The position numbers and the translations under genes are program-made. The notes beneath the pieces are model-generated. The model was not told the DNA's origin and did no database searches. It worked only from the letters and a program-made list of their open reading frames with translations. Below, in pieces: positions 1-64,000 of a DNA stretch of 64,000 nt. This DNA is from Desulfovibrio sp. (lineage in GTDB: Bacteria; Desulfobacterota; Desulfovibrionia; Desulfovibrionales; Desulfovibrionaceae). Each line of letters opens with the position of its first letter. The first letter of the stretch is position 1. The stretch lies in contig JAQYWK010000005.1 in NCBI GenBank assembly GCA_030145055.1, forward strand, positions 124,001-188,000, read 5' to 3'.

Positions 1-378
1 GTGCCCGGGGGTAGCTAAAACAGTGCATTCAAGGCCGATCATTTCAGTTGTACCAACAGCGATGTCTTTGGATTCGAAGGCTGGAACCTGTATCCCCATC
101 ATGCTACCATTGCCCACTGACGTATCGAGCACTGAAAGGCCAGAGTCCGCGGCGTAGATGGCCGTGCCAGTTGCTGCAGAGAGTTCGGCGTTGCCAAATA
201 TATGATCAAAATGAAAATGTGTATTTAGAATGCGATCCAGTTTTATACCCGTCTTTTTGAGGAATTCGAGCACCTGTGCAGGGTCTCCGCCCGGATCAAT
301 TACAACGGCTCTATTCTCGTTAACTATTACGTAGCAGTTCGTTTCAAGAGGGCCGAGGCCAAAAACTTTAATATCCAT
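1..378 (-). CDS. MBL-fold hydrolase, GloB-like (3' end outside window)
   Basis: Partial gene, read leftwards off the window edge; only the first 126 codons are present. The translation begins MDIKVFGLGPLETNCY and carries the metal-binding motif THFHFDH near residue 57, the HxHxDH signature of metallo-beta-lactamase-fold hydrolases, followed by TPGH at the cut end. The short N-terminus with LETNCY and IDPGG resembles the hydroxyacylglutathione hydrolase-like (glyoxalase II-type) cytosolic group, which hydrolyses thioesters using two zinc or iron ions. The ATG shares its A with the stop of the upstream nitroreductase (TAATG), so the two are translationally coupled in one operon. Exact substrate unknown. 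Confidence 0.85.
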   Translation of the reverse strand, partial: MDIKVFGLGPLETNCYVIVNENRAVVIDPGGDPAQVLEFLKKTGIKLDRILNTHFHFDHIFGNAELSAATGTAIYAADSGLSVLDTSVGNGSMMGIQVPAFESKDIAVGTTEMIGLECTVLATPGH

Positions 379-896
379 TAGTAGTCCTCCAACATTATTT
401 CAGAAAGATCTTTGCGACTTGATCCGCCTTTCTGGGCGGGGTGACCTACAGCGATTACAGCCTGCAGTTCGTATTTATCGAGTGGGATATTTAAAATTTC
501 GAGAACCTGCGTTTCCTGATTGAGAATTTCTCCCAGCCATACAGAACCGAGGCCGAGTGAGTGGGCGGCAAGCATCATATTCTGGAGACATGCCCCGATG
601 GATTGATGATCCTTCATCTCATTATAGATGCGTTCACGTTCGAGAAAAACACAGATTTGCAACTGCGCTGCGTCAGCTATTTTTGAATATTTTGTGCATT
701 TCGCAACTTGGGCCGCACGTTGATCATTTTTATGTATCACCAAAAAACGCCACGGCTGATTATTAAGGCCGCTGGGCGCCCATCTACCCGCTTCGAGTAT
801 GTTGGTGATATCTTCGCGTGAAACAGCTTCATCGGTATATTTTCGAATAGAACGTCTGTTTAGCAAAGCTTCGAGAATCGGATTGTCATTGCTCAT
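378..896 (-). CDS. Nitroreductase family protein
   Basis: A 172-aa FMN-dependent nitroreductase-like protein. It starts with the usual family pattern NRRSIRKYTDEAV (residues 13-25), has the APSGLNNQPW flavin-contact segment near residue 41 and ends with the AVIAVGHPAQK segment typical of the family. Such enzymes reduce nitro compounds, quinones or flavins with NAD(P)H; the physiological substrate cannot be read from sequence. An AAGGAA ribosome binding site lies about 8 nt before the ATG. It is translationally coupled to the MBL-fold gene, so a shared detoxification role is possible but is inference. Confidence 0.88.
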   Translation of the reverse strand: MSNDNPILEALLNRRSIRKYTDEAVSREDITNILEAGRWAPSGLNNQPWRFLVIHKNDQRAAQVAKCTKYSKIADAAQLQICVFLERERIYNEMKDHQSIGACLQNMMLAAHSLGLGSVWLGEILNQETQVLEILNIPLDKYELQAVIAVGHPAQKGGSSRKDLSEIMLEDY

Positions 897-913
897 TTTG
901 TTGATATTCCTTT

Positions 914-1504
914 TTAGAAGGGTACGCCCCGGAAAATATTGAATTTGCTGGCAGCATCATCGAATTCTTTGGGATTCAACTCATTATTGAGGTCTTTATC
1001 AAAGTCTCCGAATTTTTCTTTGAGCTGGATTGCTTCGGCTTCTTTTTCATCAATTTTACCATCATTATTACTGTCGGCATCTTCGAATGAAGGGAGCGGC
1101 TCTCTTACTTCAAAGTCAGAAACAAATTCACATTGGATGTGGCGACCATCGGGTGCCATGGTTACATCAATGTTAGTGCCGGGCGCGATGTAGAGTTTTA
1201 CACATGAATCGCCGGACCACATGTCGATGCCGTTCTTGTCTTCAAGAGCGAGCTTGATTTTAGCTTTCCCACCTTTTTTATCAAAGCAATCCTTGTTATA
1301 AAGGGCGTTGCATGAACATTCTGCCAGAGTGCGAGCTTTAACTTTCCCAAATTCAAATTCGTTGCTTTTACCCCACACGTGGATGGTCCCTTTTGTGTGG
1401 TTGATTATGGTGAAACTCTTTTTCTGAGCTATGGCGGAAGGTGCAGCACAAATTAATAAAGCCGCAGTAAGGATGAAAAATATAGATAATTTTTTTAAAG
1501 TCAT
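914..1504 (-). CDS. Secreted EF-hand protein of unknown function
   Basis: A 196-aa exported protein. I chose the ATG at 1504 because it begins a classic signal peptide (MTLKKLSIFFILTAALLI, cleavage near AIAQ) and has a GGGAG ribosome binding site; a longer frame upstream lacks both. The C-terminal third holds two EF-hand-like loops, DSNNDGKIDEKE and DKDLNNELNPKE, so calcium binding is likely. The middle (about residues 28-130) has several cysteines and matches no family I recognise. The gene lies downstream of the riboswitch-preceded 90-aa gene on the same strand, with about 180 nt between them. Confidence 0.75.
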   Translation of the reverse strand: MTLKKLSIFFILTAALLICAAPSAIAQKKSFTIINHTKGTIHVWGKSNEFEFGKVKARTLAECSCNALYNKDCFDKKGGKAKIKLALEDKNGIDMWSGDSCVKLYIAPGTNIDVTMAPDGRHIQCEFVSDFEVREPLPSFEDADSNNDGKIDEKEAEAIQLKEKFGDFDKDLNNELNPKEFDDAASKFNIFRGVPF

Positions 1505-1682
1505 GTGATCTCCCTGTGAATAACGTTGTACAGGTTTTAACCATACCAGCGCGCAAAAGCAATGCGCTATTGCTAAAATAAATAAAAGCTCTTCTTGCCT
1601 GCGAATAAACGCATACAAGAAGAGCTCAATTTAATCTTATTTCTTGAAAAAATATACAAGGTCAAGCAAGTGAAACAGGCTA

Positions 1683-1955
1683 TTAAACAACCTTGCCGAA
1701 GGATAAAATCAAGTTTTTGCGGAAGGTGCGGTTATTCCATATTTCGCAAGGGCCACATTCGGTTACTTCCTTGCTTAATATTTCGCGAAGCTCTTCTTTT
1801 TGCTCTTCATCAAGCTTCAATATGTTGATGTCACCAAGCAGGGCTAGCGGATCGCTATAATCTTTGGGTTGCACCTCGGTATGGCTGTCTTTACACAAAA
1901 ACTGAATGGTTCCGGAAGGTCTGTTACTCGATGCTTTTTTGACAATATTTGTCAT
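1683..1955 (-). CDS. Hypothetical 90-aa protein downstream of a SAM-I riboswitch
   Basis: I do not recognise this protein. It is small, hydrophilic and charged, with an acidic central helix (LDEEQKEELREILSKEV) and three cysteines, two as CGPC, a thioredoxin-like spacing but without a thioredoxin fold around it. There is no signal peptide. A good ribosome binding site (CGGAGA) precedes the ATG. It is the first open frame downstream of the SAM-I riboswitch at 2192-2285, about 235 nt away, which suggests a link to S-adenosylmethionine or methionine metabolism. It could instead have inherited a leader that once served another gene. Confidence 0.6.
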   Translation of the reverse strand: MTNIVKKASSNRPSGTIQFLCKDSHTEVQPKDYSDPLALLGDINILKLDEEQKEELREILSKEVTECGPCEIWNNRTFRKNLILSFGKVV

Positions 1956-1979
1956 GTTAAAAATCTCCGTGTTTGCGTC

Positions 1980-2005
1980 CTACTCCCTTGAATGCCCTGG
2001 AGTAG
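1980..2005 (-). promoter_or_regulatory. Inverted repeat in the leader of the 90-aa gene
   Basis: CTACTCC (1980-1986) and GGAGTAG (1999-2005) form a 7-bp hairpin arm pair about 25 nt upstream of the ATG at 1955. Its role is unknown. It lies between the riboswitch/terminator and the ribosome binding site and could influence translation. Confidence 0.35.
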
Positions 2006-2086
2006 TTATTCCTGTCAGCGTGGGCATTTTAGCGGCATCTGTTTTTTAAGTGGGCGCGCAATTATCATAAATCTTCCCACTTTATT

Positions 2087-2108
2087 AAGTCACTGCATGC
2101 AGTGACTT
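2087..2108. repeat. Perfect 22-bp palindrome
   Basis: The sequence AAGTCACTGC followed by its exact complement in reverse forms an uninterrupted 22-bp palindrome. It is too symmetrical and loop-free for a usual terminator. It could be a dimeric regulator operator or a stable hairpin in the minus-strand leader transcript. Confidence 0.6.
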
Positions 2109-2133
2109 GAATTGTTCTAAAAGTACTAGACAC

Positions 2134-2168
2134 AAAAAAAGCACTTCCATTTCTGGAAGTGCTTTTTT
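2134..2168. terminator. Intrinsic terminator, probably the riboswitch expression platform
   Basis: A 9-bp stem (GCACTTCCA / TGGAAGTGC, 2141-2162) with a 4-nt loop is flanked by an A-tract on the left and T6 on the right, so it can terminate in both directions. On the minus strand it follows the SAM-I aptamer by about 25 nt, the usual place for a transcription-off platform. I could not see a strong alternative anti-terminator pairing by eye. Confidence 0.75.
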
Positions 2169-2191
2169 GAAAAATCTGTATCGAATCTTCG

Positions 2192-2285
2192 CTCATGGTC
2201 CCGTACGGGAGGCTTGGCACCTTGCTATAAAATAGCAGGTTGCCGGATGGTCGACGGGCCAGATCCCTCGCATCCTCTTCATGAG
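2192..2285 (-). ncRNA. SAM-I (S-box) riboswitch
   Basis: Read on the minus strand, CTCATG (2280-2285) and CATGAG (2192-2197) close helix P1. Between them are the conserved core elements GAGGGATCTGGCCC, CCGGCAACC, a P3 arm TGCTAT/ATAGCA, and GGTGCCAAGCC. This is the full S-box pattern that binds S-adenosylmethionine and normally represses methionine or SAM synthesis genes. A terminator follows. The next gene is not a recognisable methionine gene but the 90-aa hypothetical at 1683-1955, which is unusual. Confidence 0.93.
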
Positions 2286-2509
2286 TTGTCTATGTGTAAT
2301 TCAAAGAACGTGAATATCAAATATTCTTGCTTTGTGTGATAGTCAACATTTTTTTGATAAAAGCGAAAAAAAAGCAGATGCTATTTGCATGAATGGAAAT
2401 CTTGTTTTGTTGCTTTGCTATTAAATAATTAGTAGTTAGCTAATTGTTTTTGTGTAATTTGGAACTGGCTGTTTTGTTTTGAAGTATTTTAGAAGAAATA
2501 TGGGGCTAC
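2286..2509. other. AT-rich intergenic stretch between divergent units
   Basis: This AT-rich spacer presumably holds the promoter for the minus-strand riboswitch transcript and the promoter for the plus-strand methyltransferase. I see no gene, repeat or clear box that I would defend. Confidence 0.5.
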
Positions 2510-3226
2510 ATGCTGAACGAATTGAAACGATATTCCAGAACTTATACGAGGAATCTATATCGCTCTGTTTCAAAGAGCTGGAAAAGAAAACGGTTTATGC
2601 AGTTTTTAGAGCTAGTTAAACCTAGTCCTAGTGAAACTATTCTTGACCTTGGAGGCGCACAGGGGACTTTTTTTCATGACAACATGGATCTAGTCAGAGA
2701 ATATAATCTGAAAGTAGTTATTGCCGATATTAAATCTGATGATCTTATGGTTGCTGAGAAAAGGGGCTTTAGCACGTACCTTATGCAAGAGGATGAGTTA
2801 TCCGGTATGGAATCTGGTGCTTTTGATGTCGTTTTTTGTAACAGCGTTATCGAGCACGTGACCATTCCTAAAAATTGTGTGTGGGATAGCACTGGGCAGG
2901 ACTTTTATGAAAAAGCGTATTGCACACAGAGGGCTTTTGCTGCTGATATTGAGCGGATTTCAAAGAAATTTTATGTGCAAACTCCATGTGTGAATTTTCC
3001 TATTGAATCACACAGTTGGTTGCCTTCGTTTTATGCTTATCCAAAAGATAGGGATAAGCATGTAAAACGTTTAAAGATGCTAAATAAATACTGGATAAAA
3101 TCTACAGTTCCAGATTTTAACCTTCTTAATGAAAAACAATTTGCAGATATTTTTCCAAGCGCTACTGCTATTCTTTGTAACCGAGTGTTAGGTTTTCCAA
3201 AGGAGCTTATCGCTTATAGATCTTGA
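2510..3226 (+). CDS. Class I SAM-dependent methyltransferase
   Basis: A 238-aa protein with a class I methyltransferase fold. Motif I is TILDLGGAQGTFF (about residues 43-55), an acidic strand-end follows (VVIADI), and the DVVFCNSVIEHV segment matches motifs post-II/IV of small-molecule or glycan methyltransferases. The basic N-terminus (KRYSRTYTRN, KSWKRKRF) could contact a nucleic acid or membrane. It stands alone between the riboswitch and convergent recN. Its AT-rich coding sequence differs from recN next door, which hints at acquisition. Substrate unknown. Confidence 0.8.
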   Translation: MLNELKRYSRTYTRNLYRSVSKSWKRKRFMQFLELVKPSPSETILDLGGAQGTFFHDNMDLVREYNLKVVIADIKSDDLMVAEKRGFSTYLMQEDELSGMESGAFDVVFCNSVIEHVTIPKNCVWDSTGQDFYEKAYCTQRAFAADIERISKKFYVQTPCVNFPIESHSWLPSFYAYPKDRDKHVKRLKMLNKYWIKSTVPDFNLLNEKQFADIFPSATAILCNRVLGFPKELIAYRS

Positions 3227-3238
3227 TAAATTCAATCT

Positions 3239-4798
3239 TTATTCCTTGCCTTCCATTCGTGAAAGCTCAGTTTCAACTTCTGTAGTATTAAGCTGACGGC
3301 AGGTGGTGAAAGTCTCTTTGTTCACCACTCCTTTATGAATAAGGAAGTGTCTGTCCGCGAGTTTAGCAAGCTGAGGCCAATGGGTGATGACAATCAATTG
3401 CTGACGATTTGCCAGTTCTTGCATCTTTTCGCCAACTCGGTTCAGTGTGGCTCCGCCGATGCCGGAATCTATTTCATCGAATATGAGGCTCGGCTTATCC
3501 GCTTCACCTTGAAGGCCCGCAATAGCAAGTAGGAAACGGGAAAGCTCACCTCCGGACGCAATTTTATCTAACGGCTGTGCGGATTGGCCGGGGTTTGGGA
3601 TCCACATTAGCCTGCCGCGCATTTCATTAAGGCCCGGATAAAGCTCATGTGGCTGAAATTCAAATTCTACACGTACATGGTCTGAGAATCCAAGCTGTTT
3701 CAGTTCAGATTCAATACGCGAAGTAAGCTTTTTATCCGCTACCTTTCTCGCTTCGTAGAGCCCATCCAGCGCAGTGCGGAGCTTTTCTACAAGCTCTTTT
3801 TCCTTGCGTTCAAGCTGGGCAATTTCAATTGCGCAGGAATCCAGAAAGTTCAAGTTGTCCTCGATTTCCTTCTGCATATCTACGATTTGATCAAGCGTGC
3901 GGCCTAGTTTGCGCTTAAGCTTGGAAAGTTCGAAAAGCCTGCTTTCGATATCATCAATAGAGTCTTCGACCTCGAAGTCCATTGGCTGAGCTCGCAGTCT
4001 GCCAGCTAACTCATCAAGGAAATGTTTGAATTCTACTACGGATTCTCTGTCTTTTTCATAGTCTGGGAAAAGCTCACAGACTCGTTCCATTTCAGCAGAC
4101 AGGTCCGCAAGACCTCCTACTAGGTCGGGTTTCCCGCGCATAATATCCATAGCATTCTGAATGCATTTTCCTGCATCATCCTGCTTGCGTAGCGCGTTTT
4201 TCTTTTTGAGAAGCTCGTCTTCCTCTCCCAGATAAGGATCAACTTTATCTATTTCAGTTCGCTGAAATTCAAGGAAATCTTTCTTTTCAAGTAATGTAGC
4301 AGACTTATTCTTAAGATCTTCTTTTTGGGCTAAAAGTTCCCGCAATGAAGTCAAAATGGTGTCTTTTACTTGTGGCAGGGATTTATTTTTAAGGAAAGTA
4401 TCGAGCACCGCACATTGATAGGCTGGCTGCATCAGTTTTTGCTGAGCGTGCTGGCTGGTGTGCAGGATCATGGTTGAGCCGAGATCCTTGATGATACCCT
4501 GTGAGCTGAGCTTGTCGTTTACATAAACTCTGCTGCGGCCCGTTTCAGCGGAAAGAACCCTACGCACGATTGATTCACGTCCGTCTGGATGGACAAAGAG
4601 AGCTTCAACAAGTGCCTGCTCTTTACCGGGGCGGACCATATCGGAGGCCATGCGCTGACCCGTTAAGAAATCTATAGCGCGCAAAATGAAAGATTTACCC
4701 GCACCAGTTTCACCCGTCAGAGTGTTCATTCCCGGTGCGAATTCAATTTCAGCGTCTTCGATTAGAGCAAGGTCACGTATTCTAAGCAGTTCCAGCAT
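3239..4798 (-). CDS. recN: DNA repair ATPase RecN
   Basis: RecN is an SMC-like ATPase that helps recombinational repair of double-strand breaks. The 519-aa protein has Walker A GETGAGKS at residues 29-36, long central coiled coils (about 150-360), the ABC signature SGGELSRF and Walker B LIFDEIDSGIGG near residues 410-440, and the C-terminal ITHWPQLA segment. It is slightly shorter than the usual 550 aa but has all ATPase motifs. It follows oppC by only 12 nt and so is probably co-transcribed with the permease genes. Confidence 0.95.
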   Translation of the reverse strand: MLELLRIRDLALIEDAEIEFAPGMNTLTGETGAGKSFILRAIDFLTGQRMASDMVRPGKEQALVEALFVHPDGRESIVRRVLSAETGRSRVYVNDKLSSQGIIKDLGSTMILHTSQHAQQKLMQPAYQCAVLDTFLKNKSLPQVKDTILTSLRELLAQKEDLKNKSATLLEKKDFLEFQRTEIDKVDPYLGEEDELLKKKNALRKQDDAGKCIQNAMDIMRGKPDLVGGLADLSAEMERVCELFPDYEKDRESVVEFKHFLDELAGRLRAQPMDFEVEDSIDDIESRLFELSKLKRKLGRTLDQIVDMQKEIEDNLNFLDSCAIEIAQLERKEKELVEKLRTALDGLYEARKVADKKLTSRIESELKQLGFSDHVRVEFEFQPHELYPGLNEMRGRLMWIPNPGQSAQPLDKIASGGELSRFLLAIAGLQGEADKPSLIFDEIDSGIGGATLNRVGEKMQELANRQQLIVITHWPQLAKLADRHFLIHKGVVNKETFTTCRQLNTTEVETELSRMEGKE

Positions 4799-4810
4799 TT
4801 AATATCCTGT

Positions 4811-5656
4811 TTACTGTTTCAGTCGGGGATCAAGAATGTCACGCAAAGCTTCACCAAGTAGATTGTAGCCGAGAACTGTAAGCAGTATTGCCATGCCCGG
4901 GAAAACTGATAGCCACGGCGCAATTTCAAGCACTTCTTTTCCATCCATAAGCAGGTTGCCCCACGATGGATCTGGTGGTTGCACACCAAGGCCGAGAAAG
5001 CTGAGCGATGATTCTACAAGTATTGCACCTGCTACGCCAAGTGTTGCCGAAACAAGCACAGGAGTAATTGCGTTTGGCAGAATGTGCGTTGCCATAATGC
5101 GGATTGGTCCCGCTCCGGCAAGTTTCGAGGCTTGCACAAAATCACGCTTTCGAAGAGACAAGGTCTCTGCGCGAACAAGCCTAGCCACGCCCATCCATGA
5201 GGTGAACCCTATCACTATCATAATGTTCATAAGGCCCGGCTCAAGGAACGCAATAACTGCCAGAATCAGGAAGAATGAAGGGAAGCAGAGCATAACGTCA
5301 ACGCCGCGCATGATGATTTCATCAACGAGACCTCCGAAGTACCCCGCGGTCAGACCTAACACAAGGCCTATTGCTGTTGAAATTCCAACTGCCACAAATC
5401 CGACCCATAGCGAAACTCGTCCACCATAGAGAATGCGCGAAAAAACATCGCGCCCTAAAGCATCTGTGCCGAACAGGTGGGTCGAGCTTGGAGCTTGTAA
5501 AAGATTATCCACATTCAAAGCAAATGGATCGTAAGGAGTCAGAAGCGGCGCAAATATTGCGGCTATGGAAATAGTTCCTACAAGAGTAAGGCCCAGAATC
5601 AGCAGGCCGTATCTTTGAAAACGGGTAGGGGGAGTAAGCGGTTTTTTATTACGCAT
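4811..5656 (-). CDS. Peptide/nickel-type ABC transporter permease, DppC/OppC family
   Basis: A 281-aa inner-membrane permease. It has an N-terminal OppC-type segment with one TM helix, the FGTDALGRDVFSR motif near residue 60 typical of DppC/OppC, about five further TM segments and the EAA-type loop (KLAGAGPIRIM) near residue 190 that contacts the ATPase. The start overlaps the stop of the partner permease (TAATG). No solute-binding protein or ATPase is adjacent, so the other subunits must be elsewhere and the substrate (peptide, nickel or other) is open. Confidence 0.9.
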   Translation of the reverse strand: MRNKKPLTPPTRFQRYGLLILGLTLVGTISIAAIFAPLLTPYDPFALNVDNLLQAPSSTHLFGTDALGRDVFSRILYGGRVSLWVGFVAVGISTAIGLVLGLTAGYFGGLVDEIIMRGVDVMLCFPSFFLILAVIAFLEPGLMNIMIVIGFTSWMGVARLVRAETLSLRKRDFVQASKLAGAGPIRIMATHILPNAITPVLVSATLGVAGAILVESSLSFLGLGVQPPDPSWGNLLMDGKEVLEIAPWLSVFPGMAILLTVLGYNLLGEALRDILDPRLKQ

Positions 5657-6648
5657 TAGTCTTTACCTCCGGCCCGGATGCGGGGATCGGCAAAGCCGTA
5701 TGCAACGTCAGCAAGTAAATTGCCCGCCAAGGTCAGAAGTGCGCCGAGAACGAGACTTCCCATTATTAATGAATAGTCGCGCGACATGACCGCATTATAA
5801 AAAAGCTGTCCCAGACCGGGGAGAGCGAAAATTGATTCAATGATAACACTGCCGCCGATAAGGCCGGGAATAGAAAGCCCAAGCAGAGTAATGACGGGCA
5901 AAAGTCCATTGCGAAAGGCGTGTTTGAACAGCACCTTATGCATGGGAAGCCCTTTAGCCTTGGCGGTTACAATATAATCCTGCCGCAAAACTTCCAGCAT
6001 GGATGAACGCATGAAGCGTGACATTCCTGCCAGACTTCCGAAGGTATAAACGAATATAGGGAGCGCGAGGTGGTGTGCTATATCGAGAACTTGACCCATA
6101 GGCGAAAGCAGGGCGTAATCTAACGAAGTAAGGCCGGATATGGGGAAAACAGGATAGTATATGCCCAGCCAGAGCATGAGCAAAAGCGCAAGCCAGAATC
6201 CCGGAACCGCAAATCCAATGAACACAAAGACTGTCATCCCCCTGTCGAACCAGCCGTCCTGTTTCCACGCCGAGTACATACCTATAGGTATAGCTATGAG
6301 TAGGGTCAGAAATAACGAAGCTATGTTCATGCCGAAAGTCAGAGGCAGACGCTCTTTAATGCGATCCCACACTGGCCTGCTGTCGCCGGACATGGAGCGA
6401 CCGAAATCGAAGCGGACCATGCGGGAAACCCAGTTGCCGTATTGAACATGCAAAGGCTTATCTAGCCCGTAAAGCTTTTCAAGCTTCTGGCGTGTTTCTA
6501 TTGTGGCAGTAGGGTTCATGGTTGTTTGCATATCAGTAGGTGAACCGGGCGCAAGGTGAATGACCCAGAAACTGATAACAGTGATGCCGATGAATACAAC
6601 ACCGACCCATGCGATTTTTGCCAAGATCTTTAATCCAATATCCAGCAT
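5656..6648 (-). CDS. Peptide/nickel-type ABC transporter permease, DppB/OppB family
   Basis: A 330-aa permease of the DppB/OppB family, partner of the DppC-type gene immediately downstream. It shows an N-terminal TM with the family pattern VISFWVIHLAPGSP, the LYGLDKPLHVQYGNW segment, five to six TM helices and the EAA loop KAKGLPMHKVLFKHAFRN near residue 228. A GAGGT ribosome binding site precedes the ATG at 6648. It is the first gene of the oppB-oppC-recN run. Confidence 0.9.
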   Translation of the reverse strand: MLDIGLKILAKIAWVGVVFIGITVISFWVIHLAPGSPTDMQTTMNPTATIETRQKLEKLYGLDKPLHVQYGNWVSRMVRFDFGRSMSGDSRPVWDRIKERLPLTFGMNIASLFLTLLIAIPIGMYSAWKQDGWFDRGMTVFVFIGFAVPGFWLALLLMLWLGIYYPVFPISGLTSLDYALLSPMGQVLDIAHHLALPIFVYTFGSLAGMSRFMRSSMLEVLRQDYIVTAKAKGLPMHKVLFKHAFRNGLLPVITLLGLSIPGLIGGSVIIESIFALPGLGQLFYNAVMSRDYSLIMGSLVLGALLTLAGNLLADVAYGFADPRIRAGGKD

Positions 6649-6805
6649 GATACCTCGTGAAAAAATAGAGAGTTAGACTCTTATTCGAGAATGACCCAAG
6701 ATAGTCTAAGTCCGCGAGTGAATCAACTGGTGAATCGAGTTGTGAATAGAATTTGTTCCAGCGTGGAAATATCAGAACAAAATAGAGAATAAGTGCCACA
6801 GAGTA

Positions 6806-6834
6806 TTGACAGCTTGGCCAGTACTCTGTAGTTA
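6806..6834 (+). promoter_or_regulatory. Putative promoter of tRNA-Ala
   Basis: A perfect TTGACA (6806-6811) is followed after 17 nt by TAGTTA (6829-6834), placing a start about 8 nt before the mature tRNA. An inverted repeat ACAGAGTA / TACTCTGT (6798-6805 / 6822-6829) overlaps the promoter. The -10 box is weak but position and spacing fit. Confidence 0.55.
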
Positions 6835-6848
6835 ATTCTCCACAGCGT

Positions 6849-6924
6849 GGGGCTGTAGCTCAGTTGGGAGAGCGATTGAATGGCATTCAATAGGCCGTGG
6901 GTTCGATTCCCTCCAGCTCCACCA
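6849..6924 (+). tRNA. tRNA-Ala (anticodon GGC)
   Basis: A complete 76-nt cloverleaf with encoded CCA. Acceptor arms are GGGGCTG and CAGCTCC (one G-U pair). The D arm is GCTCAGTTGGGAGAGC. The anticodon stem ATTGA/TCAAT encloses the loop ATGGCAT with anticodon GGC. The T arm contains GGTTCGATTCC-type sequence (GGGTTCGATTCCC). It decodes GCC/GCU alanine codons. Its 3' end marks the left border of the accessory region that follows, as expected for an integration hot spot. Confidence 0.97.
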
Positions 6925-7016
6925 CTTTTTGTGATTAAAACTAACCGATTAGGCGTAAAAGCTTAGTCGGTTTTTTTGTGTGGATAACCGCGTGGATAAC
7001 ATTTGGATAACATTTT
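6921..7016 (+). repeat. att-like direct repeat, copy A (next to tRNA-Ala)
   Basis: Copy A runs from the CCA end of the tRNA through the tRNA terminator to a block of three GGATAAC repeats. It matches copy B (14619-14704) over most of its length; the 33-nt core at 6972-7004 appears identical to 14670-14702. A shorter, more diverged copy C lies at 15602-15660. Direct repeats of a tRNA 3' flank are the mark of site-specific integration, so this is the likely left attachment site. The repeated GTGGATAAC units may be recombinase arm-type sites. Confidence 0.7.
6943..6977 (+). terminator. Terminator of tRNA-Ala
   Basis: A 12-bp stem (AACCGATTAGGC 6943-6954 with GCTTAGTCGGTT 6961-6972) and a six-base loop are followed by a T-run to 6977. 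A diverged copy of this segment occurs at about 14633-14674, within the att-like repeat. Confidence 0.85.
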
Positions 7017-7069
7017 GAAATTTTGGGTTGTTGATATTCAAATTCATTTAAGTCGAGATTAAAATAAAT

Positions 7070-7098
7070 AAGGCCAGCCCCACAACAGGACTGGCCTT
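7070..7098. repeat. Hairpin repeat, copy 1
   Basis: AAGGCCAG and CTGGCCTT form an 8-bp stem around a 13-nt loop, followed by a T-rich tail. A nearly identical copy in the same orientation lies at 15722-15750, followed by the same CTAATTTAAT sequence. It could act as a terminator. The pair brackets about 8.6 kb of accessory DNA. Confidence 0.75.
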
Positions 7099-7107
7099 TT
7101 CTAATTT

Positions 7108-7388
7108 AATTTTTTTAATTAATCAAAACGACACAGCTCTGCCAAAACTCACCGTCCGCAAAGGTTTCCACAAAGGGCTAGAACCATTGGCGGATACTTT
7201 TTTCTAACTCAATACTTTTTCTAATTCTTTTCCTTAGAGGCTGGTTTGTTGAGTTTTTCGGTTAGGTTTACTTCTTGATGGCGGAAAACAAAATTTTATA
7301 CAGTTGCTTTTATCTTGGTTTGTTATGATGGTGAGAAGATTTCTATAGTGTTAGTATCAAAAACAATTATGAAGAGATTAGTTATTTA
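7108..7388. other. Intergenic region upstream of the LuxR-type gene
   Basis: An AT-rich stretch with no gene. It contains an AAACTCACCG segment also present after the second hairpin repeat (about 15770), so the homology between the two repeat regions extends beyond the hairpin. It presumably holds the promoter of the regulator. Confidence 0.4.
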
Positions 7389-8492
7389 ATGATAAAGAAA
7401 AAATCGCAGCAGGTAAGTGGGGAAGCTATCTCAGAGGTACTTCTTCAATTGTATGATATGGATCACGGGGTTGATTTTTTTGAGCAGGTTTTGCTTTTGA
7501 TGCAGGACCATGTTCCGTTTTTGGTTTCCGGCTATTCTGTTATCGATGTTAGAGCTAAAGCGTTAGATCTGAAAATGCTTCGGGATCAAAAAGGAATTAA
7601 TGTCTCCAATCTATCTGAGCTGGAAATGTATGTGCTCAGTCATCCGCTGCGTGACGTTTGTTATTATAATAATAGAGGTCCGGTAGTGGGTACTATAGAT
7701 TTGTTGCCGGAGAATGAATGGAAAAAGACACCTCTTTATAATGAAGTTCACCGGAAACTTGGTTTGGTTCACGATACCAGTATGCGTTTTTACATGGGGA
7801 GCCAGTGTGTGAGTTTCGCTTTTTGCGATACAATGCCACTTGCACAAGAATATTATCAATTTTTGAATCTCATAGCACCGCATCTTGCGCCCGCATACAA
7901 GTGCTTAAAGCTTCGAAGGAATGGGAGGTTGGAGAATCTTCCTGATAATGTCGTGATGATATCTGATAGCGGTCATCTTGAGGAAATTTCTTTTTCTGCC
8001 GCAGCTCTTCTGGATAAATATTACCCTATAAAAAAACTGGGTACAAAACACCTTCCAGATGATGTTTGGCGTTGGTTTCGTTGTGAAGCGGGAAAAGGCG
8101 AAAGGGGACAAGCACTCGTCGTCCGCCTTTCAGAAAGCTTACTTTCGCTTGGTTTGCTTCGAACCCCTAACGGATATTTGATAATTCTCGAAGAATATGT
8201 CGTGAAAGACCCTAGGAATATGCTTTTAAAGATGGGTCTAACGAAACGCGAATCGGAAGTGATCCTTTGGGTCTCTCAAGGAAAACAAAACCGTCAGGTG
8301 GCAGACCTTTTAGGGATTAGTACTGGAACTGTCCGTAAGCATATGGAACATATTTTTAGTAAGTTGAAGTGTGAAACACGCGGAGCAGCATCTGAGATTG
8401 TTTTGCGAGCTCTTTCTGAAAGGTCTTCTAAAGTACTTTCTGTTCAGTGTGTTACATGTACAAAAAAAATGCACTTATTGCGCCTCGCCTGA
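7389..8492 (+). CDS. LuxR-family transcriptional regulator
   Basis: A 367-aa regulator. The C-terminal LuxR helix-turn-helix is clear at about residues 278-340: LTKRESEVILWVSQGKQN, then VADLLGISTGTVRKHMEHIF. The N-terminal 270 residues match no sensor domain I can name; a GAF- or PAS-like ligand domain is possible. A short tail after the HTH contains a CVTC pair. It is the first gene of the island and reads toward the exported phosphoesterase, so it is a candidate local regulator. Its ligand is unknown. Confidence 0.85.
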   Translation: MIKKKSQQVSGEAISEVLLQLYDMDHGVDFFEQVLLLMQDHVPFLVSGYSVIDVRAKALDLKMLRDQKGINVSNLSELEMYVLSHPLRDVCYYNNRGPVVGTIDLLPENEWKKTPLYNEVHRKLGLVHDTSMRFYMGSQCVSFAFCDTMPLAQEYYQFLNLIAPHLAPAYKCLKLRRNGRLENLPDNVVMISDSGHLEEISFSAAALLDKYYPIKKLGTKHLPDDVWRWFRCEAGKGERGQALVVRLSESLLSLGLLRTPNGYLIILEEYVVKDPRNMLLKMGLTKRESEVILWVSQGKQNRQVADLLGISTGTVRKHMEHIFSKLKCETRGAASEIVLRALSERSSKVLSVQCVTCTKKMHLLRLA

Positions 8493-8705
8493 GCCTATTC
8501 TCAAAAATACGTAGATTGGCGTATATACACCCATATCGAACCTCAGTAGATGAATACTCCTTTAGAGTATGTGAATACGTGTGGGTCATTTTGTGTAAAG
8601 CCCTCCTTCCTACAAATCCAGTCGATGCGGTTCTCCCGCGGCTAATAGTTGAAATATAGAACTATTTTTACACCCACGAATTCTTATAATGAGAGGTCGG
8701 TTTCT

Positions 8706-10088
8706 ATGAAGTCATCTACAGATATTTATAATGCAGCAAAAAAAACAGAACCTAAGGATGTGTCTCGTCGCAATTTTATGAAATTTAGTGCAACAACAGC
8801 TGCCGTGCTAAGCCTCGCCCCTGTTTGCCTACTTACTTCCTGTTATCAAAACGATGAAGGTCCTGATCCATTTAATAATGGTACTGACGAACGAAATTTA
8901 ATTGTTGTTGCAAGTGATTTTCATATGGGTGCTGACTTAGACTATGCAGAAATCAAAGCGAATTTAATTCCTCTTCAGCATTTTTTTGAACGGATCGAAA
9001 CATCAGCTAATGTTAAAGAACTAGTTATTAATGGTGACTTGCTTGATGAATGGTTTGTTCCGGCAACTGTAGATACTTATCAAGGGTATGATCAGTTTGA
9101 TTTTGTTGAACGTATAGCGGCAGCAAATAAAGGTGTATTTGATGCCCTTAATAGGATTATTTTTGCCGGAAAAATTACAGTAACTTACGTACCAGGAAAT
9201 CACGACTTAACGATTACAGCTGCAAACGTTGAAAATGTTTTACCTGGGATAGTTCAGGTTCGTGATACTGGACTGTTGGGCCTAGGAACATACTCACCAG
9301 CTGGTTCTCCAAAAGTTGCGATTGAGCATGGTCATCGCTATAATTTCTTCTGCGCACCAGATCCTATTTCGAATCAAGTTGCCGCGCCAGGAACAATACT
9401 GCCTCCAGGGTATTTCTTTACAAGAATCGGAGCATTGCACGTAGTGCAAAAGTGCAAGAAAGGAGCCGATGTTGTACTTACGGTCACAGATCCTCTAACT
9501 ACTGTAAGTCAGAATTTACTATTTAGATATTGGGAGCAATGGAAATGGTCGTTAGGCATATTTCCCATAAATAATCTTTTTAGCGACAATATTATTGTGA
9601 CAAACATTAACGGATTTACCGCAACATATTCTGTTAATGACCTGCTTCCTTCTCAACCCGGTGGGGTAGGGCCAATTTCGGTGAATCTTTATTCTGGAGT
9701 TCAGGATACCTGGGCTGCAAGGTGTACTGCTAATAATGTTCCCGTAGCACTTGATACTGGTAACGCTATTGATAAAGTTGCTTCGGCTGAAGAAACGGAT
9801 CGTATGTCAATCGTTCAGTATTTTACGAACGCCAGTTCCGATAAAAGAATTGTTGTTTTTGGGCATACTCACGTGGCTACAATGTTTTCTTCTACAAATC
9901 TTACAGGACAAAAAACAATCTATGTAAATTCAGGGACATGGATTGATAGTAATCCTAATAGTACAACGACTAATTTTGTTGTTATAACACCTCAGAATTC
10001 TGAAGAATCATCACAAACAGCTGTAGTTTTATACAATTTTGAAGGTGAATACGTGAGAGAAATGTCCAGAGATTCAGTGCGTATTTAG
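8706..10088 (+). CDS. Tat-exported metallophosphoesterase
   Basis: A 460-aa calcineurin-like phosphoesterase. I chose the ATG at 8706 (GAGAGG ribosome binding site) because it places the twin-arginine signal SRRNFMKF at residues 20-27, followed by a hydrophobic stretch and LLTSC, a possible lipobox. All metal-binding motifs are visible: SDFHMG near residue 76, NGDLLDE near 115, PGNHD near 166, GHRYN near 216 and FGHTH near 388. The enzyme would act folded in the periplasm, hydrolysing phosphoesters of unknown type. A decayed copy of its Tat signal region lies at 15952. Confidence 0.85.
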   Translation: MKSSTDIYNAAKKTEPKDVSRRNFMKFSATTAAVLSLAPVCLLTSCYQNDEGPDPFNNGTDERNLIVVASDFHMGADLDYAEIKANLIPLQHFFERIETSANVKELVINGDLLDEWFVPATVDTYQGYDQFDFVERIAAANKGVFDALNRIIFAGKITVTYVPGNHDLTITAANVENVLPGIVQVRDTGLLGLGTYSPAGSPKVAIEHGHRYNFFCAPDPISNQVAAPGTILPPGYFFTRIGALHVVQKCKKGADVVLTVTDPLTTVSQNLLFRYWEQWKWSLGIFPINNLFSDNIIVTNINGFTATYSVNDLLPSQPGGVGPISVNLYSGVQDTWAARCTANNVPVALDTGNAIDKVASAEETDRMSIVQYFTNASSDKRIVVFGHTHVATMFSSTNLTGQKTIYVNSGTWIDSNPNSTTTNFVVITPQNSEESSQTAVVLYNFEGEYVREMSRDSVRI

Positions 10089-10192
10089 TTCATAAGATTT
10101 CAATAAATCATTTGTATTTAGAAGGTTCGAAGTGTTGCTATGAATATAATTACGTTGATGACTAATCTGCGATAATTTAAGAATGATTCAAA

Positions 10193-10714
10193 ACTCACCT
10201 CTCAAAAAGTACAGGAATTGTCCCGCTCGCGATTCATCGTAGCTCTTTTGACTGCACGAATTGACCACCCAATGCCTAAGCCTTTTTGCCGGGGCAACCC
10301 TGACCGCCGGTGCGCCTAAATTCATATATAAGACGAAGCTGTTCTCGAAGCCGGAAGACACCGCTGGCTTAATACGGGATATGAATGAATTCCAACCGGA
10401 TATTATTTCAGGCTATGCAGGAGTTCTTCACCAACTCGCATTGGCACAGCTTGATGGACGCTTAAATATAAAACCGAAAAGAATATAATCGTCCGGGGAA
10501 GCTCTCTCGGACCAGATGCGGCAGACCGTTGATAGGGCATTTAACCTTGATGTGGTGAATCTTTACGCATGTTCGGAGTCCATACTTCTAGGCATCCAAA
10601 AAGGTGCTCAAGATCCGTTCCTTTTCTTTAACGATTGGCATCACGTTGAAGTTGTCGATTCAATTGAAATGAATATAAAGACATGGAAATTTAAACTCAT
10701 TATTCCATATGTTT
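10193..10714 (+). pseudogene. Relic of a PaaK-like adenylate-forming ligase
   Basis: A broken fragment of the phenylacetate-CoA ligase/coenzyme F390 synthetase family. The readable part includes FQPDIISGYAGVLHQLA, then an in-frame TAA at 10486, then SSGEALSDQMRQTVDRAF, NLYACSES and HHVEVVD, which follow the family order (P-D-x-x-x-G-Y, SGE-x-L, Y-x-x-SE). A frameshift near 10260-10290 separates the upstream piece SRFIVALLTARID. The N-terminal P-loop and C-terminal domains are missing. It cannot make a working enzyme. Confidence 0.7.
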
Positions 10715-10741
10715 AGCTTAACATGGGGGGTGAATATATTT

Positions 10742-12232
10742 ATGAAGTTCTTCAAAAAATGCATAAGTTTTGGTTTTATTCTTTTGAATATTTTACTGGT
10801 TTTATGTTTATCAGGGTGTTTGTTTGGTTCGTCCAATGGGGATGAATCACTAAGCGTAGAGAATATTAATTTGATATTCGTAGTGAGTTCGGATTTGGCT
10901 TACAATGGCGCTGGCGACATTAATCCAGACACTGCAAATCTTACTGGTCAAGGGTTGCAGCGCGCGCTCCGCATGGGCTCGTACCTGAAAAGTCATGTGC
11001 TGGGAAAAGAAAACGTAACAAGTATTTACGCTCTCTCACCGATGACTCATTTGCAAACCGTAAATAACTACCCAGATATGACCGCCATAGGATCAATACA
11101 GCATTTTGCTCTTTTAAATCGGCATACTGTAGCTATCCCGCCTGCTGTTGGATATTCATCCTATACCGCTTACAGCTACCCCATTAAAGTTTCATATGGA
11201 GACGGTTCTGTGCCTAGTGGCGTTGTGGTCCCTGCTGATTATTGCCCTGATTGTATTGGGTTGGATTTCAACGATATGAAAGATAATAACGTTGGTATCG
11301 CAACGGGTATTATCTATGAAAACAATCCTGGTTTTTATGTTTTTTCTGCGCCATGGGAGACTACCAGCGTCATGATGGATAAGATCAATCGGTATCATGG
11401 ACTTGCTCTGGATATACCGAAGAATTATATCGGTCCAAACCTTGTTTATGTAATTACTATTTTTCCTGATGGAAATTCACGGTTGATTACCTATGATAGT
11501 AAGATCAATCCGCCTTCCACATATCCTGAACTACCATCAACGGTTGTGAAAGCTCCATGTACATACTCGCAGCAGTCCTATTCCAAAATTTCACTGAAAG
11601 CAGGTGATCCCGGTATTACTGTTCCTGCGAATATTAATAAAAGCGAGACCGTGTACATTGTCAGGCATGCAGAAGCGCATCCAGATCCGGCACCTGCTTT
11701 TGAAAACGGCAACTTTGTAGGGGCAGGGCAATGGCGTGCACTGGATCTTTCCAATGCTCTTTCCGGAAAAATAAGTCCCGACATTGTTTATTCCTGCGAT
11801 CCCGCACAGTGGTATTCAACAGCGGCTATCAATCCATTAGATTATATCAACGTATCCTACGTCAGGCCATCATTAACGGTATGGCCTTATGTTATAGCCA
11901 ATAACTTGCCTTATCGTTTGGTTTCCAGCTTTTTACTTATGGGTTCGAATCAGGGAAAGCTGGCTAGTGATTTTTTCTTTACAGGCAATACGTTTTCTAC
12001 TCAGACTGTCTTGCTCGCGTGGGAATCAACTCGGATTAAGCCTATAATAAATGAGCTTCTTAAAAGCTATGGTGCAAGCGGCGCTAATCTTCTCGATGAG
12101 AGCTGGCCTTCCACAGATTACAACACCATCTGGACTGTTACGATTGATGCGAGCGGTAATCTAACGGTGGAAAACGCGCTGTGTGAAGGTATTGATTCTG
12201 ATAAGCTGCCGGAGCAGGCCCCTCAATTTTAA
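10742..12232 (+). CDS. Lipoprotein with two histidine-phosphatase-like domains
   Basis: A 496-aa exported lipoprotein. The ATG at 10742 follows a strong GGGGGG ribosome binding site and opens a signal with lipobox LSGC at about residues 25-28. The C-terminal half contains the histidine phosphatase motif YIVRHAEAHP and GAGQWRALDLSNAL. The N-terminal half has the same layout (IFVVSSDLAY, then TGQGLQRALRMGSYL), but the catalytic RH is replaced by SS. So it is a tandem of a degenerate and an apparently intact domain, although the second catalytic His region is hard to place. Substrate unknown. A tail fragment of a paralogue survives at 18543. Confidence 0.7.
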   Translation: MKFFKKCISFGFILLNILLVLCLSGCLFGSSNGDESLSVENINLIFVVSSDLAYNGAGDINPDTANLTGQGLQRALRMGSYLKSHVLGKENVTSIYALSPMTHLQTVNNYPDMTAIGSIQHFALLNRHTVAIPPAVGYSSYTAYSYPIKVSYGDGSVPSGVVVPADYCPDCIGLDFNDMKDNNVGIATGIIYENNPGFYVFSAPWETTSVMMDKINRYHGLALDIPKNYIGPNLVYVITIFPDGNSRLITYDSKINPPSTYPELPSTVVKAPCTYSQQSYSKISLKAGDPGITVPANINKSETVYIVRHAEAHPDPAPAFENGNFVGAGQWRALDLSNALSGKISPDIVYSCDPAQWYSTAAINPLDYINVSYVRPSLTVWPYVIANNLPYRLVSSFLLMGSNQGKLASDFFFTGNTFSTQTVLLAWESTRIKPIINELLKSYGASGANLLDESWPSTDYNTIWTVTIDASGNLTVENALCEGIDSDKLPEQAPQF

Positions 12233-12256
12233 CTTTCCCGATGTAATGACTGGCGG

Positions 12257-13723
12257 TTATACTACTGCGTTTTGCCATGCGGCTTCTTTGAACCATGCCG
12301 CGCTCAGTTTGGGTGTGCGCTTTTGAGTTTTGAAATCTACGTGCACCAAACCGAAACGAGTTCCGAACCCGCCGGTCCATTCCAAATTATCAAATGCGCT
12401 CCATACGAAGTTTCCTTTTATAGGGATGCCTTCGGAGGTTGCCCTTTGTAGTTGGCCCATTGCGCTACGTAAATACATGACCCGATCGGCATCGAAAACC
12501 TCACCGTTAGAGGATACTTCATCGCTGGCTGCGCATCCGTTTTCAGTTATGTAGATTTCCTTCGGATTCCAAATAGAGTGGGTCAACCGTGGCGCCCAGT
12601 AAAGAACTTCAGGGGAAAACGTATGCCACGGAGATTGCATCTTGGGGTGCGATACGTTCATCGGCACTTCTTTGTATCCTGATTCATCCTCTGAAGCCAT
12701 TACGTACATTTTTGGGATGTATACATTGATGCCAACGAAATCTACCGGAGAGGCTATGTTCTTCAAATCTTCATCTGTGAAATCCGGTGCATTTTTACCC
12801 GCTTCTTTTAAGTACGAATCACTGTATTTCCCCGTCAGCATTACGTCCAAGAAGCGAGCGTTGAAATGGCGGGTAGCTGTTTCTGCTGCTTTGACATGCT
12901 CCGGCGTGTCGATTGCTGGAACCCCGCAAAACATTACTTCAGCAGGACCTACTTTAGTGTCTTTTTTACCTTTTGCTCGGATGGCTTTCACTGCCATGCC
13001 GTGGGCGAGGACGGCGTTATGTGCAACTTGATTTAGTTTCTTGGGTTCTAGTTTGAGGCCCGGAGCGAGTTCGATTTGAACAGACTTGCCTTGAACTATC
13101 ATTTCTATCCCACGATGGCCCATATCTACGAAATTCTGAAACTCGTTTAGCGTGAAAAAGTGTTTTACTCTGTCACTCAGTTTTTCCGCCATGAAACCTG
13201 CATATTCCGCGAAAGCTTTAGACGTTTCGCGTGTTTGCCAGCCTCCCTTGTCCTGTAATGCTTGAGGAAGATCCCAGTGGTAAAGTGTAGCGTAGGGTTT
13301 GATGCCAGCATCAAGTAATTCATCCACGAGACGGCTATAGAAATCCAGCCCTTTTAAGTTTGGCTGCCCTGTACCGTTGGGGAATATTCGAGGCCATGAG
13401 ATGGAAAATCTGTACCCTTTTGCACCCATATTCTTCATTAAATGTACATCTTCTTTATAACGTAGGTAATGGTCAATGGCGACGTCGCCAGTGTCATTGT
13501 TTTTCATTTTTCCAGGCGTGTGGGCGTACGTATCCCATATAGATTTGCCTTTGCCTTCCGCATCGGGTGAGCCTTCTATCTGGTAGGACGCTGTAGCCAG
13601 CCCCCAGCAAAAACCATCTGGGAATTTCGGCAATATGGGGGCTGATGTTGTGAAGCCGCTACCATTCTGTTGGGCCTTGTTTATATTTGGAATTTTTTTT
13701 TTGGAAGCGGAACCAGTAGGCAT
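12257..13723 (-). CDS. Beta-glucosidase, glycoside hydrolase family 1
   Basis: A 488-aa GH1 enzyme that would hydrolyse beta-glucosides or related glycosides in the cytoplasm. Visible are the N-terminal FPDGFCWGLATASYQIEG family signature, the acid/base segment TLNEFQ near residue 192 (canonical TFNEP) and the nucleophile segment YITENGCA near residue 395. The family-typical WSAFDNLEWTGGF near the C-terminus binds sugar. There is no signal peptide; the first 30 residues are a variable extension. It is convergent with the phosphatase lipoprotein. Within the island it is the only clearly cytosolic enzyme. Confidence 0.93.
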   Translation of the reverse strand: MPTGSASKKKIPNINKAQQNGSGFTTSAPILPKFPDGFCWGLATASYQIEGSPDAEGKGKSIWDTYAHTPGKMKNNDTGDVAIDHYLRYKEDVHLMKNMGAKGYRFSISWPRIFPNGTGQPNLKGLDFYSRLVDELLDAGIKPYATLYHWDLPQALQDKGGWQTRETSKAFAEYAGFMAEKLSDRVKHFFTLNEFQNFVDMGHRGIEMIVQGKSVQIELAPGLKLEPKKLNQVAHNAVLAHGMAVKAIRAKGKKDTKVGPAEVMFCGVPAIDTPEHVKAAETATRHFNARFLDVMLTGKYSDSYLKEAGKNAPDFTDEDLKNIASPVDFVGINVYIPKMYVMASEDESGYKEVPMNVSHPKMQSPWHTFSPEVLYWAPRLTHSIWNPKEIYITENGCAASDEVSSNGEVFDADRVMYLRSAMGQLQRATSEGIPIKGNFVWSAFDNLEWTGGFGTRFGLVHVDFKTQKRTPKLSAAWFKEAAWQNAVV

Positions 13724-13809
13724 GACTTTTTCCTAATTTAAAATTTGTGCTTATAGATATTCTTTAAAGCTCGTATATGTCCAATATTATTTACCATCAG
13801 GTAGTTGGA

Positions 13810-14589
13810 TTAGATCGTTTTAATTCTCCAAAACCTAACAGCCTTCTTAAGTCCATCAGGAGCAAGGTGGGCATAGCGTTGAGTCATTTTAAAGCTACTG
13901 TGCCCCATGAGCTTCTTAACGGTGTATAGGTCCGTTCCATGCTGGACATGCCATGATGCAAAGGTATGCCGTAGTGAATAGAAACAGACTTTTTGTCTGG
14001 GGTCTGCCACTTTTTCATTGAACATTTCAGCCGCAATTCTGCGAAATGTCTTTGAGACTTGTACAAGTTTACCCCCATCAATGGGGCTGAATAACCGTTC
14101 TGCGCTTTAGCCTCTCTCGTACTTGATTAATGAAAAAGGCTTTACGGTTAACTCCTGCTTTAGGATCTCGAATATAAATATCCTCATTCTCAAAATCGAT
14201 GTCCTGCCATGTAAGGGATGCAATTTCTCCGAATCGTAAGCCGCAGTATAGAGCTAGAATCGCCATGTCATGGGGCAGAGGGGATCGGATTTGTAATTCT
14301 TCAAGAAGCTCGTTCGCTTCATTTTTCGCTTGGCTTCTACTCGCTTATCTTTCAGGGATACAATCTTTTCGCCTTTCTTATACTGAAGTTTGATATCAGC
14401 AAGTTCAAGCCCAACTTTTTCTTCAGTCTAGCCTTCAGAAATCCAGCCGAGTACATGTTTGTATCGCTTGCCGCCTAGCTGGTAACGTATGCCGTAAAGT
14501 CGGTCGAATTTAGCGCCATGCTTTCGGCTTTCATGTTGATGAAATCGAACGCCTTTGAATTTTTGGGACGGCTGCCAGTTATAATCCAT
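13810..14589 (-). pseudogene. Decayed tyrosine recombinase (integrase)
   Basis: A phage/island-type integrase broken in several places. The N-terminal arm-binding part begins at ATG 14589 (FKGVRFHQHES, then KFDRLYGIRYQLGGKRYKHVLGW) and hits an in-frame TAG where a Trp is expected. After a central deletion, the catalytic region resumes with ALYCGLRFGEIASLTWQDI (first catalytic Arg) at about 14255, shifts frame near 14080, then ends with LRHTFASWHVQHG and LMGHSS-KMTQRYAHL, which hold the HxxR and Tyr motifs. It sits directly beside att-like copy B, as expected for the enzyme that inserted this island. Confidence 0.85.
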
Positions 14590-14618
14590 CTGAAAACTCT
14601 TGTTTTTAAAAAAAATAC

Positions 14619-14704
14619 ACCATTTTTTGTGAATAAAACTAATCTATTAGACATAAAGGTTTAGTCAGTTTTTTGTGTGGATAACCGCGTGGATAACATT
14701 TTAA
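14619..14704 (+). repeat. att-like direct repeat, copy B
   Basis: A diverged copy of the tRNA-Ala downstream segment in the same orientation as copy A, including a degraded version of the tRNA terminator and an identical 33-nt block with two GTGGATAAC units (14670-14702). It lies 30 nt from the integrase start and is the likely right attachment site of the first inserted unit. Confidence 0.7.
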
Positions 14705-14882
14705 TTTTTAGTCGCTTTTAGAAAAAGCTAGACGGCTTGACTGATTATAGCTTTTATTGTGTGTCGTAATGGCGAGAATCGTCGAAGCATCACATGGTTA
14801 AGAGAGTTTTATCAAAATGGTAGTATGGTAAAAGTTAATCGTAGACTTGTCTCTATCAAGAATGAATTCCCTAGGAGTAAGC

Positions 14883-15554
14883 ATGTTTGGATTTTTCAAA
14901 ATAAAAAAGCAAGTTGAATATCCGATTGTGAACATTGTTGTAGCGAATCAAGGGGCAGATGGAATGCTTGAGAAGGTCATGAGGGAAGTTTCAGAGCAAA
15001 ACATGATCGTCGCAATTGCTCTTGTGACTCTAAATGTGTGTCATATTGATGTGCAAAATTTACATAAGAATAAAGAAACAAGGTGTCTTAGTTCAAACAC
15101 TAATCATGACATATTGATGTTGACCTTGTTTTACTACTACTTAGAATTACAAGAAAAAAGCATGATCGGAGAGTACGACGAATATGATTATAGATTTGAT
15201 GACTATGATGATTATTTAGAGCATGAGGAGAAGATTCGAGAGCTTTTAATACAGCCAAGGCATTTTGTTTTGAATTTATATTACAAGTACTACGACAAGG
15301 AAGGGGTGACAAACTTTTTGCGGCGCAACTCTTCGTTTATTTTTAATAATAAAGTGCCTCATCAAGATGAGTTTTGTCAAAGATTGCGAATGTGCTATGG
15401 TATGGATTGCTTTTTCGATAGTCCAGATTTGTTGGGTCTAAAAAAAGATTTGATGTTGGTGGCCTTGTCGAACATTCATTATACAACTGTTGCAACGGCA
15501 TACATCGGAATTATGGACAAAGTTTTTGAGCAGTTTGATTATTTTTATGAGTAG
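14883..15554 (+). CDS. Hypothetical 223-aa protein between att-like repeats
   Basis: I do not recognise this protein. The ATG at 14883 has an AGGAG ribosome binding site 5 nt upstream. It has no signal peptide and no clear TM helix. It is rich in Tyr, Asp and Glu (a YDEYDYRFDDYDDYLEHEE stretch near residue 100), which gives a very acidic centre. The sequence is AT-rich compared with the core genes. It is the only gene between att-like copies B and C, so it may be a separate small acquired cassette. Confidence 0.6.
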   Translation: MFGFFKIKKQVEYPIVNIVVANQGADGMLEKVMREVSEQNMIVAIALVTLNVCHIDVQNLHKNKETRCLSSNTNHDILMLTLFYYYLELQEKSMIGEYDEYDYRFDDYDDYLEHEEKIRELLIQPRHFVLNLYYKYYDKEGVTNFLRRNSSFIFNNKVPHQDEFCQRLRMCYGMDCFFDSPDLLGLKKDLMLVALSNIHYTTVATAYIGIMDKVFEQFDYFYE

Positions 15555-15601
15555 CTTTGAATCAGGCGGATTACTTCAAAAATATAGTTTTTCCCTTTGA
15601 T

Positions 15602-15660
15602 TTATCATTTTTTAAATAAAACTGATTGTTAGCCGCTTTTTGTGTGGTAAGGATGTGGAT
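15602..15660 (+). repeat. att-like direct repeat, copy C (degenerate)
   Basis: ATAAAACTGATTGTTAGCCG, then CTTTTTGTGTGG and GGATGTGGATGATCTTTT, align with copies A and B but lack the terminator hairpin centre. The order repeat then hairpin (15722) matches copy A then hairpin (7070), supporting a common origin of the two blocks. Confidence 0.5.
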
Positions 15661-15721
15661 GATCTTTTAAATTATAGATTGTTTATTTTAAAGTTCAGTT
15701 TTATGTATTTTTCAAGTCATA

Positions 15722-15750
15722 AAGGCCAGCCCCATAACAGGACTGGCCTT
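15722..15750. repeat. Hairpin repeat, copy 2
   Basis: AAGGCCAG / CTGGCCTT stem with the loop CCCCATAACAGGA. It differs from copy 1 (7070-7098) by a single base in the loop by eye, in the same orientation. Confidence 0.75.
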
Positions 15751-15951
15751 CACTAATTTAATCGTAACAAACTCACCGCACGCACCTTCGCATACTCTTG
15801 AACATGAAAATATATACCCGCCGCCACTTTCGTTGATTGTTTTCTCGCTCAAGAAAATAATCAAAAATAGCTTCGTGTCGACTCTTCTAAATTTACCTAA
15901 AAACAGTATTCTTGTTATTTATGTAGTAATTTACATAGAGTCTGGTTAGCA

Positions 15952-16032
15952 TCAACTCGCGATTTTATGAAGTTTAGTGAAACAACTGCTACTATACTAA
16001 ATTTAGCCCCAGAGGACTTATGGTACATATGA
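15952..16032 (+). pseudogene. Relic of a Tat signal region from a phosphoesterase paralogue
   Basis: The frame STRDFMKFSETTATILNLAP matches SRRNFMKFSATTAAVLSLAP of the metallophosphoesterase at 8763-8823, with about 45 of 61 bases identical, then stops. The second arginine of the pair has drifted and no start codon remains. The relic runs directly into the ATG of the alpha/beta hydrolase at 16020, so it is what is left of a duplicated phosphoesterase gene. Confidence 0.75.
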
Positions 16033-17066
16033 TTAATCACTGGCGTTTGTTATGTTGGAGTGTATTTTGTCCGTTAATGATATTGATGTTAATCATCTGT
16101 ATGTCGCAAGGCGCAAAGGCCATGAATAAAGATCAATCTTACGTAGACAAGATTTTAACTGAACCTGTTTATGATAGCGAAGGTTTTGTCGATTACACTT
16201 ATGAAGGGCATACCTATAAATTATGGTACGGCAGAATTGGCTCTGGCAGCGCGCCACCTGCGTTGGTTCTGCACGGCGGCCCTGGGGGTAATCATCACAA
16301 TCTCGTAGCATTTCAAGCATTGAGTGATGAACGCCCTGTAATATTTTATGATCAACTGGGATGCGGAAAATCAGAGCGTCCGGATAATCCGGCCTTGTGG
16401 ATTGCGGAACGATATTTTGATGAGGTGAAAGCGGTTCGGGATGGCCTGGGCTTGAAGAATTATCATTTGGTTGGTCATTCATGGGGAACCGCTCAGGCTG
16501 TTGGATTTGCCGCTAAACATCCCGCTGGAATATTATCCATTTCTCTCCATAGCCCAATATTGAGTTTTCCTTATTATATCACTGATGTTGCCCCGGCACT
16601 TAAGCAGGGCCTGAGCTGTCTGAATGGAAAAGGCGGACAAGTGATAGATGATTATGAGTTGAGGGGGGTAGGAACAAGGAGTGACTACGACGAAGCTTGC
16701 ATGGAGTTTACTAAGAAATATGTTACGCACACCTGGCCATTACCTGAGGCAATGAAGAAATTGGCTACCGCACGAAATTCCGCAATTCACGACACTATGG
16801 TTGCCAGTGGTTCGGAATTGAATGTACTGGGAAATATAAAAACGGTTGACGTAACTTTGCAATTGTCCAAGTTGAATATTCCTATTCTTGTGACTTGTGG
16901 AAGCGACGATTTGTGTACGCCAGCCTATACTAAATGGCAGTCAGGATTTGCCAAGAATCCTCAGTACTACGTCATACAGGGAAGCGCCCACATGACCCCC
17001 GTGGACAATCCGTTGGAGCTCCTCGGGCGGCAACGGGTTTTTTTGCGAGAAGTGGAAAACTTGTAG
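16020..17066 (+). CDS. Exported alpha/beta hydrolase, proline iminopeptidase-like (S33)
   Basis: A 348-aa enzyme with an N-terminal signal peptide (hydrophobic MILMLIICMSQGAKA, cleavage near residue 35). The fold markers are LVLHGGPGGNHHN (oxyanion HGGPG), FYDQLGCGKSERP, the nucleophile elbow GHSWGTAQ and the C-terminal acid and histidine regions CGSDDLCTP and GSAHMTP. This is the prolyl aminopeptidase/proline iminopeptidase branch, which removes N-terminal proline or hydrolyses small amides and esters. An AGAGGA ribosome binding site precedes the start. It appears to have replaced the body of the decayed phosphoesterase copy just upstream. Confidence 0.85.
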   Translation: MVHMINHWRLLCWSVFCPLMILMLIICMSQGAKAMNKDQSYVDKILTEPVYDSEGFVDYTYEGHTYKLWYGRIGSGSAPPALVLHGGPGGNHHNLVAFQALSDERPVIFYDQLGCGKSERPDNPALWIAERYFDEVKAVRDGLGLKNYHLVGHSWGTAQAVGFAAKHPAGILSISLHSPILSFPYYITDVAPALKQGLSCLNGKGGQVIDDYELRGVGTRSDYDEACMEFTKKYVTHTWPLPEAMKKLATARNSAIHDTMVASGSELNVLGNIKTVDVTLQLSKLNIPILVTCGSDDLCTPAYTKWQSGFAKNPQYYVIQGSAHMTPVDNPLELLGRQRVFLREVENL

Positions 17067-17201
17067 AGCAACGGCATGCATCCGTTATGGATAATAAAAT
17101 TTTATTATGATTGTATTTAGAAGTGTATCTCTTTAATCTTCCTCATAATGTTTTTTGTTTGATTAAGGCCTAAATTAACTTTTACCCTGAGGGCGTGAGC
17201 T

Positions 17202-18446
17202 ATGATAAACAGTTTCCGTATAGTTGCATCAGTCTTTTTATTTATGGTTTTACTTTCCGTTTCAACCGTATCTACTGCAGCCGCAAAAATATCTATTCCT
17301 GACGATTGTCCATGTAAAGGGTCTATTACAAATCTTATTGATGCCTATCAGAACGATAAAGTTTTTAAGGTGCATATTGATGAAGCATTCAAAAATATGC
17401 AGCCCGTCCCGGAAGGGTACAGGAAAGGAGGGAATCCCTGGATCGGAAAGTCCTTTGCCGACCTGATTCCATTTTTTGTGGAGTGGAGTTCATTTCTACC
17501 GGAAGCAAAGGGCAGTGAAGATAACGCACTTAAATATATCGAACAGATGGATCTGTTTGCGTATAAAAATCCTTTTGGAAGGGTGGCTTTTCAAACTTCG
17601 CCGGGAGTTGAGATCTTTAACCGTTTTGCGACTGAACGCGGTGAATTTCTATCCAGCAAGGCTTCGACAAAAAAAGTAGCCGAATGGCTTGCTGATCCCC
17701 GCATTGAAAAAGAAGAGTACGTCCTGCCTGATTCCACAGTCGCTGACGGTGGGTTTAAATCTTACAATGAATTTTTTTCTCGTAAGTTTAAAGATATCAA
17801 TGCCGTCCGTCCGCAGACTATGCCGGATCGGGATTATATCATTTCCTCGCCGACCGATGCTACTGTGAATTCCATCCCTGCAAAAATTGTAGACGGAACC
17901 ACTAAGTTCAGGACCAAAGGTACTCAGGAACTGAATATTAAAGAGTTATTGGAAGGATCACGATATTGGAAGAAGTTTGTAGGTGGCACGGCGCTGTCTT
18001 GCGTTCTTATGCCTAATACTTACCATTATTACCATGCTCCAGTCGGCGGTCAGGTTATTGAAACCCGCCTTGTGGATGGAGCCTTGGTGGGTATGGAAGA
18101 GTTTGTTAAATTTGCTCCGGCTGATGGCAATGTAGGGGCTCCCGGAGCCAGTTTCGGTGCGTTTGAAAGCTATGCGCGTGGTTATTTTGTCATTGATACC
18201 GGAAAATACGGTCTAGTAGGAGTTATTCCGGTAGGGCTTAGCACCGTTGGGTCAGTTGTGTTCGAAGACAAGTTTCTCAACGCGGACGGTCCTGTAGCGA
18301 TCAAGCGCGGTGATGAACTGGGACATTTCCTTTATGGAGGGTCTCTGGTCATTTTGGTTTTTGAACCTGGAAAATATAGTTCCGATGCGATTAAGGTTCG
18401 TTTGGGGAATCAGATCGGTATATTTGATACTAGCTCAAACAAATAG
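17202..18446 (+). CDS. Exported phosphatidylserine decarboxylase-like protein
   Basis: A 414-aa protein with a signal peptide (residues 1-28). The PSD family core is clear: YNEFFSRKFKD, then ISSPTDATV, LMPNTYHYYHAPVGGQV and the C-terminal YGGSLVILVF. The Gly-Ser of this last motif is where PSD enzymes cleave themselves to form the pyruvoyl cofactor. PSDs convert phosphatidylserine to phosphatidylethanolamine. Known bacterial housekeeping PSDs work at the cytoplasmic membrane face without a cleaved signal, so an exported member is unusual and its substrate is uncertain. A strong terminator follows. Confidence 0.85.
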   Translation: MINSFRIVASVFLFMVLLSVSTVSTAAAKISIPDDCPCKGSITNLIDAYQNDKVFKVHIDEAFKNMQPVPEGYRKGGNPWIGKSFADLIPFFVEWSSFLPEAKGSEDNALKYIEQMDLFAYKNPFGRVAFQTSPGVEIFNRFATERGEFLSSKASTKKVAEWLADPRIEKEEYVLPDSTVADGGFKSYNEFFSRKFKDINAVRPQTMPDRDYIISSPTDATVNSIPAKIVDGTTKFRTKGTQELNIKELLEGSRYWKKFVGGTALSCVLMPNTYHYYHAPVGGQVIETRLVDGALVGMEEFVKFAPADGNVGAPGASFGAFESYARGYFVIDTGKYGLVGVIPVGLSTVGSVVFEDKFLNADGPVAIKRGDELGHFLYGGSLVILVFEPGKYSSDAIKVRLGNQIGIFDTSSNK

Positions 18447-18480
18447 TGCATAATAAATTATAAATAAATATAGTATGTAG

Positions 18481-18514
18481 GACCGGAAACAATATTGTTT
18501 CCGGTCTTTCTTTT
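18481..18514 (+). terminator. Terminator after the decarboxylase-like gene
   Basis: GACCGGAAACAAT and its exact complement form a 13-bp perfect stem (18481-18506), followed by a T-rich tail. Confidence 0.85.
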
Positions 18515-18542
18515 CGTGTAATTTTTTTGAATATTTTCTTGA

Positions 18543-18605
18543 TGGGCTTATGTTGTAGCCAATAATTTGCCTTATCCCCTCCTTGAAAACTGGCAAGAGT
18601 ACTGA
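18543..18605 (+). pseudogene. Relic of a histidine-phosphatase lipoprotein paralogue
   Basis: The frame WAYVVANNLPYPLLENWQEY then a stop. Its first 33 bases match 11882-11914 in the histidine-phosphatase lipoprotein at 30 positions (WPYVIANNLPY). Nothing upstream in this frame continues the homology. It is a surviving piece of a second copy of that gene. Confidence 0.7.
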
Positions 18606-18792
18606 CACATATTCCGTTCCGGCAATGCCAACTTGACCTGATCTGAATTGTCCGATCTCTAATACTTCATCTTTTGCAATGGCTTTTTGAATTGAGCAAG
18701 AAACATCTTGGCTTATAGTAAAGGTATCCATTTTGACGAGTTCAATGAGCTTTTCATAACCGATAGTCTGCTGTTTCAGCTTATTTCCATCC
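18600..18792 (-). pseudogene. Possible relic of a Fic-family N-terminal region
   Basis: On the minus strand a frame reads FVWDGNKLKQQTIGYEKLIE, later EIGQFRSGQVGIAGTEYV, and loses sense afterwards. The G-x-F/Y-R-x-G-x-V-x-I-x-G-T pattern resembles the start of Fic/DOC AMPylase-type proteins. The HPFxxGNGR catalytic motif is absent, and the frame begins inside the thiC terminator. It is likely a fragment; family assignment is tentative. Confidence 0.35.
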
Positions 18793-18795
18793 CAA

Positions 18796-18830
18796 ACAAA
18801 AAACCCCGACAGACATAATGTCCGCCGGGG
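18796..18830 (-). terminator. Terminator of the thiamine operon
   Basis: On the minus strand a 12-bp stem (CCCCGGCGGACA with TGTCTGTCGGGG, two G-U pairs) and a 3-nt loop are followed by TTTTTTG. It lies about 45 nt beyond the thiC stop. Confidence 0.9.
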
Positions 18831-18873
18831 CAATCTAATTCCTAATATTCCAAATAACTAAAATCTACAAAAA

Positions 18874-20178
18874 CTAATCATCAAGCTGAATATCCTTACC
18901 AGCAAGAACACGATTCATATTTCTAACAGCACACATTTTACCACACATGGAACAGGAATCTTCGTGCTCTGGCATGGAGGACTCACGATATTCGCGTGGC
19001 TTCACCGGGTCCATAGCAAGGTCAAACATGCCGTTCCAGTCTAGGGCCGCGCGTGCTTTACTCATTTTATCATCCCAATCTCTCGCGCCGGGGTGTCCCT
19101 TTGCAACGTCCGCCGCGTGAGCCGCGATGCGTGTTGCGATGATCCCTTCTTTCATATCATCAAGTGTAGGCAAACGGAGATGCTCAGCAGGTGTTACGTA
19201 GCATAGGAAATCAGCTCCGTTCATTGCTGCAATAGCGCCACCGATAGCGGCTGTGATGTGGTCATACCCAGGGGCAACGTCTGTTACCAGCGGTCCAAGT
19301 ACGTAGAATGGTGCGCCGTGGCAGAGACGTTTTTCCATCATCATGTTACCAGCAATTTCGTTCATAGCCATGTGACCCGGGCCTTCGATCATGACCTGTA
19401 CGTTGCGTTCCCATGCGCGCAGGGTCAGTTCGCCAAGTACGATGAGTTCTTCAACCTGACAAGCGTCAGTTGCATCATGCAAACAACCGGGACGGCAACC
19501 GTCACCAAGGCTAAGAGTTACGTCATGCTCTTCGCAGATATCTAGAAGACGATCGTAATGTTCGTAGAATGGGTTTTCAGCTTTGTTGAGTTCCATCCAT
19601 GTGAAGAGCAGTGATCCGCCTCGGGATACGATGTTTGTGAGTCTGCCGCCGGCTTTAACTTTTTCAGCAGTGTGCTGGTTCAGTCCGCAATGGATGGTCA
19701 GGAAATCTACTCCGTCATCTACGTGTTTCTGAACAACATCAAAAAATTCGTCTACGGTGATGTCCTGTAGGTTTTTATCGTAGAAACCGACCGCATCATA
19801 CATAGGAACAGTACCGATCATAGCTGGTGATATTTCAATCAAGCGTTTGCGGAATTCCTGTGTTTTACCGTAACAGCTGAGGTCCATGATAGCTTCCGCT
19901 TTCATATCAAGAGCCATCTGTACTTTGACAAGTTCCGGCTCGATGTCGCTACAATCTTTGGAAATACCAAGGTTCACATTGATCTTGGTGGACATGCCTT
20001 CGCCGACCCCTTCAGGGTCGATGTTGGTGTGCTTTTTGTTGCAAGGGATAATTACTGTTCCCTTTGCCATACGTACCATGAGATCTTCGATGCGAACGTT
20101 TTCTTTGCGAGCAACGATTTCCATCTGTGGTGTGACGATGCCTTTGCGGGCTGCGTCCATTTGAGTAGTGTATTTCAT
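18874..20178 (-). CDS. thiC: Phosphomethylpyrimidine synthase ThiC
   Basis: ThiC is a radical-SAM enzyme that turns aminoimidazole ribotide into the HMP pyrimidine of thiamine. The 434-aa protein is the short bacterial/archaeal form. The [4Fe-4S] motif is CSMCGKMC near residue 407. Also visible are [10 protein letters not shown] (about 226), [11 protein letters not shown] (about 264) and [15 protein letters not shown] (about 293). It is the last gene of the thiamine operon, 24 nt after thiE. Confidence 0.97.
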
Positions 20179-20202
20179 GAGATCTCCTTTTCAGGCTAGT
20201 TT

Positions 20203-20865
20203 TTAAATGTCATTAGCGGACTGCATAGCATTACGCAGCTCTTTAATTTTGTTTCCGATATTATCGGCTTCGACTATTTCAGTGACCAGTGCCACACAGC
20301 TTGCACCGTGTTTTGCAACTTCCGCCACATTGTTTTCTTTGATGCCACCGATGGCGACAAAGGGAATTTTTATGTTTTCTACCACATAATCCAAATATTC
20401 AAATCCAACGGGATCGCAGACATCGTCCTTGGTGAAGGTGCGGAAAACCGGCCCTACGCCAATGTAATCTGCTCCGCGTTTTTGCGCGTCTCTTGCCTGT
20501 TCAGGGCTGTGAGTGGATAGACCTATTGCCATGGTTTCACCCACCAGTTTGCGAACTGCTTCGATTGGGAAATCCTTCTGGCCGACATGAACACCGTCAG
20601 CTTTAACAAGAATTGCAAGATCGATATCATCATTAATGATGAAAGCGGCTCCGGCATCGTGGGTCATTTTACGAATTTCTAAACACTCTTCGTATTTGAG
20701 TCCCATTTTCTTTTCTTTTTCGCGGTACTGAATAAGTTTGATTCCATTATCCAGCATGGCTTTAACCACATCAATATTGGACCTCCCTTGCGAAAATTTT
20801 TCTGCGGTCAAACAGTAAATGTCTGTGTCCAGAATGTTTTGTCTGGTGATTTTTTTTACGCTCAC
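20203..20865 (-). CDS. thiE: Thiamine-phosphate synthase ThiE
   Basis: ThiE joins HMP pyrophosphate and thiazole phosphate to make thiamine monophosphate. The 220-aa TIM-barrel protein has IQYREKEKKMG near residue 45, INDDIDLAILVKADGVHVGQ near 76-95 and YIGVGPVF near 135. It starts with GTG (20865) overlapping the thiF stop by four bases. Confidence 0.95.
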   Translation of the reverse strand: MSVKKITRQNILDTDIYCLTAEKFSQGRSNIDVVKAMLDNGIKLIQYREKEKKMGLKYEECLEIRKMTHDAGAAFIINDDIDLAILVKADGVHVGQKDFPIEAVRKLVGETMAIGLSTHSPEQARDAQKRGADYIGVGPVFRTFTKDDVCDPVGFEYLDYVVENIKIPFVAIGGIKENNVAEVAKHGASCVALVTEIVEADNIGNKIKELRNAMQSANDI

Positions 20866-21494
20866 TTTACGGTTCCTTTTTTCTCGAATTTAGCAAGGTA
20901 GTGGCTAAGTATAACGTCCGCCTGCTTGGCTGCGGATATAGCTACTTTCGGTGAAAATGGTGGGTTTTCCATGGAACACTCGGTCTTCATATCTCCCACC
21001 ATATAAAAATTGTCGCGAACCTTACGGGTGAGAATTGTGTCCGCATTACCTGCACCGCCAATACCTGATGCCGCAACAATCAGCTTGTTTGTGGGCAGAA
21101 ATGTTTCTACCAGACTTCGCTTGATTCTTGCCGCATCGAAAGCTTCTACAATGACTTCACATTTGCGGAAAATGTGTGGCATATTGGTCGCTGTTGCTGT
21201 CTCGATATGTTGCGTTATGTCCAGTCCCGGGTTCACCGCAAACATGTTTTTGGAAAGGGCAATTACCTTAAATTCACCAACTTGATCTAATGTGTAGTAC
21301 TGGCGGTTAAGGTTCGATGCTTCCACGCGGTCAAAGTCGATGAGCACGAATCTCTTAAACCCACTGCGCACCAGATGCATGGCACAATTGGACCCGAGTC
21401 CACCTGCTCCCGCTATGCCGATGGTAATGGATTGGAGGTATTTCAGCCGATCCTCGCCGAGGTAAGCAGCTAATCCTTGCTCCGCTTTGTTCAC
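20862..21494 (-). CDS. thiF: Sulfur-carrier adenylyltransferase ThiF, short form
   Basis: ThiF adenylates the C-terminal glycine of ThiS so that it can receive sulfur. The 210-aa protein has the E1-type nucleotide-binding segment IAGAGGLGSNCAMHLVRSG near residue 28 and LIDFDRVEASNLNRQYY near 52. It lacks the C-terminal zinc CxxC motifs of the long E. coli form, as in other short ThiF proteins of thiS-thiG-thiH clusters. GTG start, overlapping the thiH stop. Confidence 0.92.
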   Translation of the reverse strand: MNKAEQGLAAYLGEDRLKYLQSITIGIAGAGGLGSNCAMHLVRSGFKRFVLIDFDRVEASNLNRQYYTLDQVGEFKVIALSKNMFAVNPGLDITQHIETATATNMPHIFRKCEVIVEAFDAARIKRSLVETFLPTNKLIVAASGIGGAGNADTILTRKVRDNFYMVGDMKTECSMENPPFSPKVAISAAKQADVILSHYLAKFEKKGTVK

Positions 21495-22615
21495 TTATTT
21501 ACCTCGTTATTCCCGATAGGTTCCCAGTCTTTGAAAACAGGCTGGTATCCGTGTTTGATGAGAGCTGCGCGCATTTCTTCAACACTGCGTTCGTCGGAAA
21601 TATCAAATTGCCCGACCTTTTCGCCTTTTTGGCTATGTCCGCCAACTTCGGTCGAAACTCCCGCGGACATTTTGGTCACGCCCAGCGGTAGAATGTTTTC
21701 ACGGAAATCAGGGCTTTCACGTGTCGAAACAGTTATACCAACGCGTGGTAGGTAAATTCTGAGAGCTAGCATGTTTTGCACCATGTCTTGGTCGCTGACT
21801 ATGGACGCAGGCTTAAATGTTCCGGCGTGAGAGCGCATTCTTGGAAGAGATACAGCTACGTCCACATCAGGATATTTTTTCTGTAAATATGAAGCGTGAA
21901 TTCCCGTGAGGAGTGCATCCTTCCGCCAATTATCAAGCCCGAGAAGCGCTCCGATATTTACCACACGCATACCAGCTTTACAGCTGCGTTCCGGTGCATC
22001 TAAACGATAGCGGAAATCTTTTTTAGGTCCTGCCGGATGCAGGGTGGGGTAGAGTTCTTCATTGTACGTTTCCTGAAACATGGTCATTCCGTCTACGCCG
22101 GATTTTACTAGAGACGCATACTCATTCTCGTCCATGGCATATATTTCGATAGATACGGATGGAAAATATTTGCTGAGCACTTCCATGCAGGATTCAAGGT
22201 ATTGAGGAGATGCTTTTTTGCGTGCATCCCCTGTAAGAATTAGCAGATGCTTCAGCCCTGTTGAGGCAATGGCCTGCGCTTCTTCTTCAAGCTGAGATGG
22301 CTCAAGCTGAGTGCGAGGGATATCGTTTGTAGTATTGAAACCACAATAAATACAGCGGTTAGTACAGTAGTTAGAAAGATATAACGGAGTAAACAGTTGG
22401 ATAGTTTTACCGAAATTTTGCAATGTCAGTTGGCTAGCCTTTTGCGCCATTTCTTCCAGAAAAGGGATCGCCGCAGGGCTGAGCATTGCAAGAAAGTCCT
22501 CTGGACTTGCCGTTGTTGCGCTTATTGCACGGTGCACATCTGCTTCAGTTACTGATTCAAATTTTTCGAGGAGCGGCAACTTGCTGTATTCGTCAGATAT
22601 TGGATAAAAGCTCAT
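21491..22615 (-). CDS. thiH: 2-iminoacetate synthase ThiH
   Basis: ThiH is a radical-SAM tyrosine lyase that supplies dehydroglycine for the thiazole ring, the anaerobic alternative to glycine oxidase. The 374-aa protein has the cluster motif CTNRCIYCGF at about residues 85-94 and the family segments MFQETYNEELYPTLHPAGPK and AVSLPRMRSHAG. It lies 3 nt after thiG. Its presence instead of thiO fits an anaerobic life style. Confidence 0.96.
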   Translation of the reverse strand: MSFYPISDEYSKLPLLEKFESVTEADVHRAISATTASPEDFLAMLSPAAIPFLEEMAQKASQLTLQNFGKTIQLFTPLYLSNYCTNRCIYCGFNTTNDIPRTQLEPSQLEEEAQAIASTGLKHLLILTGDARKKASPQYLESCMEVLSKYFPSVSIEIYAMDENEYASLVKSGVDGMTMFQETYNEELYPTLHPAGPKKDFRYRLDAPERSCKAGMRVVNIGALLGLDNWRKDALLTGIHASYLQKKYPDVDVAVSLPRMRSHAGTFKPASIVSDQDMVQNMLALRIYLPRVGITVSTRESPDFRENILPLGVTKMSAGVSTEVGGHSQKGEKVGQFDISDERSVEEMRAALIKHGYQPVFKDWEPIGNNEVNK

Positions 22616-22618
22616 CGG

Positions 22619-23395
22619 TTAACCTTCACTCAAGAAGCCAGTAAGCGGCGATGACGCGATTGCATTGCGATGCTTTGCGCCGGGGCCGGATAGATATGCT
22701 TCGCGTCCGGCTTTTACTGCGCGTCCGAAGGCTTTAGCCATCATAATAGGATCGCATGCTGTAGCAATTGCTGTATTAACGAGGCATGCATCCGCTCCCA
22801 TTTCCATAGCTTCGCAAGCTTCGGAAGGTCGCCCGATACCCGCATCAACTATGATAGGTAGAGAAATTTCTTCGATAAGTATGCGGAGCATCTCGCGAGT
22901 CTTAAGGCCGCGATTTGTTCCGATTGGTGAACCTAAAGGCATGACAGCGGCGGCACCGGCATCAACCAGAGATCGCGCTATATATAGATCTGCATTTACG
23001 TACGGCAGGACCACGAAACCTTCTTTAGCGAGAATCTCGGTGGCCTTGGCTGTTTCGTAACCGTCTGGCAGCAGATATTTGCTGTCTGAGATAACTTCAA
23101 TTTTGATCCAGTCTCCGCAACCCATAGCGCGAGCAAGGCGGGCGATGCGTACGGCTTCGTCCGCAGTTCTAGCGCCGGAGGTGTTGGGCAGAAGTTGCAT
23201 ATGTTTAGGGATGAAATCCATTACATTACCAGTCTTTGATTCCAAATCAACACGCCTGAGAGCTACGGTGATAATTTGTGAACCGGAAGATTCACATACA
23301 GCGGGTATTACGGAATCATCTGAATATTTACCAGTTCCGGTAAGCAATCTGCTGCTAAATTTAAGACCACCGATTTCAAATATATCTTCACTCAT
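22619..23395 (-). CDS. thiG: Thiazole synthase ThiG
   Basis: ThiG builds the thiazole phosphate from deoxyxylulose phosphate, dehydroglycine and ThiS thiocarboxylate. The 258-aa TIM barrel begins [21 protein letters not shown] and has [31 protein letters not shown]-type core segments (about 130-160) and [13 protein letters not shown] near 187. It is 9 nt downstream of thiS. Confidence 0.97.
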
Positions 23396-23404
23396 GATGT
23401 TCCT

Positions 23405-23605
23405 TTAACCCCCGCCTACGAAGCGGAGAACTTCAAGATGGTCTCCGTCGTTGAGCATTACGTTTTCGAAATTATCGGACGGGACTATTTCTTTATTCAG
23501 TTCAACCACAACAGTGTCGGCTGTAATCTGTTTGGATTCAAGCAGAGTAAACACACTCATCTGGTCTAGTATTTCGGTTTCTATTCCGTTCAATATAACA
23601 TTCAT
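23405..23605 (-). CDS. thiS: Sulfur carrier protein ThiS
   Basis: A 66-aa ubiquitin-like sulfur carrier. The C-terminus ends in GGG, giving the di-glycine tail that ThiF adenylates and that carries the thiocarboxylate to ThiG. I use the ATG at 23605 (GGAG ribosome binding site 8 nt upstream) rather than the frame opening at 23620, which would start inside the riboswitch terminator. First gene of the operon. Confidence 0.93.
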   Translation of the reverse strand: MNVILNGIETEILDQMSVFTLLESKQITADTVVVELNKEIVPSDNFENVMLNDGDHLEVLRFVGGG

Positions 23606-23618
23606 ATTTTTGCTCCGC

Positions 23619-23654
23619 AAAAAAAAAGCGCCTACTCCAATTAAGGGTAAGCGC
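23619..23654 (-). terminator. TPP riboswitch terminator platform
   Basis: On the minus strand, GCGCTTACCC and GGAGTAGGCGC form an imperfect hairpin followed by nine T residues, ending about 14 nt before the thiS ATG. When the aptamer binds thiamine pyrophosphate this terminator would stop transcription ahead of thiS. Confidence 0.85.
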
Positions 23655-23678
23655 GTATAGACATCTAATAAATCTATT

Positions 23679-23764
23679 GCAGCTTCCCTACGGCAGAATT
23701 AACTGCGTCAGGTTCAAAGGGTCAGGTGCAAACACCATCTCAGCCAAAAGGCACCCCTAGCTCG
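23679..23764 (-). ncRNA. TPP (THI-box) riboswitch
   Basis: On the minus strand all conserved blocks occur in order: AGGGGTGCC, GGCTGAGATGG, ACCCTTTGAACCTGA, GTTAATTCTGC and CGTAGGGAAGCTGC. This is the thiamine pyrophosphate aptamer. It lies about 75 nt upstream of thiS with a terminator between, so thiamine represses the whole operon by premature termination. Confidence 0.97.
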
Positions 23765-23961
23765 GCAAAGCGTATGTTAATCGATATGAGTTTGTAAAGG
23801 GAAAGAATTAAAGAGGTGGGCATTAAAGAATAGTTGAGATGATTGCTGGTGTGATGACTCTAAAAAATTAATTATTTATAGTCCCATTTTTTTTTTTTTG
23901 TGGTATGATTTTTTTAATCATTTTCGGAGGTTTTTTAAATCATTATTTAAAGGAGGTTGAG
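23765..23961. other. Divergent promoter region between thiS and hsp20
   Basis: An AT-rich spacer with a long T-run near 23888. TATGAT at about 23905 is a reasonable -10 box for the heat-shock gene. No CIRCE inverted repeat or other heat-shock operator was seen. Confidence 0.4.
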
Positions 23962-24420
23962 ATGTTGAAAGAATTGTTGCCACAGCTTCGTAGGCGGTCC
24001 CGGCTAAGAGAAAGACCTAATAGTGTATTTGATTTGATGGAAGATTTCGGACTTAGGCCAATAACTTCATTTGATCGTTTTCCATTTGAGGCAGAAGATT
24101 TCCCGCTTTTGGATCTTTATGAAGATGAACATGAAATCACAGTGAAGGCCGAACTCCCGGGGATGGAAGCTGACAATATTGATGTAAATATCACTAAGGG
24201 GCAGCTGACAATCAAGGGTGAAAAGAAGTTCGAAGATGAGGAAAAAAAAGGAAACTACCATCGCATCGAGCGCAGTTATGGAAGTTTTCAGCGGTCTATT
24301 TCCCTTCCTTTAAATGTAGATGGAAGCAACGTTAAAGCGAAGTTCAAAGATGGTATCTTGAGTTTAACCATCCCTAAAACTGAAATCAGTGAGTCTACGA
24401 AAGTTGAAATTGAAAGTTAA
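23962..24420 (+). CDS. Hsp20/alpha-crystallin small heat-shock protein
   Basis: A 152-aa ATP-independent chaperone that binds unfolding proteins. The alpha-crystallin domain runs from about residue 48 (LLDLYEDEHEITVKAELPGM) to the end. It includes GQLTIKGEKKFEDEEKKGNY and the family A-x-x-x-n-G-v-L motif (KAKFKDGILSLTIPK), and the tail is EISESTKVEIES. A perfect AAAGGAGG ribosome binding site sets the ATG at 23962. It stands alone with its own terminator. Confidence 0.95.
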   Translation: MLKELLPQLRRRSRLRERPNSVFDLMEDFGLRPITSFDRFPFEAEDFPLLDLYEDEHEITVKAELPGMEADNIDVNITKGQLTIKGEKKFEDEEKKGNYHRIERSYGSFQRSISLPLNVDGSNVKAKFKDGILSLTIPKTEISESTKVEIES

Positions 24421-24441
24421 ATGTTGCTAGTTTTTTTACGG

Positions 24442-24472
24442 AAAGGGCTTTTAACTAAAAGCCCTTTTTTTA
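24442..24472. terminator. Terminator between hsp20 and a convergent gene
   Basis: AAAGGGCTTTTA pairs with TAAAAGCCCTTT around a short loop, followed by T7. It ends hsp20 and lies only 6 nt from the convergent gene end, so it may serve both. Confidence 0.9.
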
Positions 24473-24477
24473 TGATT

Positions 24478-25248
24478 CTAATTGTCGTATTTGCTGAAAA
24501 TTTCAGCCAGTTTCCCTTCTTTTTTGATGCTATCAAATGCCGCTTGCAGTTTTTCTACAACATGGTCAGGGGTGTTATTATTAAATGCGAAGTACATTCC
24601 TTTTTTATCCAGCACAAACACAGGTTCGAAGTCATCAGGGCTCAGTCCTGATTCTTTACATGAATTTATCATCGATACGTAGCTCTGAGCTACAAGGTCT
24701 ATTCGTCCAAGTGAAAGTTTTAGCATGTTTTTACTATTTAAAGATGCTCGGTCAAAATCATCGACACTCATTCCAGCCTTGTTGACTAAAAAGTCTTCCG
24801 TAACATCCTTTCTTATTGTTCCAATATTGTGCTTTTTAAGGTCTTGAAAGGAATTGATTTTAATGTTTTTGCTTTTTAATGCATAAATCTGATATTCAAT
24901 TTCAGAAATTGGTCCAACCCATTTAAACAAGTTCTCTCTTTCTTTGGTTCTTGCCGTAGTAAAAAGGATAGTATTTGGTTTTTCTTGAATCATTCTATAG
25001 CCTCGGGCCCAAGGATATAATTTTATATCATTACTTGTTTGCGTTGAGCCAGTTCTTTCTAACACAAGCAGAAGAACATCCGTTGATATGCCTGTTATGG
25101 TTCCGTCTTTTTTGAAATTATAGGGTTCCCTTTCTTCTGTAATGATTATGAATTCTGGAAGGGGGTCTGCATAAGCGGCTGATGATAAAGACAAAATGCT
25201 AGCAAGTATGCAGAACAACAAACAAAATATATTATTATGTGGTTTCAA
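24478..25248 (-). CDS. Periplasmic solute-binding protein, SBP_bac_3 family
   Basis: A 256-aa exported protein with a signal peptide (to about residue 27, AYA). It has the layout of polar-amino-acid-type binding proteins: EEREPYNFKKDGTITGISTDVL near residue 38, ILFTTARTKERENLFKWVGPI near 93, LGRIDLVAQS in the second lobe and a final VVEKLQAAFDSIKKEGKLAEIFSKY helix. The start is a TTG with AGGAAG upstream; no in-frame ATG fits. No permease or ATPase is nearby, so it is an orphan receptor, possibly feeding a sensor instead of a transporter. Confidence 0.8.
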   Translation of the reverse strand: MKPHNNIFCLLFCILASILSLSSAAYADPLPEFIIITEEREPYNFKKDGTITGISTDVLLLVLERTGSTQTSNDIKLYPWARGYRMIQEKPNTILFTTARTKERENLFKWVGPISEIEYQIYALKSKNIKINSFQDLKKHNIGTIRKDVTEDFLVNKAGMSVDDFDRASLNSKNMLKLSLGRIDLVAQSYVSMINSCKESGLSPDDFEPVFVLDKKGMYFAFNNNTPDHVVEKLQAAFDSIKKEGKLAEIFSKYDN

Positions 25249-25425
25249 AATATCTTCCTAAAATGACTATTTGAGATTTTATCCATGATATAACTGTATA
25301 TATTGTTATATAATGAGCATGCTAAAAACAAGTGATTTCATAATAAAAGAAATATTTTTTTGGGTTATTTACTAGAGACCAAATCTGGTTCCAAGGAGTT
25401 TAGCATTATAATTAATTAAAGAAGA

Positions 25426-26163
25426 TTATCGTGGGGTTTTACCAAACTCCCTCTGAATAATTTCTTTTCGGATCTGCTTTATCCTGCCCTCTTTCTGCAT
25501 TTCTTCAAGCTCCTCCGTTAGCTTCGGGATAATCTTGAAGTGCTTTTTGTTTAGGTAATGATAAACAGGAAATGTTTCGAGGGGAGGTTCGATAAGTTTA
25601 ATGTCGGTGGGTCCAAACTTTTTTATAAGTTTTAAACAGGCAATCCTTGTAAGAATTGCTATGTCGATTCTGTCATGCTCAAGCATTTTGAATATTTGAT
25701 CATGAGTTTCTATTTCAAATACTTTGGTGCAACCAGCCTTTGCAGTTTTTTTCTTTGTAAAAAGTACACCTCGGTATATCCCAATTCTAAGCGGCGCCAG
25801 TGACTGCCAACCTGTAAACGGAACGGGCCCTTTTTTACCAATTATCATGGAATCCACGGTAGTAATAGGGACAGGAAGCATTATGAGGTTTGGATATTTC
25901 TTTTCAAGTCCTTTTATCTTAAATAATTCACCATCTACAAGACCCGTGCTGGACGAACGCAATGATCGTAGAACTGGATAAGGTATTAACTCTATTTCAA
26001 TATTGATACGTCCGTATGCTTCTTCAAGGACTTTAAAAGCAATGTCAGAGAGGGTTGATTTAATACTTGAAAATTCTAATTTCTCACTAGCATGCGCTGT
26101 AAAAGGAACAGTAACGAGTAGTATCGCTGATGCTAGAAATGCGAAGATAGCCTTATGGCGCAT
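25426..26163 (-). CDS. Periplasmic solute-binding protein, SBP_bac_3-like
   Basis: A 245-aa exported protein with a signal peptide ending near AHA (residue 25). It resembles the transporter substrate-binding family: IKSTLSDIAFKVLEEAYGRI, then LRSSSTGLVDGELFKI, YRGVLFTKK, MLEHDRIDIAILTRIACLKLI and the final helix LTEELEEMQKEGRIKQIRKE. An AAGGAG ribosome binding site precedes the ATG. It is a second orphan binding protein beside the one at 24478, similar in layout but distinct in sequence, so old paralogues are possible. Ligand unknown. Confidence 0.72.
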   Translation of the reverse strand: MRHKAIFAFLASAILLVTVPFTAHASEKLEFSSIKSTLSDIAFKVLEEAYGRINIEIELIPYPVLRSLRSSSTGLVDGELFKIKGLEKKYPNLIMLPVPITTVDSMIIGKKGPVPFTGWQSLAPLRIGIYRGVLFTKKKTAKAGCTKVFEIETHDQIFKMLEHDRIDIAILTRIACLKLIKKFGPTDIKLIEPPLETFPVYHYLNKKHFKIIPKLTEELEEMQKEGRIKQIRKEIIQREFGKTPR

Positions 26164-26271
26164 CTAAATCTCCTTTTAAAAATTGGGCCCAAAAATACTG
26201 AGAAAAGCAAGATTAAGTAACCTTGAATTTTCTTTGTGTAAATTAGAGTGTTGAGAGATTTATATACGTGC

Positions 26272-27594
26272 CTAGCGCAAATAACCCCATGAATTAAGCC
26301 TGTCATAAGCATATCTAGCGTAATCGCCCTGTCTGTTAACTTGCAGGAACCTAGAATATTCATTGGCGGCCATATCGCGTTTTCCAAGAGCTTCGTACGA
26401 TACTCCTTTAAAGAAGGTCGTCATGGGGTTTCCGGGCAACTTTTTATCATATGCGTCAAAATCTGCCAGAGCACGGTTGTACCGTTTTGAATCAAGGTTC
26501 AACATTCCTGAAAGATGCAGAGCCTGCGCTTCGGTAGGGTAAGCGACTTTTGCACGCTCGGCGTATTGCAATCCTTCGCCCTTTTTATTTTGAGCCAGCT
26601 TACACTTGGACATAAGCAGTAAACCTGCATAGTCGTTTGGCGCAATTCTAAGCGCGTTTGAAAAGTGTTCTTCCGCATTCGCGAAGGCTTTCTTTTGCAT
26701 AGATTCTTCGCCCTTTTGCATCTCTTCGATTGCGGGCGCTATTTTGCGGATGGAAGCTATATTGTCCATGTACCTTTCACGCAGAAGTTTACCCTTATTT
26801 CCCGCGTAGGTGGTGGCTCTTTTGTTTACAGCTGTATCGTAACGTTCTGTGCTCATCGGGTGTGACGCAAACATTTGCTGTACGAACGAAGGGGCAGATT
26901 TATGAAGTTTATTAAGCTCATCCATGAGGCCTACCATGCCTTCGGGATCATAACCGGCGTTATCCATATAGTTCATGCCGAGGCTGTCCGCTTGTCTTTC
27001 ATCAGAGCGTGAATAGCTGGCAAGGAGCAACCCTGCGCCGACTCCGCCAAGTCCTGCCGCAAGTGGAACGAAGTCCGCATTTTGTGTTGCGAGCACGCCT
27101 ACTCCGACGGCTAAAATTCCTTGGGTTGCCATGGTAGAACTCATGCGCGACGCAGTATGCCGAGCACTTACGTGACCGACTTCGTGGCCCAATAGCGCGG
27201 CAAGCTCTGCCTCGTTTTCGAGTTTAAGCATTATGCCCCGTGTGCAGGCAATGCTGCCACCGGGAAAGGCGTAAGCATTTACGTAGTTAGCATTAACGCA
27301 GCGAAAATTGTAAGGCATATCCGGTCTATGACTGGCGAGTGCCAGAGATTGTCCGACGTTGGAAACATACTGATTTAATTTAGTATCTTGAATCGATCCG
27401 TAGTCAGCAGAAAATTGGTGCGGGGAGTTCTGCTGATCCATTTGAACTTCCTGCTGCTGCGAAACAAGCATGAGCTGTTGCTGCCCTGTCACCGGATTAA
27501 TGGCGCAACCGCTTAGAACGCCAAGTGTGCCACCGGCAATGAGTTTTAGTGCTTTTCTTCTGGATATATCGTTCGGATTCTTTTTATCTGGCAT
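26272..27594 (-). CDS. M48-family metalloprotease lipoprotein with TPR region
   Basis: A 440-aa periplasmic zinc protease of the BepA/LoiP type, which takes part in outer-membrane protein quality control. The N-terminus has SRRKALKLIAGG followed by lipobox LSGC (residues 27-30), so it may be a Tat-exported lipoprotein. The zinc motif HEVGHVSARH is near residue 138 and the third ligand region SRSDERQADSLG near 196. C-terminal residues 300-430 form TPR-like helices. A GGAGG ribosome binding site precedes the ATG. Confidence 0.92.
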   Translation of the reverse strand: MPDKKNPNDISRRKALKLIAGGTLGVLSGCAINPVTGQQQLMLVSQQQEVQMDQQNSPHQFSADYGSIQDTKLNQYVSNVGQSLALASHRPDMPYNFRCVNANYVNAYAFPGGSIACTRGIMLKLENEAELAALLGHEVGHVSARHTASRMSSTMATQGILAVGVGVLATQNADFVPLAAGLGGVGAGLLLASYSRSDERQADSLGMNYMDNAGYDPEGMVGLMDELNKLHKSAPSFVQQMFASHPMSTERYDTAVNKRATTYAGNKGKLLRERYMDNIASIRKIAPAIEEMQKGEESMQKKAFANAEEHFSNALRIAPNDYAGLLLMSKCKLAQNKKGEGLQYAERAKVAYPTEAQALHLSGMLNLDSKRYNRALADFDAYDKKLPGNPMTTFFKGVSYEALGKRDMAANEYSRFLQVNRQGDYARYAYDRLNSWGYLR

Positions 27595-27663
27595 GTTTCC
27601 TCCAGTGGTTGCTCAATACTATATAAATATGACGCCTTATCAGGTTTGGCAATAGTTAAAAAA

Positions 27664-27691
27664 AGAGGCTCACGTTGTTAAACGTAAGCCT
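27664..27691 (-). terminator. Terminator of the decayed hemerythrin gene
   Basis: GAGGCT-ACGTT pairs with AACGT-AGCCTC with one mismatch. On the minus strand it is followed by T7. It lies just beyond the bacteriohemerythrin relic and upstream of the M48 gene. Confidence 0.8.
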
Positions 27692-27744
27692 CGGAATGTT
27701 TCGAAAGGAAGTATTTTGTTCTTTTATAGAGAATGAAATCTAAC

Positions 27745-27865
27745 TTATTTAATGCCGTGCTTTTTAAGGAAGGCCGTGTAGTTTCTGTCTACGCCCTAAA
27801 TATGCTGAACAAGCCAGTTTACTAGGAACTTCCAATTTAGTTTGCAGGGTTATTTTACCTTTAAT
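27745..27865 (-). pseudogene. Relic of a bacteriohemerythrin C-terminus
   Basis: The minus strand reads FLVNWLVQHI, an in-frame TAG, then GVDRNYTAFLKKHGIK and a stop. This matches the end of bacteriohemerythrins, which carry oxygen on a di-iron site; the H of VQHI and D of GVD are the last two iron ligands. Upstream, GKITLQTKL continues in another frame and then sense is lost. Only the last quarter survives, with a stop and a frameshift, but its terminator is intact. Confidence 0.65.
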
Positions 27866-28057
27866 TCATGTAATCGCACTTAAATGGTAATTAATTAGGA
27901 GCAACTATCATTAGTTGAATTGCAAGTCATTTATAAATAGCTTCTAGCAATTCTTTTCGGTAAAAAGAAGAAAGTCTATAGATTGGATTTAATAATAATT
28001 TGAGCACGTCTTTGCTTATTTTGGGGAGTGTTTCAATACTCAATAGAAGGGGGGTCC

Positions 28058-28204
28058 ATGTCAGCAATTTTAAAGGGCAAGGTAGCTATTGTCACTGGCG
28101 GAGCGAAAGGTATTGGTGGTGCTGTGGTTGTAAACTATTCATCAAGTGCTGACATTGCTAAGAGCTTATGTGCTGATATTGAAAAGAATGGCGGCTTTAT
28201 GTAA
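28058..28204 (+). pseudogene. Internally deleted short-chain dehydrogenase
   Basis: A 48-codon frame: ATG, then KGKVAIVTGGAKGIGGAVVV, NYSSSADIAKSLCADIEKNGG and stop. TGGAKGIG is the NAD(P)-binding motif of FabG-like SDR enzymes, and NYSSSA...IEKNGG is the next strand and helix, but about 14 residues between them are missing and the remaining 180 or so are gone. A GAAGGGGGG ribosome binding site remains. It cannot be active. Confidence 0.7.
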
Positions 28205-28205
28205 T

Positions 28206-28565
28206 CTAACAGGGAGTCGGGTTCGCTTTCAGTAAGTCTTCGACTATTGCCCTTCTTGCATTTTCGTCAGCCTCCAGCTTCATTACGTGGAGGCAGTTGT
28301 AACATTCATTAAAAACACAATCTGCTTGAGGATGATTTATTAAAGCTACTTTTAAATTGTCCGTTTGTCCGATGTATAATGGATTAACAACAAATCCTGC
28401 CAGATGTCCGCGTGGATGTTTGTATGTAAGAATATAGATAGCTTTGATGGATTCAAAATCTGAACTTTTTTTCATGATTTCAAACGGATAATCAGTTCCG
28501 GACAATCCTTTAAATATCCATTCTTTTTGTCTAAACACGGCAACTCCCATGAATGCGAAAATCAA
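28206..28565 (-). CDS. GIY-YIG-like small protein
   Basis: Up to 119 aa; the start is uncertain (ATG at 28565 or 28550, no strong ribosome binding site). The pattern AIYILTYK...NPLYIGQTDNLKVALINH, a central C-x(3)-E-C-x(2)-C-L-H stretch, then ADENARRAIVEDLL and NPTPC follows the layout of the GIY-YIG nuclease fold, with the two tyrosine motifs and the late glutamate. The conserved arginine is not obvious (KVALIN), so it may be inactive. There are no neighbours of related function; it is divergent from the AsmA gene. Confidence 0.5.
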   Translation of the reverse strand: MIFAFMGVAVFRQKEWIFKGLSGTDYPFEIMKKSSDFESIKAIYILTYKHPRGHLAGFVVNPLYIGQTDNLKVALINHPQADCVFNECYNCLHVMKLEADENARRAIVEDLLKANPTPC

Positions 28566-28703
28566 ATTTATGTCTGCGGACGTTAAACTTTATTTGCGTG
28601 GTGTGGAAGTTATAATCACATCCTCATTGCTTCTGATTGGATAGACATATATGATGGTGAAATATTTTAATGTCAGCCGAATAATGCGTTATCAGGGGGA
28701 TTT

Positions 28704-30782
28704 ATGATAGTTTTTAAGGCCTTGCGGGTAATCTTAATTACCTTTCTAAGTTTAATAGCCCTTGTGGTTGTGTCCGTGGGGGCAATACTTTTTTTTGAAA
28801 TTCCCGTTGATGCAACACTTTTGAAGCCTTCATTAGAACATGTTTCATCGTATGCGCTTGGACGTAAAGTTACGTTTGGTGGTGAACTTAAATTTGTCAC
28901 TTCGCTTAGTCCTGCCATTGAAGTTGCGGACATTACAATAGCCAATCCCCCCGGTTATTCTGATCAAAATTTTGCAGCCTTAAAGTACGCCAGATTGCAC
29001 CTGAACGCTTATAAACTCTTGTTTGCAAAGCTCGAGATTCACGAGATCACGGTTGAGGGCATCAGGCTGAATCTTGAGAGTAAAGCGGATGGGGCCGTCA
29101 ACTGGGATATTGAAGTAAAGGGCACTGGAGCCAAAGCGAAAGCGGCCGCTGAGCCCAAGCCTGATGCAGACTCGCCTCGCCTAGCTCCTACGTTGACTTC
29201 TGATTCATTCAGCATCGATAAAATATTACTGAAAGATATTCAGGTTACTAGCAATTCACCAACAGAGAAAGTCGAATTTCGTATCGATGAATGTACTGGC
29301 TCAGGTGAGGCCGGTAAGCCTTTCAATTTAAATTTCGTGGGTAATTTTGATCAGCATCCATATAAAATAGGCGTAAAAATAGGGTCACTTGCTGAGTTTC
29401 TAGCCTCGCAAAAAGGTTGGGCGGAAATTGACGTAGATATAGCCAAGACCCAGCTTTCTTTGACAGGTGACGTGCAGCTTCCGTCTGCAACAGGTTTCGC
29501 TAACTTGAGCGTTTCGGTGAAGGGTGAAAATCTTAATACGCTTAATTCTTTGCTAAAAGTAGATCTTCCACCGTTCAAAAAGTATGGAATTGTCTGCAAT
29601 CTTAATGCTCGTCACGGGAAAGCCAGTTTGGAGAAACTTGATGTGCATGTTGGTGCGAGCCGGTTGATTGGTAACGGCACTATGACGAATCTTTTGACAT
29701 CGAAGTCAGAGACAGATGCAAAACTTGGTATAAGCACACAGCTTACAGCTGAACTCATTCAGCTAGACGATTTCAACCTTGATGGTTGGTCCCCTTCCGG
29801 CGGAAGCGACAAAACAATACAGACAAATTCCACCCAGACAAATTCTACCAGCGTAAAAGTGGATGTTGATGCTGATCAGAGTAAGGACGTAAAACAACTT
29901 CTCAGTCCCGAATTCATGAATAGCATTAATGCCGATTTTAAGTTTGAAGCCCGCGAAGTCAAAAAGGGCGAGAATAGTTTAGGTCGTGGCATTTTAGTTG
30001 TCGGATTAAAGAATGGCGTGCTCAAAATTGATCCATTAGATCTTTATATACCGGGTGGCTCCGCTCATTTTGACGGCATCTTCACCATAACTAAAGCAGG
30101 CGTTAAGGCTGGTTTTAAAACTAATATTAACCAGTTTGATTATGGCGTAATCGCGCGCAGTTCTCATCCCGACACGAAAATGGGTGGGCTTTTGAGCCTT
30201 GATGTGGCTGTGGAATCGGATGCTCCGAATTTTAATTCCATAATGGCAAATGCAAACGGTTATTTTCGCATCGGTGCTAAACCTGAAAATATGGAATCAG
30301 GAATTATTGATCTTTGGGCTGTGAATCTGTTTACCGCTGTTATGAACAATGTTTCGAAGGATAAATCGAAAATAAATTGCGCCATATTGCGCCTTGATAT
30401 CAAAGATGGGTACATGACTTCCGAAACCATAATGGCTGATACTTCAAAGATGCGCATTTTCGGAAAAGCCGCCATTAATTTCAAAAAACAAACCATTGAT
30501 CTCGAAGTTGCACCCACACCGAAACAGCCTGAATTTTTCAGCCTTGCAACGCCTGTTGCTGTGCACGGAACTTTCAAGGATTTCGGGATTGGAGTAAAAG
30601 GATTGGATCTTGTCGGAACAGTGTTCTCGTTTATTGTGAGTCCCGTAGTCGTTCCAATTGAGAGAATATTTGTGAAAGACTTGGCCACTGACGGGGCAGA
30701 TGTTTGTGATATTGACTTCGCAACTCAGGAAAATCCTATTGAGTTTCATAGCAATGGTACGGTTAAAGGTAGGGGAAAATAA
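28704..30782 (+). CDS. AsmA-family protein
   Basis: A 692-aa inner-membrane-anchored periplasmic protein. One N-terminal TM helix (residues 8-30) is followed by the AsmA pattern: LGRKVTFGGELKFVTSLSPAIEVADITIANPPGY and LLFAKLEIHEITVEGIRLNL near residues 50-120. The AsmA C-terminal region is YGVIARSS...GGLLSLDVAVES, then INCAILRLDIKDGYM and LEVAPTPKQ. AsmA-like proteins belong to the repeating beta-groove group implicated in phospholipid transport to the outer membrane. A linker with QTNSTQTNST (about 373-383) splits it. AGGGGG ribosome binding site; apparently monocistronic. Confidence 0.9.
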   Translation: MIVFKALRVILITFLSLIALVVVSVGAILFFEIPVDATLLKPSLEHVSSYALGRKVTFGGELKFVTSLSPAIEVADITIANPPGYSDQNFAALKYARLHLNAYKLLFAKLEIHEITVEGIRLNLESKADGAVNWDIEVKGTGAKAKAAAEPKPDADSPRLAPTLTSDSFSIDKILLKDIQVTSNSPTEKVEFRIDECTGSGEAGKPFNLNFVGNFDQHPYKIGVKIGSLAEFLASQKGWAEIDVDIAKTQLSLTGDVQLPSATGFANLSVSVKGENLNTLNSLLKVDLPPFKKYGIVCNLNARHGKASLEKLDVHVGASRLIGNGTMTNLLTSKSETDAKLGISTQLTAELIQLDDFNLDGWSPSGGSDKTIQTNSTQTNSTSVKVDVDADQSKDVKQLLSPEFMNSINADFKFEAREVKKGENSLGRGILVVGLKNGVLKIDPLDLYIPGGSAHFDGIFTITKAGVKAGFKTNINQFDYGVIARSSHPDTKMGGLLSLDVAVESDAPNFNSIMANANGYFRIGAKPENMESGIIDLWAVNLFTAVMNNVSKDKSKINCAILRLDIKDGYMTSETIMADTSKMRIFGKAAINFKKQTIDLEVAPTPKQPEFFSLATPVAVHGTFKDFGIGVKGLDLVGTVFSFIVSPVVVPIERIFVKDLATDGADVCDIDFATQENPIEFHSNGTVKGRGK

Positions 30783-30886
30783 GGGTAACATTAACGTGGC
30801 GGGGATCTCTGCTTTGTTTTATAAATACTTAATCAGCATGGTTTAAGTTTGATTTATAAAAGTTATTAATTTGAGAGATTTTCAAA

Positions 30887-31579
30887 ATGACAACCCAAAC
30901 CCTAGATAAAACAGCACTGGACACCCCCATCCTAGAATTCAAAAACGTGAATTTTAGCTGGCCCGGGGGGCATGGACTCAGCGATGTTTCTTTTGCGGTT
31001 CCTGCTGGGCAGTTTGTTTTGATTTCGGGGCCATCTGGCGCTGGCAAATCTACTTTGCTTCGGCTTGCTGTTCGGCTTGAAGAAGTAGCGCAGGGGGAGA
31101 TCCTTTTGCGCGGTTCTCCAATTGATACTTTCAACCCGCCGGAGCTGCGGACCCGAGTTGGGTTTGTTCAGCAGACTCCAGTTATTCTGGCCGGCACTGT
31201 TCGCGAAAATCTACTCATGCCATTCACGTTACAAGTCAGAAAAGGAATCCCCGTTCCTGATGATAATGTTCTCTTAGAATGGCTTGAAAAGCTTGCGCTT
31301 GAGAATGTTGCGCTTGATGCGGATGCTCTTACTCTTTCTGTGGGGCAGAAACAGCGCTTATGCCTTATCAGGTCCGTACTTCCGAAGCCTGATGCCATCT
31401 GCTTTGACGAGCCGACAAGCTCTCTTGATCGCGAAAGTCGGGAGTGTGTTGAGCGGGTTGCGGAGGATTTAGCAGGGCAGGGCATAGCCATATTGATGGT
31501 AAGTCACACTAGTTATCATCCGGCATGTCCGCATATGCACGTTACCGTTGCAGATGGAAAAGTAGAGGTGCTTTCATGA
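30887..31579 (+). CDS. ABC transporter ATP-binding protein, FetA/YbbL type
   Basis: A 230-aa ATPase. Walker A is GPSGAGKST near residue 46, the Q-loop is VGFVQQTPVI near 96, the signature is LSVGQKQRLCL near 150 and Walker B is AICFDEPTSSLD near 170, with the H-loop in MVSHTSYHP. The gene overlaps the partner permease by four bases (ATGA). FetA-FetB (YbbL-YbbM) exports iron and protects against oxidative stress in E. coli; the same pairing here supports that assignment by analogy. Confidence 0.88.
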   Translation: MTTQTLDKTALDTPILEFKNVNFSWPGGHGLSDVSFAVPAGQFVLISGPSGAGKSTLLRLAVRLEEVAQGEILLRGSPIDTFNPPELRTRVGFVQQTPVILAGTVRENLLMPFTLQVRKGIPVPDDNVLLEWLEKLALENVALDADALTLSVGQKQRLCLIRSVLPKPDAICFDEPTSSLDRESRECVERVAEDLAGQGIAILMVSHTSYHPACPHMHVTVADGKVEVLS

Positions 31580-32373
31580 CCGCCCCGTTCATTTCAATTG
31601 CGTGGCCCCAGTTAATGGTGGCGCTCAGCCTTGTTACTATTTCGGGCGCTGTATCCGTTTATTATCAGTTGAAGCTTGAGAAAGACCTTGCCATAGGCGC
31701 GGTGCGTACCTTCGTACAGCTTCTCGCAATGGGCTATGTGCTGAACATTTTATTCGGCCTTAATAATGCTTTGCTGGTAATGGGGCTATACGCTGTGATG
31801 GCGTTCTTTTCCGTGCGCATTGTGCATGGGCGGGTGAAAGAAAAATCCATATCTTATCTATTTCCCACAACTGCCGCAGTCCTCTTTAGCTGCACGCTGA
31901 TCACCATGCTGGTGACGAAGGTAGTTATTGGTGCTGATCCGTGGTGGAATCCGCAGTATTTTATCCCAATCGGCGGAATGGTGGCGGGTAATTCTATGAA
32001 TGCGCTTGCAATCTCTTTGGAGCGTTTTTTCTCCGAGCTTAGAACTCGGCGTGATGAAGTGGAAATGATGCTTTGCCACGGCGCGGATTACAAGGAAGCT
32101 ACGGTTGATATTTTCCGCAAAGCCTTGCGCGCAGGTATGATCCCGTCAATTAATGCGATGATGGGAGTTGGTTTGGTTTCAATTCCAGGTATGATGACAG
32201 GGCAAATTTTGGCGGGCGCAAATCCTGAAGAGGCTGTGCGTTATCAGATTGTTGTAATGTTCATGTTGGTTGCTTCAACCGCATTGTCATCAATTATTGT
32301 GCTGCTGCTTGTACGGAGGCGTTGTTTTTCGCCCGCAATGACTTTGCTTTTACGTAATGGTAACGGCAAATAA
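31576..32373 (+). CDS. ABC transporter permease, FetB/YbbM (UPF0014) family
   Basis: A 265-aa membrane protein with about six to seven TM helices. UPF0014 signature segments are LEKDLAIGAVRTFVQLLAMGYVLN near residue 35, PIGGMVAGNSMNALAISLERF near 132 and the C-terminal SINAMMGVGLVSIPGMMTGQILAG near 195. I use the ATG at 31576, which overlaps the stop of the ATPase gene, over a longer frame starting within that gene. Probable metal exporter subunit. Confidence 0.9.
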   Translation: MTAPFISIAWPQLMVALSLVTISGAVSVYYQLKLEKDLAIGAVRTFVQLLAMGYVLNILFGLNNALLVMGLYAVMAFFSVRIVHGRVKEKSISYLFPTTAAVLFSCTLITMLVTKVVIGADPWWNPQYFIPIGGMVAGNSMNALAISLERFFSELRTRRDEVEMMLCHGADYKEATVDIFRKALRAGMIPSINAMMGVGLVSIPGMMTGQILAGANPEEAVRYQIVVMFMLVASTALSSIIVLLLVRRRCFSPAMTLLLRNGNGK

Positions 32374-32400
32374 GATTTAGCAATTGGGATTTACAAATTT

Positions 32401-33633
32401 ATGAGCACTGAAAAAAATATAGTTAACCGATATCTGTATCTTGTTTGTGCGGTGGTGGGACTGTGTATTGCAGGTCTTTTCCTTGCTCTGGCCTTGCGTA
32501 ATAAGAGTCTTTTGAAAGAGCATTTGAGAGTTCAGGCTCGAGTAAATTTCAGCAATATTGTGCTTATACGTGAGTGGATAGCAATGCATGGTGGTGTATA
32601 TGTGCTTAAAGGTCCAGAGGTAGAATCTAATCCATATTTAGAGAATCCAGACCTGCTTGCCGCTGACGGGCGTGAGCTTACTTTGAAGAACCCTGCGCTT
32701 ATGACTCGTGAGGTTTCAGAATTAGCGGGCAGAAATGATCTTTACTCATTTCATATTACAAGCTTGAAGCCCTTGAACCCTAATAATTCTCCGGATGTAT
32801 TTGAAACTGAATCACTACAGTCGTTTGAAAATGGGAAGAAGGAAACGTTCCTTGTGGAAGATACTTCAAACGGGACGCAACTACGCTATATGGCTCCTCT
32901 TATTGTAGAGCAGTCTTGCCTCGCTTGCCATGCAAAACAAGGATATTCTGTGGGAGAAGTGCGCGGCGGTATTAGCGTCTCCTTTGGGCTTGATGAAATT
33001 AATAAATCTTTGTTTCATAATTACATTATAATTATGGTTTTGGGGATAGTTTCCGTTGGCTTACTCGTTCTCATTATGTGGGTTTTCTTCCGAAAGATGC
33101 AAGCGCGTTTGGATAAGGCGCAGGCTTCTCTAAAGAAAATGGCTACGGTTGATACCTTGACGAATGTGGCTAACCGCGCTTCGATTTTAGCGCGTCTCAG
33201 TGAAGGTTTTGGACGGCATCAGCGTAAATTGACTCAGCTTGGATGTCTCATGATTGACGTAGATCATTTTAAAAGCGTCAACGACAACTTCGGTCACCAG
33301 AAAGGGGATGCCGTACTAAAGGAATTGGCTAGTATTGTTTCCGGTTCTTTGCGCTCATATGATTTTTTTGGGCGCTATGGTGGAGAAGAATTCCTTCTGG
33401 TTATGGATGGTGCTGATGAGGAAAAGCTAGCTTTTGTGGCTGAACGTGTCAGGTTTTTAGTAGAGAACAACCTCGGGTCACAGTCGGGACTCTCTGGTTC
33501 TATAACTGTCAGCATTGGCGGTACATTGGCACTTGCAGTTGATAAGTCCATCGATGACGTCATTCATCGCGCGGATATGGCTCTTTATAAGGCTAAAGAA
33601 CTTGGACGTAACCAAATTAACATATTGCTCTAG
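32401..33633 (+). CDS. Haem-c sensor diguanylate cyclase (DUF3365-GGDEF)
   Basis: A 410-aa membrane protein that would make c-di-GMP. TM1 (residues 11-31) is followed by a periplasmic DUF3365/Tll0287-like domain containing one c-haem motif, CLACH, near residue 177, then TM2 (about 205-228). The GGDEF domain is at about 245-405. Its active loop is GGEEF, preceded by five residues with the RSYD inhibitory site, so it should be active and product-inhibited. A covalently bound haem suggests sensing of redox state, oxygen or NO. Confidence 0.92.
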   Translation: MSTEKNIVNRYLYLVCAVVGLCIAGLFLALALRNKSLLKEHLRVQARVNFSNIVLIREWIAMHGGVYVLKGPEVESNPYLENPDLLAADGRELTLKNPALMTREVSELAGRNDLYSFHITSLKPLNPNNSPDVFETESLQSFENGKKETFLVEDTSNGTQLRYMAPLIVEQSCLACHAKQGYSVGEVRGGISVSFGLDEINKSLFHNYIIIMVLGIVSVGLLVLIMWVFFRKMQARLDKAQASLKKMATVDTLTNVANRASILARLSEGFGRHQRKLTQLGCLMIDVDHFKSVNDNFGHQKGDAVLKELASIVSGSLRSYDFFGRYGGEEFLLVMDGADEEKLAFVAERVRFLVENNLGSQSGLSGSITVSIGGTLALAVDKSIDDVIHRADMALYKAKELGRNQINILL

Positions 33634-33812
33634 TCGGCTTTGTAATGGGAATAACTTTGCGAGTTTTGTACGGGATTATTTTAGGTAAGTAATTCTATTT
33701 AGAAATGTTTTTAGTGTTGTCTGCATGATTGATTCGTGAGAATTAGAGACACTGATAGGTTATGGCTTAGGGGCAGATAAGAATAATTATTAAAAATAAG
33801 TGAAAAGTTAAT

Positions 33813-34475
33813 ATGAAAGCAATCAATAAGCTGATTAATGGTTTTAGTCGTTTTCGGGATGAATATTATTGCCGGGAAGATTCTCCCTTTGTAGAATTGC
33901 AAAATCATCAGGAACCATCAACTATGGTTATTGCGTGTAGTGATTCACGCACTGATCCTTCTCTTATTTTGCAATGCGAACCGGGTGAGATTTTTGTTGT
34001 CCGGAATATTGCTAATATCGTTCCACCCTATGAACCTGACACTATGCATCACGGGGTTTCATCTGCTCTAGAATACGCAGTGAAGTCGTTAAAGGTCACA
34101 AACATAATTATTCTAGGGCATAGCGGTTGTGGTGGAATCAAGTCCTTGATGGGGAATAAGCTGGCTGCAGAAGATGAGTTCATAACTAGATGGCTATCCA
34201 TTTTAGATTCCGTGCGTGAGAAAGTCTTAGCTCGGTTTGCTATGGATGGGAAAGAACCCTGTACGGAAGCCTGCTCTGCCTGTGAAATGGAAGGAATCGT
34301 CCATTCTATGGAAAATCTAAGAAGTTTTCCTTGGGTTGCGGAGCAAGTAGAAAAGGGTAATCTACACATTTTTGGATGGTATTTCGAGCTTAAAGACGGA
34401 CTTCTGCTTGGGTATAATGAAGACAGTGACACATTTGAACCTCAGCACCCTTCTTGTCTTTCCTCGTATAACTAG
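33813..34475 (+). CDS. Beta-class carbonic anhydrase
   Basis: A 220-aa zinc enzyme that interconverts CO2 and bicarbonate. Zinc ligands are visible as ACSDSRTDP (Cys and Asp, near residue 42) and GHSGCGGIKSL (His and Cys, near 103). No signal peptide, so it is cytoplasmic. It stands alone; the SulP transporter 6 kb away could be a bicarbonate partner, but nothing in the sequence links them. Confidence 0.95.
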   Translation: MKAINKLINGFSRFRDEYYCREDSPFVELQNHQEPSTMVIACSDSRTDPSLILQCEPGEIFVVRNIANIVPPYEPDTMHHGVSSALEYAVKSLKVTNIIILGHSGCGGIKSLMGNKLAAEDEFITRWLSILDSVREKVLARFAMDGKEPCTEACSACEMEGIVHSMENLRSFPWVAEQVEKGNLHIFGWYFELKDGLLLGYNEDSDTFEPQHPSCLSSYN

Positions 34476-34482
34476 AATTGAA

Positions 34483-34521
34483 TGTGCCCCTCTAGGCGAG
34501 TTTTTCGCTAAGAGGGGCACA
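34483..34521. terminator. Bidirectional terminator between convergent genes
   Basis: TGTGCCCCTCT (34483-34493) pairs with AGAGGGGCACA (34511-34521), with an inner GCGA/TCGC arm around a T-run. It lies between carbonic anhydrase and the DUF481 gene. Confidence 0.85.
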
Positions 34522-34552
34522 ATTATTTTAGAATAAGCTGGTTAAACTTTCC

Positions 34553-35584
34553 TTAGTCAGACATCCACGGTAAATCTGCGAAAGAGTAACCTAGGTTGAA
34601 CATGATGCGTGAATCATCTTGTTTCTTTCCGGAAACGGGATCGTTAGTCCAATCGTAATTATACTGAAATGATCCGAAGAACCGTTTTATGATTGGAAAC
34701 ATGACCCCTGAGCGCGATTGCCAGAGCCAGTTTTTAGAATCTTCCATACTGACAAGTCCCATCTGATTGTGGAACAGGTTGAGTCTTTTGGGGAAAGCCC
34801 ACCAACTGAAATCTATGCCCCATTTTCCGGCTATGAAATCCCTGCTGGAGCGGGTTGTGTAATCTTCCCACACGTAGGCAGGTCCTGCTTCGACAGACAG
34901 AGACAATTCGTCACTGTCGAAAAATTGATAACCAAGTCCTGTACCAATTATCGAGCGTAGTTCTAAGTCCTGAAATTGATCTTGCTGAATCTGACCTGAT
35001 CCCGTTGCGTATATTTTTTCATCCAAAAAACGGTTATAATCAGCGGACAGGAGCCAGTTATAGTCGGAACGTTTACCTTTCGATGTTCCCCAGTAATGAT
35101 CTCCATGGGATTTCCACCGATTTTTACCTATCGCATACGATATATCATAAGCTGCGCTTACATTTTCTTTGCGCGTATTACCTGAAGCTTTGTTCCAACC
35201 CGCTCGAACCCCACCTTTCAGAGTGTAATCTTTAGGCGTGGAATTAATAGCGGCAACCGTATCGGTTTTAATTCCCTGCTCTGTACCGACTTCTTTTGTC
35301 TGCTCAGATTTTGAATCCGCAATAGTCAGTTCACTTGCAGTTGGATCAGGCTTTACGAAAACTTTCATGGGCTCATCAGAATCAAGAGAGGCAACCTGTC
35401 CCCAGTCAATTGTAATTTCTCCGGCATAAGTCGTTGTTAATTTCAACTTGCCGTTTTTCATTACGTTGACTTTTCCGGTCAGCTTATCGCCATTCACAAG
35501 GTGAATAGTGTCAGCGTGAGCGAAAGATGCAACCATCATAATTGTTATGGCTGCAAATATAACCAGCTTGGTTTTCGTGAACAT
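34553..35584 (-). CDS. DUF481 outer-membrane protein, YdiY-like
   Basis: A 343-aa exported protein: signal peptide to about residue 24 (AHA), then DTIHLVNGDKLTGKV and WGQVASLDSDEPM, a short SH3-like segment seen in this family, a low-complexity linker, and a C-terminal beta-barrel of about 220 residues rich in alternating aromatic strands (NWLLSADYNRFL, GTGLGYQFFDSDELSLS). It ends LGYSFADLPWMSD. DUF481 proteins are predicted outer-membrane barrels, some salt-induced in E. coli. Function here unknown. Confidence 0.85.
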   Translation of the reverse strand: MFTKTKLVIFAAITIMMVASFAHADTIHLVNGDKLTGKVNVMKNGKLKLTTTYAGEITIDWGQVASLDSDEPMKVFVKPDPTASELTIADSKSEQTKEVGTEQGIKTDTVAAINSTPKDYTLKGGVRAGWNKASGNTRKENVSAAYDISYAIGKNRWKSHGDHYWGTSKGKRSDYNWLLSADYNRFLDEKIYATGSGQIQQDQFQDLELRSIIGTGLGYQFFDSDELSLSVEAGPAYVWEDYTTRSSRDFIAGKWGIDFSWWAFPKRLNLFHNQMGLVSMEDSKNWLWQSRSGVMFPIIKRFFGSFQYNYDWTNDPVSGKKQDDSRIMFNLGYSFADLPWMSD

Positions 35585-35729
35585 TGAATCTCCTGAGAAT
35601 AGCTAAAATGAGCATATATTATTGTTGCTGATTTGAATGTCTCAGTGCTCAATATACTAAATATTCTAGTTGGACTAGTTTCTCTTGGACTTCTTTAATC
35701 TTAGAAAGTTAGCCCTAATCAGGCCGGTG

Positions 35730-37901
35730 TTAAGATTCTGCAAGGCCTTTCAATTCTTTCTTTTTTTCCTGTCTACGTGCGTGGAGAATCGGTTCCGTAT
35801 AGCCGCTGGGTTGTGACCTTCCTTTAAAGATAAGATCGCACGCAGCTTTAAACGCTATGCTGTTTTCAAAATTTGCAGACATTGGAGTGTATCCGTCCGT
35901 ATCTACATTTTGCTTATCAACGATTCCAGCCATACGCTTTAGGGATTCCATGACCTGTTCTTCAGAGCAGATATTGTGGTGCATCCAATTTGCAAGATAT
36001 TGACTGGATATGCGCAGGGTTGCACGATCTTCCATCAGTCCCACATTTGTTATGTCCAACACTTTGGAGCAACCAACTCCCTGATCTATCCAGCGAACTA
36101 CGTACCCGAGAATACCCTGCACGTTGTTATCTAATTCATGCTGAATGACTTCCGCCGTCAGAGGTGTAGTCAGTAGTGGAATGGTTAAAAGTTCGTCAAT
36201 ATTTGCGCGCTCAGATCCTAGTAGTTCATGTTGGCGGGTAAAGACGTTGACCGCGTGGTAATGCATGGCGTGCAGAGTTGCTGCTGTGGGCGATGGAACC
36301 CAAGCGCAGTTTGCCCCAGCTTCGGGATGGGCTATTTTTGTTTCGACCATTTCACGCATCATATCCGGCTTGGGCCACATTCCTTTGCCTATTTGCGCTT
36401 TGCCACTGAATCCTGCGCTAAGCCCTGTGTCTACGTTCCAGTCTTCGTATGCAATTATCCAGCTTTGAGATTTCATGTCATTCTTGGGAACCATAGCCCC
36501 GGCTTCCATGCTGGTGTGAATCTCATCACCTGTTCTATCGAGGAACCCGGTATTAATGAAAATGACACGGTCTTTGGCAGCTCTAATGCATTCTTTCAGG
36601 TTGAGCGTTGTGCGACGTTCCTCATCCATGATACCGAGTTTTAAGGCACATGGCGCGAGGCCTAATGCACCCTCAATTGCTGAGAATAGTTCGCAGGTAA
36701 ATTTAACTTCATCAGGTCCGTGCATCTTGGGTTTGACTATATATGTGCTTCCGTATTTGCTGTTGCAGTAGCGGCTGTTTTCGTTGGTGTCATGTAAGGA
36801 TATGAACCCAGTAATAGCGGCATCTAGAATGCCTTCCGGAATTTCTTTTCCATCAAGTAAAATTGCGTCGGTTGTCATAAGATGCCCGACATTTCTAATT
36901 AGCAGCATGCTGCGGGAAGATAGGTTTATACTTTCACCCGTAAGCCCGATGTATTCTCTGTCGGCTTGCATGGTGCGGGTGATGGTTTTCTTCCCTTTCT
37001 TGAATTCCGTGGAAAGGTCGCCTTTGATAAGCCCCAACCAGTTTCCGTAGGCTAAAGCCTTATCTGCGCCGTCCACAACCGCCACGGAATCTTCGCAGTC
37101 TGCGATGGTTGTAATTGCTGATTCGATTATGACATCTTTTACTCCGGCAAGGTGGTTCTTGCCTATGATGTCTTCATGGTCGATCTGAATCTCGATGTGA
37201 AGGCCATTATTTTTAAGCAGAATACCCAGTGTCGGTTCAAGTACGTACCCTATAAACTGTTCAGGGGTCGCTAAAGTTGTAGTCGACCCGTCTTGCAAGG
37301 TGATGAGAAGCGCGCTTGTGCCGAAATCGTAGTTGATGGCATCTTTGTGGAATCCGGTCTCAAGGGGTACAGCCATATCAAGAAATTCGGCTCCATATTC
37401 TACTACTCTTGCGCCTCGTACCCGGTTGAACTTTTTACCTTTAGCCGCACCATCTTCATCAGAAATAACATCTGTTCCATACAGTGCATCGTAGAGACTG
37501 CCCCATCTGGCGTTAGCTGCGTTCAGCGAATATCTAGGATTTGTCACAGGTACAACAAGCTGCGGGCCTGCAATAGTCGCAATTTCCGGATCAACATTGT
37601 CGGTGGTAATCATGAAATCATCGCCTTCGGGGACGAGATATCCGATTTCGTAGAGGAAATTTTTATATGAGGCGGGATCGTGCTTTTTATACATCAGATG
37701 CCAAGCGTCAATGCGTTGCTGTAAATTGTCGCGCACAGCTAGCAGCTCTTTATTGCGCCCGCTGAATTGAAGCAGAATACCTTCAAGAGCTTCGTAGAAA
37801 TCTCTTGGTGAAAAGCCTGTTCCGGGAGCTATTTTTTGTTCAATAAGATCGTAGAGTGGGGGAGATATATTAAGTTTTCCAGCGGGTATATATTCAGTCA
37901 T
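35730..37901 (-). CDS. glcB: Malate synthase G
   Basis: A 723-aa enzyme that condenses glyoxylate with acetyl-CoA to malate. Full-length isoform G features are visible: [17 protein letters not shown] near residue 130, the [14 protein letters not shown] metal/acid segment near 268, [14 protein letters not shown] near 335, [21 protein letters not shown] near 450 and [21 protein letters not shown] near 530. No isocitrate lyase or glycolate oxidase gene adjoins it, so glyoxylate must come from elsewhere in the genome or from uptake. Confidence 0.97.
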
Positions 37902-38071
37902 TTAAAGTTTCTCCCTGATAGTTAAAATACACAGTGTAAAGGTTTAGCTGATATTTTTCACAATGAGTCAAATTCTACAAACGAGAATATCATGGGCTTT
38001 TTAACCACGCAAGAATGTTAACTGTTATAACATGAGGCTAATGTGTATGAGGAGTTAAATGGTTGGTGGCA

Positions 38072-38545
38072 TCAAACGAAATGTTTGAGCGCGTCGACCG
38101 CAATTTTAACAACAACTTTTTTGACAGGTTCCGGTTCCTCATACGCAAGTCCCGGCATATGACCATCTTGCGGGAAAAAGGCCATAAACATTTCCGGAAC
38201 AAGGATTGAAATTGAGGGTACTTCGGGTAGGTTTTTTAAAAACTCCACATCACGCTCACTATCATATAAAGTCTCTTCTTCAAGCGTTTGCAAGCTTGCG
38301 TAGCCGAGCTTTTCCCGTCCTGAAATAAGGAATTGGATGTCCACATATCTCCGGTGTGCTTCAAAACGTCCCTTGTCGTGTGATTTTGTTTTATATTCAC
38401 TGACCAGCGCAAATACGTTGTCGCCATCAATAATGTGTTTGCCTGCTTCAATGGTTGGATCGACTTTGGTTAGAAACTCAAAAGCTTTTTCCCATGCAGG
38501 ACCGAATTTGTATTTGGTAGCGTGCTCTAAACTATCTATAATCAT
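38072..38545 (-). CDS. YhcH/YjgK/YiaL family protein
   Basis: A 157-aa cupin-like protein of the DUF386 family. Its hallmarks are FEAHRRYVDIQFLISGREKLGYA near residue 81 and FMAFFPQDGHMPGLA near 120, ending VKKVVVKIAVDAL. Relatives occur in sialic acid and sugar-acid gene clusters and in the beta subunit of evolved beta-galactosidase. The residues H, D, E and H are consistent with metal binding. No sugar genes are adjacent here, so the substrate is open. Confidence 0.9.
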   Translation of the reverse strand: MIIDSLEHATKYKFGPAWEKAFEFLTKVDPTIEAGKHIIDGDNVFALVSEYKTKSHDKGRFEAHRRYVDIQFLISGREKLGYASLQTLEEETLYDSERDVEFLKNLPEVPSISILVPEMFMAFFPQDGHMPGLAYEEPEPVKKVVVKIAVDALKHFV

Positions 38546-38793
38546 GTGAGATGCTCCCTGCGGATTATTTTATCAAGTCGTAAGTCAGATATTTATATTG
38601 ATTACAGTGGAGTGTAAAATGAAAGTTAGATTGTATTTACATCATCAAAGATAGCGTCGATGAAAAGAAATGTCGTAGAAATTTTGTCTGGCAGGAGAAA
38701 TTATTGTGATTTGAAAGTAGTGGCTAACTGGGGCGAGCAATATAAAGTGAGTATCAAAACCAGAATCGGCCTTAATACTCACCTTGGTTTTAT

Positions 38794-39393
38794 CTATTTA
38801 ACGGATTGTAATGCTCTGATGATGCTGCCTAAGTCCGGGCGGGTGTTGATGTCATGGACATCAATATAGCGGATTATACCTTTCTTATCGATAATGAAGA
38901 TAGCTCGCTCTGTAACTCCTTCAGGTCTTAGAATCCCGTATAGTTGTGCCACTTTTCCATGCGGCCAGAAATCTGAAAGAACCGGAAACCAGACTCCACC
39001 TTCACTCATCTGCTTAGTCCATGCGTACTGAGTGGGAGTGTTATCGGCTGTAATCCCTAGTAGAATTGCGTCGTTTTGTTCAAATAGTTCTTGCGCAATG
39101 TTGTATCCGGGCCACTGATCGGAACATATCGGCGTGAATGCAGCCGGAACAAAGGATATCACAACATTCTTTTTTCCACGGAAAGAAGATAGCTGTATCT
39201 TTTTGCCTGAAACAGACGGCAGAGCAAAGTCCGGTGCCATTTTTCCCACGGCAACTTTCAGTACACTGTCTACGGGGTTTAGTTTGCCGGGTTGGTAAAC
39301 AAGCTCTGCAGGAACTTTTGCCATTGCTGGAGTTATGCAAACGCATAGCAGAAGGGCTGTAACTGCGCTGTAAATTCGGATGTGTTTGTACAT
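38794..39393 (-). CDS. Exported peroxiredoxin-like protein
   Basis: A 199-aa AhpC/TSA-type protein with a signal peptide (to about residue 25). The peroxidatic cysteine motif [11 protein letters not shown] fits P-x(3)-T-x(2)-C, and the family segments [17 protein letters not shown] and [20 protein letters not shown] follow. It would reduce peroxides in the periplasm using an external thiol donor. The TlpA-like protein at 39422 is encoded 28 nt upstream on the same strand and is a plausible partner. Confidence 0.88.
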
Positions 39394-39421
39394 GTATTCT
39401 CTCTAATTTTCGGAGTTTCAG

Positions 39422-39973
39422 CTATTTAGCCGCGTCCTGCAGAGTCTTTAAAAACTGTGTAGGGTTTTCCATTCTTCCTGCGAAGGATAGTGCTGTTTGC
39501 GGCTTATTATTTCCGTTAAGTTTTACCAAAAAGAAATGCGGAGTACCGGGATCGCCAGTTTCAGCATGAATCTTGAAATCTAAATCGTCAAACAATGGTA
39601 ATTCAACTTGGAATTTTTTCCTGAAAAAATTGATTTCAAAGTTAGAATTACCAACGCCTACTCCAATCAATTTTATGCTTGCAGCTGATTTTGATTTTTT
39701 CAAAGCGGTAAATAGTTCGTTAACCAGTGGAGCTTCTGCCTGACAGTGCGGACAATACATGCTGAAAATTTCAACGACAACATAGTCCGCTTTAATGTCA
39801 GTTAAATTCCAAGGGCCATTGCCGGATAATCCCAGATAGGATTGCTGAGCAGAAGTCTGGTTACCTGTCAGTGTAATATCCGGGAACGGTTCGCCTGTCT
39901 GTATAGGTTCAGCAAAAGCTGCGCCCGCTAACAGGAATGTAGAAATGCAGAGGGATAACAAATATTTAAGCAT
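39422..39973 (-). CDS. Exported thioredoxin-fold protein, TlpA/DsbE-like
   Basis: A 183-aa periplasmic thiol-disulfide protein. The signal peptide ends near residue 21 (AFA). The redox centre is FSMYCPHCQAEAP near residue 74, CPHC being the DsbA-type dipeptide, and a cis-Pro region follows in DPGTPHFFLVKL. It is the first gene of a two-gene unit with the exported peroxiredoxin and probably recycles it or folds periplasmic proteins. Confidence 0.85.
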   Translation of the reverse strand: MLKYLLSLCISTFLLAGAAFAEPIQTGEPFPDITLTGNQTSAQQSYLGLSGNGPWNLTDIKADYVVVEIFSMYCPHCQAEAPLVNELFTALKKSKSAASIKLIGVGVGNSNFEINFFRKKFQVELPLFDDLDFKIHAETGDPGTPHFFLVKLNGNNKPQTALSFAGRMENPTQFLKTLQDAAK

Positions 39974-40380
39974 TGGAACTCCTTTTAAGTGTATGACTGT
40001 TAACTATGACCAATAAAGTGTAAATTAGTCCAGCGTTAATGAACTATACTCAGTCCGGCACTATAAATTAATTTCTGATGTAGTATGGGCAAGACATATT
40101 GCGAAAGCGTTACATGCCTGTTTTGGGGTATAGCGAAAAGTAGTTTATAAGAAATGCAATTATATCAAGCTCCATGAAAGTGATAGTAAATATCTATTGA
40201 CTGTGTTGTAGAAACTATATAACTACGCTCTACTTGAGAATAAGTCTTATATTTATGCACACGATTTCGATGTACCCTCCTTTAGTACCTCCTCAGTTTT
40301 CATAAGTAATAGCAAACATTCCAGACTAGTCGCCCGAATTAGGGGCTTTTAGTTACTATTGTAACTTTTTAGACATAATA
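39974..40380. other. Long AT-rich intergenic region upstream of sulP
   Basis: No gene was found on either strand. TTGACT at about 40197 with TATAAC 15 nt later could be a promoter reading toward sulP. Otherwise nothing is defensible here. Confidence 0.35.
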
Positions 40381-40487
40381 GCGTTTCCTTTTATGGATAA
40401 CGTTTTGCCTTGTCGTTATCAACGCGCTCTAATATTTCACATTGCGTTAGGTGGGCCTCTAGGTCTTACCCTTTTTTTGTGTAATTA
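40381..40487 (+). promoter_or_regulatory. Structured leader of the SulP transporter gene
   Basis: GATAACG (40396-40402) pairs with CGTTATC (40414-40420). Outside it, GCGTT (40381-40385) pairs with AACGC (40421-40425), which could instead pair with a second GCGTT at 40444-40448. A further imperfect hairpin (about 40450-40472) is followed by T7, resembling an intrinsic terminator just before the sulP ribosome binding site. Mutually exclusive pairings followed by a terminator-like stem suggest an attenuator or unknown riboswitch. Confidence 0.4.
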
Positions 40488-40504
40488 AAATAAGGATTTT
40501 TTTG

Positions 40505-42103
40505 ATGGAAGCCAGTCATACTTTAGTTTCAAATTCTAAGGGCAGTATTCAAAGTGATATTTTTTCAGGACTTACGGTTGCTCTGGCATTGGTGCCGGAA
40601 GCTGTCGCGTTTTCCTTTGTAGCAGGAGTCTCTCCTATTGTAGGACTATATGGTGCATTCATGATGTGCATCATCACTTCTATTCTGGGCGGAAGACCTG
40701 GAATGATTTCCGGCGCAACTGGAGCTATGGCTGTTGTCATGGTGAACCTTGTTATGGAAGGTAATGCTCTTGGCGCCCCAGGTTCATATGCAGGACTTCA
40801 ATATCTATTCTTTACTTTGCTGCTTGTCGGAGTGTTTCAGGGGCTGTTCGGGGTTTTCCGCTTAGGTAAATTCATCCGCATGGTTCCACGCTCAGTCATG
40901 ATGGGATTTGTAAACGGGCTTGCCATCGTAATTTTTCTTTCCCAGCTTAAAATGTTTCAGGCTGGCGGCGCATGGATTCAGGGTGACTCACTTTGGATTA
41001 TGGTTGGGCTTGTTGCCTTGACCATGACGATTCTATTCACTGTACCCATGATATATAGTAAAGCTCCCGGCGCACTTATCGCCATTATCGCTGTTTCTCT
41101 TCTCGTAATTTTTGCGCAAGTTGATACCGCAACCGTACTGTCATTTATTGAAGCTAACGGTGGTACAGGGATTAAAGCAGGGCTTCCGAGCTTCTCATTC
41201 CCTCAAATCCCGCTTACATGGGAGACTGTAACTTTTGTTACACCATACGCGCTGATCCTTGCCGCAATCGGGCTGATTGAGTCCTTGATGACTTTGACAC
41301 TGATTGACGAACTGACCAGCACTCATGGAAACGGAAACCGCGAATGTATAGCGCAGGGGATTGCGAACTTCACTAACGGCCTTTTCGGTGGAATGGGCGG
41401 ATGTGCAATGATCGGGCAGAGTATCATCAACATCACTTCGGGTGGTCGTGGACGTCTTTCAGGTATTACCGCAGGGCTGGCTCTGCTGTTCTTTATCCTG
41501 TTCACCTCCACTTATATTGAGATGGTTCCCATCGCTGCTTTAGTAGGTGTCATGTTTATCGTGGTCATCAAAACTTTCGCATGGTCCACATTTAATATCG
41601 TTAATAAGGTGCCTAAATGGGACGTTATTGTAATCGTGCTGGTTACTTTCCTTACCGTTAAATACGACTTAGCCATCGCGGTAATCTGCGGTGTAATCAT
41701 TTCCGCCTTAATTTTCGCGTGGGAAAATGCATTGCGTATTCGTGCACGTAAGACCATTGATGAGCATGGTTACAAACATTACAAAATATATGGGCCGTTA
41801 TTTTTCGGTTCAACAACTTTGTTCCTGAGTAAATTTGATGTAGAGGATGACCCTGAAGTTGTCATTATTGACTTCGAAGAGTCTCGCATCATGGATCAGT
41901 CAGCTATTGAGATCATCAATAAAGTAACTGAGCTTTACTTGCGTTCAGGTAAAACAATTCATTTGTGGCATCTCAGCCCGGATTGTGTTCGCTTGATCAA
42001 AAAGGCTGAAAAGATATGTGTTGTAAACGTGCTATCTGACCCTGATTATTTTGTCAGCATAGATGATTACAACAAATATCAGGAAGAGTTGGCTGCTAAG
42101 TAA
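40505..42103 (+). CDS. SulP-family anion transporter with STAS domain
   Basis: A 532-aa membrane protein. About 12-14 TM helices (residues 20-410) include SDIFSGLTVALALVPEAVAFSFVAGVSP, the SulP signature region, then GLYGAFMMCIITSILGGRPGMISGATGA. A C-terminal STAS domain (about 430-530) has VVIIDFEESRIMDQSAIEII. SulP proteins carry sulfate, bicarbonate or other anions. The short linker and cluster-free context do not decide which. AAGGA ribosome binding site supports ATG 40505 over the preceding TTG. Confidence 0.92.
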   Translation: MEASHTLVSNSKGSIQSDIFSGLTVALALVPEAVAFSFVAGVSPIVGLYGAFMMCIITSILGGRPGMISGATGAMAVVMVNLVMEGNALGAPGSYAGLQYLFFTLLLVGVFQGLFGVFRLGKFIRMVPRSVMMGFVNGLAIVIFLSQLKMFQAGGAWIQGDSLWIMVGLVALTMTILFTVPMIYSKAPGALIAIIAVSLLVIFAQVDTATVLSFIEANGGTGIKAGLPSFSFPQIPLTWETVTFVTPYALILAAIGLIESLMTLTLIDELTSTHGNGNRECIAQGIANFTNGLFGGMGGCAMIGQSIINITSGGRGRLSGITAGLALLFFILFTSTYIEMVPIAALVGVMFIVVIKTFAWSTFNIVNKVPKWDVIVIVLVTFLTVKYDLAIAVICGVIISALIFAWENALRIRARKTIDEHGYKHYKIYGPLFFGSTTLFLSKFDVEDDPEVVIIDFEESRIMDQSAIEIINKVTELYLRSGKTIHLWHLSPDCVRLIKKAEKICVVNVLSDPDYFVSIDDYNKYQEELAAK

Positions 42104-42140
42104 GCTTGACATCACTCTTTCATATGGAAAGTATTTAGCA

Positions 42141-42172
42141 GGCTCGGAAGATTATTCTTCCGGGCCTTTTTT
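42141..42172 (+). terminator. Terminator of the SulP gene
   Basis: GGCTCGGAAG pairs with CTTCCGGGCC around ATTATT, followed by T6. Confidence 0.9.
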
Positions 42173-42321
42173 GATTTTGGTGATAATGTATTATTAGTAT
42201 GTAATCTTTTTTTGAGTATATTTACGTGATTTGAGTTTTCTTTTAAAATAGTTACTAGCAAATGCTTTCGAATTTAAAGTTCTAGAAGTATTTGGAGTTG
42301 AGATGGATTCGTAGTATAAGT

Positions 42322-44514
42322 ATGGGTAAACATGATATTAAAAGATGGAAACAGATGAAAATATTTTTGAATTCTATATTGCTTTTATTGAGCGTATTGA
42401 CGCTTGTCGGTGGTGCGAAAGATTGTTTTGCAGCCTCCTCTTCTGGGGTGGAATTAACTAAAGAAGAAATAGCCTTCATTGTTGCTCATCCTGAAATAAA
42501 ACTCGGAACTGAGAAGGATTGGGAGCCGTACGTTATTGTAAATCCGAATGGCTCAATTTCAGGTATAGATGCCGATATTCTTAATAGAATTAATAAAGCT
42601 ACCGGTGCTAATTTTCAATTGGAGGCCGGCAACTGGATTGAAATGCAGGAAAGGGCTAAATCTGGCTTAATAGACGGGCTTAGCACCGGAGCTGTTCACG
42701 AGGAACGCAAAGCATATCTTAATTTTTCAGATCCGTATGCGGTTATACAGAAGCAACTGCTTGTTCCTCTTGGTAATCCAAAAAAGATTAAAAGTAATGA
42801 AGATTTAAAGGGTAAGGTTATAGCCATTCATAAAGGCAATATGCTTGATGAGAAGCTTGCCAAAGCACTGGGTGGGGCACAGATTATAGAATGTGAAACG
42901 ATAAAAGAAATGATTGAAGCTGTAATCCACAATGAGGCAGACGCTACATTTGGGAATGGAGGAACGCTGTATTCTGCACACAAAATCGGGCTTCCGTATT
43001 TACAAATTGCATATTCGCTTAAGAAAGATTTGATGCTTGTTTTCGGAGTTCGTAAAGACTGGCCTGAAGCTATTAGTATTCTCAATAAGGGGCTGGCTTC
43101 GATTCCTGATTACGAAAAAGTGCAGATTAGAAACAAGTGGCAATCTGGCATAGGTTTACCAGAGTCCACAACGGAGCCGATTACTCTTGATGATGAGGAG
43201 CAGAAATTCCTGAATGGGATAGATTTTATTACCATGAGTGTTGATCCTAAGTGGATGCCTTATGAATGTATCGATAAAAACGGCGAGTACGTTGGTCTTA
43301 TTGCAGACTATATGCGGCTTCTTTCTGATAGGGTGGGCAAGGAGTTCCGTTTGGTCCCGACAGATTCGTGGGGGCAGACTCTTTTATTTGCCAGAGAGCG
43401 CAAGTGCGATATTGTTCCTTCAGCTATTTCTACTCCCAGACGTAGAGAATTTTTAAATTTTACGTCTTCTTATTTGTCATTTCCTCTGGTTGTCGCAACC
43501 AGCCGTGATAAATTGTTTATTGATAAATTCGAGAGTGTGTCCGATCAGACTTTTGCCGTTGTTAAGAATTATGCAGCCATCGAATTGCTGAAAGAGAAGT
43601 ATCCTAATCTGAAAATTATTGAGGTCAAAGACGCACTCACAGGGCTTGAAAAGGTTCATGAGAAGGGAGTGTTCGGTTACATCGATACAGTTTCCACCAT
43701 CAGTTACCAAATTCAACAAAATGGCCTGTTTGATGTTAAAATTTCTGGTCAGGTAGGCATAAACTATGACCTTGCTGTCGGAGTTAGAAATGACAAACCG
43801 CAATTGCTTTCTATTTTAAATAAGGGAATATCCTCATTTTCCGCCAATGAACGGCAGGACCTACATAATAGCTGGATAACTGTTCATTATGATAAGGGAA
43901 TAGATTATGCGCTTCTATGGAAGATTTTGGCGGGAATGTCTGTATTTCCTTTGTTGCTTTTATATAGATACTATATCGTTTCCAGATATAATAAAAAACT
44001 AATTTTGATGAACTCCAAGCTGGATGCACTTTATAAGACCGACAGACTTACAGGGGTCTTTAATAGGCATATGCTTGATGGAGAAATGGAGCGCGAACTG
44101 GCTAGATCCGTTCGTTATGATTCCCCTTTTTCTGTGATAATTCTAGATATAGATCATTTCAAAAAAGTTAATGATACCTACGGTCATCATGTTGGAGATA
44201 CTGTTCTTGTTGCAATTTCCTCTTTGCTTGCAGGAAATGTTAGAGAAACAGACGTGGTCGGTCGCTGGGGCGGAGAAGAATTCTTAATTATTTGTCCAGA
44301 AACAAAGATTGAAGGGGCTACGCGTTTAGCGGAAAAGCTCAGGAAGAAGGTTGAAGAACTTAGGTGCGAGTCGGTTAAAGACTCTGTTACAGCGAGTTTC
44401 GGAGTTGCACGCATTGTTAAAGGGGAAAGTAGTGAGGAATTGATTAGAAGAGCTGACCGCGCTTTGTACAAAGCGAAAGAAATCAGTAGAAACTGTGTGG
44501 TTATTGCTGATTAG
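42322..44514 (+). CDS. Diguanylate cyclase with two periplasmic solute-binding domains
   Basis: About 730 aa. A signal/anchor segment is followed by two SBP_bac_3 domains in tandem (about residues 45-285 and 295-530), each with the family start K-x-G-T/V-x(2)-D/K-W-x-P-Y. Then come one TM helix (near 545) and a GGDEF domain (580-730) with active loop GGEEF and RETD inhibitory site five residues before it. It would turn a periplasmic ligand signal into c-di-GMP. Start uncertain: ATG 42322 and ATG 42355 both give a signal sequence; neither has a strong ribosome binding site. Confidence 0.9.
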   Translation: MGKHDIKRWKQMKIFLNSILLLLSVLTLVGGAKDCFAASSSGVELTKEEIAFIVAHPEIKLGTEKDWEPYVIVNPNGSISGIDADILNRINKATGANFQLEAGNWIEMQERAKSGLIDGLSTGAVHEERKAYLNFSDPYAVIQKQLLVPLGNPKKIKSNEDLKGKVIAIHKGNMLDEKLAKALGGAQIIECETIKEMIEAVIHNEADATFGNGGTLYSAHKIGLPYLQIAYSLKKDLMLVFGVRKDWPEAISILNKGLASIPDYEKVQIRNKWQSGIGLPESTTEPITLDDEEQKFLNGIDFITMSVDPKWMPYECIDKNGEYVGLIADYMRLLSDRVGKEFRLVPTDSWGQTLLFARERKCDIVPSAISTPRRREFLNFTSSYLSFPLVVATSRDKLFIDKFESVSDQTFAVVKNYAAIELLKEKYPNLKIIEVKDALTGLEKVHEKGVFGYIDTVSTISYQIQQNGLFDVKISGQVGINYDLAVGVRNDKPQLLSILNKGISSFSANERQDLHNSWITVHYDKGIDYALLWKILAGMSVFPLLLLYRYYIVSRYNKKLILMNSKLDALYKTDRLTGVFNRHMLDGEMERELARSVRYDSPFSVIILDIDHFKKVNDTYGHHVGDTVLVAISSLLAGNVRETDVVGRWGGEEFLIICPETKIEGATRLAEKLRKKVEELRCESVKDSVTASFGVARIVKGESSEELIRRADRALYKAKEISRNCVVIAD

Positions 44515-44640
44515 TATGCCGAAGAAGAGTGCAATATAGTGAATTATTAAAAACGTAAGAAAAGAATTTATTCACTCGTGTATGGCTTGGGTCGATATTG
44601 CGCTTTTAATTTTGCTGAATTTTAGTTTAATAAAAAGAGA

Positions 44641-44985
44641 ATGGGAATGGGAATGAAATTATATTTTGAAGCTTTCAGGAAGTTCAGCGATTTTAGTGGC
44701 AAGTCCAGGCGAGATGAATTTTGTGCTTTTGCTATGATCAGCACTGCTGTGATAGTCGCTTTTGAGATTGTAATTTTCAGTGTTGAAAATTTGTTTGTCC
44801 ACAAGGTTTTAAGTACTTTGTTAGGTGTTTATGTTGTCGCTACAGTTCTGCCTAGCATAGCTCTTATTATGCGTCGCTTGCATTACATCGGTCGAAGTAG
44901 GCGTATGGTTCTCTTGTTACTGATCCCAGTTGTGGGGGCTATTTATCTTGTCTGGTTGTGTCTGCGGGAAGATCCATGCGAATGA
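44641..44985 (+). CDS. DUF805 membrane protein
   Basis: About 110 aa with three TM helices. The DUF805 pattern is visible: YFEAFRKFSDFSGKSRRDEF (F-x-G-R-x-x-R-x-E-F/Y), an IALIMRRLHYIGRSRR segment with the R-R-L-H-x-x-G/R motif, and a short last helix ending VWLCLREDP. Function unknown. Three near-tandem ATGs (44641, 44647, 44653) make the start uncertain; 44653 gives the family-like MKLYFEAF beginning. It lies between two c-di-GMP genes. Confidence 0.85.
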   Translation: MGMGMKLYFEAFRKFSDFSGKSRRDEFCAFAMISTAVIVAFEIVIFSVENLFVHKVLSTLLGVYVVATVLPSIALIMRRLHYIGRSRRMVLLLLIPVVGAIYLVWLCLREDPCE

Positions 44986-45035
44986 TGGTTGCTTTGTTAA
45001 AACGGGGGGAATCTTTTTTGTGGTAAAGGTTACTC

Positions 45036-46718
45036 TTATTGGGATGGAATTTTGGTTTTTGTCTCTTTTGAGACTGCAAAAGCATCTTCCTCGGAGAGTG
45101 GTCTTGCGAGGAAAAAGCCTTGGACTATGTCGCATTTGAGTTCTTCGAGAATCTTCAGTTGAGAGTAAAGTTCAACGCCCTCTGCAATAGCGATCATGTT
45201 CATTCCGTGTGCTAGATCAATAACAGACTTTACAATTTGTTTTGCGCTTGTGGATGATTCTATTCCATCAATGAAGCTACGGTCGATTTTAAGAATATCA
45301 GTTGGGAACCTCGTTAAATATGCCAATGAAGAATAGCCGGTTCCAAAGTCATCAATCGCACATTTAATGTTTAAATCCTGCAAAGCGTTAAGTTTTTGAG
45401 AGGCTGAATTAGGGTCGGCAACAATTGCGGACTCAGTTAATTCTATTACTAATGAGTCTCCAGGAAGGCCGTATCTCGTTGTTGTTGCCTTAACTAAGCG
45501 GACAAATGATGAGTCTGTAACATGTGATGCGCTTATGTTTACCGAGATATGCTGCTCAGAGCAGAGTGGATTTTTTCTTAACCATTCGGACCATATTCTA
45601 CAGGCATTATCAAGAACGTATCGGTCCAGCTTTAGTATCAGTCCAGTTTCTTCTGCAATCGGGATGAATTCAGCGGGACTGATTAGGCCTCGTTCCGGGT
45701 GATTCCAACGAACAAGGGCTTCAAATCCAGAGACAGATAATTCTGGATGAAGTTTGTATTGGGGCTGAAAAACAAGGTGAAATTCGTTGTTGAGTAGTCC
45801 ATGTTTGAAATCGTTTTCAAATTTTAATACATCTTGAGCCTTATTAAACATTGATTCAACAAAAACTGAAAAATGGTTTTTGCCGTGTTTTTTTGAACAA
45901 CGCATAGCCATATTTGCCTTGTTTATGAGATCTGCAGGCTGATCATTTCCGCTTTGTTTTTCATGCTTATCGGTGCAGATGCCGTAGCTGACATCAAGTT
46001 TAAACTCAATCCCTTCTATACTATATGGCTGTATTAGCTTTTCACGTATACGTTTCATGAACCAGATAGTTTCGCGTGGGGTTACGTTTTCAATTAAAAT
46101 TACGAAATCGTCTCCGCCAAGTCTCCCGACTGTATCAAATTTGCGTACAGCGCTTGCTATCCTTTTGGATGTTTGAATTAGAACTTCATCTCCGACAATA
46201 TGGCCGAAACTGTCATTTACCCGTTTGAAATTTAAAATATCAATGAATGCGATGGCGAAACAATTTTTAGGATCTTTACGTTTTTTTGCCAAGGCCTGAT
46301 TGATTTTGCGTATGAGAAAACGCCTGTTTGGTAAACCTGTCATGTAATCATGAAGAGCTTGTTTTTTTAGCTCAACATTCGAAGCCAGTAGCTTCTTAAA
46401 TAAGCCAATATTAAAATAGGCAGTGGCGAGAACATACACGGAGCCAAAGAAGAGTATTGGGCCGAATAGCGAATTAAAGTTAAAATGTTGATCAAATATT
46501 ACGGAAAAGAGTACCAGCGAGTAGCTAACCATGAATGCGCATATGAATGATATTAGGATGGTAAAAGTTGTTTTGGTGAAGCGATAAAGTTCTTCTTCAT
46601 TTCTACGGATATGCCTAATCAAGGCGCGATAGCATGCCGCACTCGCGATCAAAATAAGAAGCCCTAAGGCGATCTCGACGAAAAGGATTATATTACTAGT
46701 TTCTTTCAGTGCATGCAT
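45036..46718 (-). CDS. Membrane GGDEF-EAL protein
   Basis: A 560-aa bifunctional-type c-di-GMP protein. Three to four N-terminal TM helices (residues 10-115) are followed by a GGDEF domain (about 140-295) whose active loop reads GGDDF, with the inhibitory RKFD site five residues before, and an EAL domain (about 310-550) with GFEALVRW, ISVNISASH, IDDFGTGYSS and LKIDRSFIDG all intact. The Glu-to-Asp change in the cyclase loop may lower synthesis, so net phosphodiesterase activity is likely but is inference. Confidence 0.93.
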   Translation of the reverse strand: MHALKETSNIILFVEIALGLLILIASAACYRALIRHIRRNEEELYRFTKTTFTILISFICAFMVSYSLVLFSVIFDQHFNFNSLFGPILFFGSVYVLATAYFNIGLFKKLLASNVELKKQALHDYMTGLPNRRFLIRKINQALAKKRKDPKNCFAIAFIDILNFKRVNDSFGHIVGDEVLIQTSKRIASAVRKFDTVGRLGGDDFVILIENVTPRETIWFMKRIREKLIQPYSIEGIEFKLDVSYGICTDKHEKQSGNDQPADLINKANMAMRCSKKHGKNHFSVFVESMFNKAQDVLKFENDFKHGLLNNEFHLVFQPQYKLHPELSVSGFEALVRWNHPERGLISPAEFIPIAEETGLILKLDRYVLDNACRIWSEWLRKNPLCSEQHISVNISASHVTDSSFVRLVKATTTRYGLPGDSLVIELTESAIVADPNSASQKLNALQDLNIKCAIDDFGTGYSSLAYLTRFPTDILKIDRSFIDGIESSTSAKQIVKSVIDLAHGMNMIAIAEGVELYSQLKILEELKCDIVQGFFLARPLSEEDAFAVSKETKTKIPSQ

Positions 46719-46985
46719 TATAAAAACTTATATCCCTCAATGTAGACTGTCAACAAAGTTATAGGTTGTCTGAATGATATTTGTAGGTGCTTTGAATAAC
46801 ATTGCTTTTGTCGGGGATATTCTCTGCTCAGTTTTCCGCGAATTATTATCTATCATTTAAATTGACTGGATGTAGCTTTCCATCTTTAAGTTCTATATAG
46901 TTAGCATAATTTTTACGGGGTACTTGGTAAAGCCGTGTTGGTTTAATACTTACGCCTTGTCCTGCAGAACTAATATTGAGGAATC
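46719..46985. other. Divergent spacer upstream of the DUF2867/photolyase genes
   Basis: AT-rich spacer between divergent genes, holding both promoters by position. No clear operator or repeat was seen. Confidence 0.4.
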
Positions 46986-48575
46986 ATGTCTAACTTAATA
47001 GATGAACAAAGTGATAGAGATTCATTGGATAGTATTTCTCGTGATGAGCGCAGTAAATATATCATTTGTGTTCTAGGCGCGACTGGTTATGTTGGTGGTA
47101 GGCTTGTTCCTCAGTTGCTTGCTAAAGGGTGGCGGGTTCGCGCTGTCGGGCGCTCAATCTCTAAGCTTAAATGTCGTTCTTTTGCCTCGCATGAACGTTG
47201 TGAAGTTGCCGCTGCAGATCTTTTTGATTCCTCATCAGTACTAAATGTTCTGAGCGGTTGTTACGCCGCCTACTACCTCGTGCATTCCATGCAGGGCAGC
47301 GGAGGAGATTTTGCATCTAAAGATCGCACTGCCGCGCATAATGCTGTTCATGGCGCGCAAGAATCCGGACTTAAACGGATTATATATTTGGGGGGATTGA
47401 TTCCAGATGACCCGTATATCAGTCATCATTTGCAATCGCGGGCTGAAGTCGGAGAGATTTTGTCAAGCGGCAAAGTTCCCTGCACAATATTTAGAGCAGG
47501 CGTTATTCTTGGATCAGGCAGTGCCTCATTTGAAATGATACGCTATCTGGTAGATCGTTTGCCTGTTATGATAACACCGAAATGGGTACAAACAGAGACT
47601 CAGCCCATCAGCATTCGCGACGTAGTTTATTATCTTTCCGGATCCCTTGAGCACTCGGAGACAGTCGGAGATGCTTTTGATATCGGAGGTCCGTTTATTG
47701 AAACGTATGAACGTTTGTTTAGAATTTATCAGGATGAAGCAGGATTACACAGGCGGTTGATAATCCCTGTTCCTCTCCTCACTCCATACCTTTCATCGTG
47801 CTGGCTTGGACTCGTTTCTCCCATTCCTCTCGGTCTTGCTAGGCCATTGGTGATGGGGCTGCGTAATCGTGTGGTTTGTAAAGATTACCGTATTCGTAAC
47901 ATTATGCCTTGTGAATTGACTGACTGTAGACTTGCTATTCGAAGGGCGCTTGATAAAGTTCAGCAACAGATTGTTGACTCATGTTGGTCTGATGCCGGAG
48001 CAATTAATAATCCAGAATGGGCGGTTTGTGGCGATGCTGGCTATGCTGGGGGAACTGTTTTTCACACGACATATAGGATTAAGCTTGAGGGTGGCCGCGA
48101 AAACCTTTGGAAATACATTTTGGGTATTGGCGGAAAAAATGGCTGGTATAGCTGGAATACCCTGTGGAAGATTCGCGGCTTGATTGATAAGCTTTTCGGC
48201 GGGGTAGGTCTTAGTCGGGGACGGAGGCATCCAGAAAATGTTATGATTGGTGATGCGCTGGATTTTTGGAGGGTTATTGATGTTCAGTCCTGCGAAAGAT
48301 TGTTGCTGCTTGCGGAAATGAAAGTGCCAGGCGAAGCATTGCTTGAATTTACGCTGGATCAGGAAGGTGATAATAAGACTGTGCTGACAATGACGGCCCG
48401 TTTTTTGCCGCGTGGAGTTGGCGGACTCGCGTATTGGTGGAGTGTATATCCCTTTCATAGTTTGGTATTCAAGGGGATGGCAAAGGCGCTGGCTGAGAAT
48501 TCTTCATGTAAAATTATAGATGGTCCGACTTTGGTAAAGGGTGACGGGCCTAAGTGCCACTTGCCGAAAGTGTAA
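46986..48575 (+). CDS. NAD(P)-binding SDR-like protein with DUF2867 domain
   Basis: A 529-aa protein. The N-terminal Rossmann domain (about 25-330) has ICVLGATGYVGGRLVPQLLAKG and AYYLVHSMQGS, the atypical SDR pattern of NmrA/YbjT-like proteins. The C-terminal DUF2867 domain (about 360-525) has GGKNGWYSWNTLWKIRGLIDKLFGG-type sequence. The reaction is unknown. The photolyase gene starts 23 nt after its stop, so the two form an operon. AGGA ribosome binding site. Confidence 0.88.
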   Translation: MSNLIDEQSDRDSLDSISRDERSKYIICVLGATGYVGGRLVPQLLAKGWRVRAVGRSISKLKCRSFASHERCEVAAADLFDSSSVLNVLSGCYAAYYLVHSMQGSGGDFASKDRTAAHNAVHGAQESGLKRIIYLGGLIPDDPYISHHLQSRAEVGEILSSGKVPCTIFRAGVILGSGSASFEMIRYLVDRLPVMITPKWVQTETQPISIRDVVYYLSGSLEHSETVGDAFDIGGPFIETYERLFRIYQDEAGLHRRLIIPVPLLTPYLSSCWLGLVSPIPLGLARPLVMGLRNRVVCKDYRIRNIMPCELTDCRLAIRRALDKVQQQIVDSCWSDAGAINNPEWAVCGDAGYAGGTVFHTTYRIKLEGGRENLWKYILGIGGKNGWYSWNTLWKIRGLIDKLFGGVGLSRGRRHPENVMIGDALDFWRVIDVQSCERLLLLAEMKVPGEALLEFTLDQEGDNKTVLTMTARFLPRGVGGLAYWWSVYPFHSLVFKGMAKALAENSSCKIIDGPTLVKGDGPKCHLPKV

Positions 48576-48598
48576 CGATCAAATCAAGCAGGAATCTT

Positions 48599-49951
48599 AT
48601 GCGGGTGAACGAAAAACGTATTTATGCCCTGAATGATATAGCAAATATTGGAAATCCTGAAAGTTGCGGCGGCCCCGTGCTTTATTGGATGAGCCGTGAG
48701 CATCGGGTTCAGGATAACTGGGGACTGATTCATGCTCGTATGCTGGCTGGAGATTCTCGTCCACTGGTAGTGGTTTTTGTGATGTCGCCAAGTTTTATGT
48801 GCGCTACTTTTCGGCAGTGCGATTTCATGCTTAAGGGGCTTGAAGCTGTTTCCGAAGATTTATCGCAACTAGGTATTCCATTCGTTCTTCGTGTAGGTTC
48901 TCCTGCCGCTGAGCTTGTGAAGTTTGCAACTGAAATTGGCGCGAGTGTTGTTGTTACTGATTTTAATCCTTTAAAAATGGAGCAGTCATGGCAGAGAGCC
49001 GCCGCGAGTGAACTGTCCATTCCACTTATGGAAGTTGATGGGCGAAATATTGTTCCTGCCCGTTTTGTTTCAGATAAACACGAATATTCGGCTCGCACCA
49101 TTAGGCCTAAAATACATCGCCTTCTTTTTGAGTTTTTAGAAGAATTTCCAAAAATATCACCTCTGAATATTTCTCCTCCCGATGTCGGTTCAACTGATTG
49201 GAACAGTGCTTATCGAGCTATTAACGTAGATAGATCCGTCATGCCTGTGGAAACCGAATCTGGTGAAGTCGCCGCGCATATTGCTTTAGAGTTCTTCATT
49301 AAGAATAAGCTCAAAGATTATGCAGAGAAGCGTAATGACCCTAATGCTGATGCTACTTCACATTTATCCGCATACTTTAATTTTGGGCAATTAGGACCGC
49401 AAAGAGCTGCTTTGGATGTGTATGGTACAGGTGGCGGCGAAAGTCAGGATGCGTTCCTGGAAGAGTTGATTGTCCGCCGCGAACTATCTGAAAATTTTTG
49501 CCTCTATAATCCAGATTATGCATCCTTGAATGGTGCGCCCAATTGGGCCATTAAGACTCTTGATGAGCACCGGGATGATCCTCGCCAATATTTATACAAC
49601 CGTGAAGAATTTGAGCAGGGGCGAACCCATTCTCTTTTATGGAACGCGGCTCAGAGTCAAATGCGAAGGACAGGATATATGCATGGGTATATGCGTATGT
49701 ACTGGGCGAAAAAAATTCTAGAATGGTCCCCTACACCTGAGGATGCACTAAAGACGGCAATAGTATTAAATGATCGCTATCAGTTGGATGGAAGGTCTCC
49801 GAATGGATATGTTGGGGCGCTTTGGTCCATAGCAGGATTGCACGATCGTGCATGGAAGAGGCGGCCAGTTTATGGAACAGTTCGCTATATGAATGAACGT
49901 GGATGTCGCCGTAAGTTCAATGTTGATGAGTATATTTCACGCTGGAGTTGA
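48599..49951 (+). CDS. Class II CPD photolyase
   Basis: A 450-aa flavoprotein that repairs UV-induced cyclobutane pyrimidine dimers using light. Class II hallmarks are visible: VLYWMSREHRVQDNWGLIHA near residue 22, VVTDFNPLKMEQSW near 120, LSENFCLYN-PDYASL near 300 and the FAD/DNA-binding C-terminus HGYMRMYWAKKILEW, NDRYQLDGRSPNGYVG and VYGTVRYMNERGC. I use ATG 48599 (AGGAA upstream) over an earlier in-frame ATG. A light-dependent repair enzyme in a likely anaerobe implies exposure to sunlit water or sediment. Confidence 0.95.
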   Translation: MRVNEKRIYALNDIANIGNPESCGGPVLYWMSREHRVQDNWGLIHARMLAGDSRPLVVVFVMSPSFMCATFRQCDFMLKGLEAVSEDLSQLGIPFVLRVGSPAAELVKFATEIGASVVVTDFNPLKMEQSWQRAAASELSIPLMEVDGRNIVPARFVSDKHEYSARTIRPKIHRLLFEFLEEFPKISPLNISPPDVGSTDWNSAYRAINVDRSVMPVETESGEVAAHIALEFFIKNKLKDYAEKRNDPNADATSHLSAYFNFGQLGPQRAALDVYGTGGGESQDAFLEELIVRRELSENFCLYNPDYASLNGAPNWAIKTLDEHRDDPRQYLYNREEFEQGRTHSLLWNAAQSQMRRTGYMHGYMRMYWAKKILEWSPTPEDALKTAIVLNDRYQLDGRSPNGYVGALWSIAGLHDRAWKRRPVYGTVRYMNERGCRRKFNVDEYISRWS

Positions 49952-50075
49952 GATTTATATAATGACTTTAGTGTTTTGGGTTATGGTGAATTTTTTTTTT
50001 AAATTAGTGTCCTAATATGTAATCTGATGTTAGTCTTAGTCTTCGATTAATTCAAACCGATTCAGGAGGCTTGTT

Positions 50076-50438
50076 ATGGCGAATATGGATTATCCAGGAC
50101 CATGCCCGAGTTGTCTGGGGATTGACGGTTGCAGCACTGAGGATGGTAAAAAGAAGGCTGTTAAAAATTATTGTAAAGGACTTGAAATGGAGCTCAACTC
50201 ATGGAAAGCCCGCCTTTACGATGTTTTAGCAGATGATAAAGCTTCTGCTCTCAAGGATCAGATTATTATGATGAAATCCATCATGAGAGAGCTTGATGCT
50301 GTTGTTGAACAAATGCAGGAAATTTGCCCTGTAAGCTTGGGCGAAGAAGAGAAGATGATCACAGGCAAACTTGAAGATTTGCGCGTTCATTACACAAAAG
50401 CTTTAGAAGTGATCTCTCCGGGATGGTTTGGCGGCTGA
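50076..50438 (+). CDS. Hypothetical small protein with N-terminal cysteine motif
   Basis: A 120-aa soluble protein I cannot assign. The N-terminus has CPSCLGIDGC followed by KKKAVKNYCKG, giving four cysteines that could bind a metal. The rest is predominantly helical (about residues 35-110), with a conserved-looking end SPGWFGG. An AGGAGG ribosome binding site precedes the ATG and a strong terminator follows, so it is a well-formed monocistronic gene. Confidence 0.65.
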   Translation: MANMDYPGPCPSCLGIDGCSTEDGKKKAVKNYCKGLEMELNSWKARLYDVLADDKASALKDQIIMMKSIMRELDAVVEQMQEICPVSLGEEEKMITGKLEDLRVHYTKALEVISPGWFGG

Positions 50439-50462
50439 TTAACGATGTGATTTTGAATGATG

Positions 50463-50496
50463 AAAGGGCCGACTCCATTGGAATCGGCCCTTTTTT
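50463..50496. terminator. Terminator between convergent genes
   Basis: AAAGGGCCGA and TCGGCCCTTT pair, with inner TCCA/TGGA, followed by T6 on the plus strand. Confidence 0.9.
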
Positions 50497-50506
50497 CGTG
50501 GAAGTT

Positions 50507-51106
50507 TTATTGTTTTCTAGCCAGCTCTTGTTTGACTGCGTCGATTAGTTCTTTGTGATCAGGGTTGATCTCGAGGATCTTTTGCAGATATTCTGCTCCC
50601 TTTTCTTGCTGGCCTAATTCGTGGCGCAGAATCATTCCTAAGTAATAGTAGGAATGGAAGTGGCCCGGATCAAGCTTAACGACCTTTTCAAACGTTTCAA
50701 CGGACTGCATGGTTTTATCTTGCTTTAGCTGAACCACCCCGTAGAGGTATAAAGCGTCCTTATTTTCAGGCTGTAGTTTGATTAGTCTTTCTAAGAAGAA
50801 GGCTGATTTATCCAGTGAATTCATATCTAAGAATAGCTCACCAAGGCCGTAAAGAGCTTCCGTATCATTCGGATCTTCATTCAAGCTCTTCATCAGGTGA
50901 GCAATATGACCGCTTTGTTCTTCGCTCATGGCAGCCCCGGCAGGATTGGATTCCCCGCTCTGCGCAGAATTCTGAGCCGAAGGGCGAGCTAGCTGAGATG
51001 GTTGCTTTGATTTGGACATGAATGAGAACATAAGCATTAGAACTAATCCTGCCGCCACTGTCAGAATCACAGTTTGTTTTCCCCGAAGGGTTGCATTGTT
51101 TTGCAT
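50507..51106 (-). CDS. TPR protein, CcmI/CcmH-like partner of CcmF
   Basis: A 199-aa protein: an N-terminal TM anchor (residues 11-28), a low-complexity linker rich in Ser, Gln and Ala, then about three TPR repeats (75-190: NDTEALYGLGELFLDMNSLDKSAFFLERLIKLQPEN and following). Its gene is 14 nt after ccmF with its AGGAGC ribosome binding site at the ccmF stop. In cytochrome c maturation, TPR domains of CcmI/CcmH hold apocytochrome for CcmF; that role is inferred from the pairing. Confidence 0.8.
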   Translation of the reverse strand: MQNNATLRGKQTVILTVAAGLVLMLMFSFMSKSKQPSQLARPSAQNSAQSGESNPAGAAMSEEQSGHIAHLMKSLNEDPNDTEALYGLGELFLDMNSLDKSAFFLERLIKLQPENKDALYLYGVVQLKQDKTMQSVETFEKVVKLDPGHFHSYYYLGMILRHELGQQEKGAEYLQKILEINPDHKELIDAVKQELARKQ

Positions 51107-51120
51107 TATATTGCTCCTGA

Positions 51121-53019
51121 TTATTTGGCGTCAGAATCAGACGTTTTTTTCTTTCTTCTTGGGAAGAATACTATAAACGGGAAGAGCGTGGAAAGTGTTC
51201 CACCCACCCAAATCCAGTTAACCAGCGGATGAACGCTGACGGTTAACGGCTCAAGGCGTCCGTCTTTGATGTCGTGTATTGTGGCGTATACTTCTTTGCC
51301 GAAACTGAAGATGGTAGAAACTTCAGAATGCGGATGATCGTTAGTCGAGTAAGTCAACTGTTGAGGGTGAAGTACTCCCACCATATCGCCGTCTTTGCGA
51401 ACTTCAATATTTGCCATCACTGATCCGACAGCATCAGTTTTAGACTTAGTTAAATCCTTATAAGTGAATTGATAACCTGAGAATTCAAAGGACTGTCCCG
51501 GGGAGACTGCTACCCTATGTGTTGTTGAATAAGGGCCTGAGATAGCCACACCGACGATCATAAGTGCAACGCCTAAGTGTGTTCCATGGGCGGTCCAGAA
51601 ACGTTTGCTGGATAATGAATTATTGCGCAAGGCAAGCATGATAGTGGAAGCAATAACTCCCGTTCCGGCACCGAATGCAATAAGAGGAAGTATCATTCTT
51701 ATGCCGCTGAACCATGCGGCTCCGCTTAAGCATACACCTGTGAAAACCGACACCGCAAGACCATATTTGTCTTGAATGCCTTCTTTCCATGAGAACCATG
51801 GGCAGATGAGAAGGAGTAAGCCCATTAAGGTGAATAGAGGCATGGTTACTGTGTTGTAGAAACCAGCGTTAACACCTACTGGATTTGCTTCCCAGCCGAG
51901 GCTGATAACAGGCCACATGGTTCCGAGGAAAATGACTGTTCCAAGTGCGATGAAAACCCATACCGCAACGACAAGTAGTCCCTGACGGCTGAAAGCTTCT
52001 GCTTCCAGTTTAGTCTTTTTAGTGTTGGCAAAAAGTGCCGCGGTTAAAGTCAGGAATAGGTAGAAGATGATAAAAGTTAGTAGTAATCCACCAACTCCTC
52101 CGCCACCAAATGCGTGAACGGATTTAATGATACCACTACGAACAATATATGTACCGACGACACATAAAAGGAATGTGAAGTTTATCAGTACGATGTTGAT
52201 TCTTTTTAGTACTCCGTATCTGTGTCCCAGAATGGAGGTATGCAGATATGCAGTTGCTACGAACCATGGGATGATTGAAGCATTTTCTACCGGATCCCAT
52301 GCCCAGTAACCGCCCCAGCCAAGTTCCATGTATGCCCACCACGCGCCAAGGACAATTCCAGCTGTTAAAAAGGACCATGCTGGAAGCACCCAGTTGCGGG
52401 TAAGTTTCATCCACGAATCATCACCTATGGTGATGGCCATTGCGATGGCTAGGCATGCTGGTACAGTAAATAGTCCGTATCCGAAGAACAGAAGCGGTGG
52501 ATGGAAGGCCATGCCGGGGTTCTGGAGTAGCGGATTTAGCCCAGTTCCATCAGCTGGTGGATGAAGTAGCTCCGTGAAAGGCTGACTTGCCGTTGTCAGG
52601 ATAAATAGGAAAAATGCTTGAATTGCAAAAAATACCATCCAGTAGGCTACTTTTGTTTCCTGTGGAAGGTCTGTATAGTTTTTTGTGCGAAGAAAAAGTG
52701 TGCCACCGACAGCTATAATCAGTAGCCAGAAAAGCAGAGAACCGGGACGTCCTGCCCAGAATGCTGTTGCAGCATAAAGGTTTGGTAGATCTATGCTCGT
52801 ATAATCTGCAACATATTTAAATGAGAAGTCACGTGTCAGCAGTGCGTAAAACAAAATTACGCTTGAGATTGAGATCAAAGAAATGACAGCGAATTGCCCT
52901 TTTTCCAACCATTTAAGCGAACTGTTTTGACCTTGCCATGTATTTAGACATCCCCATGCGGCCGCCGCAATCGAGATGAACATGGCGAGAACTAGAGTCA
53001 TTTCCATTACAAAATGCAT
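51121..53019 (-). CDS. ccmF: Cytochrome c haem lyase subunit CcmF
   Basis: A 632-aa inner-membrane protein with about 15 TM helices that attaches haem to apocytochrome c. The haem-handling WWD motif is GWGGYWAWDPVENAS near residue 240, and the family segments LLQNPGMAFHPPLLFFGYG (about 168) and FLGTMWPVISLGW (about 378) are present. The start at 53019 follows GGAGGGG; an ORF beginning five codons earlier has no such site. It heads a ccmF-TPR operon and is divergent from thioredoxin-fold/ccdA genes that serve the same pathway. Confidence 0.95.
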   Translation of the reverse strand: MHFVMEMTLVLAMFISIAAAAWGCLNTWQGQNSSLKWLEKGQFAVISLISISSVILFYALLTRDFSFKYVADYTSIDLPNLYAATAFWAGRPGSLLFWLLIIAVGGTLFLRTKNYTDLPQETKVAYWMVFFAIQAFFLFILTTASQPFTELLHPPADGTGLNPLLQNPGMAFHPPLLFFGYGLFTVPACLAIAMAITIGDDSWMKLTRNWVLPAWSFLTAGIVLGAWWAYMELGWGGYWAWDPVENASIIPWFVATAYLHTSILGHRYGVLKRINIVLINFTFLLCVVGTYIVRSGIIKSVHAFGGGGVGGLLLTFIIFYLFLTLTAALFANTKKTKLEAEAFSRQGLLVVAVWVFIALGTVIFLGTMWPVISLGWEANPVGVNAGFYNTVTMPLFTLMGLLLLICPWFSWKEGIQDKYGLAVSVFTGVCLSGAAWFSGIRMILPLIAFGAGTGVIASTIMLALRNNSLSSKRFWTAHGTHLGVALMIVGVAISGPYSTTHRVAVSPGQSFEFSGYQFTYKDLTKSKTDAVGSVMANIEVRKDGDMVGVLHPQQLTYSTNDHPHSEVSTIFSFGKEVYATIHDIKDGRLEPLTVSVHPLVNWIWVGGTLSTLFPFIVFFPRRKKKTSDSDAK

Positions 53020-53466
53020 TGCCCCTCCAATCAATTAACGAAATTCATAAGTTTGGCGAACCACTTTTCGCCACCACTGCCACCCAAAACTATCCCTCGC
53101 GACCCATATTGGAGAGTGTGATCTGTAATTAAACAGAAAAGTGCACTAAATTAGTATAGTTTGCACAATCAGGTATATAAGCAATTAATGTTCCATTGTA
53201 TAAGTATTTGAAATTAAAATATAAATTAATATTTTAAAAATTAGTTGTGCAAATAATGGCATAGATGTGCATAGTTGGTGTGCAGTATTGCATGGCAATG
53301 TACTTTTGTGCAGGTAATGGATAAATATGTGAGAACCTCGTATAAGGGCAAAATAAATAATGATGGATTGCTCTTATAAAGAGTGGCAAGGTCTCCAGAC
53401 ATTGAGCTTATATAATGCACCGTGACTTATTCGAGTGTACATATTTTAAATGTGTTGGAGAAATGC
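53020..53466. other. Divergent spacer with clustered TGTGCA motifs
   Basis: An AT-rich gene-free region between ccmF and the thiol-redox genes. TGTGCA occurs at 53246, 53266, 53279 and 53307, and inverted as TGCACA at 53162; a GTGCAC palindrome lies at 53141. TTTGCACAA (53160-53168) and TTGTGCAAA (53245-53253) are exact inverted copies. This may be an array of regulator sites controlling one or both operons. Confidence 0.5.
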
Positions 53467-53706
53467 ATGATAAAAATTCAAGTTATGGGGCCCGGGTGCC
53501 CGAAATGCGTAAAGGCGGAAAAGGTTGTTCGGGAAGCAGTTGCCGAATCTGGTATTGATGCGACTGTTGAAAAAATAACTGATTTTCAGGATATTGCATC
53601 TTTCGGAGTGATGTCCACTCCGGCTGTGGCTGTTGACGGAGTCGTTAAAATTTCAGGCCGATGTCCCAGTAAAAAGGACGTTCTTAACTGGTTAGGACTA
53701 TCTTAA
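53467..53706 (+). CDS. Small thioredoxin-fold redox protein
   Basis: A 79-aa protein of the redox-active disulfide protein 2 type. The redox centre is MGPGCPKCVKAEK at residues 6-18 and the cis-Pro loop is MSTPAVAVDGVV. Cytoplasmic, no signal peptide. The ATG at 53467 has GGAG upstream. It precedes an anchored thioredoxin and CcdA, so the three probably form an electron relay from the cytoplasm to periplasmic thiols. Confidence 0.9.
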   Translation: MIKIQVMGPGCPKCVKAEKVVREAVAESGIDATVEKITDFQDIASFGVMSTPAVAVDGVVKISGRCPSKKDVLNWLGLS

Positions 53707-53725
53707 AATATATCAAGGTATGAAA

Positions 53726-54151
53726 ATGAATAGAAAGTTAATGGTAATAATTTTGCTTGCGGTTGTCACAGGATTTGGAGTTTATTCTTTCCTTAATAAT
53801 AAGGCTGAGTCTCATGCCTCCGAGGTTGCGATTTCAGATTTAATTTCTGGTAAGCCACAGGTTACGCCCATTCCCGGCATGGTAACTATGGTTGATCTTG
53901 GCGCACATTCATGTGTTCCCTGCAAAATGATGGCTCCCATTATTAAGGAGCTGTCTGCTGAGTATGAAGGCAAGGCGGCCATTGTTTTTATTGATGTTTG
54001 GCAAAATCAGGATGAAGGAAAAAAATACTCTATCAGCGCTATTCCTACTCAGATCTTTTATGACGCAGATGGTGTAGAAAGATACCGTCATCAGGGCTTT
54101 TTAGATAAATCCGCTATTAAGGCAAAGCTTGCAGAGCTTGGGGTCAAATAG
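53726..54151 (+). CDS. Membrane-anchored thioredoxin-like protein
   Basis: A 141-aa periplasmic thioredoxin with an N-terminal anchor (about residues 4-22). The redox motif is HSCVPCKMMAP near residue 62 and the cis-Pro region is ISAIPTQIFYDADG. I prefer ATG 53726 because AAGG lies 7 nt upstream; ATG 53720 is too close to it. It lies 3 nt before ccdA and is the likely partner that CcdA reduces. Confidence 0.9.
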   Translation: MNRKLMVIILLAVVTGFGVYSFLNNKAESHASEVAISDLISGKPQVTPIPGMVTMVDLGAHSCVPCKMMAPIIKELSAEYEGKAAIVFIDVWQNQDEGKKYSISAIPTQIFYDADGVERYRHQGFLDKSAIKAKLAELGVK

Positions 54152-54154
54152 CGC

Positions 54155-54853
54155 ATGGATCAACTCTTTTTAACTATCAATTCATGGATTGTCAGTGACA
54201 CCGGTTTTGCCGCACTGGGGTGCTTTCTGTGGGGTATTGTCAGTATTCTGTTTTCCCCATGCCATTTAGCTTCAATTCCACTGATCATAGGATATGTCGG
54301 CGGGCAGAACAAACTTGTGGAAGGTAGAAAGGCCGCTCTTTACGCTATACTATTCACTTCTGGATTATTTATTACCATCGCTCTGATCGGAACCCTTTGC
54401 GCTGTTCTCGGTAGAATGCTGGGTGATATTGGCCCTTGGTGGACAATTATTGTTGGTGTGATATTGATCTGGGTTGCACTGGATATGCTAGGCATTGAGG
54501 GATGCTCCATTTCGGGTAACCTCATGTCCAAGTTGAAGCTCACCGGTATGAAAGGTGCTTTTCTTCTGGGCCTTGCGTATGGAGTTCTTTCTGGATCGTG
54601 CACCTTTGGATTCATTGCCCCAATCCTTGCAATCATCACAGTTCAGGAAAAGATTGCAAACGGTATTATTCTCATTGTACTGTTTGCGATAGGCCACTGT
54701 TTGCCTATTGTTCTCGCAGGAAGTTCTACCGCTTGGGTTCGTAATCTGCTTGCGAATAGTTCATTTAGTCAGGCTAGTAACTGGTTTCGTAAATCCGCGG
54801 GGCTTGTCATAGGATTGTTAGGAATATATTTCATCGTAAAACCATTTTTTTAG
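54155..54853 (+). CDS. ccdA: Cytochrome c biogenesis protein CcdA
   Basis: A 232-aa protein with six to seven TM helices that moves electrons across the inner membrane. The two membrane cysteines are visible in ILFSPCHLASIPLI (residue about 33) and GVLSGSCTFGFIAPIL (about 149), the CcdA/DsbD-beta arrangement. It is in one operon with two thioredoxin-fold genes and divergent from ccmF, consistent with keeping apocytochrome CxxCH cysteines reduced. Confidence 0.93.
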   Translation: MDQLFLTINSWIVSDTGFAALGCFLWGIVSILFSPCHLASIPLIIGYVGGQNKLVEGRKAALYAILFTSGLFITIALIGTLCAVLGRMLGDIGPWWTIIVGVILIWVALDMLGIEGCSISGNLMSKLKLTGMKGAFLLGLAYGVLSGSCTFGFIAPILAIITVQEKIANGIILIVLFAIGHCLPIVLAGSSTAWVRNLLANSSFSQASNWFRKSAGLVIGLLGIYFIVKPFF

Positions 54854-55002
54854 ATTTTGCTCAAAATTGGTTATTAAATATAAACTCAATATTGATTGTC
54901 AGAAATTATAATTGCAAATTTTATGGTAAAAGCAGAATTGTTTCATGCAGTTCTGTCTTTGAATTAGACAGATTAATTTAACCTTTAAACACAAGAAAAA
55001 TT

Positions 55003-55887
55003 ATGAACGGTACCGAAAAATCACTTTTAGACATTCCACTTGATGATCCTTTAGCTCTTTTAAGCCCTGATTTTATCAGCAGTTTAGCTGAGAAAGCTAT
55101 CAGTTTTGCAAGCCTCTACGGGATAAAAATTATAGTTGCTCTTTTAGTCTTACTCGCTGGGCGGATTGTTGCAAAGCAGTCTTCAAATCTTGTCGGCAAG
55201 GTGATGTTTAAAGCTAAGATAGATGACATCTTAACCTCGTTTATTCAGAATATTATTTATTATATGATGCTTGCCGCGTTTATTGTAGCAGCTCTCGGAC
55301 AGGCTGGGATTAATATCACTTCATTCCTTGCTGTTCTCGGTGCCGCCGGTCTTGCTATTGGTTTGGCTCTCAAAGATACTTTGTCGAATTTCGCCGCCGG
55401 GGTTATGCTCATAGTTCTTCGTCTTTTCAAGAAAGGAGACTATGTTACAATCGCCGGAACTTCCGGCACTGTGCAGACTCTGTCAGCTTTTTATACCGAG
55501 CTGTCTACTCCTGATAACCAGAAGGTAGTAGTTCCGAACTCGTCAATCCTTAGCTCCGTAATAATTAATACCACTGCTAATAAAACAAGACGCGTAGATC
55601 TCGTTATAGGCATCGGGTACGAGGATGATATTCCAAAAGCTAAAGAGATTCTTGCAAGAATTCTTTCAGAAGATAGTAGGGTGTTGAAAAGTCCAGCACC
55701 GAATATTGTGGTTGGGGAGCTTGCGGATTCCAGTGTTAATATTCTTGTGCGTCCATGGGTGGCAACCTCTGAATACTGGGCTTTAAGATGGGACCTGCTT
55801 GAAGGTATCAAAATCACCTTTGATAAGGCTGGGATTTCTATTCCTTATCCTCAGACGGATGTCCACCTGTACAAAGAAGAAAAGTAA
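55003..55887 (+). CDS. Small-conductance mechanosensitive channel, MscS family
   Basis: A 294-aa inner-membrane channel that releases solutes under hypo-osmotic stress. It has three TM helices, with the pore helix near residues 105-135 (FLAVLGAAGLAIGLALKDTLSNFAAG, the glycine/alanine-rich TM3). The MscS beta domain follows (FKKGDYVTIAGTSGTVQTLSAFYTEL, then VVVPNSSIL) and then the alpha-beta C-terminal domain. About the length of E. coli MscS (286). Confidence 0.95.
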   Translation: MNGTEKSLLDIPLDDPLALLSPDFISSLAEKAISFASLYGIKIIVALLVLLAGRIVAKQSSNLVGKVMFKAKIDDILTSFIQNIIYYMMLAAFIVAALGQAGINITSFLAVLGAAGLAIGLALKDTLSNFAAGVMLIVLRLFKKGDYVTIAGTSGTVQTLSAFYTELSTPDNQKVVVPNSSILSSVIINTTANKTRRVDLVIGIGYEDDIPKAKEILARILSEDSRVLKSPAPNIVVGELADSSVNILVRPWVATSEYWALRWDLLEGIKITFDKAGISIPYPQTDVHLYKEEK

Positions 55888-55925
55888 GGCTGAAATAGAT
55901 CGTACGCTATTTATAAAAATAATTA

Positions 55926-55951
55926 AGAGGAGCAAACGCTCCTCTTTTTTT
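55926..55951 (+). terminator. Terminator of the MscS gene
   Basis: AGAGGAGC pairs with GCTCCTCT around AAAC, followed by a T-run. Confidence 0.9.
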
Positions 55952-56077
55952 GGGAAAGAAATAGGCGCGTTAAATTCGATACGCGTGGGAAATAGACAGG
56001 TGCAGAAAATAGATAAGCGTGAGCTATCGCATGGATTAGCACATAGTGTCTCTGTTACTAAATGCCTTTCGCGGTGA

Positions 56078-56692
56078 TCAGTTAAAAAGATCCCGCAAAG
56101 GTCTTGGCCTTCTACGCTTTGTTTCTCCGAGAGCTGGCGTTTGGATAAAATTGATAACTTTATCCGCGCCACTTATCTTTTTTAGCGATTTAAGCGCATT
56201 TTGTTGTTCCTCAGGAGTAAGAACTCCGAGAACTACCACCACTCCTTGCACAACCTTTACCGTTAGTTTTGATGACGGATAATCTGGCTCAAACATAGCA
56301 TTAATTTTAATTTCAAGAGCAGAGGATGTTTTAGTCTGATTCTTTTTACTTTTTATAGGAAGGTAATAGCTGACTCCGTTAATCCCATTCAATTTTCCCG
56401 CCGCTGATACCAGTTCTCTACTTTGCTCTTCCGTTTCAACTTCTCCTACGATAAAGCCGTGTCCCAGATATACATATGAGCTTATGGACAAGAGTTCAGA
56501 TGGGATGGTGAGGAGTATTGTCTTATGAAGTTGCAATTGCAGTCTGCTATCCTGCGCCTGAGTTCTATATGTCCTATCGTCTTTAGCTGCCTTGTACATT
56601 CTTCCATAAGGGAGAAAGCCTGCATGAGCTAAGATCAAGCTGGATAGTATAAATAAAAAAGTTAACGATAGAATCTGTAGATGTTTTGTCAT
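56078..56692 (-). CDS. Secreted BON-domain protein
   Basis: A 204-aa exported protein (signal peptide to about residue 24, LAHA). Two BON-like segments are visible: LLSISSYVYLGHGFIVGEVETEEQSRELV (about 70-110) and a second with LTVKVVQGVVVVLGVLTPEEQQNALKSL (about 142-175). BON domains bind phospholipid or stabilise the envelope, as in OsmY. The tail is basic (KRRRPRPLRD). It lacks a lipobox. Confidence 0.85.
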   Translation of the reverse strand: MTKHLQILSLTFLFILSSLILAHAGFLPYGRMYKAAKDDRTYRTQAQDSRLQLQLHKTILLTIPSELLSISSYVYLGHGFIVGEVETEEQSRELVSAAGKLNGINGVSYYLPIKSKKNQTKTSSALEIKINAMFEPDYPSSKLTVKVVQGVVVVLGVLTPEEQQNALKSLKKISGADKVINFIQTPALGETKRRRPRPLRDLFN

Positions 56693-56737
56693 GGTAAGAT
56701 TTTAGCCATGTTTAAGTGTAATTCTTTTGAAAATAAA

Positions 56738-56765
56738 GGAAGACCAAACTCGGTCTTCCTTTATT
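56738..56765 (-). terminator. Terminator after the ABM gene
   Basis: GGAAGACC pairs with GGTCTTCC around a short loop, with a T-rich tail on the minus strand. It separates the monooxygenase gene from the BON gene. Confidence 0.8.
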
Positions 56766-56782
56766 TATGAAATCAATACTAA

Positions 56783-57088
56783 TTATTTGCTCTCTGGAAT
56801 TCCATCAATAAAATCGTAAAGTTCGATTATTGGAGCGCCTTCTAGTAATCCGTCTAAACTTTCGCCTAGTACTTTGTAATGAGCAGATGCAACATGAGCA
56901 TCAATTGCAGCTTGCCCTGTGTACTTTTCATAGAAGAAAAAGCATCCCGGTTTGCTGGTAGATTTGTGCAATCGGTATTCTAAAGCTCCTTCTTCTTGAG
57001 CTGTTTCCGATACCATGTGTACTAATATTTTTTCGACTTCTGCTTCTTTATCTTTTTTTGCCTTAAGAGTTGCTGTGAGAATAATCAT
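56783..57088 (-). CDS. Antibiotic biosynthesis monooxygenase (ABM) domain protein
   Basis: A 101-aa protein with the ABM ferredoxin-like fold. It starts MIILTATLKAKKDKEAEVEK, has EEGALEYRLHKSTSKPGCFFFYEKY near residue 32, and HVASAHYKVLGESLDGLL near 64. Close relatives such as YgiN act on quinols. It is monocistronic with its own terminator, and likely a small redox or detoxification enzyme. Confidence 0.9.
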   Translation of the reverse strand: MIILTATLKAKKDKEAEVEKILVHMVSETAQEEGALEYRLHKSTSKPGCFFFYEKYTGQAAIDAHVASAHYKVLGESLDGLLEGAPIIELYDFIDGIPESK

Positions 57089-57356
57089 GATAAATCTCCG
57101 ATTGTGTAGTTAAAGAATAGCCGGGCAACCTTAGTTATGTATGTATTTGAAAAGTTTATTTTATTGAACGGAAAACCTAGTTATTGTTAAAATAATTCTC
57201 AATTATCCTGTTCTGTAAAATAGCTTATATACGTTTACTGCTCGTGTATAGCCTGTTTTACGTGACAAATTAGCCGAAAATATGGCAGTAGTCTGCTAAG
57301 AACACACGGAAGTTCTTATTAGATTATTTTCAAATTTAGGCAAATTAGAGATAAAG
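57089..57356. other. Divergent AT-rich spacer
   Basis: Gene-free region between the ABM gene and the glycosyltransferase gene. I see no repeat or operator I would defend. Confidence 0.4.
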
Positions 57357-58322
57357 ATGAATAGAATAAAATTATCAGGAACAGACGGCCGGTGGTTGAT
57401 TATTTCTAATGGCATTCTTGGGCACTCTTTGATGGTGCTTGCGGCCGTAAAAGTCATTAAGGATATCTATCCGGATTCGTATATCACTATGGTTGTAGAT
57501 GATTGTAGCGCTGAACTGGTTCGCGCCAATCCTATGGTTGATAAGGTTTGTATTTTCAACCGTAAGACAGACTCGTTGTCGCGCCAATGGGAATTGATAA
57601 AAGAATGGCGTAGAGATAAATATGACGCTTCCATCCACTTCCGCTCAGGTGTTCGTAATGAGCTTCTCGCTTTTCTTGGCGGGGCTAAGGCGCGTATTGG
57701 TAACAACTTAAAAGGGTCATTTCAATTTTTGAATCACATCGGGACAGATATTAAAGGAGTGCATGTTCTTGAAATGCGGAGTCATTTTATGAGCTTTGCT
57801 CTAGATCAAAAAGTGAAGGTCGACCCTCCTGTTTTACATCATGACCATCAGGCTGAAACTGAAGTTGCTCAGGTTTTATCTGAAAACGGTCTGGAGCCTG
57901 GCAAGTATATAGTTCTTCATCCCGCAGGTAAAACTTCAGGAGGTTTGCGCTGGTCTCTTGATCTTTGGGCGGCAGAAGTTGCCAAGCTCTCAAAGGAGCG
58001 CCCGATTGTTGTTGTGTGTGCTCCATTTGAAAGAGAGACTGTAAAAAAGGTTTTCAAGGGCGATAATATTTTTCACTTAGGCGGGAGTGCTGCGTTTTTG
58101 TCTGAGATTATTTCTCAGGCAGGATGGTTCATGGGTAATGATTCTTCTCCTGCTCACATGGCTGCCATTTGGGGAAGGCCTCGTGTTGTTGTTTATTCAA
58201 ACGGCCCTGAAGAGTTTGTTAAATGGTCTCCGCTTCATCCGGCTGGATGTAAAGTTGTCTTAAAGGACGAGTTTGCCGAGAAGGGCCTTAATGAACCGCT
58301 TGAGTGGCTTTTTAGTCAGTAA
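57357..58322 (+). CDS. Family 9 glycosyltransferase (heptosyltransferase-like)
   Basis: A 321-aa enzyme of the ADP-heptose:LPS heptosyltransferase family. GT9 marks: NGILGHSLMVLAAVKVIKDIYPDSYITMVV near residue 18, VLHPAGKTSGGLRWSLDLWAAEVAKL near 184, and the nucleotide-sugar motif WFMGNDSSPAHMAAIWGRPRVVVY near 257. It should add a heptose or similar sugar to lipopolysaccharide core at the cytoplasmic membrane face. No other LPS genes adjoin. Confidence 0.9.
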   Translation: MNRIKLSGTDGRWLIISNGILGHSLMVLAAVKVIKDIYPDSYITMVVDDCSAELVRANPMVDKVCIFNRKTDSLSRQWELIKEWRRDKYDASIHFRSGVRNELLAFLGGAKARIGNNLKGSFQFLNHIGTDIKGVHVLEMRSHFMSFALDQKVKVDPPVLHHDHQAETEVAQVLSENGLEPGKYIVLHPAGKTSGGLRWSLDLWAAEVAKLSKERPIVVVCAPFERETVKKVFKGDNIFHLGGSAAFLSEIISQAGWFMGNDSSPAHMAAIWGRPRVVVYSNGPEEFVKWSPLHPAGCKVVLKDEFAEKGLNEPLEWLFSQ

Positions 58323-58374
58323 AAGACTTTTATATCCGAGAAGAGTATTGATTACTCGTGCTTAAGTATGGAGT

Positions 58375-58899
58375 GTGAAGGATAGTGGCATCGATAATGC
58401 ATTCTCTATCTTTATGACATACAAGCACACAATAGACAGTATTAACTTACTGAAGAATCGGGTCTTTTTGGACAATGCTCCTAGTCAAGGAATTGACGGG
58501 GAGTTGCGGTTCGACTCTGGGGAGGGTCGTTCCACTTCATTGCCTTTTGATTTATCGGAAGAAGTACGAGATGAATACACTGTTCTTTTTCTACAAGGGG
58601 TTTACAACACTCAAACCATAAAACATTTGAAGCCGCGTTTGTACGAATTATCTGAGGAATGGGGATGCAAGATCGTTATTGACCTTAAGAAAGCCCTCTT
58701 TATTGATGTGTCCTGTCTTGGCGCTTTTTTGAAGGCGCATAGAACCGCGCAGCGCAAGGGTGGAAATATTGTTTTCGTTAATAGAAACGATCACATTCGT
58801 AGAGCTTTTGAAGTTGTTAATATGGATAGAATTTTAAATATTGTTCCGGATCTTGCTGCTGCAAAGGAATTTTTTGAAGCTAAGGAAGAAGCAATATAG
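58375..58899 (+). CDS. STAS-domain anti-anti-sigma-like protein
   Basis: A 174-aa protein with a C-terminal STAS domain (about 65-165): VLFLQGVYNTQTIKHLKPRLYEL, then KIVIDLKKALFIDVSCLGAFLKAHRTAQRKGG. In this the serine of DVS is the residue phosphorylated in SpoIIAA-like antagonists. The first 60 residues are unassigned. The frame begins with GTG at 58375 and no in-frame ATG has a ribosome binding site, so the start is tentative. It would take part in a partner-switching pathway. Confidence 0.8.
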   Translation: MKDSGIDNAFSIFMTYKHTIDSINLLKNRVFLDNAPSQGIDGELRFDSGEGRSTSLPFDLSEEVRDEYTVLFLQGVYNTQTIKHLKPRLYELSEEWGCKIVIDLKKALFIDVSCLGAFLKAHRTAQRKGGNIVFVNRNDHIRRAFEVVNMDRILNIVPDLAAAKEFFEAKEEAI

Positions 58900-58947
58900 T
58901 TATAGTCGTAATTTAGATTATTTCCTTTTATTATCTGTTTAATTGCA

Positions 58948-58984
58948 AAGTCCTGTTCTCATCTGTTGAGAACGGGACTTTTTT
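58948..58984 (+). terminator. Terminator of the STAS gene
   Basis: A 14-bp stem (AAGTCCTGTTCTCA with TGAGAACGGGACTT, one G-U) around TCTG-type loop, followed by T6. Confidence 0.9.
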
Positions 58985-59079
58985 GATGCTATCAGTGAAA
59001 AAGGGTCATAAGGGGTAAGTTACTTTTAGTGTTCTTAATCATTTAGTGTTAAAGTCAAGTTAGGTGGTCTAATTTTTAA

Positions 59080-59253
59080 TTAATAGACCATGTTTCGCTG
59101 AGTGGTATTCTTTTGACCGATGATGATGTGTGTAAGTATCTTAAGAGAATAAATGTGCCGAAGATGTTTAATGGCAAGTTGGAAGTGGATTCCGTTGAAG
59201 GCTGTTGGACGCGTTTTACCGTCAAGATTCCCGCTTTGGGAAAGGAGAATTGA
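59080..59253 (+). pseudogene. Relic of a histidine-kinase ATPase C-terminus
   Basis: A short frame ending NGKLEVDSVEGCWTRFTVKIPAL then a stop, 1 nt before the response-regulator ATG. The stretch matches the last part of a HATPase_c domain (G-x-I/L-x-V-x-S-x-x-G-x-x-T-x-F-x-x-x-I/L-P). The rest of the kinase is absent. It suggests a former kinase-regulator operon; a tiny functional protein cannot be excluded. Confidence 0.55.
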
Positions 59254-59254
59254 A

Positions 59255-59623
59255 ATGTCGCACACCGTATTAGTGCTTGATGACGACACATATGTTCGTG
59301 AAAGTATTGCAATGGCTTTGGAAGATAGCGGTTTTACAATTTATCAGGCTGAAAGCGCTGAAATTGCATTTAAAGTTTTAAATACAGTACAGGTTGACTT
59401 GGTCGTAGTGGACTTGCGACTTCCCGGTATGGACGGAATCGAATTCATTGGTTCGGCTTTGAAATTGTGGTCTTTTTTAAAATTCATTGTTTACACAGGC
59501 TCTCCTGAGTATAAAATACCAGTCGAGCTGGAGAATGCGGTTCGAGTTTCAAATATGATTTTTTTGAAACCGATATCTAATTCTGATGTAATGGTTGCGG
59601 AAATTAAGCGGATGCTCAGTTGA
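59255..59623 (+). CDS. Single-domain response regulator
   Basis: A 122-aa receiver domain. Acidic pocket VLVLDDDTY at residues 5-13, phospho-acceptor Asp in VVVDLRLPGMDG (about residue 53), Thr in IVYTGSPE (about 83) and the conserved Lys in FLKPISN (about 107). No output domain. AAAGGAG ribosome binding site sets ATG 59255. It lies just before a degenerate HD-GYP gene; a receiver plus HD-GYP is a common single protein, so this pair could be a split version. Confidence 0.92.
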   Translation: MSHTVLVLDDDTYVRESIAMALEDSGFTIYQAESAEIAFKVLNTVQVDLVVVDLRLPGMDGIEFIGSALKLWSFLKFIVYTGSPEYKIPVELENAVRVSNMIFLKPISNSDVMVAEIKRMLS

Positions 59624-59666
59624 TATTTATAGTCCATGTGGTGACCTTTATACAGGAATGTATATA

Positions 59667-60185
59667 ATGAGAATTAATGATTATTCTAAGCTGTTATCTG
59701 AACTTCTAGGTTGCGATGAAAAATTTGTAGAAGAGATTTCAAGGTTTGCACAGTTATGTGATATCGGGATGATAAATGTTGCTGAGATTGTCAAACAGCC
59801 TAGAAAGTTAACAGATGAAGAGTTCTGCCAAATTATGAAGCATACCACCTATGGTGGCGATATGATCAAGGGATTAGATGGCCTTGCAATGGCTCATCAT
59901 ATTGCTCTGGAACATCATGAGAAGTGGGATGGAAGCGGTTATCCTAAAGGGATGAAAGGGCGAGAAATTTCTTTGGAAGCTAGAATTGTTGCAATCGCAG
60001 ATATCTTTGATGCACTGGTTTCAGAAAGGCCATATAAGAATTCTTTTAGCTATGAGAAGGCGTTTGATATTATCAAAAATGGGGATGGACGAGTTATGCC
60101 TGCACATTTCGATCCCGATGTTTTACATTTATTTCTAGCACATTATGACAAGTTTGTTGAGCTTCATAAGAACTCTAAGGATTAG
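59667..60185 (+). CDS. Degenerate HD-GYP domain protein
   Basis: About 172 aa. The C-terminal HD-GYP features are present: MKHTTYGG, HHEKWDGSGYPKGMKG, and VAIADIFDALVSERPYK. The key HD dyad is altered: ARLLHDIGK in the family reads AQLCDIGMI here, so the metal-binding His is Cys. c-di-GMP phosphodiesterase activity is therefore doubtful, and it may be a binding or scaffold protein. Family-like residues (GDLYTGMYIMRI) extend upstream of ATG 59667 in the same frame, implying a truncated N-terminus or a lost fusion with the response regulator 44 nt before. Confidence 0.8.
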   Translation: MRINDYSKLLSELLGCDEKFVEEISRFAQLCDIGMINVAEIVKQPRKLTDEEFCQIMKHTTYGGDMIKGLDGLAMAHHIALEHHEKWDGSGYPKGMKGREISLEARIVAIADIFDALVSERPYKNSFSYEKAFDIIKNGDGRVMPAHFDPDVLHLFLAHYDKFVELHKNSKD

Positions 60186-60196
60186 TGAATACTTGA

Positions 60197-61189
60197 TTAA
60201 TCAAGCATCCCATTCTTTCTGAACCATTGGATGGAATCTTCAACAGCACGTATTGCGGGGCGATGTGTATAACCTAGTTCTACCTCAGCTTTTTGAGAGC
60301 TGTAGAACATAATTTTACTTGCCATACGGATGCTATCCAGAGTTGCGATAGGTTCTTTTACTAGGCCCAGTCTAGCAAGGAATTCGCTGACAACAGCAAG
60401 AGGGTAGAGAACTGCCGGTGGGACTTTGCAAACGGGGCCTGGTTTTCCGGCGGCATGTGCGGTTATGGCGAAAAGTTCTTTCAGGTGCAGATTGTCGCCC
60501 CCGAGAATGTATTTCTGTCCAATAAATCCTTTTTGAAGAGCAAGAATGTGACCTCGTGCGATATCCTCAACATGAGCGATATTAAGGCCTGTCGCAGCAT
60601 AAAATCTGCCGCCGTCACGGGCAGTATTCAAAATCATGGCTCCAGTCGGGGTAGGGCGAGAATCTCCAGGGCCTACTGGTGTGGAGGGATTAACTATTAC
60701 GGCCGGAAGCCCATTCTCCTTCACCATTCGTGAAACTGCTTTTTCAGCTAGAAATTTGGATTTTTTATATGGGCTGATCATGTCATCAAGGCAGGTTGGC
60801 AGATCTTCATTTGCAGGAGTACCATCCGCATTGTAGCCCAGAGTACACACGCTTGAAGTGTATACAATTCGCTCAATGCCAGCTTCAAGGGCTTTTCCCA
60901 TCAGCAGTCTGGTTCCATCTACATTGGTCGTGTACATGGATTGTGGGTCAGGAACCCACAGTCTGTAGTCGGCTGCAAGGTGAAAAAGGTATTGGCAGCC
61001 TCGCATTGCTTTCTCAATTGCTTTTTCATCGTTAAGATGTCCGGCGCAAATTTCTACATTTGGGGGCAGAAGTTTTTGCGCTTTATCAGGGTCTCGGACT
61101 AGAACCTTAACTATATAACCCTGCTCCAGAAGAAGCGGAACAAGGTTTGAGCCGATAAGTCCGGTCGCACCGGTAACAAGTACATGCAT
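60197..61189 (-). CDS. hpnA: NAD-dependent epimerase/reductase, HpnA-like
   Basis: A 330-aa extended SDR. Rossmann motif TGATGLIGSNLVP at residues 6-18, the family mark HLAADYRLWVPDPQSMYTTNVDGT near residue 70, catalytic YKKSK near 144, and HVEDIARGHILALQKGFIGQKYILGGDN near 205-235. This pattern is that of the hopanoid-associated sugar epimerase HpnA and related dihydroflavonol-reductase-like proteins. No other hopanoid genes are in view, so the exact role is inferred. Confidence 0.82.
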   Translation of the reverse strand: MHVLVTGATGLIGSNLVPLLLEQGYIVKVLVRDPDKAQKLLPPNVEICAGHLNDEKAIEKAMRGCQYLFHLAADYRLWVPDPQSMYTTNVDGTRLLMGKALEAGIERIVYTSSVCTLGYNADGTPANEDLPTCLDDMISPYKKSKFLAEKAVSRMVKENGLPAVIVNPSTPVGPGDSRPTPTGAMILNTARDGGRFYAATGLNIAHVEDIARGHILALQKGFIGQKYILGGDNLHLKELFAITAHAAGKPGPVCKVPPAVLYPLAVVSEFLARLGLVKEPIATLDSIRMASKIMFYSSQKAEVELGYTHRPAIRAVEDSIQWFRKNGMLD

Positions 61190-61330
61190 TAATGGAACTC
61201 ATTTATAAGGAGTTGAAGTAATGAAAACAAAGGCGAAAAATAAGATATCGCAAGCAGTCTCTGCAAGGCAATTACTTATCTAACGGGCGGTATAAGTCAA
61301 GAACGGTAAATATTCTAAATACAAAAAATG

Positions 61331-64000
61331 TTACCCTTTCGAGGTCACTTTCTGAAGAGTCCTTTCCAGTAAATCCCATTCAAACGGTTTACTTATATAC
61401 TCATCAATTCCTGCATTCATTGCCTTTTCTCTGTCTTTATTTGTTGCATGTGCGGTAAGCGCAATGATCGGAATGTGTTTAATATTGGAGAATTCCTCCG
61501 AATTACGTATTATTTCTGATGCTTCAAATCCATTCATCACGGGCATTTGAATATCCATTAAAATAGCATCAAAATCGTTATTGCGAAGCTTATCAAGGCA
61601 AATCTCTCCGTTCTCCGCGCAAATGACGCTATGTCCACTTTTTTCGAGGAAATTTTGTGCCATGAGACTATTTACTCTTTCATCTTCAACTAAAAGGACG
61701 TTCAGCTTACGTGAAGGGATAGCTACAGGTATTGCCGTTTTTTCTGCAATAGTTTTAGGAACAATTTCTCCAACAATTATGCAGAATGTAACGGTTGTAC
61801 CAACTCCATATTCACTCTCAAGAGTGATTTTTCCTCCCATTAGTAAAATAAGTCTTTTAACTATGGAAAGGCCTAATCCTGTGCCTTGGTGTTTTCTAGA
61901 AAGGGAACCATCTACCTGTGTAAATGACTCAAATATATAGTCAATTTTGCTGTCTGGTATTCCAACACCTTCATCTTTAATGGAGAATAGGATTCGATGT
62001 TCATCTGGTCTTGAAGAGGGCAGCGAAAAGACTCCAACACTGATTGATCCTGAATCTGTAAATTTGATTGCATTACCAATTAGGTTGAAGAGTATCTGAC
62101 GAATTCTTCCTTCGTCTCCCACATAACAGTTTTTAGTTTCAGGACTGATATATGATTTTAAAATGATTCCCTTGTGGTCTGCTTGAACTTTAAAAAAGTT
62201 GAGGCACTGCTTAATCAGTTCTTCCAAGTCAAACGGTTCACTATAGATATCAAGCATACCTGCTTCAATTTTTGTGAAGTCCAAAACGTCATTCAAAACT
62301 CTCAATAAATTGCGAGAAGATTGAAGTGCTGTGTCAATGTGTGAGAGCTGTTCGGCATCAAGTTTGGTGACCTTAAGGAGTTGTAGCATCCCCATAACCC
62401 CATTAAGAGGTGTTCTTATTTCGTGACTGATATTTGCCAAAAATTCATCCTTTGTTTTGTTGGCAAGCTCAGCCGCTTCTTTTGCTTCCGAAAGTTCTGT
62501 TTGGCTCTTTAAACGTTCAGTAATATCATGGACAATTGAAATAAGTCTGATTTTGCCGTTTACCTCAAATGGTCCTGAAAAAATCTCAACATTACGCAAC
62601 TCTCCATTTGATATCCTGTGCCTGCCTATTATATTGGTTAGCCTTTTTTTAGTAATTTCAGCAATTATTTCTATGACTTCTTCTTCTGGTAACGAGTTGA
62701 TGTCAGAAATTTTCATTTGAAGTAATTCTTCTTTCGAATATCCGTAAAAAGCTTCAGCAGCCTTATTTGTGTCTAGTATTCTCCCGTCCAAAGTATCAAG
62801 AATATACATGACAGAGTGGTTGTCTTCAAAGAAAGCACGGTAGTGCTCCTCACTTTCGCGTATGGAAAGTGCTGCAGATTTTTGTTTGCTAATGTCTTCA
62901 AACGCGACTCCCAACTTATCCCCTGGGAGGAAAAAGGTGCGAACTCTGTATGAGTTTAGTACATTATTAACTACATGTTTAAATGGAAGGTCTTCGGCTA
63001 AGAAGTCTTGCCTTGTGTGCAGAGGGGATAGGAAGTTGTCTAGAATTCCTTGCTCGCTCGAACCAGGCCATATTTCTTCAAAATCGCGCCCTTTCCAATC
63101 TTTCAGCTTACGTCCGGTAATGTTTTCCGCAGCAGGGTTGGCATCAACTAGTATTAGCGAGTTCGGAGCCTTGTATTGATATATAAATAGCCCGGAAGGG
63201 ATTGTTTGAAAAATGTCACGTGTCGATCTGGATAGCTCATCAAATCGCTTACGTTCAATAGCAAGTGCAATCTGATCTGAGCAGGCAGCAAAAAGCTGCA
63301 AATCTTCCGGAGTATATTGGGTCGGATTGTCGTAATCTTGAATGATTAAGAGGCCTATTGGCTTGCCTCTGACACGAAGGGGAACACCTAGCCAAACCTC
63401 AGGTATGATTCCTTGTACCTCGAGTGTCCCTGCTTGTTGAAGCTCAATCAATCTCTCTTTGGTAAGATGAACAGTTTTGTTGGTGTTGATAGGTAGAAGG
63501 CTGAGCCTCTTATTAGTATTTGATGAAATATTATTAACAGTCGGACATGATTTTGTAGTTTTATCTACGCAGTATTTATATTCCAAAGAATTCTGTTCTT
63601 CGTTAATTAGAGCTACAAGGAAGTTCTCTGCTCGAAGCTCCTTAATCATAATACCGTGGATAGATTTCAGAAGGTCGTCAATGCTGTCTGAAGATTGAGC
63701 GTGGCTGGTAATGCTATATAAAACTGTTTGGATATGGCGGGTGTGTTCGAGTTCTTTATCTTTGCGAAGAATGTCAGAAATGTTTTCAGCATATATTGCG
63801 ACACGCGTAACTTCTCCATCTTCTATGATTGGGTAAACATTATGAAGAAAGCTTAGTTCTCCTCTTTCGTCTCTGAATGAAAGAGGTTTTTTACTCACTA
63901 GTACTTTTGCTAACTGGTTGCGTCTGTGCTCAGTTACGTGGTCAGGCATATAATCAGTGATATTCTTTCCTATCATATTGGAATGCCCATCCCCGAGGCT
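61331..64000 (-). CDS. Hybrid sensor histidine kinase (N-terminus outside window)
   Basis: At least 889 residues; the frame is open to the right edge, so the true start lies beyond it and an ATG at 63976 is internal. Domain order: PAS end (DYMPDHVTEHRR), GAF (about 90-240 of the visible part, with GVPLRVRGKPIGLLIIQDYD), two PAS domains (near 255-360 and 370-490), HisKA with NISHEIRTPLNGVMGML, HATPase_c with NLIGNAIKFTD, DEGVGIPDSK and GTGLGLSIVKRL, and a C-terminal receiver with Asp in ILMDIQMPVMNG. No TM helix is visible. Cytosolic multi-input phosphorelay kinase. Confidence 0.93.
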   Translation of the reverse strand, partial: SLGDGHSNMIGKNITDYMPDHVTEHRRNQLAKVLVSKKPLSFRDERGELSFLHNVYPIIEDGEVTRVAIYAENISDILRKDKELEHTRHIQTVLYSITSHAQSSDSIDDLLKSIHGIMIKELRAENFLVALINEEQNSLEYKYCVDKTTKSCPTVNNISSNTNKRLSLLPINTNKTVHLTKERLIELQQAGTLEVQGIIPEVWLGVPLRVRGKPIGLLIIQDYDNPTQYTPEDLQLFAACSDQIALAIERKRFDELSRSTRDIFQTIPSGLFIYQYKAPNSLILVDANPAAENITGRKLKDWKGRDFEEIWPGSSEQGILDNFLSPLHTRQDFLAEDLPFKHVVNNVLNSYRVRTFFLPGDKLGVAFEDISKQKSAALSIRESEEHYRAFFEDNHSVMYILDTLDGRILDTNKAAEAFYGYSKEELLQMKISDINSLPEEEVIEIIAEITKKRLTNIIGRHRISNGELRNVEIFSGPFEVNGKIRLISIVHDITERLKSQTELSEAKEAAELANKTKDEFLANISHEIRTPLNGVMGMLQLLKVTKLDAEQLSHIDTALQSSRNLLRVLNDVLDFTKIEAGMLDIYSEPFDLEELIKQCLNFFKVQADHKGIILKSYISPETKNCYVGDEGRIRQILFNLIGNAIKFTDSGSISVGVFSLPSSRPDEHRILFSIKDEGVGIPDSKIDYIFESFTQVDGSLSRKHQGTGLGLSIVKRLILLMGGKITLESEYGVGTTVTFCIIVGEIVPKTIAEKTAIPVAIPSRKLNVLLVEDERVNSLMAQNFLEKSGHSVICAENGEICLDKLRNNDFDAILMDIQMPVMNGFEASEIIRNSEEFSNIKHIPIIALTAHATNKDREKAMNAGIDEYISKPFEWDLLERTLQKVTSKG

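Follow-up and report, generated by a model that had tools for sequence, protein, structure and literature searches.

Genes and repeats between tRNA-Ala(GGC) and thiC

The window, by which we mean the whole 64,000-nucleotide stretch of Desulfovibrio DNA that was analysed, contains intact genes, gene relics and short repeats between a tRNA-Ala(GGC) gene and thiC, arranged as follows (genomes are denoted by G and a number, their contigs by C).

6849–6924, plus strand: tRNA-Ala(GGC) gene (ARAGORN), left border of the hotspot
6925–7011, plus: terminator 1 with TGGATAAC iterons at 6981, 6993 and 7004
7064–7110, plus: hairpin repeat 1, with a terminator-like stem
7111–7160, minus: weak recombinase 3′-end relic after hairpin 1
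7158–7196, minus: 13-codon relic of an island gene (92%, E 1e-4 to 3e-4)
7389–8492, plus: LuxR-type regulator with a GerE domain
8706–10088, plus: Tat-signal metallophosphoesterase (Pfam), open throughout
10742–12232, plus: lipoprotein-like gene with an RHxEAHP motif, open throughout
12257–13723, minus: glycoside hydrolase family 1 (GH1) gene
13820–14611, minus: int-A, a decayed tyrosine integrase spread over several frames, just before the second terminator copy
14618–14701, plus: terminator 2 with two TGGATAAC iterons, without the tRNA core
14847–15554, plus: 235-aa ORF
15604–15664, plus: possible third, strongly diverged terminator/iteron copy
15722–15762, plus: hairpin repeat 2
15765–15836, minus: recombinase C-terminal stub (58% over 24 aa to a G014 stub)
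15952–16012, plus: relic of the phosphoesterase Tat signal
16012–18523, plus: inserted gene pair with the hairpin of the decarboxylase gene
16020–17066, plus: alpha/beta hydrolase
17202–18446, plus: phosphatidylserine-decarboxylase-family gene
18511–18537, plus: possible but unsafe lipoprotein-start relic
18542–18576, plus: relic of the lipoprotein interior
18609–18818, minus: partial Fic-domain gene (~70 codons), right border
18874–20178, minus: thiC, right flank of the hotspot

The phosphoesterase has homologues in G014 (83%) and in G005 and G006 (70%), and the closest named match of the lipoprotein is from a Pseudodesulfovibrio MAG (79%). The RHxEAHP motif is invariant across 11 aligned lipoprotein members, and from this motif only, read with background knowledge, we take the protein to be histidine-phosphatase-like; Pfam searches with three members and a search for relatives of solved structure gave no match up to E 1, and the structure model was poor (mean pLDDT 53). 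A comparison of ORFs between hotspot stretches revealed no homologue of the LuxR-type regulator, the GH1 gene or the 235-aa ORF. The 235-aa ORF, which had no Pfam or PADLOC match, lies between terminator 2 and the possible third terminator, with no adjacent integrase and no cores there. The relic at 7158–7196 matches the part of an island gene behind its domain, and the G006 homologue carries DUF6088 (AbiEi-like). GC content was mostly 0.34–0.42 across the interval, but because the GH1 part reaches 0.475 and equally low stretches lie outside (about 1.5–3.5 and 23.5–26.5 kb), low GC is no clean evidence for an island.

Two collinear blocks

Comparing 6600–12300 with 13700–19000 by BLAST gave four matches between the two blocks, all collinear and on one strand. 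The strongest, 6920–7004 with 14618–14701 (E 4e-25), starts inside the end of the tRNA gene, so that block 1 begins at the tRNA-Ala 3′ end. The next, 7001–7110 with 15653–15762 (E 4e-13), contains the hairpin pair that the earlier note had reported (7070–7110 and 15722–15762, 38 of 41 bases identical). The remaining two, 8768–8801 with 15957–15990 (E 1e-6) and 11881–11915 with 18542–18576 (E 3e-8), mark the relics of the Tat signal (45 of 61 bases of 15952–16012 identical to 8763–8823) and of the lipoprotein (30 of 33 bases of 18543–18575 identical to 11882–11914). The relics and the common order that had been read from the sequence were thus recovered, within a repeated unit larger than the one described, which comprises the tRNA terminator and TGGATAAC iterons followed by the hairpin. 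The strongest repeat, the tRNA, the decayed integrase and the possible third terminator did not figure in that note.

Similarity beyond chance at these points was the check set beforehand. Alongside the collinear matches, 7110–12300 was compared on the plus strand with 500 dinucleotide-shuffled versions of 15771–18610, a choice of range that excluded terminator and hairpin, and none of them scored as high as the lipoprotein relic, at 50.9 bits, or the Tat relic, at 44.6 bits. A further match, 10768–10794 with 18511–18537 (31.9 bits), was equalled by 3 of the 500. In eight other 5.3-kb pieces of the window, nothing matched block 1 at E 0.01. Nor were the relics better matched to unrelated genes: with up to 3 mismatches, the only other place in the 3.9-Mb genome that the 35-base lipoprotein relic matched was the lipoprotein gene (the reversed control pattern matched nowhere), and the best other place for the Tat relic scored 33.7 bits (79% over 38 bp) versus 44.6 bits for the phosphoesterase, a gene that the genome-wide search omitted, probably because its first step needs a longer exact word.

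The replacement of the middle of block 2 by a hydrolase–decarboxylase pair was borne out as well. The segment 16012–18523 aligns in one stretch with contig C7 of G005 (90.7%), where the pair is contiguous, and fits between the Tat and lipoprotein relics. At four fetched loci of other genomes that carry the decarboxylase, the flanks share almost nothing.

The two terminators differ in state, terminator 1 (6925–6985) folding at −18.3 kcal/mol (z −4.05) and the decayed stem of terminator 2 at −5.1 kcal/mol (z +0.87). The third candidate, at 54–60% to the other copies, fell below the cut-off of the eight-genome repeat search described below. The spacing is ~60 bp both from terminator 1 to hairpin 1 and from the possible third terminator to hairpin 2, and terminator 2 stands ~1000 bp ahead of hairpin 2; the seven other terminators that have a hairpin after them are separated from it by about 550–3400 bp.

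Recurrence of the repeats at tRNA-Ala in related genomes

The last 47 nucleotides of tRNA-Ala form a core that is repeated in relatives. Stretches from eight genomes contained 16 such cores, seven in tRNA genes and nine downstream (in G001, G006, G012 and G013), together with 12 hairpins and 12 terminators, of which the window contributes two. All three kinds of repeat lie on the strand of the tRNA, and the opposite strand gave no match at E 1e-3. The G005 stretch and 20-kb stretches of G003 and G011 showed no additional core, terminator or hairpin, and the tRNA-Ala place can therefore be occupied without extra repeats. The Opp genes left of tRNA-Ala also occur there in G005, G006, G008, G011, G013, G014 and contig C2 of G012 (the G012 array and its tRNA-Ala are on different contigs). 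They were not found beside the fetched tRNA-Ala of G001 and G003, so those sites may be another locus. thiC lies on the far side of the hotspot within one contig in G005 and G008, and on a second contig in G006. A whole copy of the Fic-domain gene stands near thiC in G006, and another at the distal end of the stretch fetched from G014.

Copies produced by segmental duplication should be each other's closest relatives. In a comparison of short stretches, with 3 of the 12 hairpin copies slightly out of register, terminator 1 was 98% identical to a G012 copy and 94% to one in G006 but 88% to terminator 2, and hairpin 2 was 98% identical to a G012 copy and 95% to copies in G006 and G013 but 93% to hairpin 1; the gene relics were too short for this comparison.

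In relatives, most copies of the hairpin are found where a minus-strand tyrosine recombinase stub has its 3′ end. Behind hairpin 1 the corresponding relic went undetected in the terminator/hairpin comparison, and it is suggested by the alignment of 7064–7160 with a G012 copy (79% over 102 bp). No complete gene for the stub recombinase was found at the locus; the full-length matches listed lie elsewhere or in other genera, at 57% at most. Among G014, G013, G008 and G006 the sequence that follows the hairpin is 93–97% identical over 106–131 bp, although the open frames left of the recombinase there have just 27 to 91 aa. We also considered that the hairpin might be an ordinary terminator used throughout the genome, which was not supported: the listed matches sit at the locus. 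Of four matches of 6840–7120 in G000, the three listed are all at this locus, and among nine listed of ten in G012 are four hairpin matches within 20 kb, at the array.

The integrase int-A has its best relative in the G012 integrase (91–95% DNA identity), which lies on the same side of its terminator, and open integrase ORFs of 385–399 aa stand beside downstream cores in G006, G001, G013 and G012. The one in G006 matches PF00589, the only Pfam family found for the recombinases. A segment of ~165–178 bp in G012, with CACCA(C/T)TTTT at each end and the 47-bp core inside it, is missing from the window, and at 14618 CACCA and the terminator are all that remains. Like tRNA-targeted islands, the interval has a tRNA gene's 3′ end at its start and a (decayed) integrase near one border, but the direct repeat of the tRNA 3′ end expected at the far border, a second 47-bp core, is absent from the window, which makes this a decayed relative of such an island and not an intact one.

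Discussion

We read the place behind tRNA-Ala(GGC) as a hotspot, present in several genomes of the genus, at which related bacteria repeatedly gain and lose foreign genes; the repeat is real, and its kind is already known. We think it probable that 6920–18605 is a small, worn example of this hotspot in which at least two related modules are stacked in tandem. Tyrosine-recombinase elements would insert at the tRNA-Ala 3′ end, and every insertion would restore the tRNA and leave further core–terminator–iteron copies downstream, so that units would stack in tandem on one strand. A stacked module would have comprised terminator, iterons, hairpin, recombinase stub, phosphoesterase and lipoprotein. 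The tRNA-side module would have retained its genes and a still-folding terminator; the thiC-side module would have lost nearly all of the phosphoesterase and lipoprotein as well as its terminator stem, and gained the hydrolase–decarboxylase pair between the two stumps. The integrase decayed, and a deletion would have removed the core between it and terminator 2; through both changes the array was probably locked in place.

What stands of the ancient block duplication proposed in the earlier note is that a module is present twice in collinear form, with the second copy gutted and refilled by the hydrolase–decarboxylase pair; duplication itself becomes just one possibility once the tRNA, the integrase and the relatives' copies are considered. 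Because relatives have multiple copies and closer copies exist elsewhere, the sequences matched where the blocks begin are elements that recur in island arrays, and they do not prove that one block was copied. The evidence supports either an old duplication or the stacking of related modules, and it does not support a recent duplication in place, the window's copies being closer to those of other genomes. That a single chromosomal block of terminator, hairpin, phosphoesterase and lipoprotein was doubled in place by unequal crossing-over, its second copy then decaying and being invaded, is in our judgement unlikely. The four significant matches do share order and strand, and the ~60-bp spacing of terminator and hairpin recurs in both blocks if the weak third terminator is accepted, but terminator 1 and hairpin 2 are closer to relatives' copies than to their partners. 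Differential loss, with G005 and G006 retaining halves of an old duplicate, would predict a Tat relic similar to the phosphoesterase of those two genomes. This was not supported: the relic is without the 3-bp insertion of their gene and resembles G014 and block 1. A duplication older than the species split may still have taken place.

We give some weight, if not much, to the idea that no block was copied at all and that phosphoesterase and lipoprotein arrived separately, each twice, as single-gene cargo whose order coincides by accident. Homology to G014 is confined to the single genes (8688–10099 and 10647–12250), which lie 10 kb apart there; G014 has an extra 51-bp phosphoesterase relic of its own right before its lipoprotein gene; G005 and G006 have the reverse order (lipoprotein, phosphoesterase, thiC); and the decarboxylase is a single shared gene at its four fetched loci. 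Accidental order, however, would have to account for the agreement of terminator, hairpin, phosphoesterase and lipoprotein in order and strand in both blocks. Similarity by chance or through common motifs, such as generic terminators or Tat signals, is extremely improbable: Tat signals do have common motifs, as the other match of the Tat relic in the genome illustrates, but the shuffles, the uniqueness of the lipoprotein relic and the concentration of the listed repeat matches at the locus all argue against it. For the terminator and the lipoprotein relic this explanation is refuted; the Tat relic by itself would be less secure.

For tandem stacking of related modules there are known parallels. 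Among the listed matches of a literature search, no title concerned this locus. The ssrA islands of Dehalococcoides are likewise tandem, with many direct repeats of the RNA gene's 3′ end downstream, and some are without integration genes, which the authors consider possible cis-mobilizable elements (PMC3146451). They differ in using a serine recombinase at tmRNA, as opposed to tyrosine integrases at tRNA-Ala, and in that, as that paper states, no strain has duplicate islands, whereas here a module is present as a whole copy and a relic (PMC3146451). In the accretion of CIMEs, ICEs and IMEs, as outlined in PMC5704250, a decayed element keeps its att sites and another inserts in one of them; the mostly decayed tandem neighbours here are similar, but the far core of the window's array is lost. 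Cargo next to a tRNA with a tyrosine recombinase, placed here by PF00589 alone, also resembles the tycheposons as described in PMC10872708.

A more speculative and quite improbable extension is that hairpin and recombinase 3′ stub are no mere remnants but form the working end of tiny, often one-gene mobile units on which a resident integrase would act in trans. Such a putative unit, of which we are equally doubtful, would run core–terminator–iterons–gene–hairpin–stub.

Related mobile units that stack at a single tRNA can therefore produce what looks like a copied chromosome block. The related genomes give a readable series of states of such arrays (whole, locked, gutted and refilled), and their conserved hairpin-plus-stub ends make it testable whether the stacks are debris or serve to store small mobile units.

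Two blocks behind a tRNA-Ala gene

The earlier note had placed a hairpin repeat, a Tat phosphoesterase gene and a lipoprotein gene in one block and, in the same order, a hairpin and relics of both genes in a second. Direct base comparison reproduced its counts for the Tat relic (45 of 61 identical) and the lipoprotein relic (30 of 33), and found 38 of 41 bases identical between the hairpins. BLAST of 6600–12300 against 13700–19000 returned four significant matches, all collinear and in the same orientation. Compared with eight other 5.3-kb pieces of the window, block 1 had no match at E 0.01, and when the hairpin and terminator were excluded, neither the Tat nor the lipoprotein score was attained by any of 500 dinucleotide shuffles. 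In whole-genome searches, the single other near match of the lipoprotein relic was the lipoprotein gene. The Tat relic was weaker by itself, with another genomic place at 33.7 bits versus 44.6 bits for the phosphoesterase in the BLAST of the blocks, and the phosphoesterase gene was absent from the list that its whole-genome search returned.

Features of the interval (G006 and G014 are relatives' genomes)
6849–6924: tRNA-Ala(GGC); the repeat 6920–7004 starts inside its last bases
13820–14611: decayed tyrosine integrase, immediately before the second terminator copy
18609–18818: partial Fic-domain gene, remnant of a gene that G006 carries close to thiC and G014 at the distal end of its fetched stretch

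The strongest repeat, 6920–7004 and 14618–14701, lies upstream of the block start given in the earlier note, which missed it. Its copies share a run of 33 consecutive identical bases, and each combines a stem of terminator type with two or three TGGATAAC iterons; five of the seven plus-strand TGGATAAC occurrences in the window fall within them. Next to the tRNA, the stem has a folding energy of −18.3 kcal/mol (z −4.05), against only −5.1 (z +0.87) for the second copy. The iterons follow the terminator (6981–7011 and 14678–14697) and recur, slightly altered, in several aligned terminator copies of relatives. They also resemble the DnaA-box consensus, and could be arm sites of the integrase or DnaA-type sites.

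In both window copies the hairpin stem has a folding z of about −3.9, and the sequence behind it codes, on the opposite strand, for the C-terminal end of a tyrosine recombinase. When the 91-aa stub from G014 served as query, a protein match (E < 1e-5) was obtained for 8 of the 11 other hairpin copies and a DNA match (E 2e-5) for one more, G008b; neither hairpin 1 nor one of the G012 copies matched this query. Over 102 bp, though, hairpin 1 and its flank can be aligned with a G012 copy. Against PF00589 the stub scored 23.6 bits, under the cut-off of 27.1. Relative to G014, flank identity was 93–97% in the best G013, G008 and G006 copies; other copies gave 77–84%, and the flank of hairpin 2 gave 69%.

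Arrays in related genomes

Positions 6840–7120 matched in 56 of 58 genomes searched (own genome counted), mainly through the tRNA part, and their downstream parts were repeated in several same-genus genomes. We fetched the region from nine relatives and later added further pieces. The oriented stretches of eight genomes, including the window, held 12 terminators, 12 hairpins and 16 copies of a 47-bp core, the end of the tRNA gene (seven in tRNA genes, nine downstream), all on the tRNA strand; at E 1e-3 the opposite strand held none of the three. The G005 stretch had no core beyond the tRNA's own, and in G003 and G011, for which 20 kb each was compared, the tRNA stood alone, with no repeated parts. 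Opp genes adjoin the fetched tRNA-Ala in G005, G006, G008, G011, G013 and G014, and in G012 they share a contig with the tRNA, the array being on another. They are not beside the fetched tRNA-Ala in G001 and G003, which may therefore represent another locus.

Integrase ORFs of 385–399 aa adjoin downstream cores in G006, G001, G013 and G012. The G006 integrase matches PF00589 and its two neighbours match DUF6088 and AbiEii; G001 and G012 hold close homologues of these neighbours. The G006 island includes an AbiEii-type gene, and the G012 array carries a GajB-like helicase gene (Gabija defence; locus L028, 12407–14335).

We consider a worn tandem island-accretion hotspot behind tRNA-Ala(GGC) the probable explanation. 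Our confidence is slightly lowered because GC content does not cleanly mark the interval (it is also low at about 1.5–3.5 and 23.5–26.5 kb, outside, and reaches 0.475 inside) and because the G001 and G003 stretches may come from a different locus. Between the start of the integrase and terminator 2, about 165–178 bp present in G012 are missing from the window, including the 47-bp core, and the gap ends in CACCA(C/T)TTTT on both sides. The deletion that removed the core may have used this short repeat, and it probably locked the array.

Relationship of the blocks

The ancient block duplication proposed in the earlier note stays among the readings, beside a stacking of related modules; a recent duplication in place is unsupported. 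Terminator 1 shares 98% of its bases with one copy in G012 and 94% with G006, but 88% with terminator 2; for hairpin 2 the figures are 98% (one copy in G012), 95% (G006 and G013) and 93% (hairpin 1). These identities, over short stretches, speak against recent in-place duplication and leave stacking or an old duplication. Hairpin 1, however, is closest to hairpin 2 (93%, against at most 90% for any other copy), and this counts against the stacking reading.

Gene order varies among relatives: in G014 the phosphoesterase is followed, 10 kb on, by a 51-bp relic of the same gene and then by the lipoprotein; G005 and G006 have lipoprotein, phosphoesterase and thiC; and in a Pseudodesulfovibrio MAG a Fic gene about 2.4 kb from the lipoprotein gene is reminiscent of the window's right end. 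The G014 relic (L032, 4279–4329) lies 10 kb past the whole gene, directly before the lipoprotein gene. Three members tested of the lipoprotein family (window 10742–12229, L056–L064) had no Pfam match; its relatives at 52–58% occur in MAGs that include ones named Nitrospirae, Geobacter, Syntrophus and Desulfatibacillum. Intergenic 10280–10660 holds, judged by eye, a putative relic of an adenylate-forming (CapK-like) gene.

Replaced middle and right border

That the middle of block 2 was replaced, with relics at its edges, was borne out: 16012–18523, which starts where the Tat relic ends and stops right before the lipoprotein relic, aligns without a break to G005 contig C7 (7254–4733) at 90.7%. 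Four fetched loci with the decarboxylase gene (G005, G006, G012, G013) have in common only about 1.3–1.4 kb around it, besides one 118-bp and one 39-bp match (E 1e-10). The hydrolase and decarboxylase genes therefore look like moving cargo that settled between the two stumps, and the decarboxylase-family gene looks like a much-moved single gene. Its surroundings at L071, L072, L073 and L077 are unrelated, and the G006 copy has a Fic gene and part of an integrase gene as neighbours.

In G005 and G008 the far side holds a close thiC, at a distance from the tRNA of about 37 and 82 kb respectively, and in G006 it stands on a second contig; the other same-genus genomes searched, a set that did not include G012 to G016, had only a distant thiC (44–45%), elsewhere. 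Two short thiC-end fragments (27 and 32 aa) occur elsewhere in the window's own genome (G000:C5:495819-496661).

Comparison with known systems

Islands stacked in tandem after an RNA gene, some of their units decayed, are known from Dehalococcoides ssrA (PMC3146451) and from IME/CIME accretion (PMC5704250); the setting of tycheposons, as portrayed in PMC10872708, is similar to that of the window. The window belongs to this known kind as a decayed example, and its less usual feature, as far as can be judged, is a hairpin with a recombinase stub that persists as a constant end beside differing genes.
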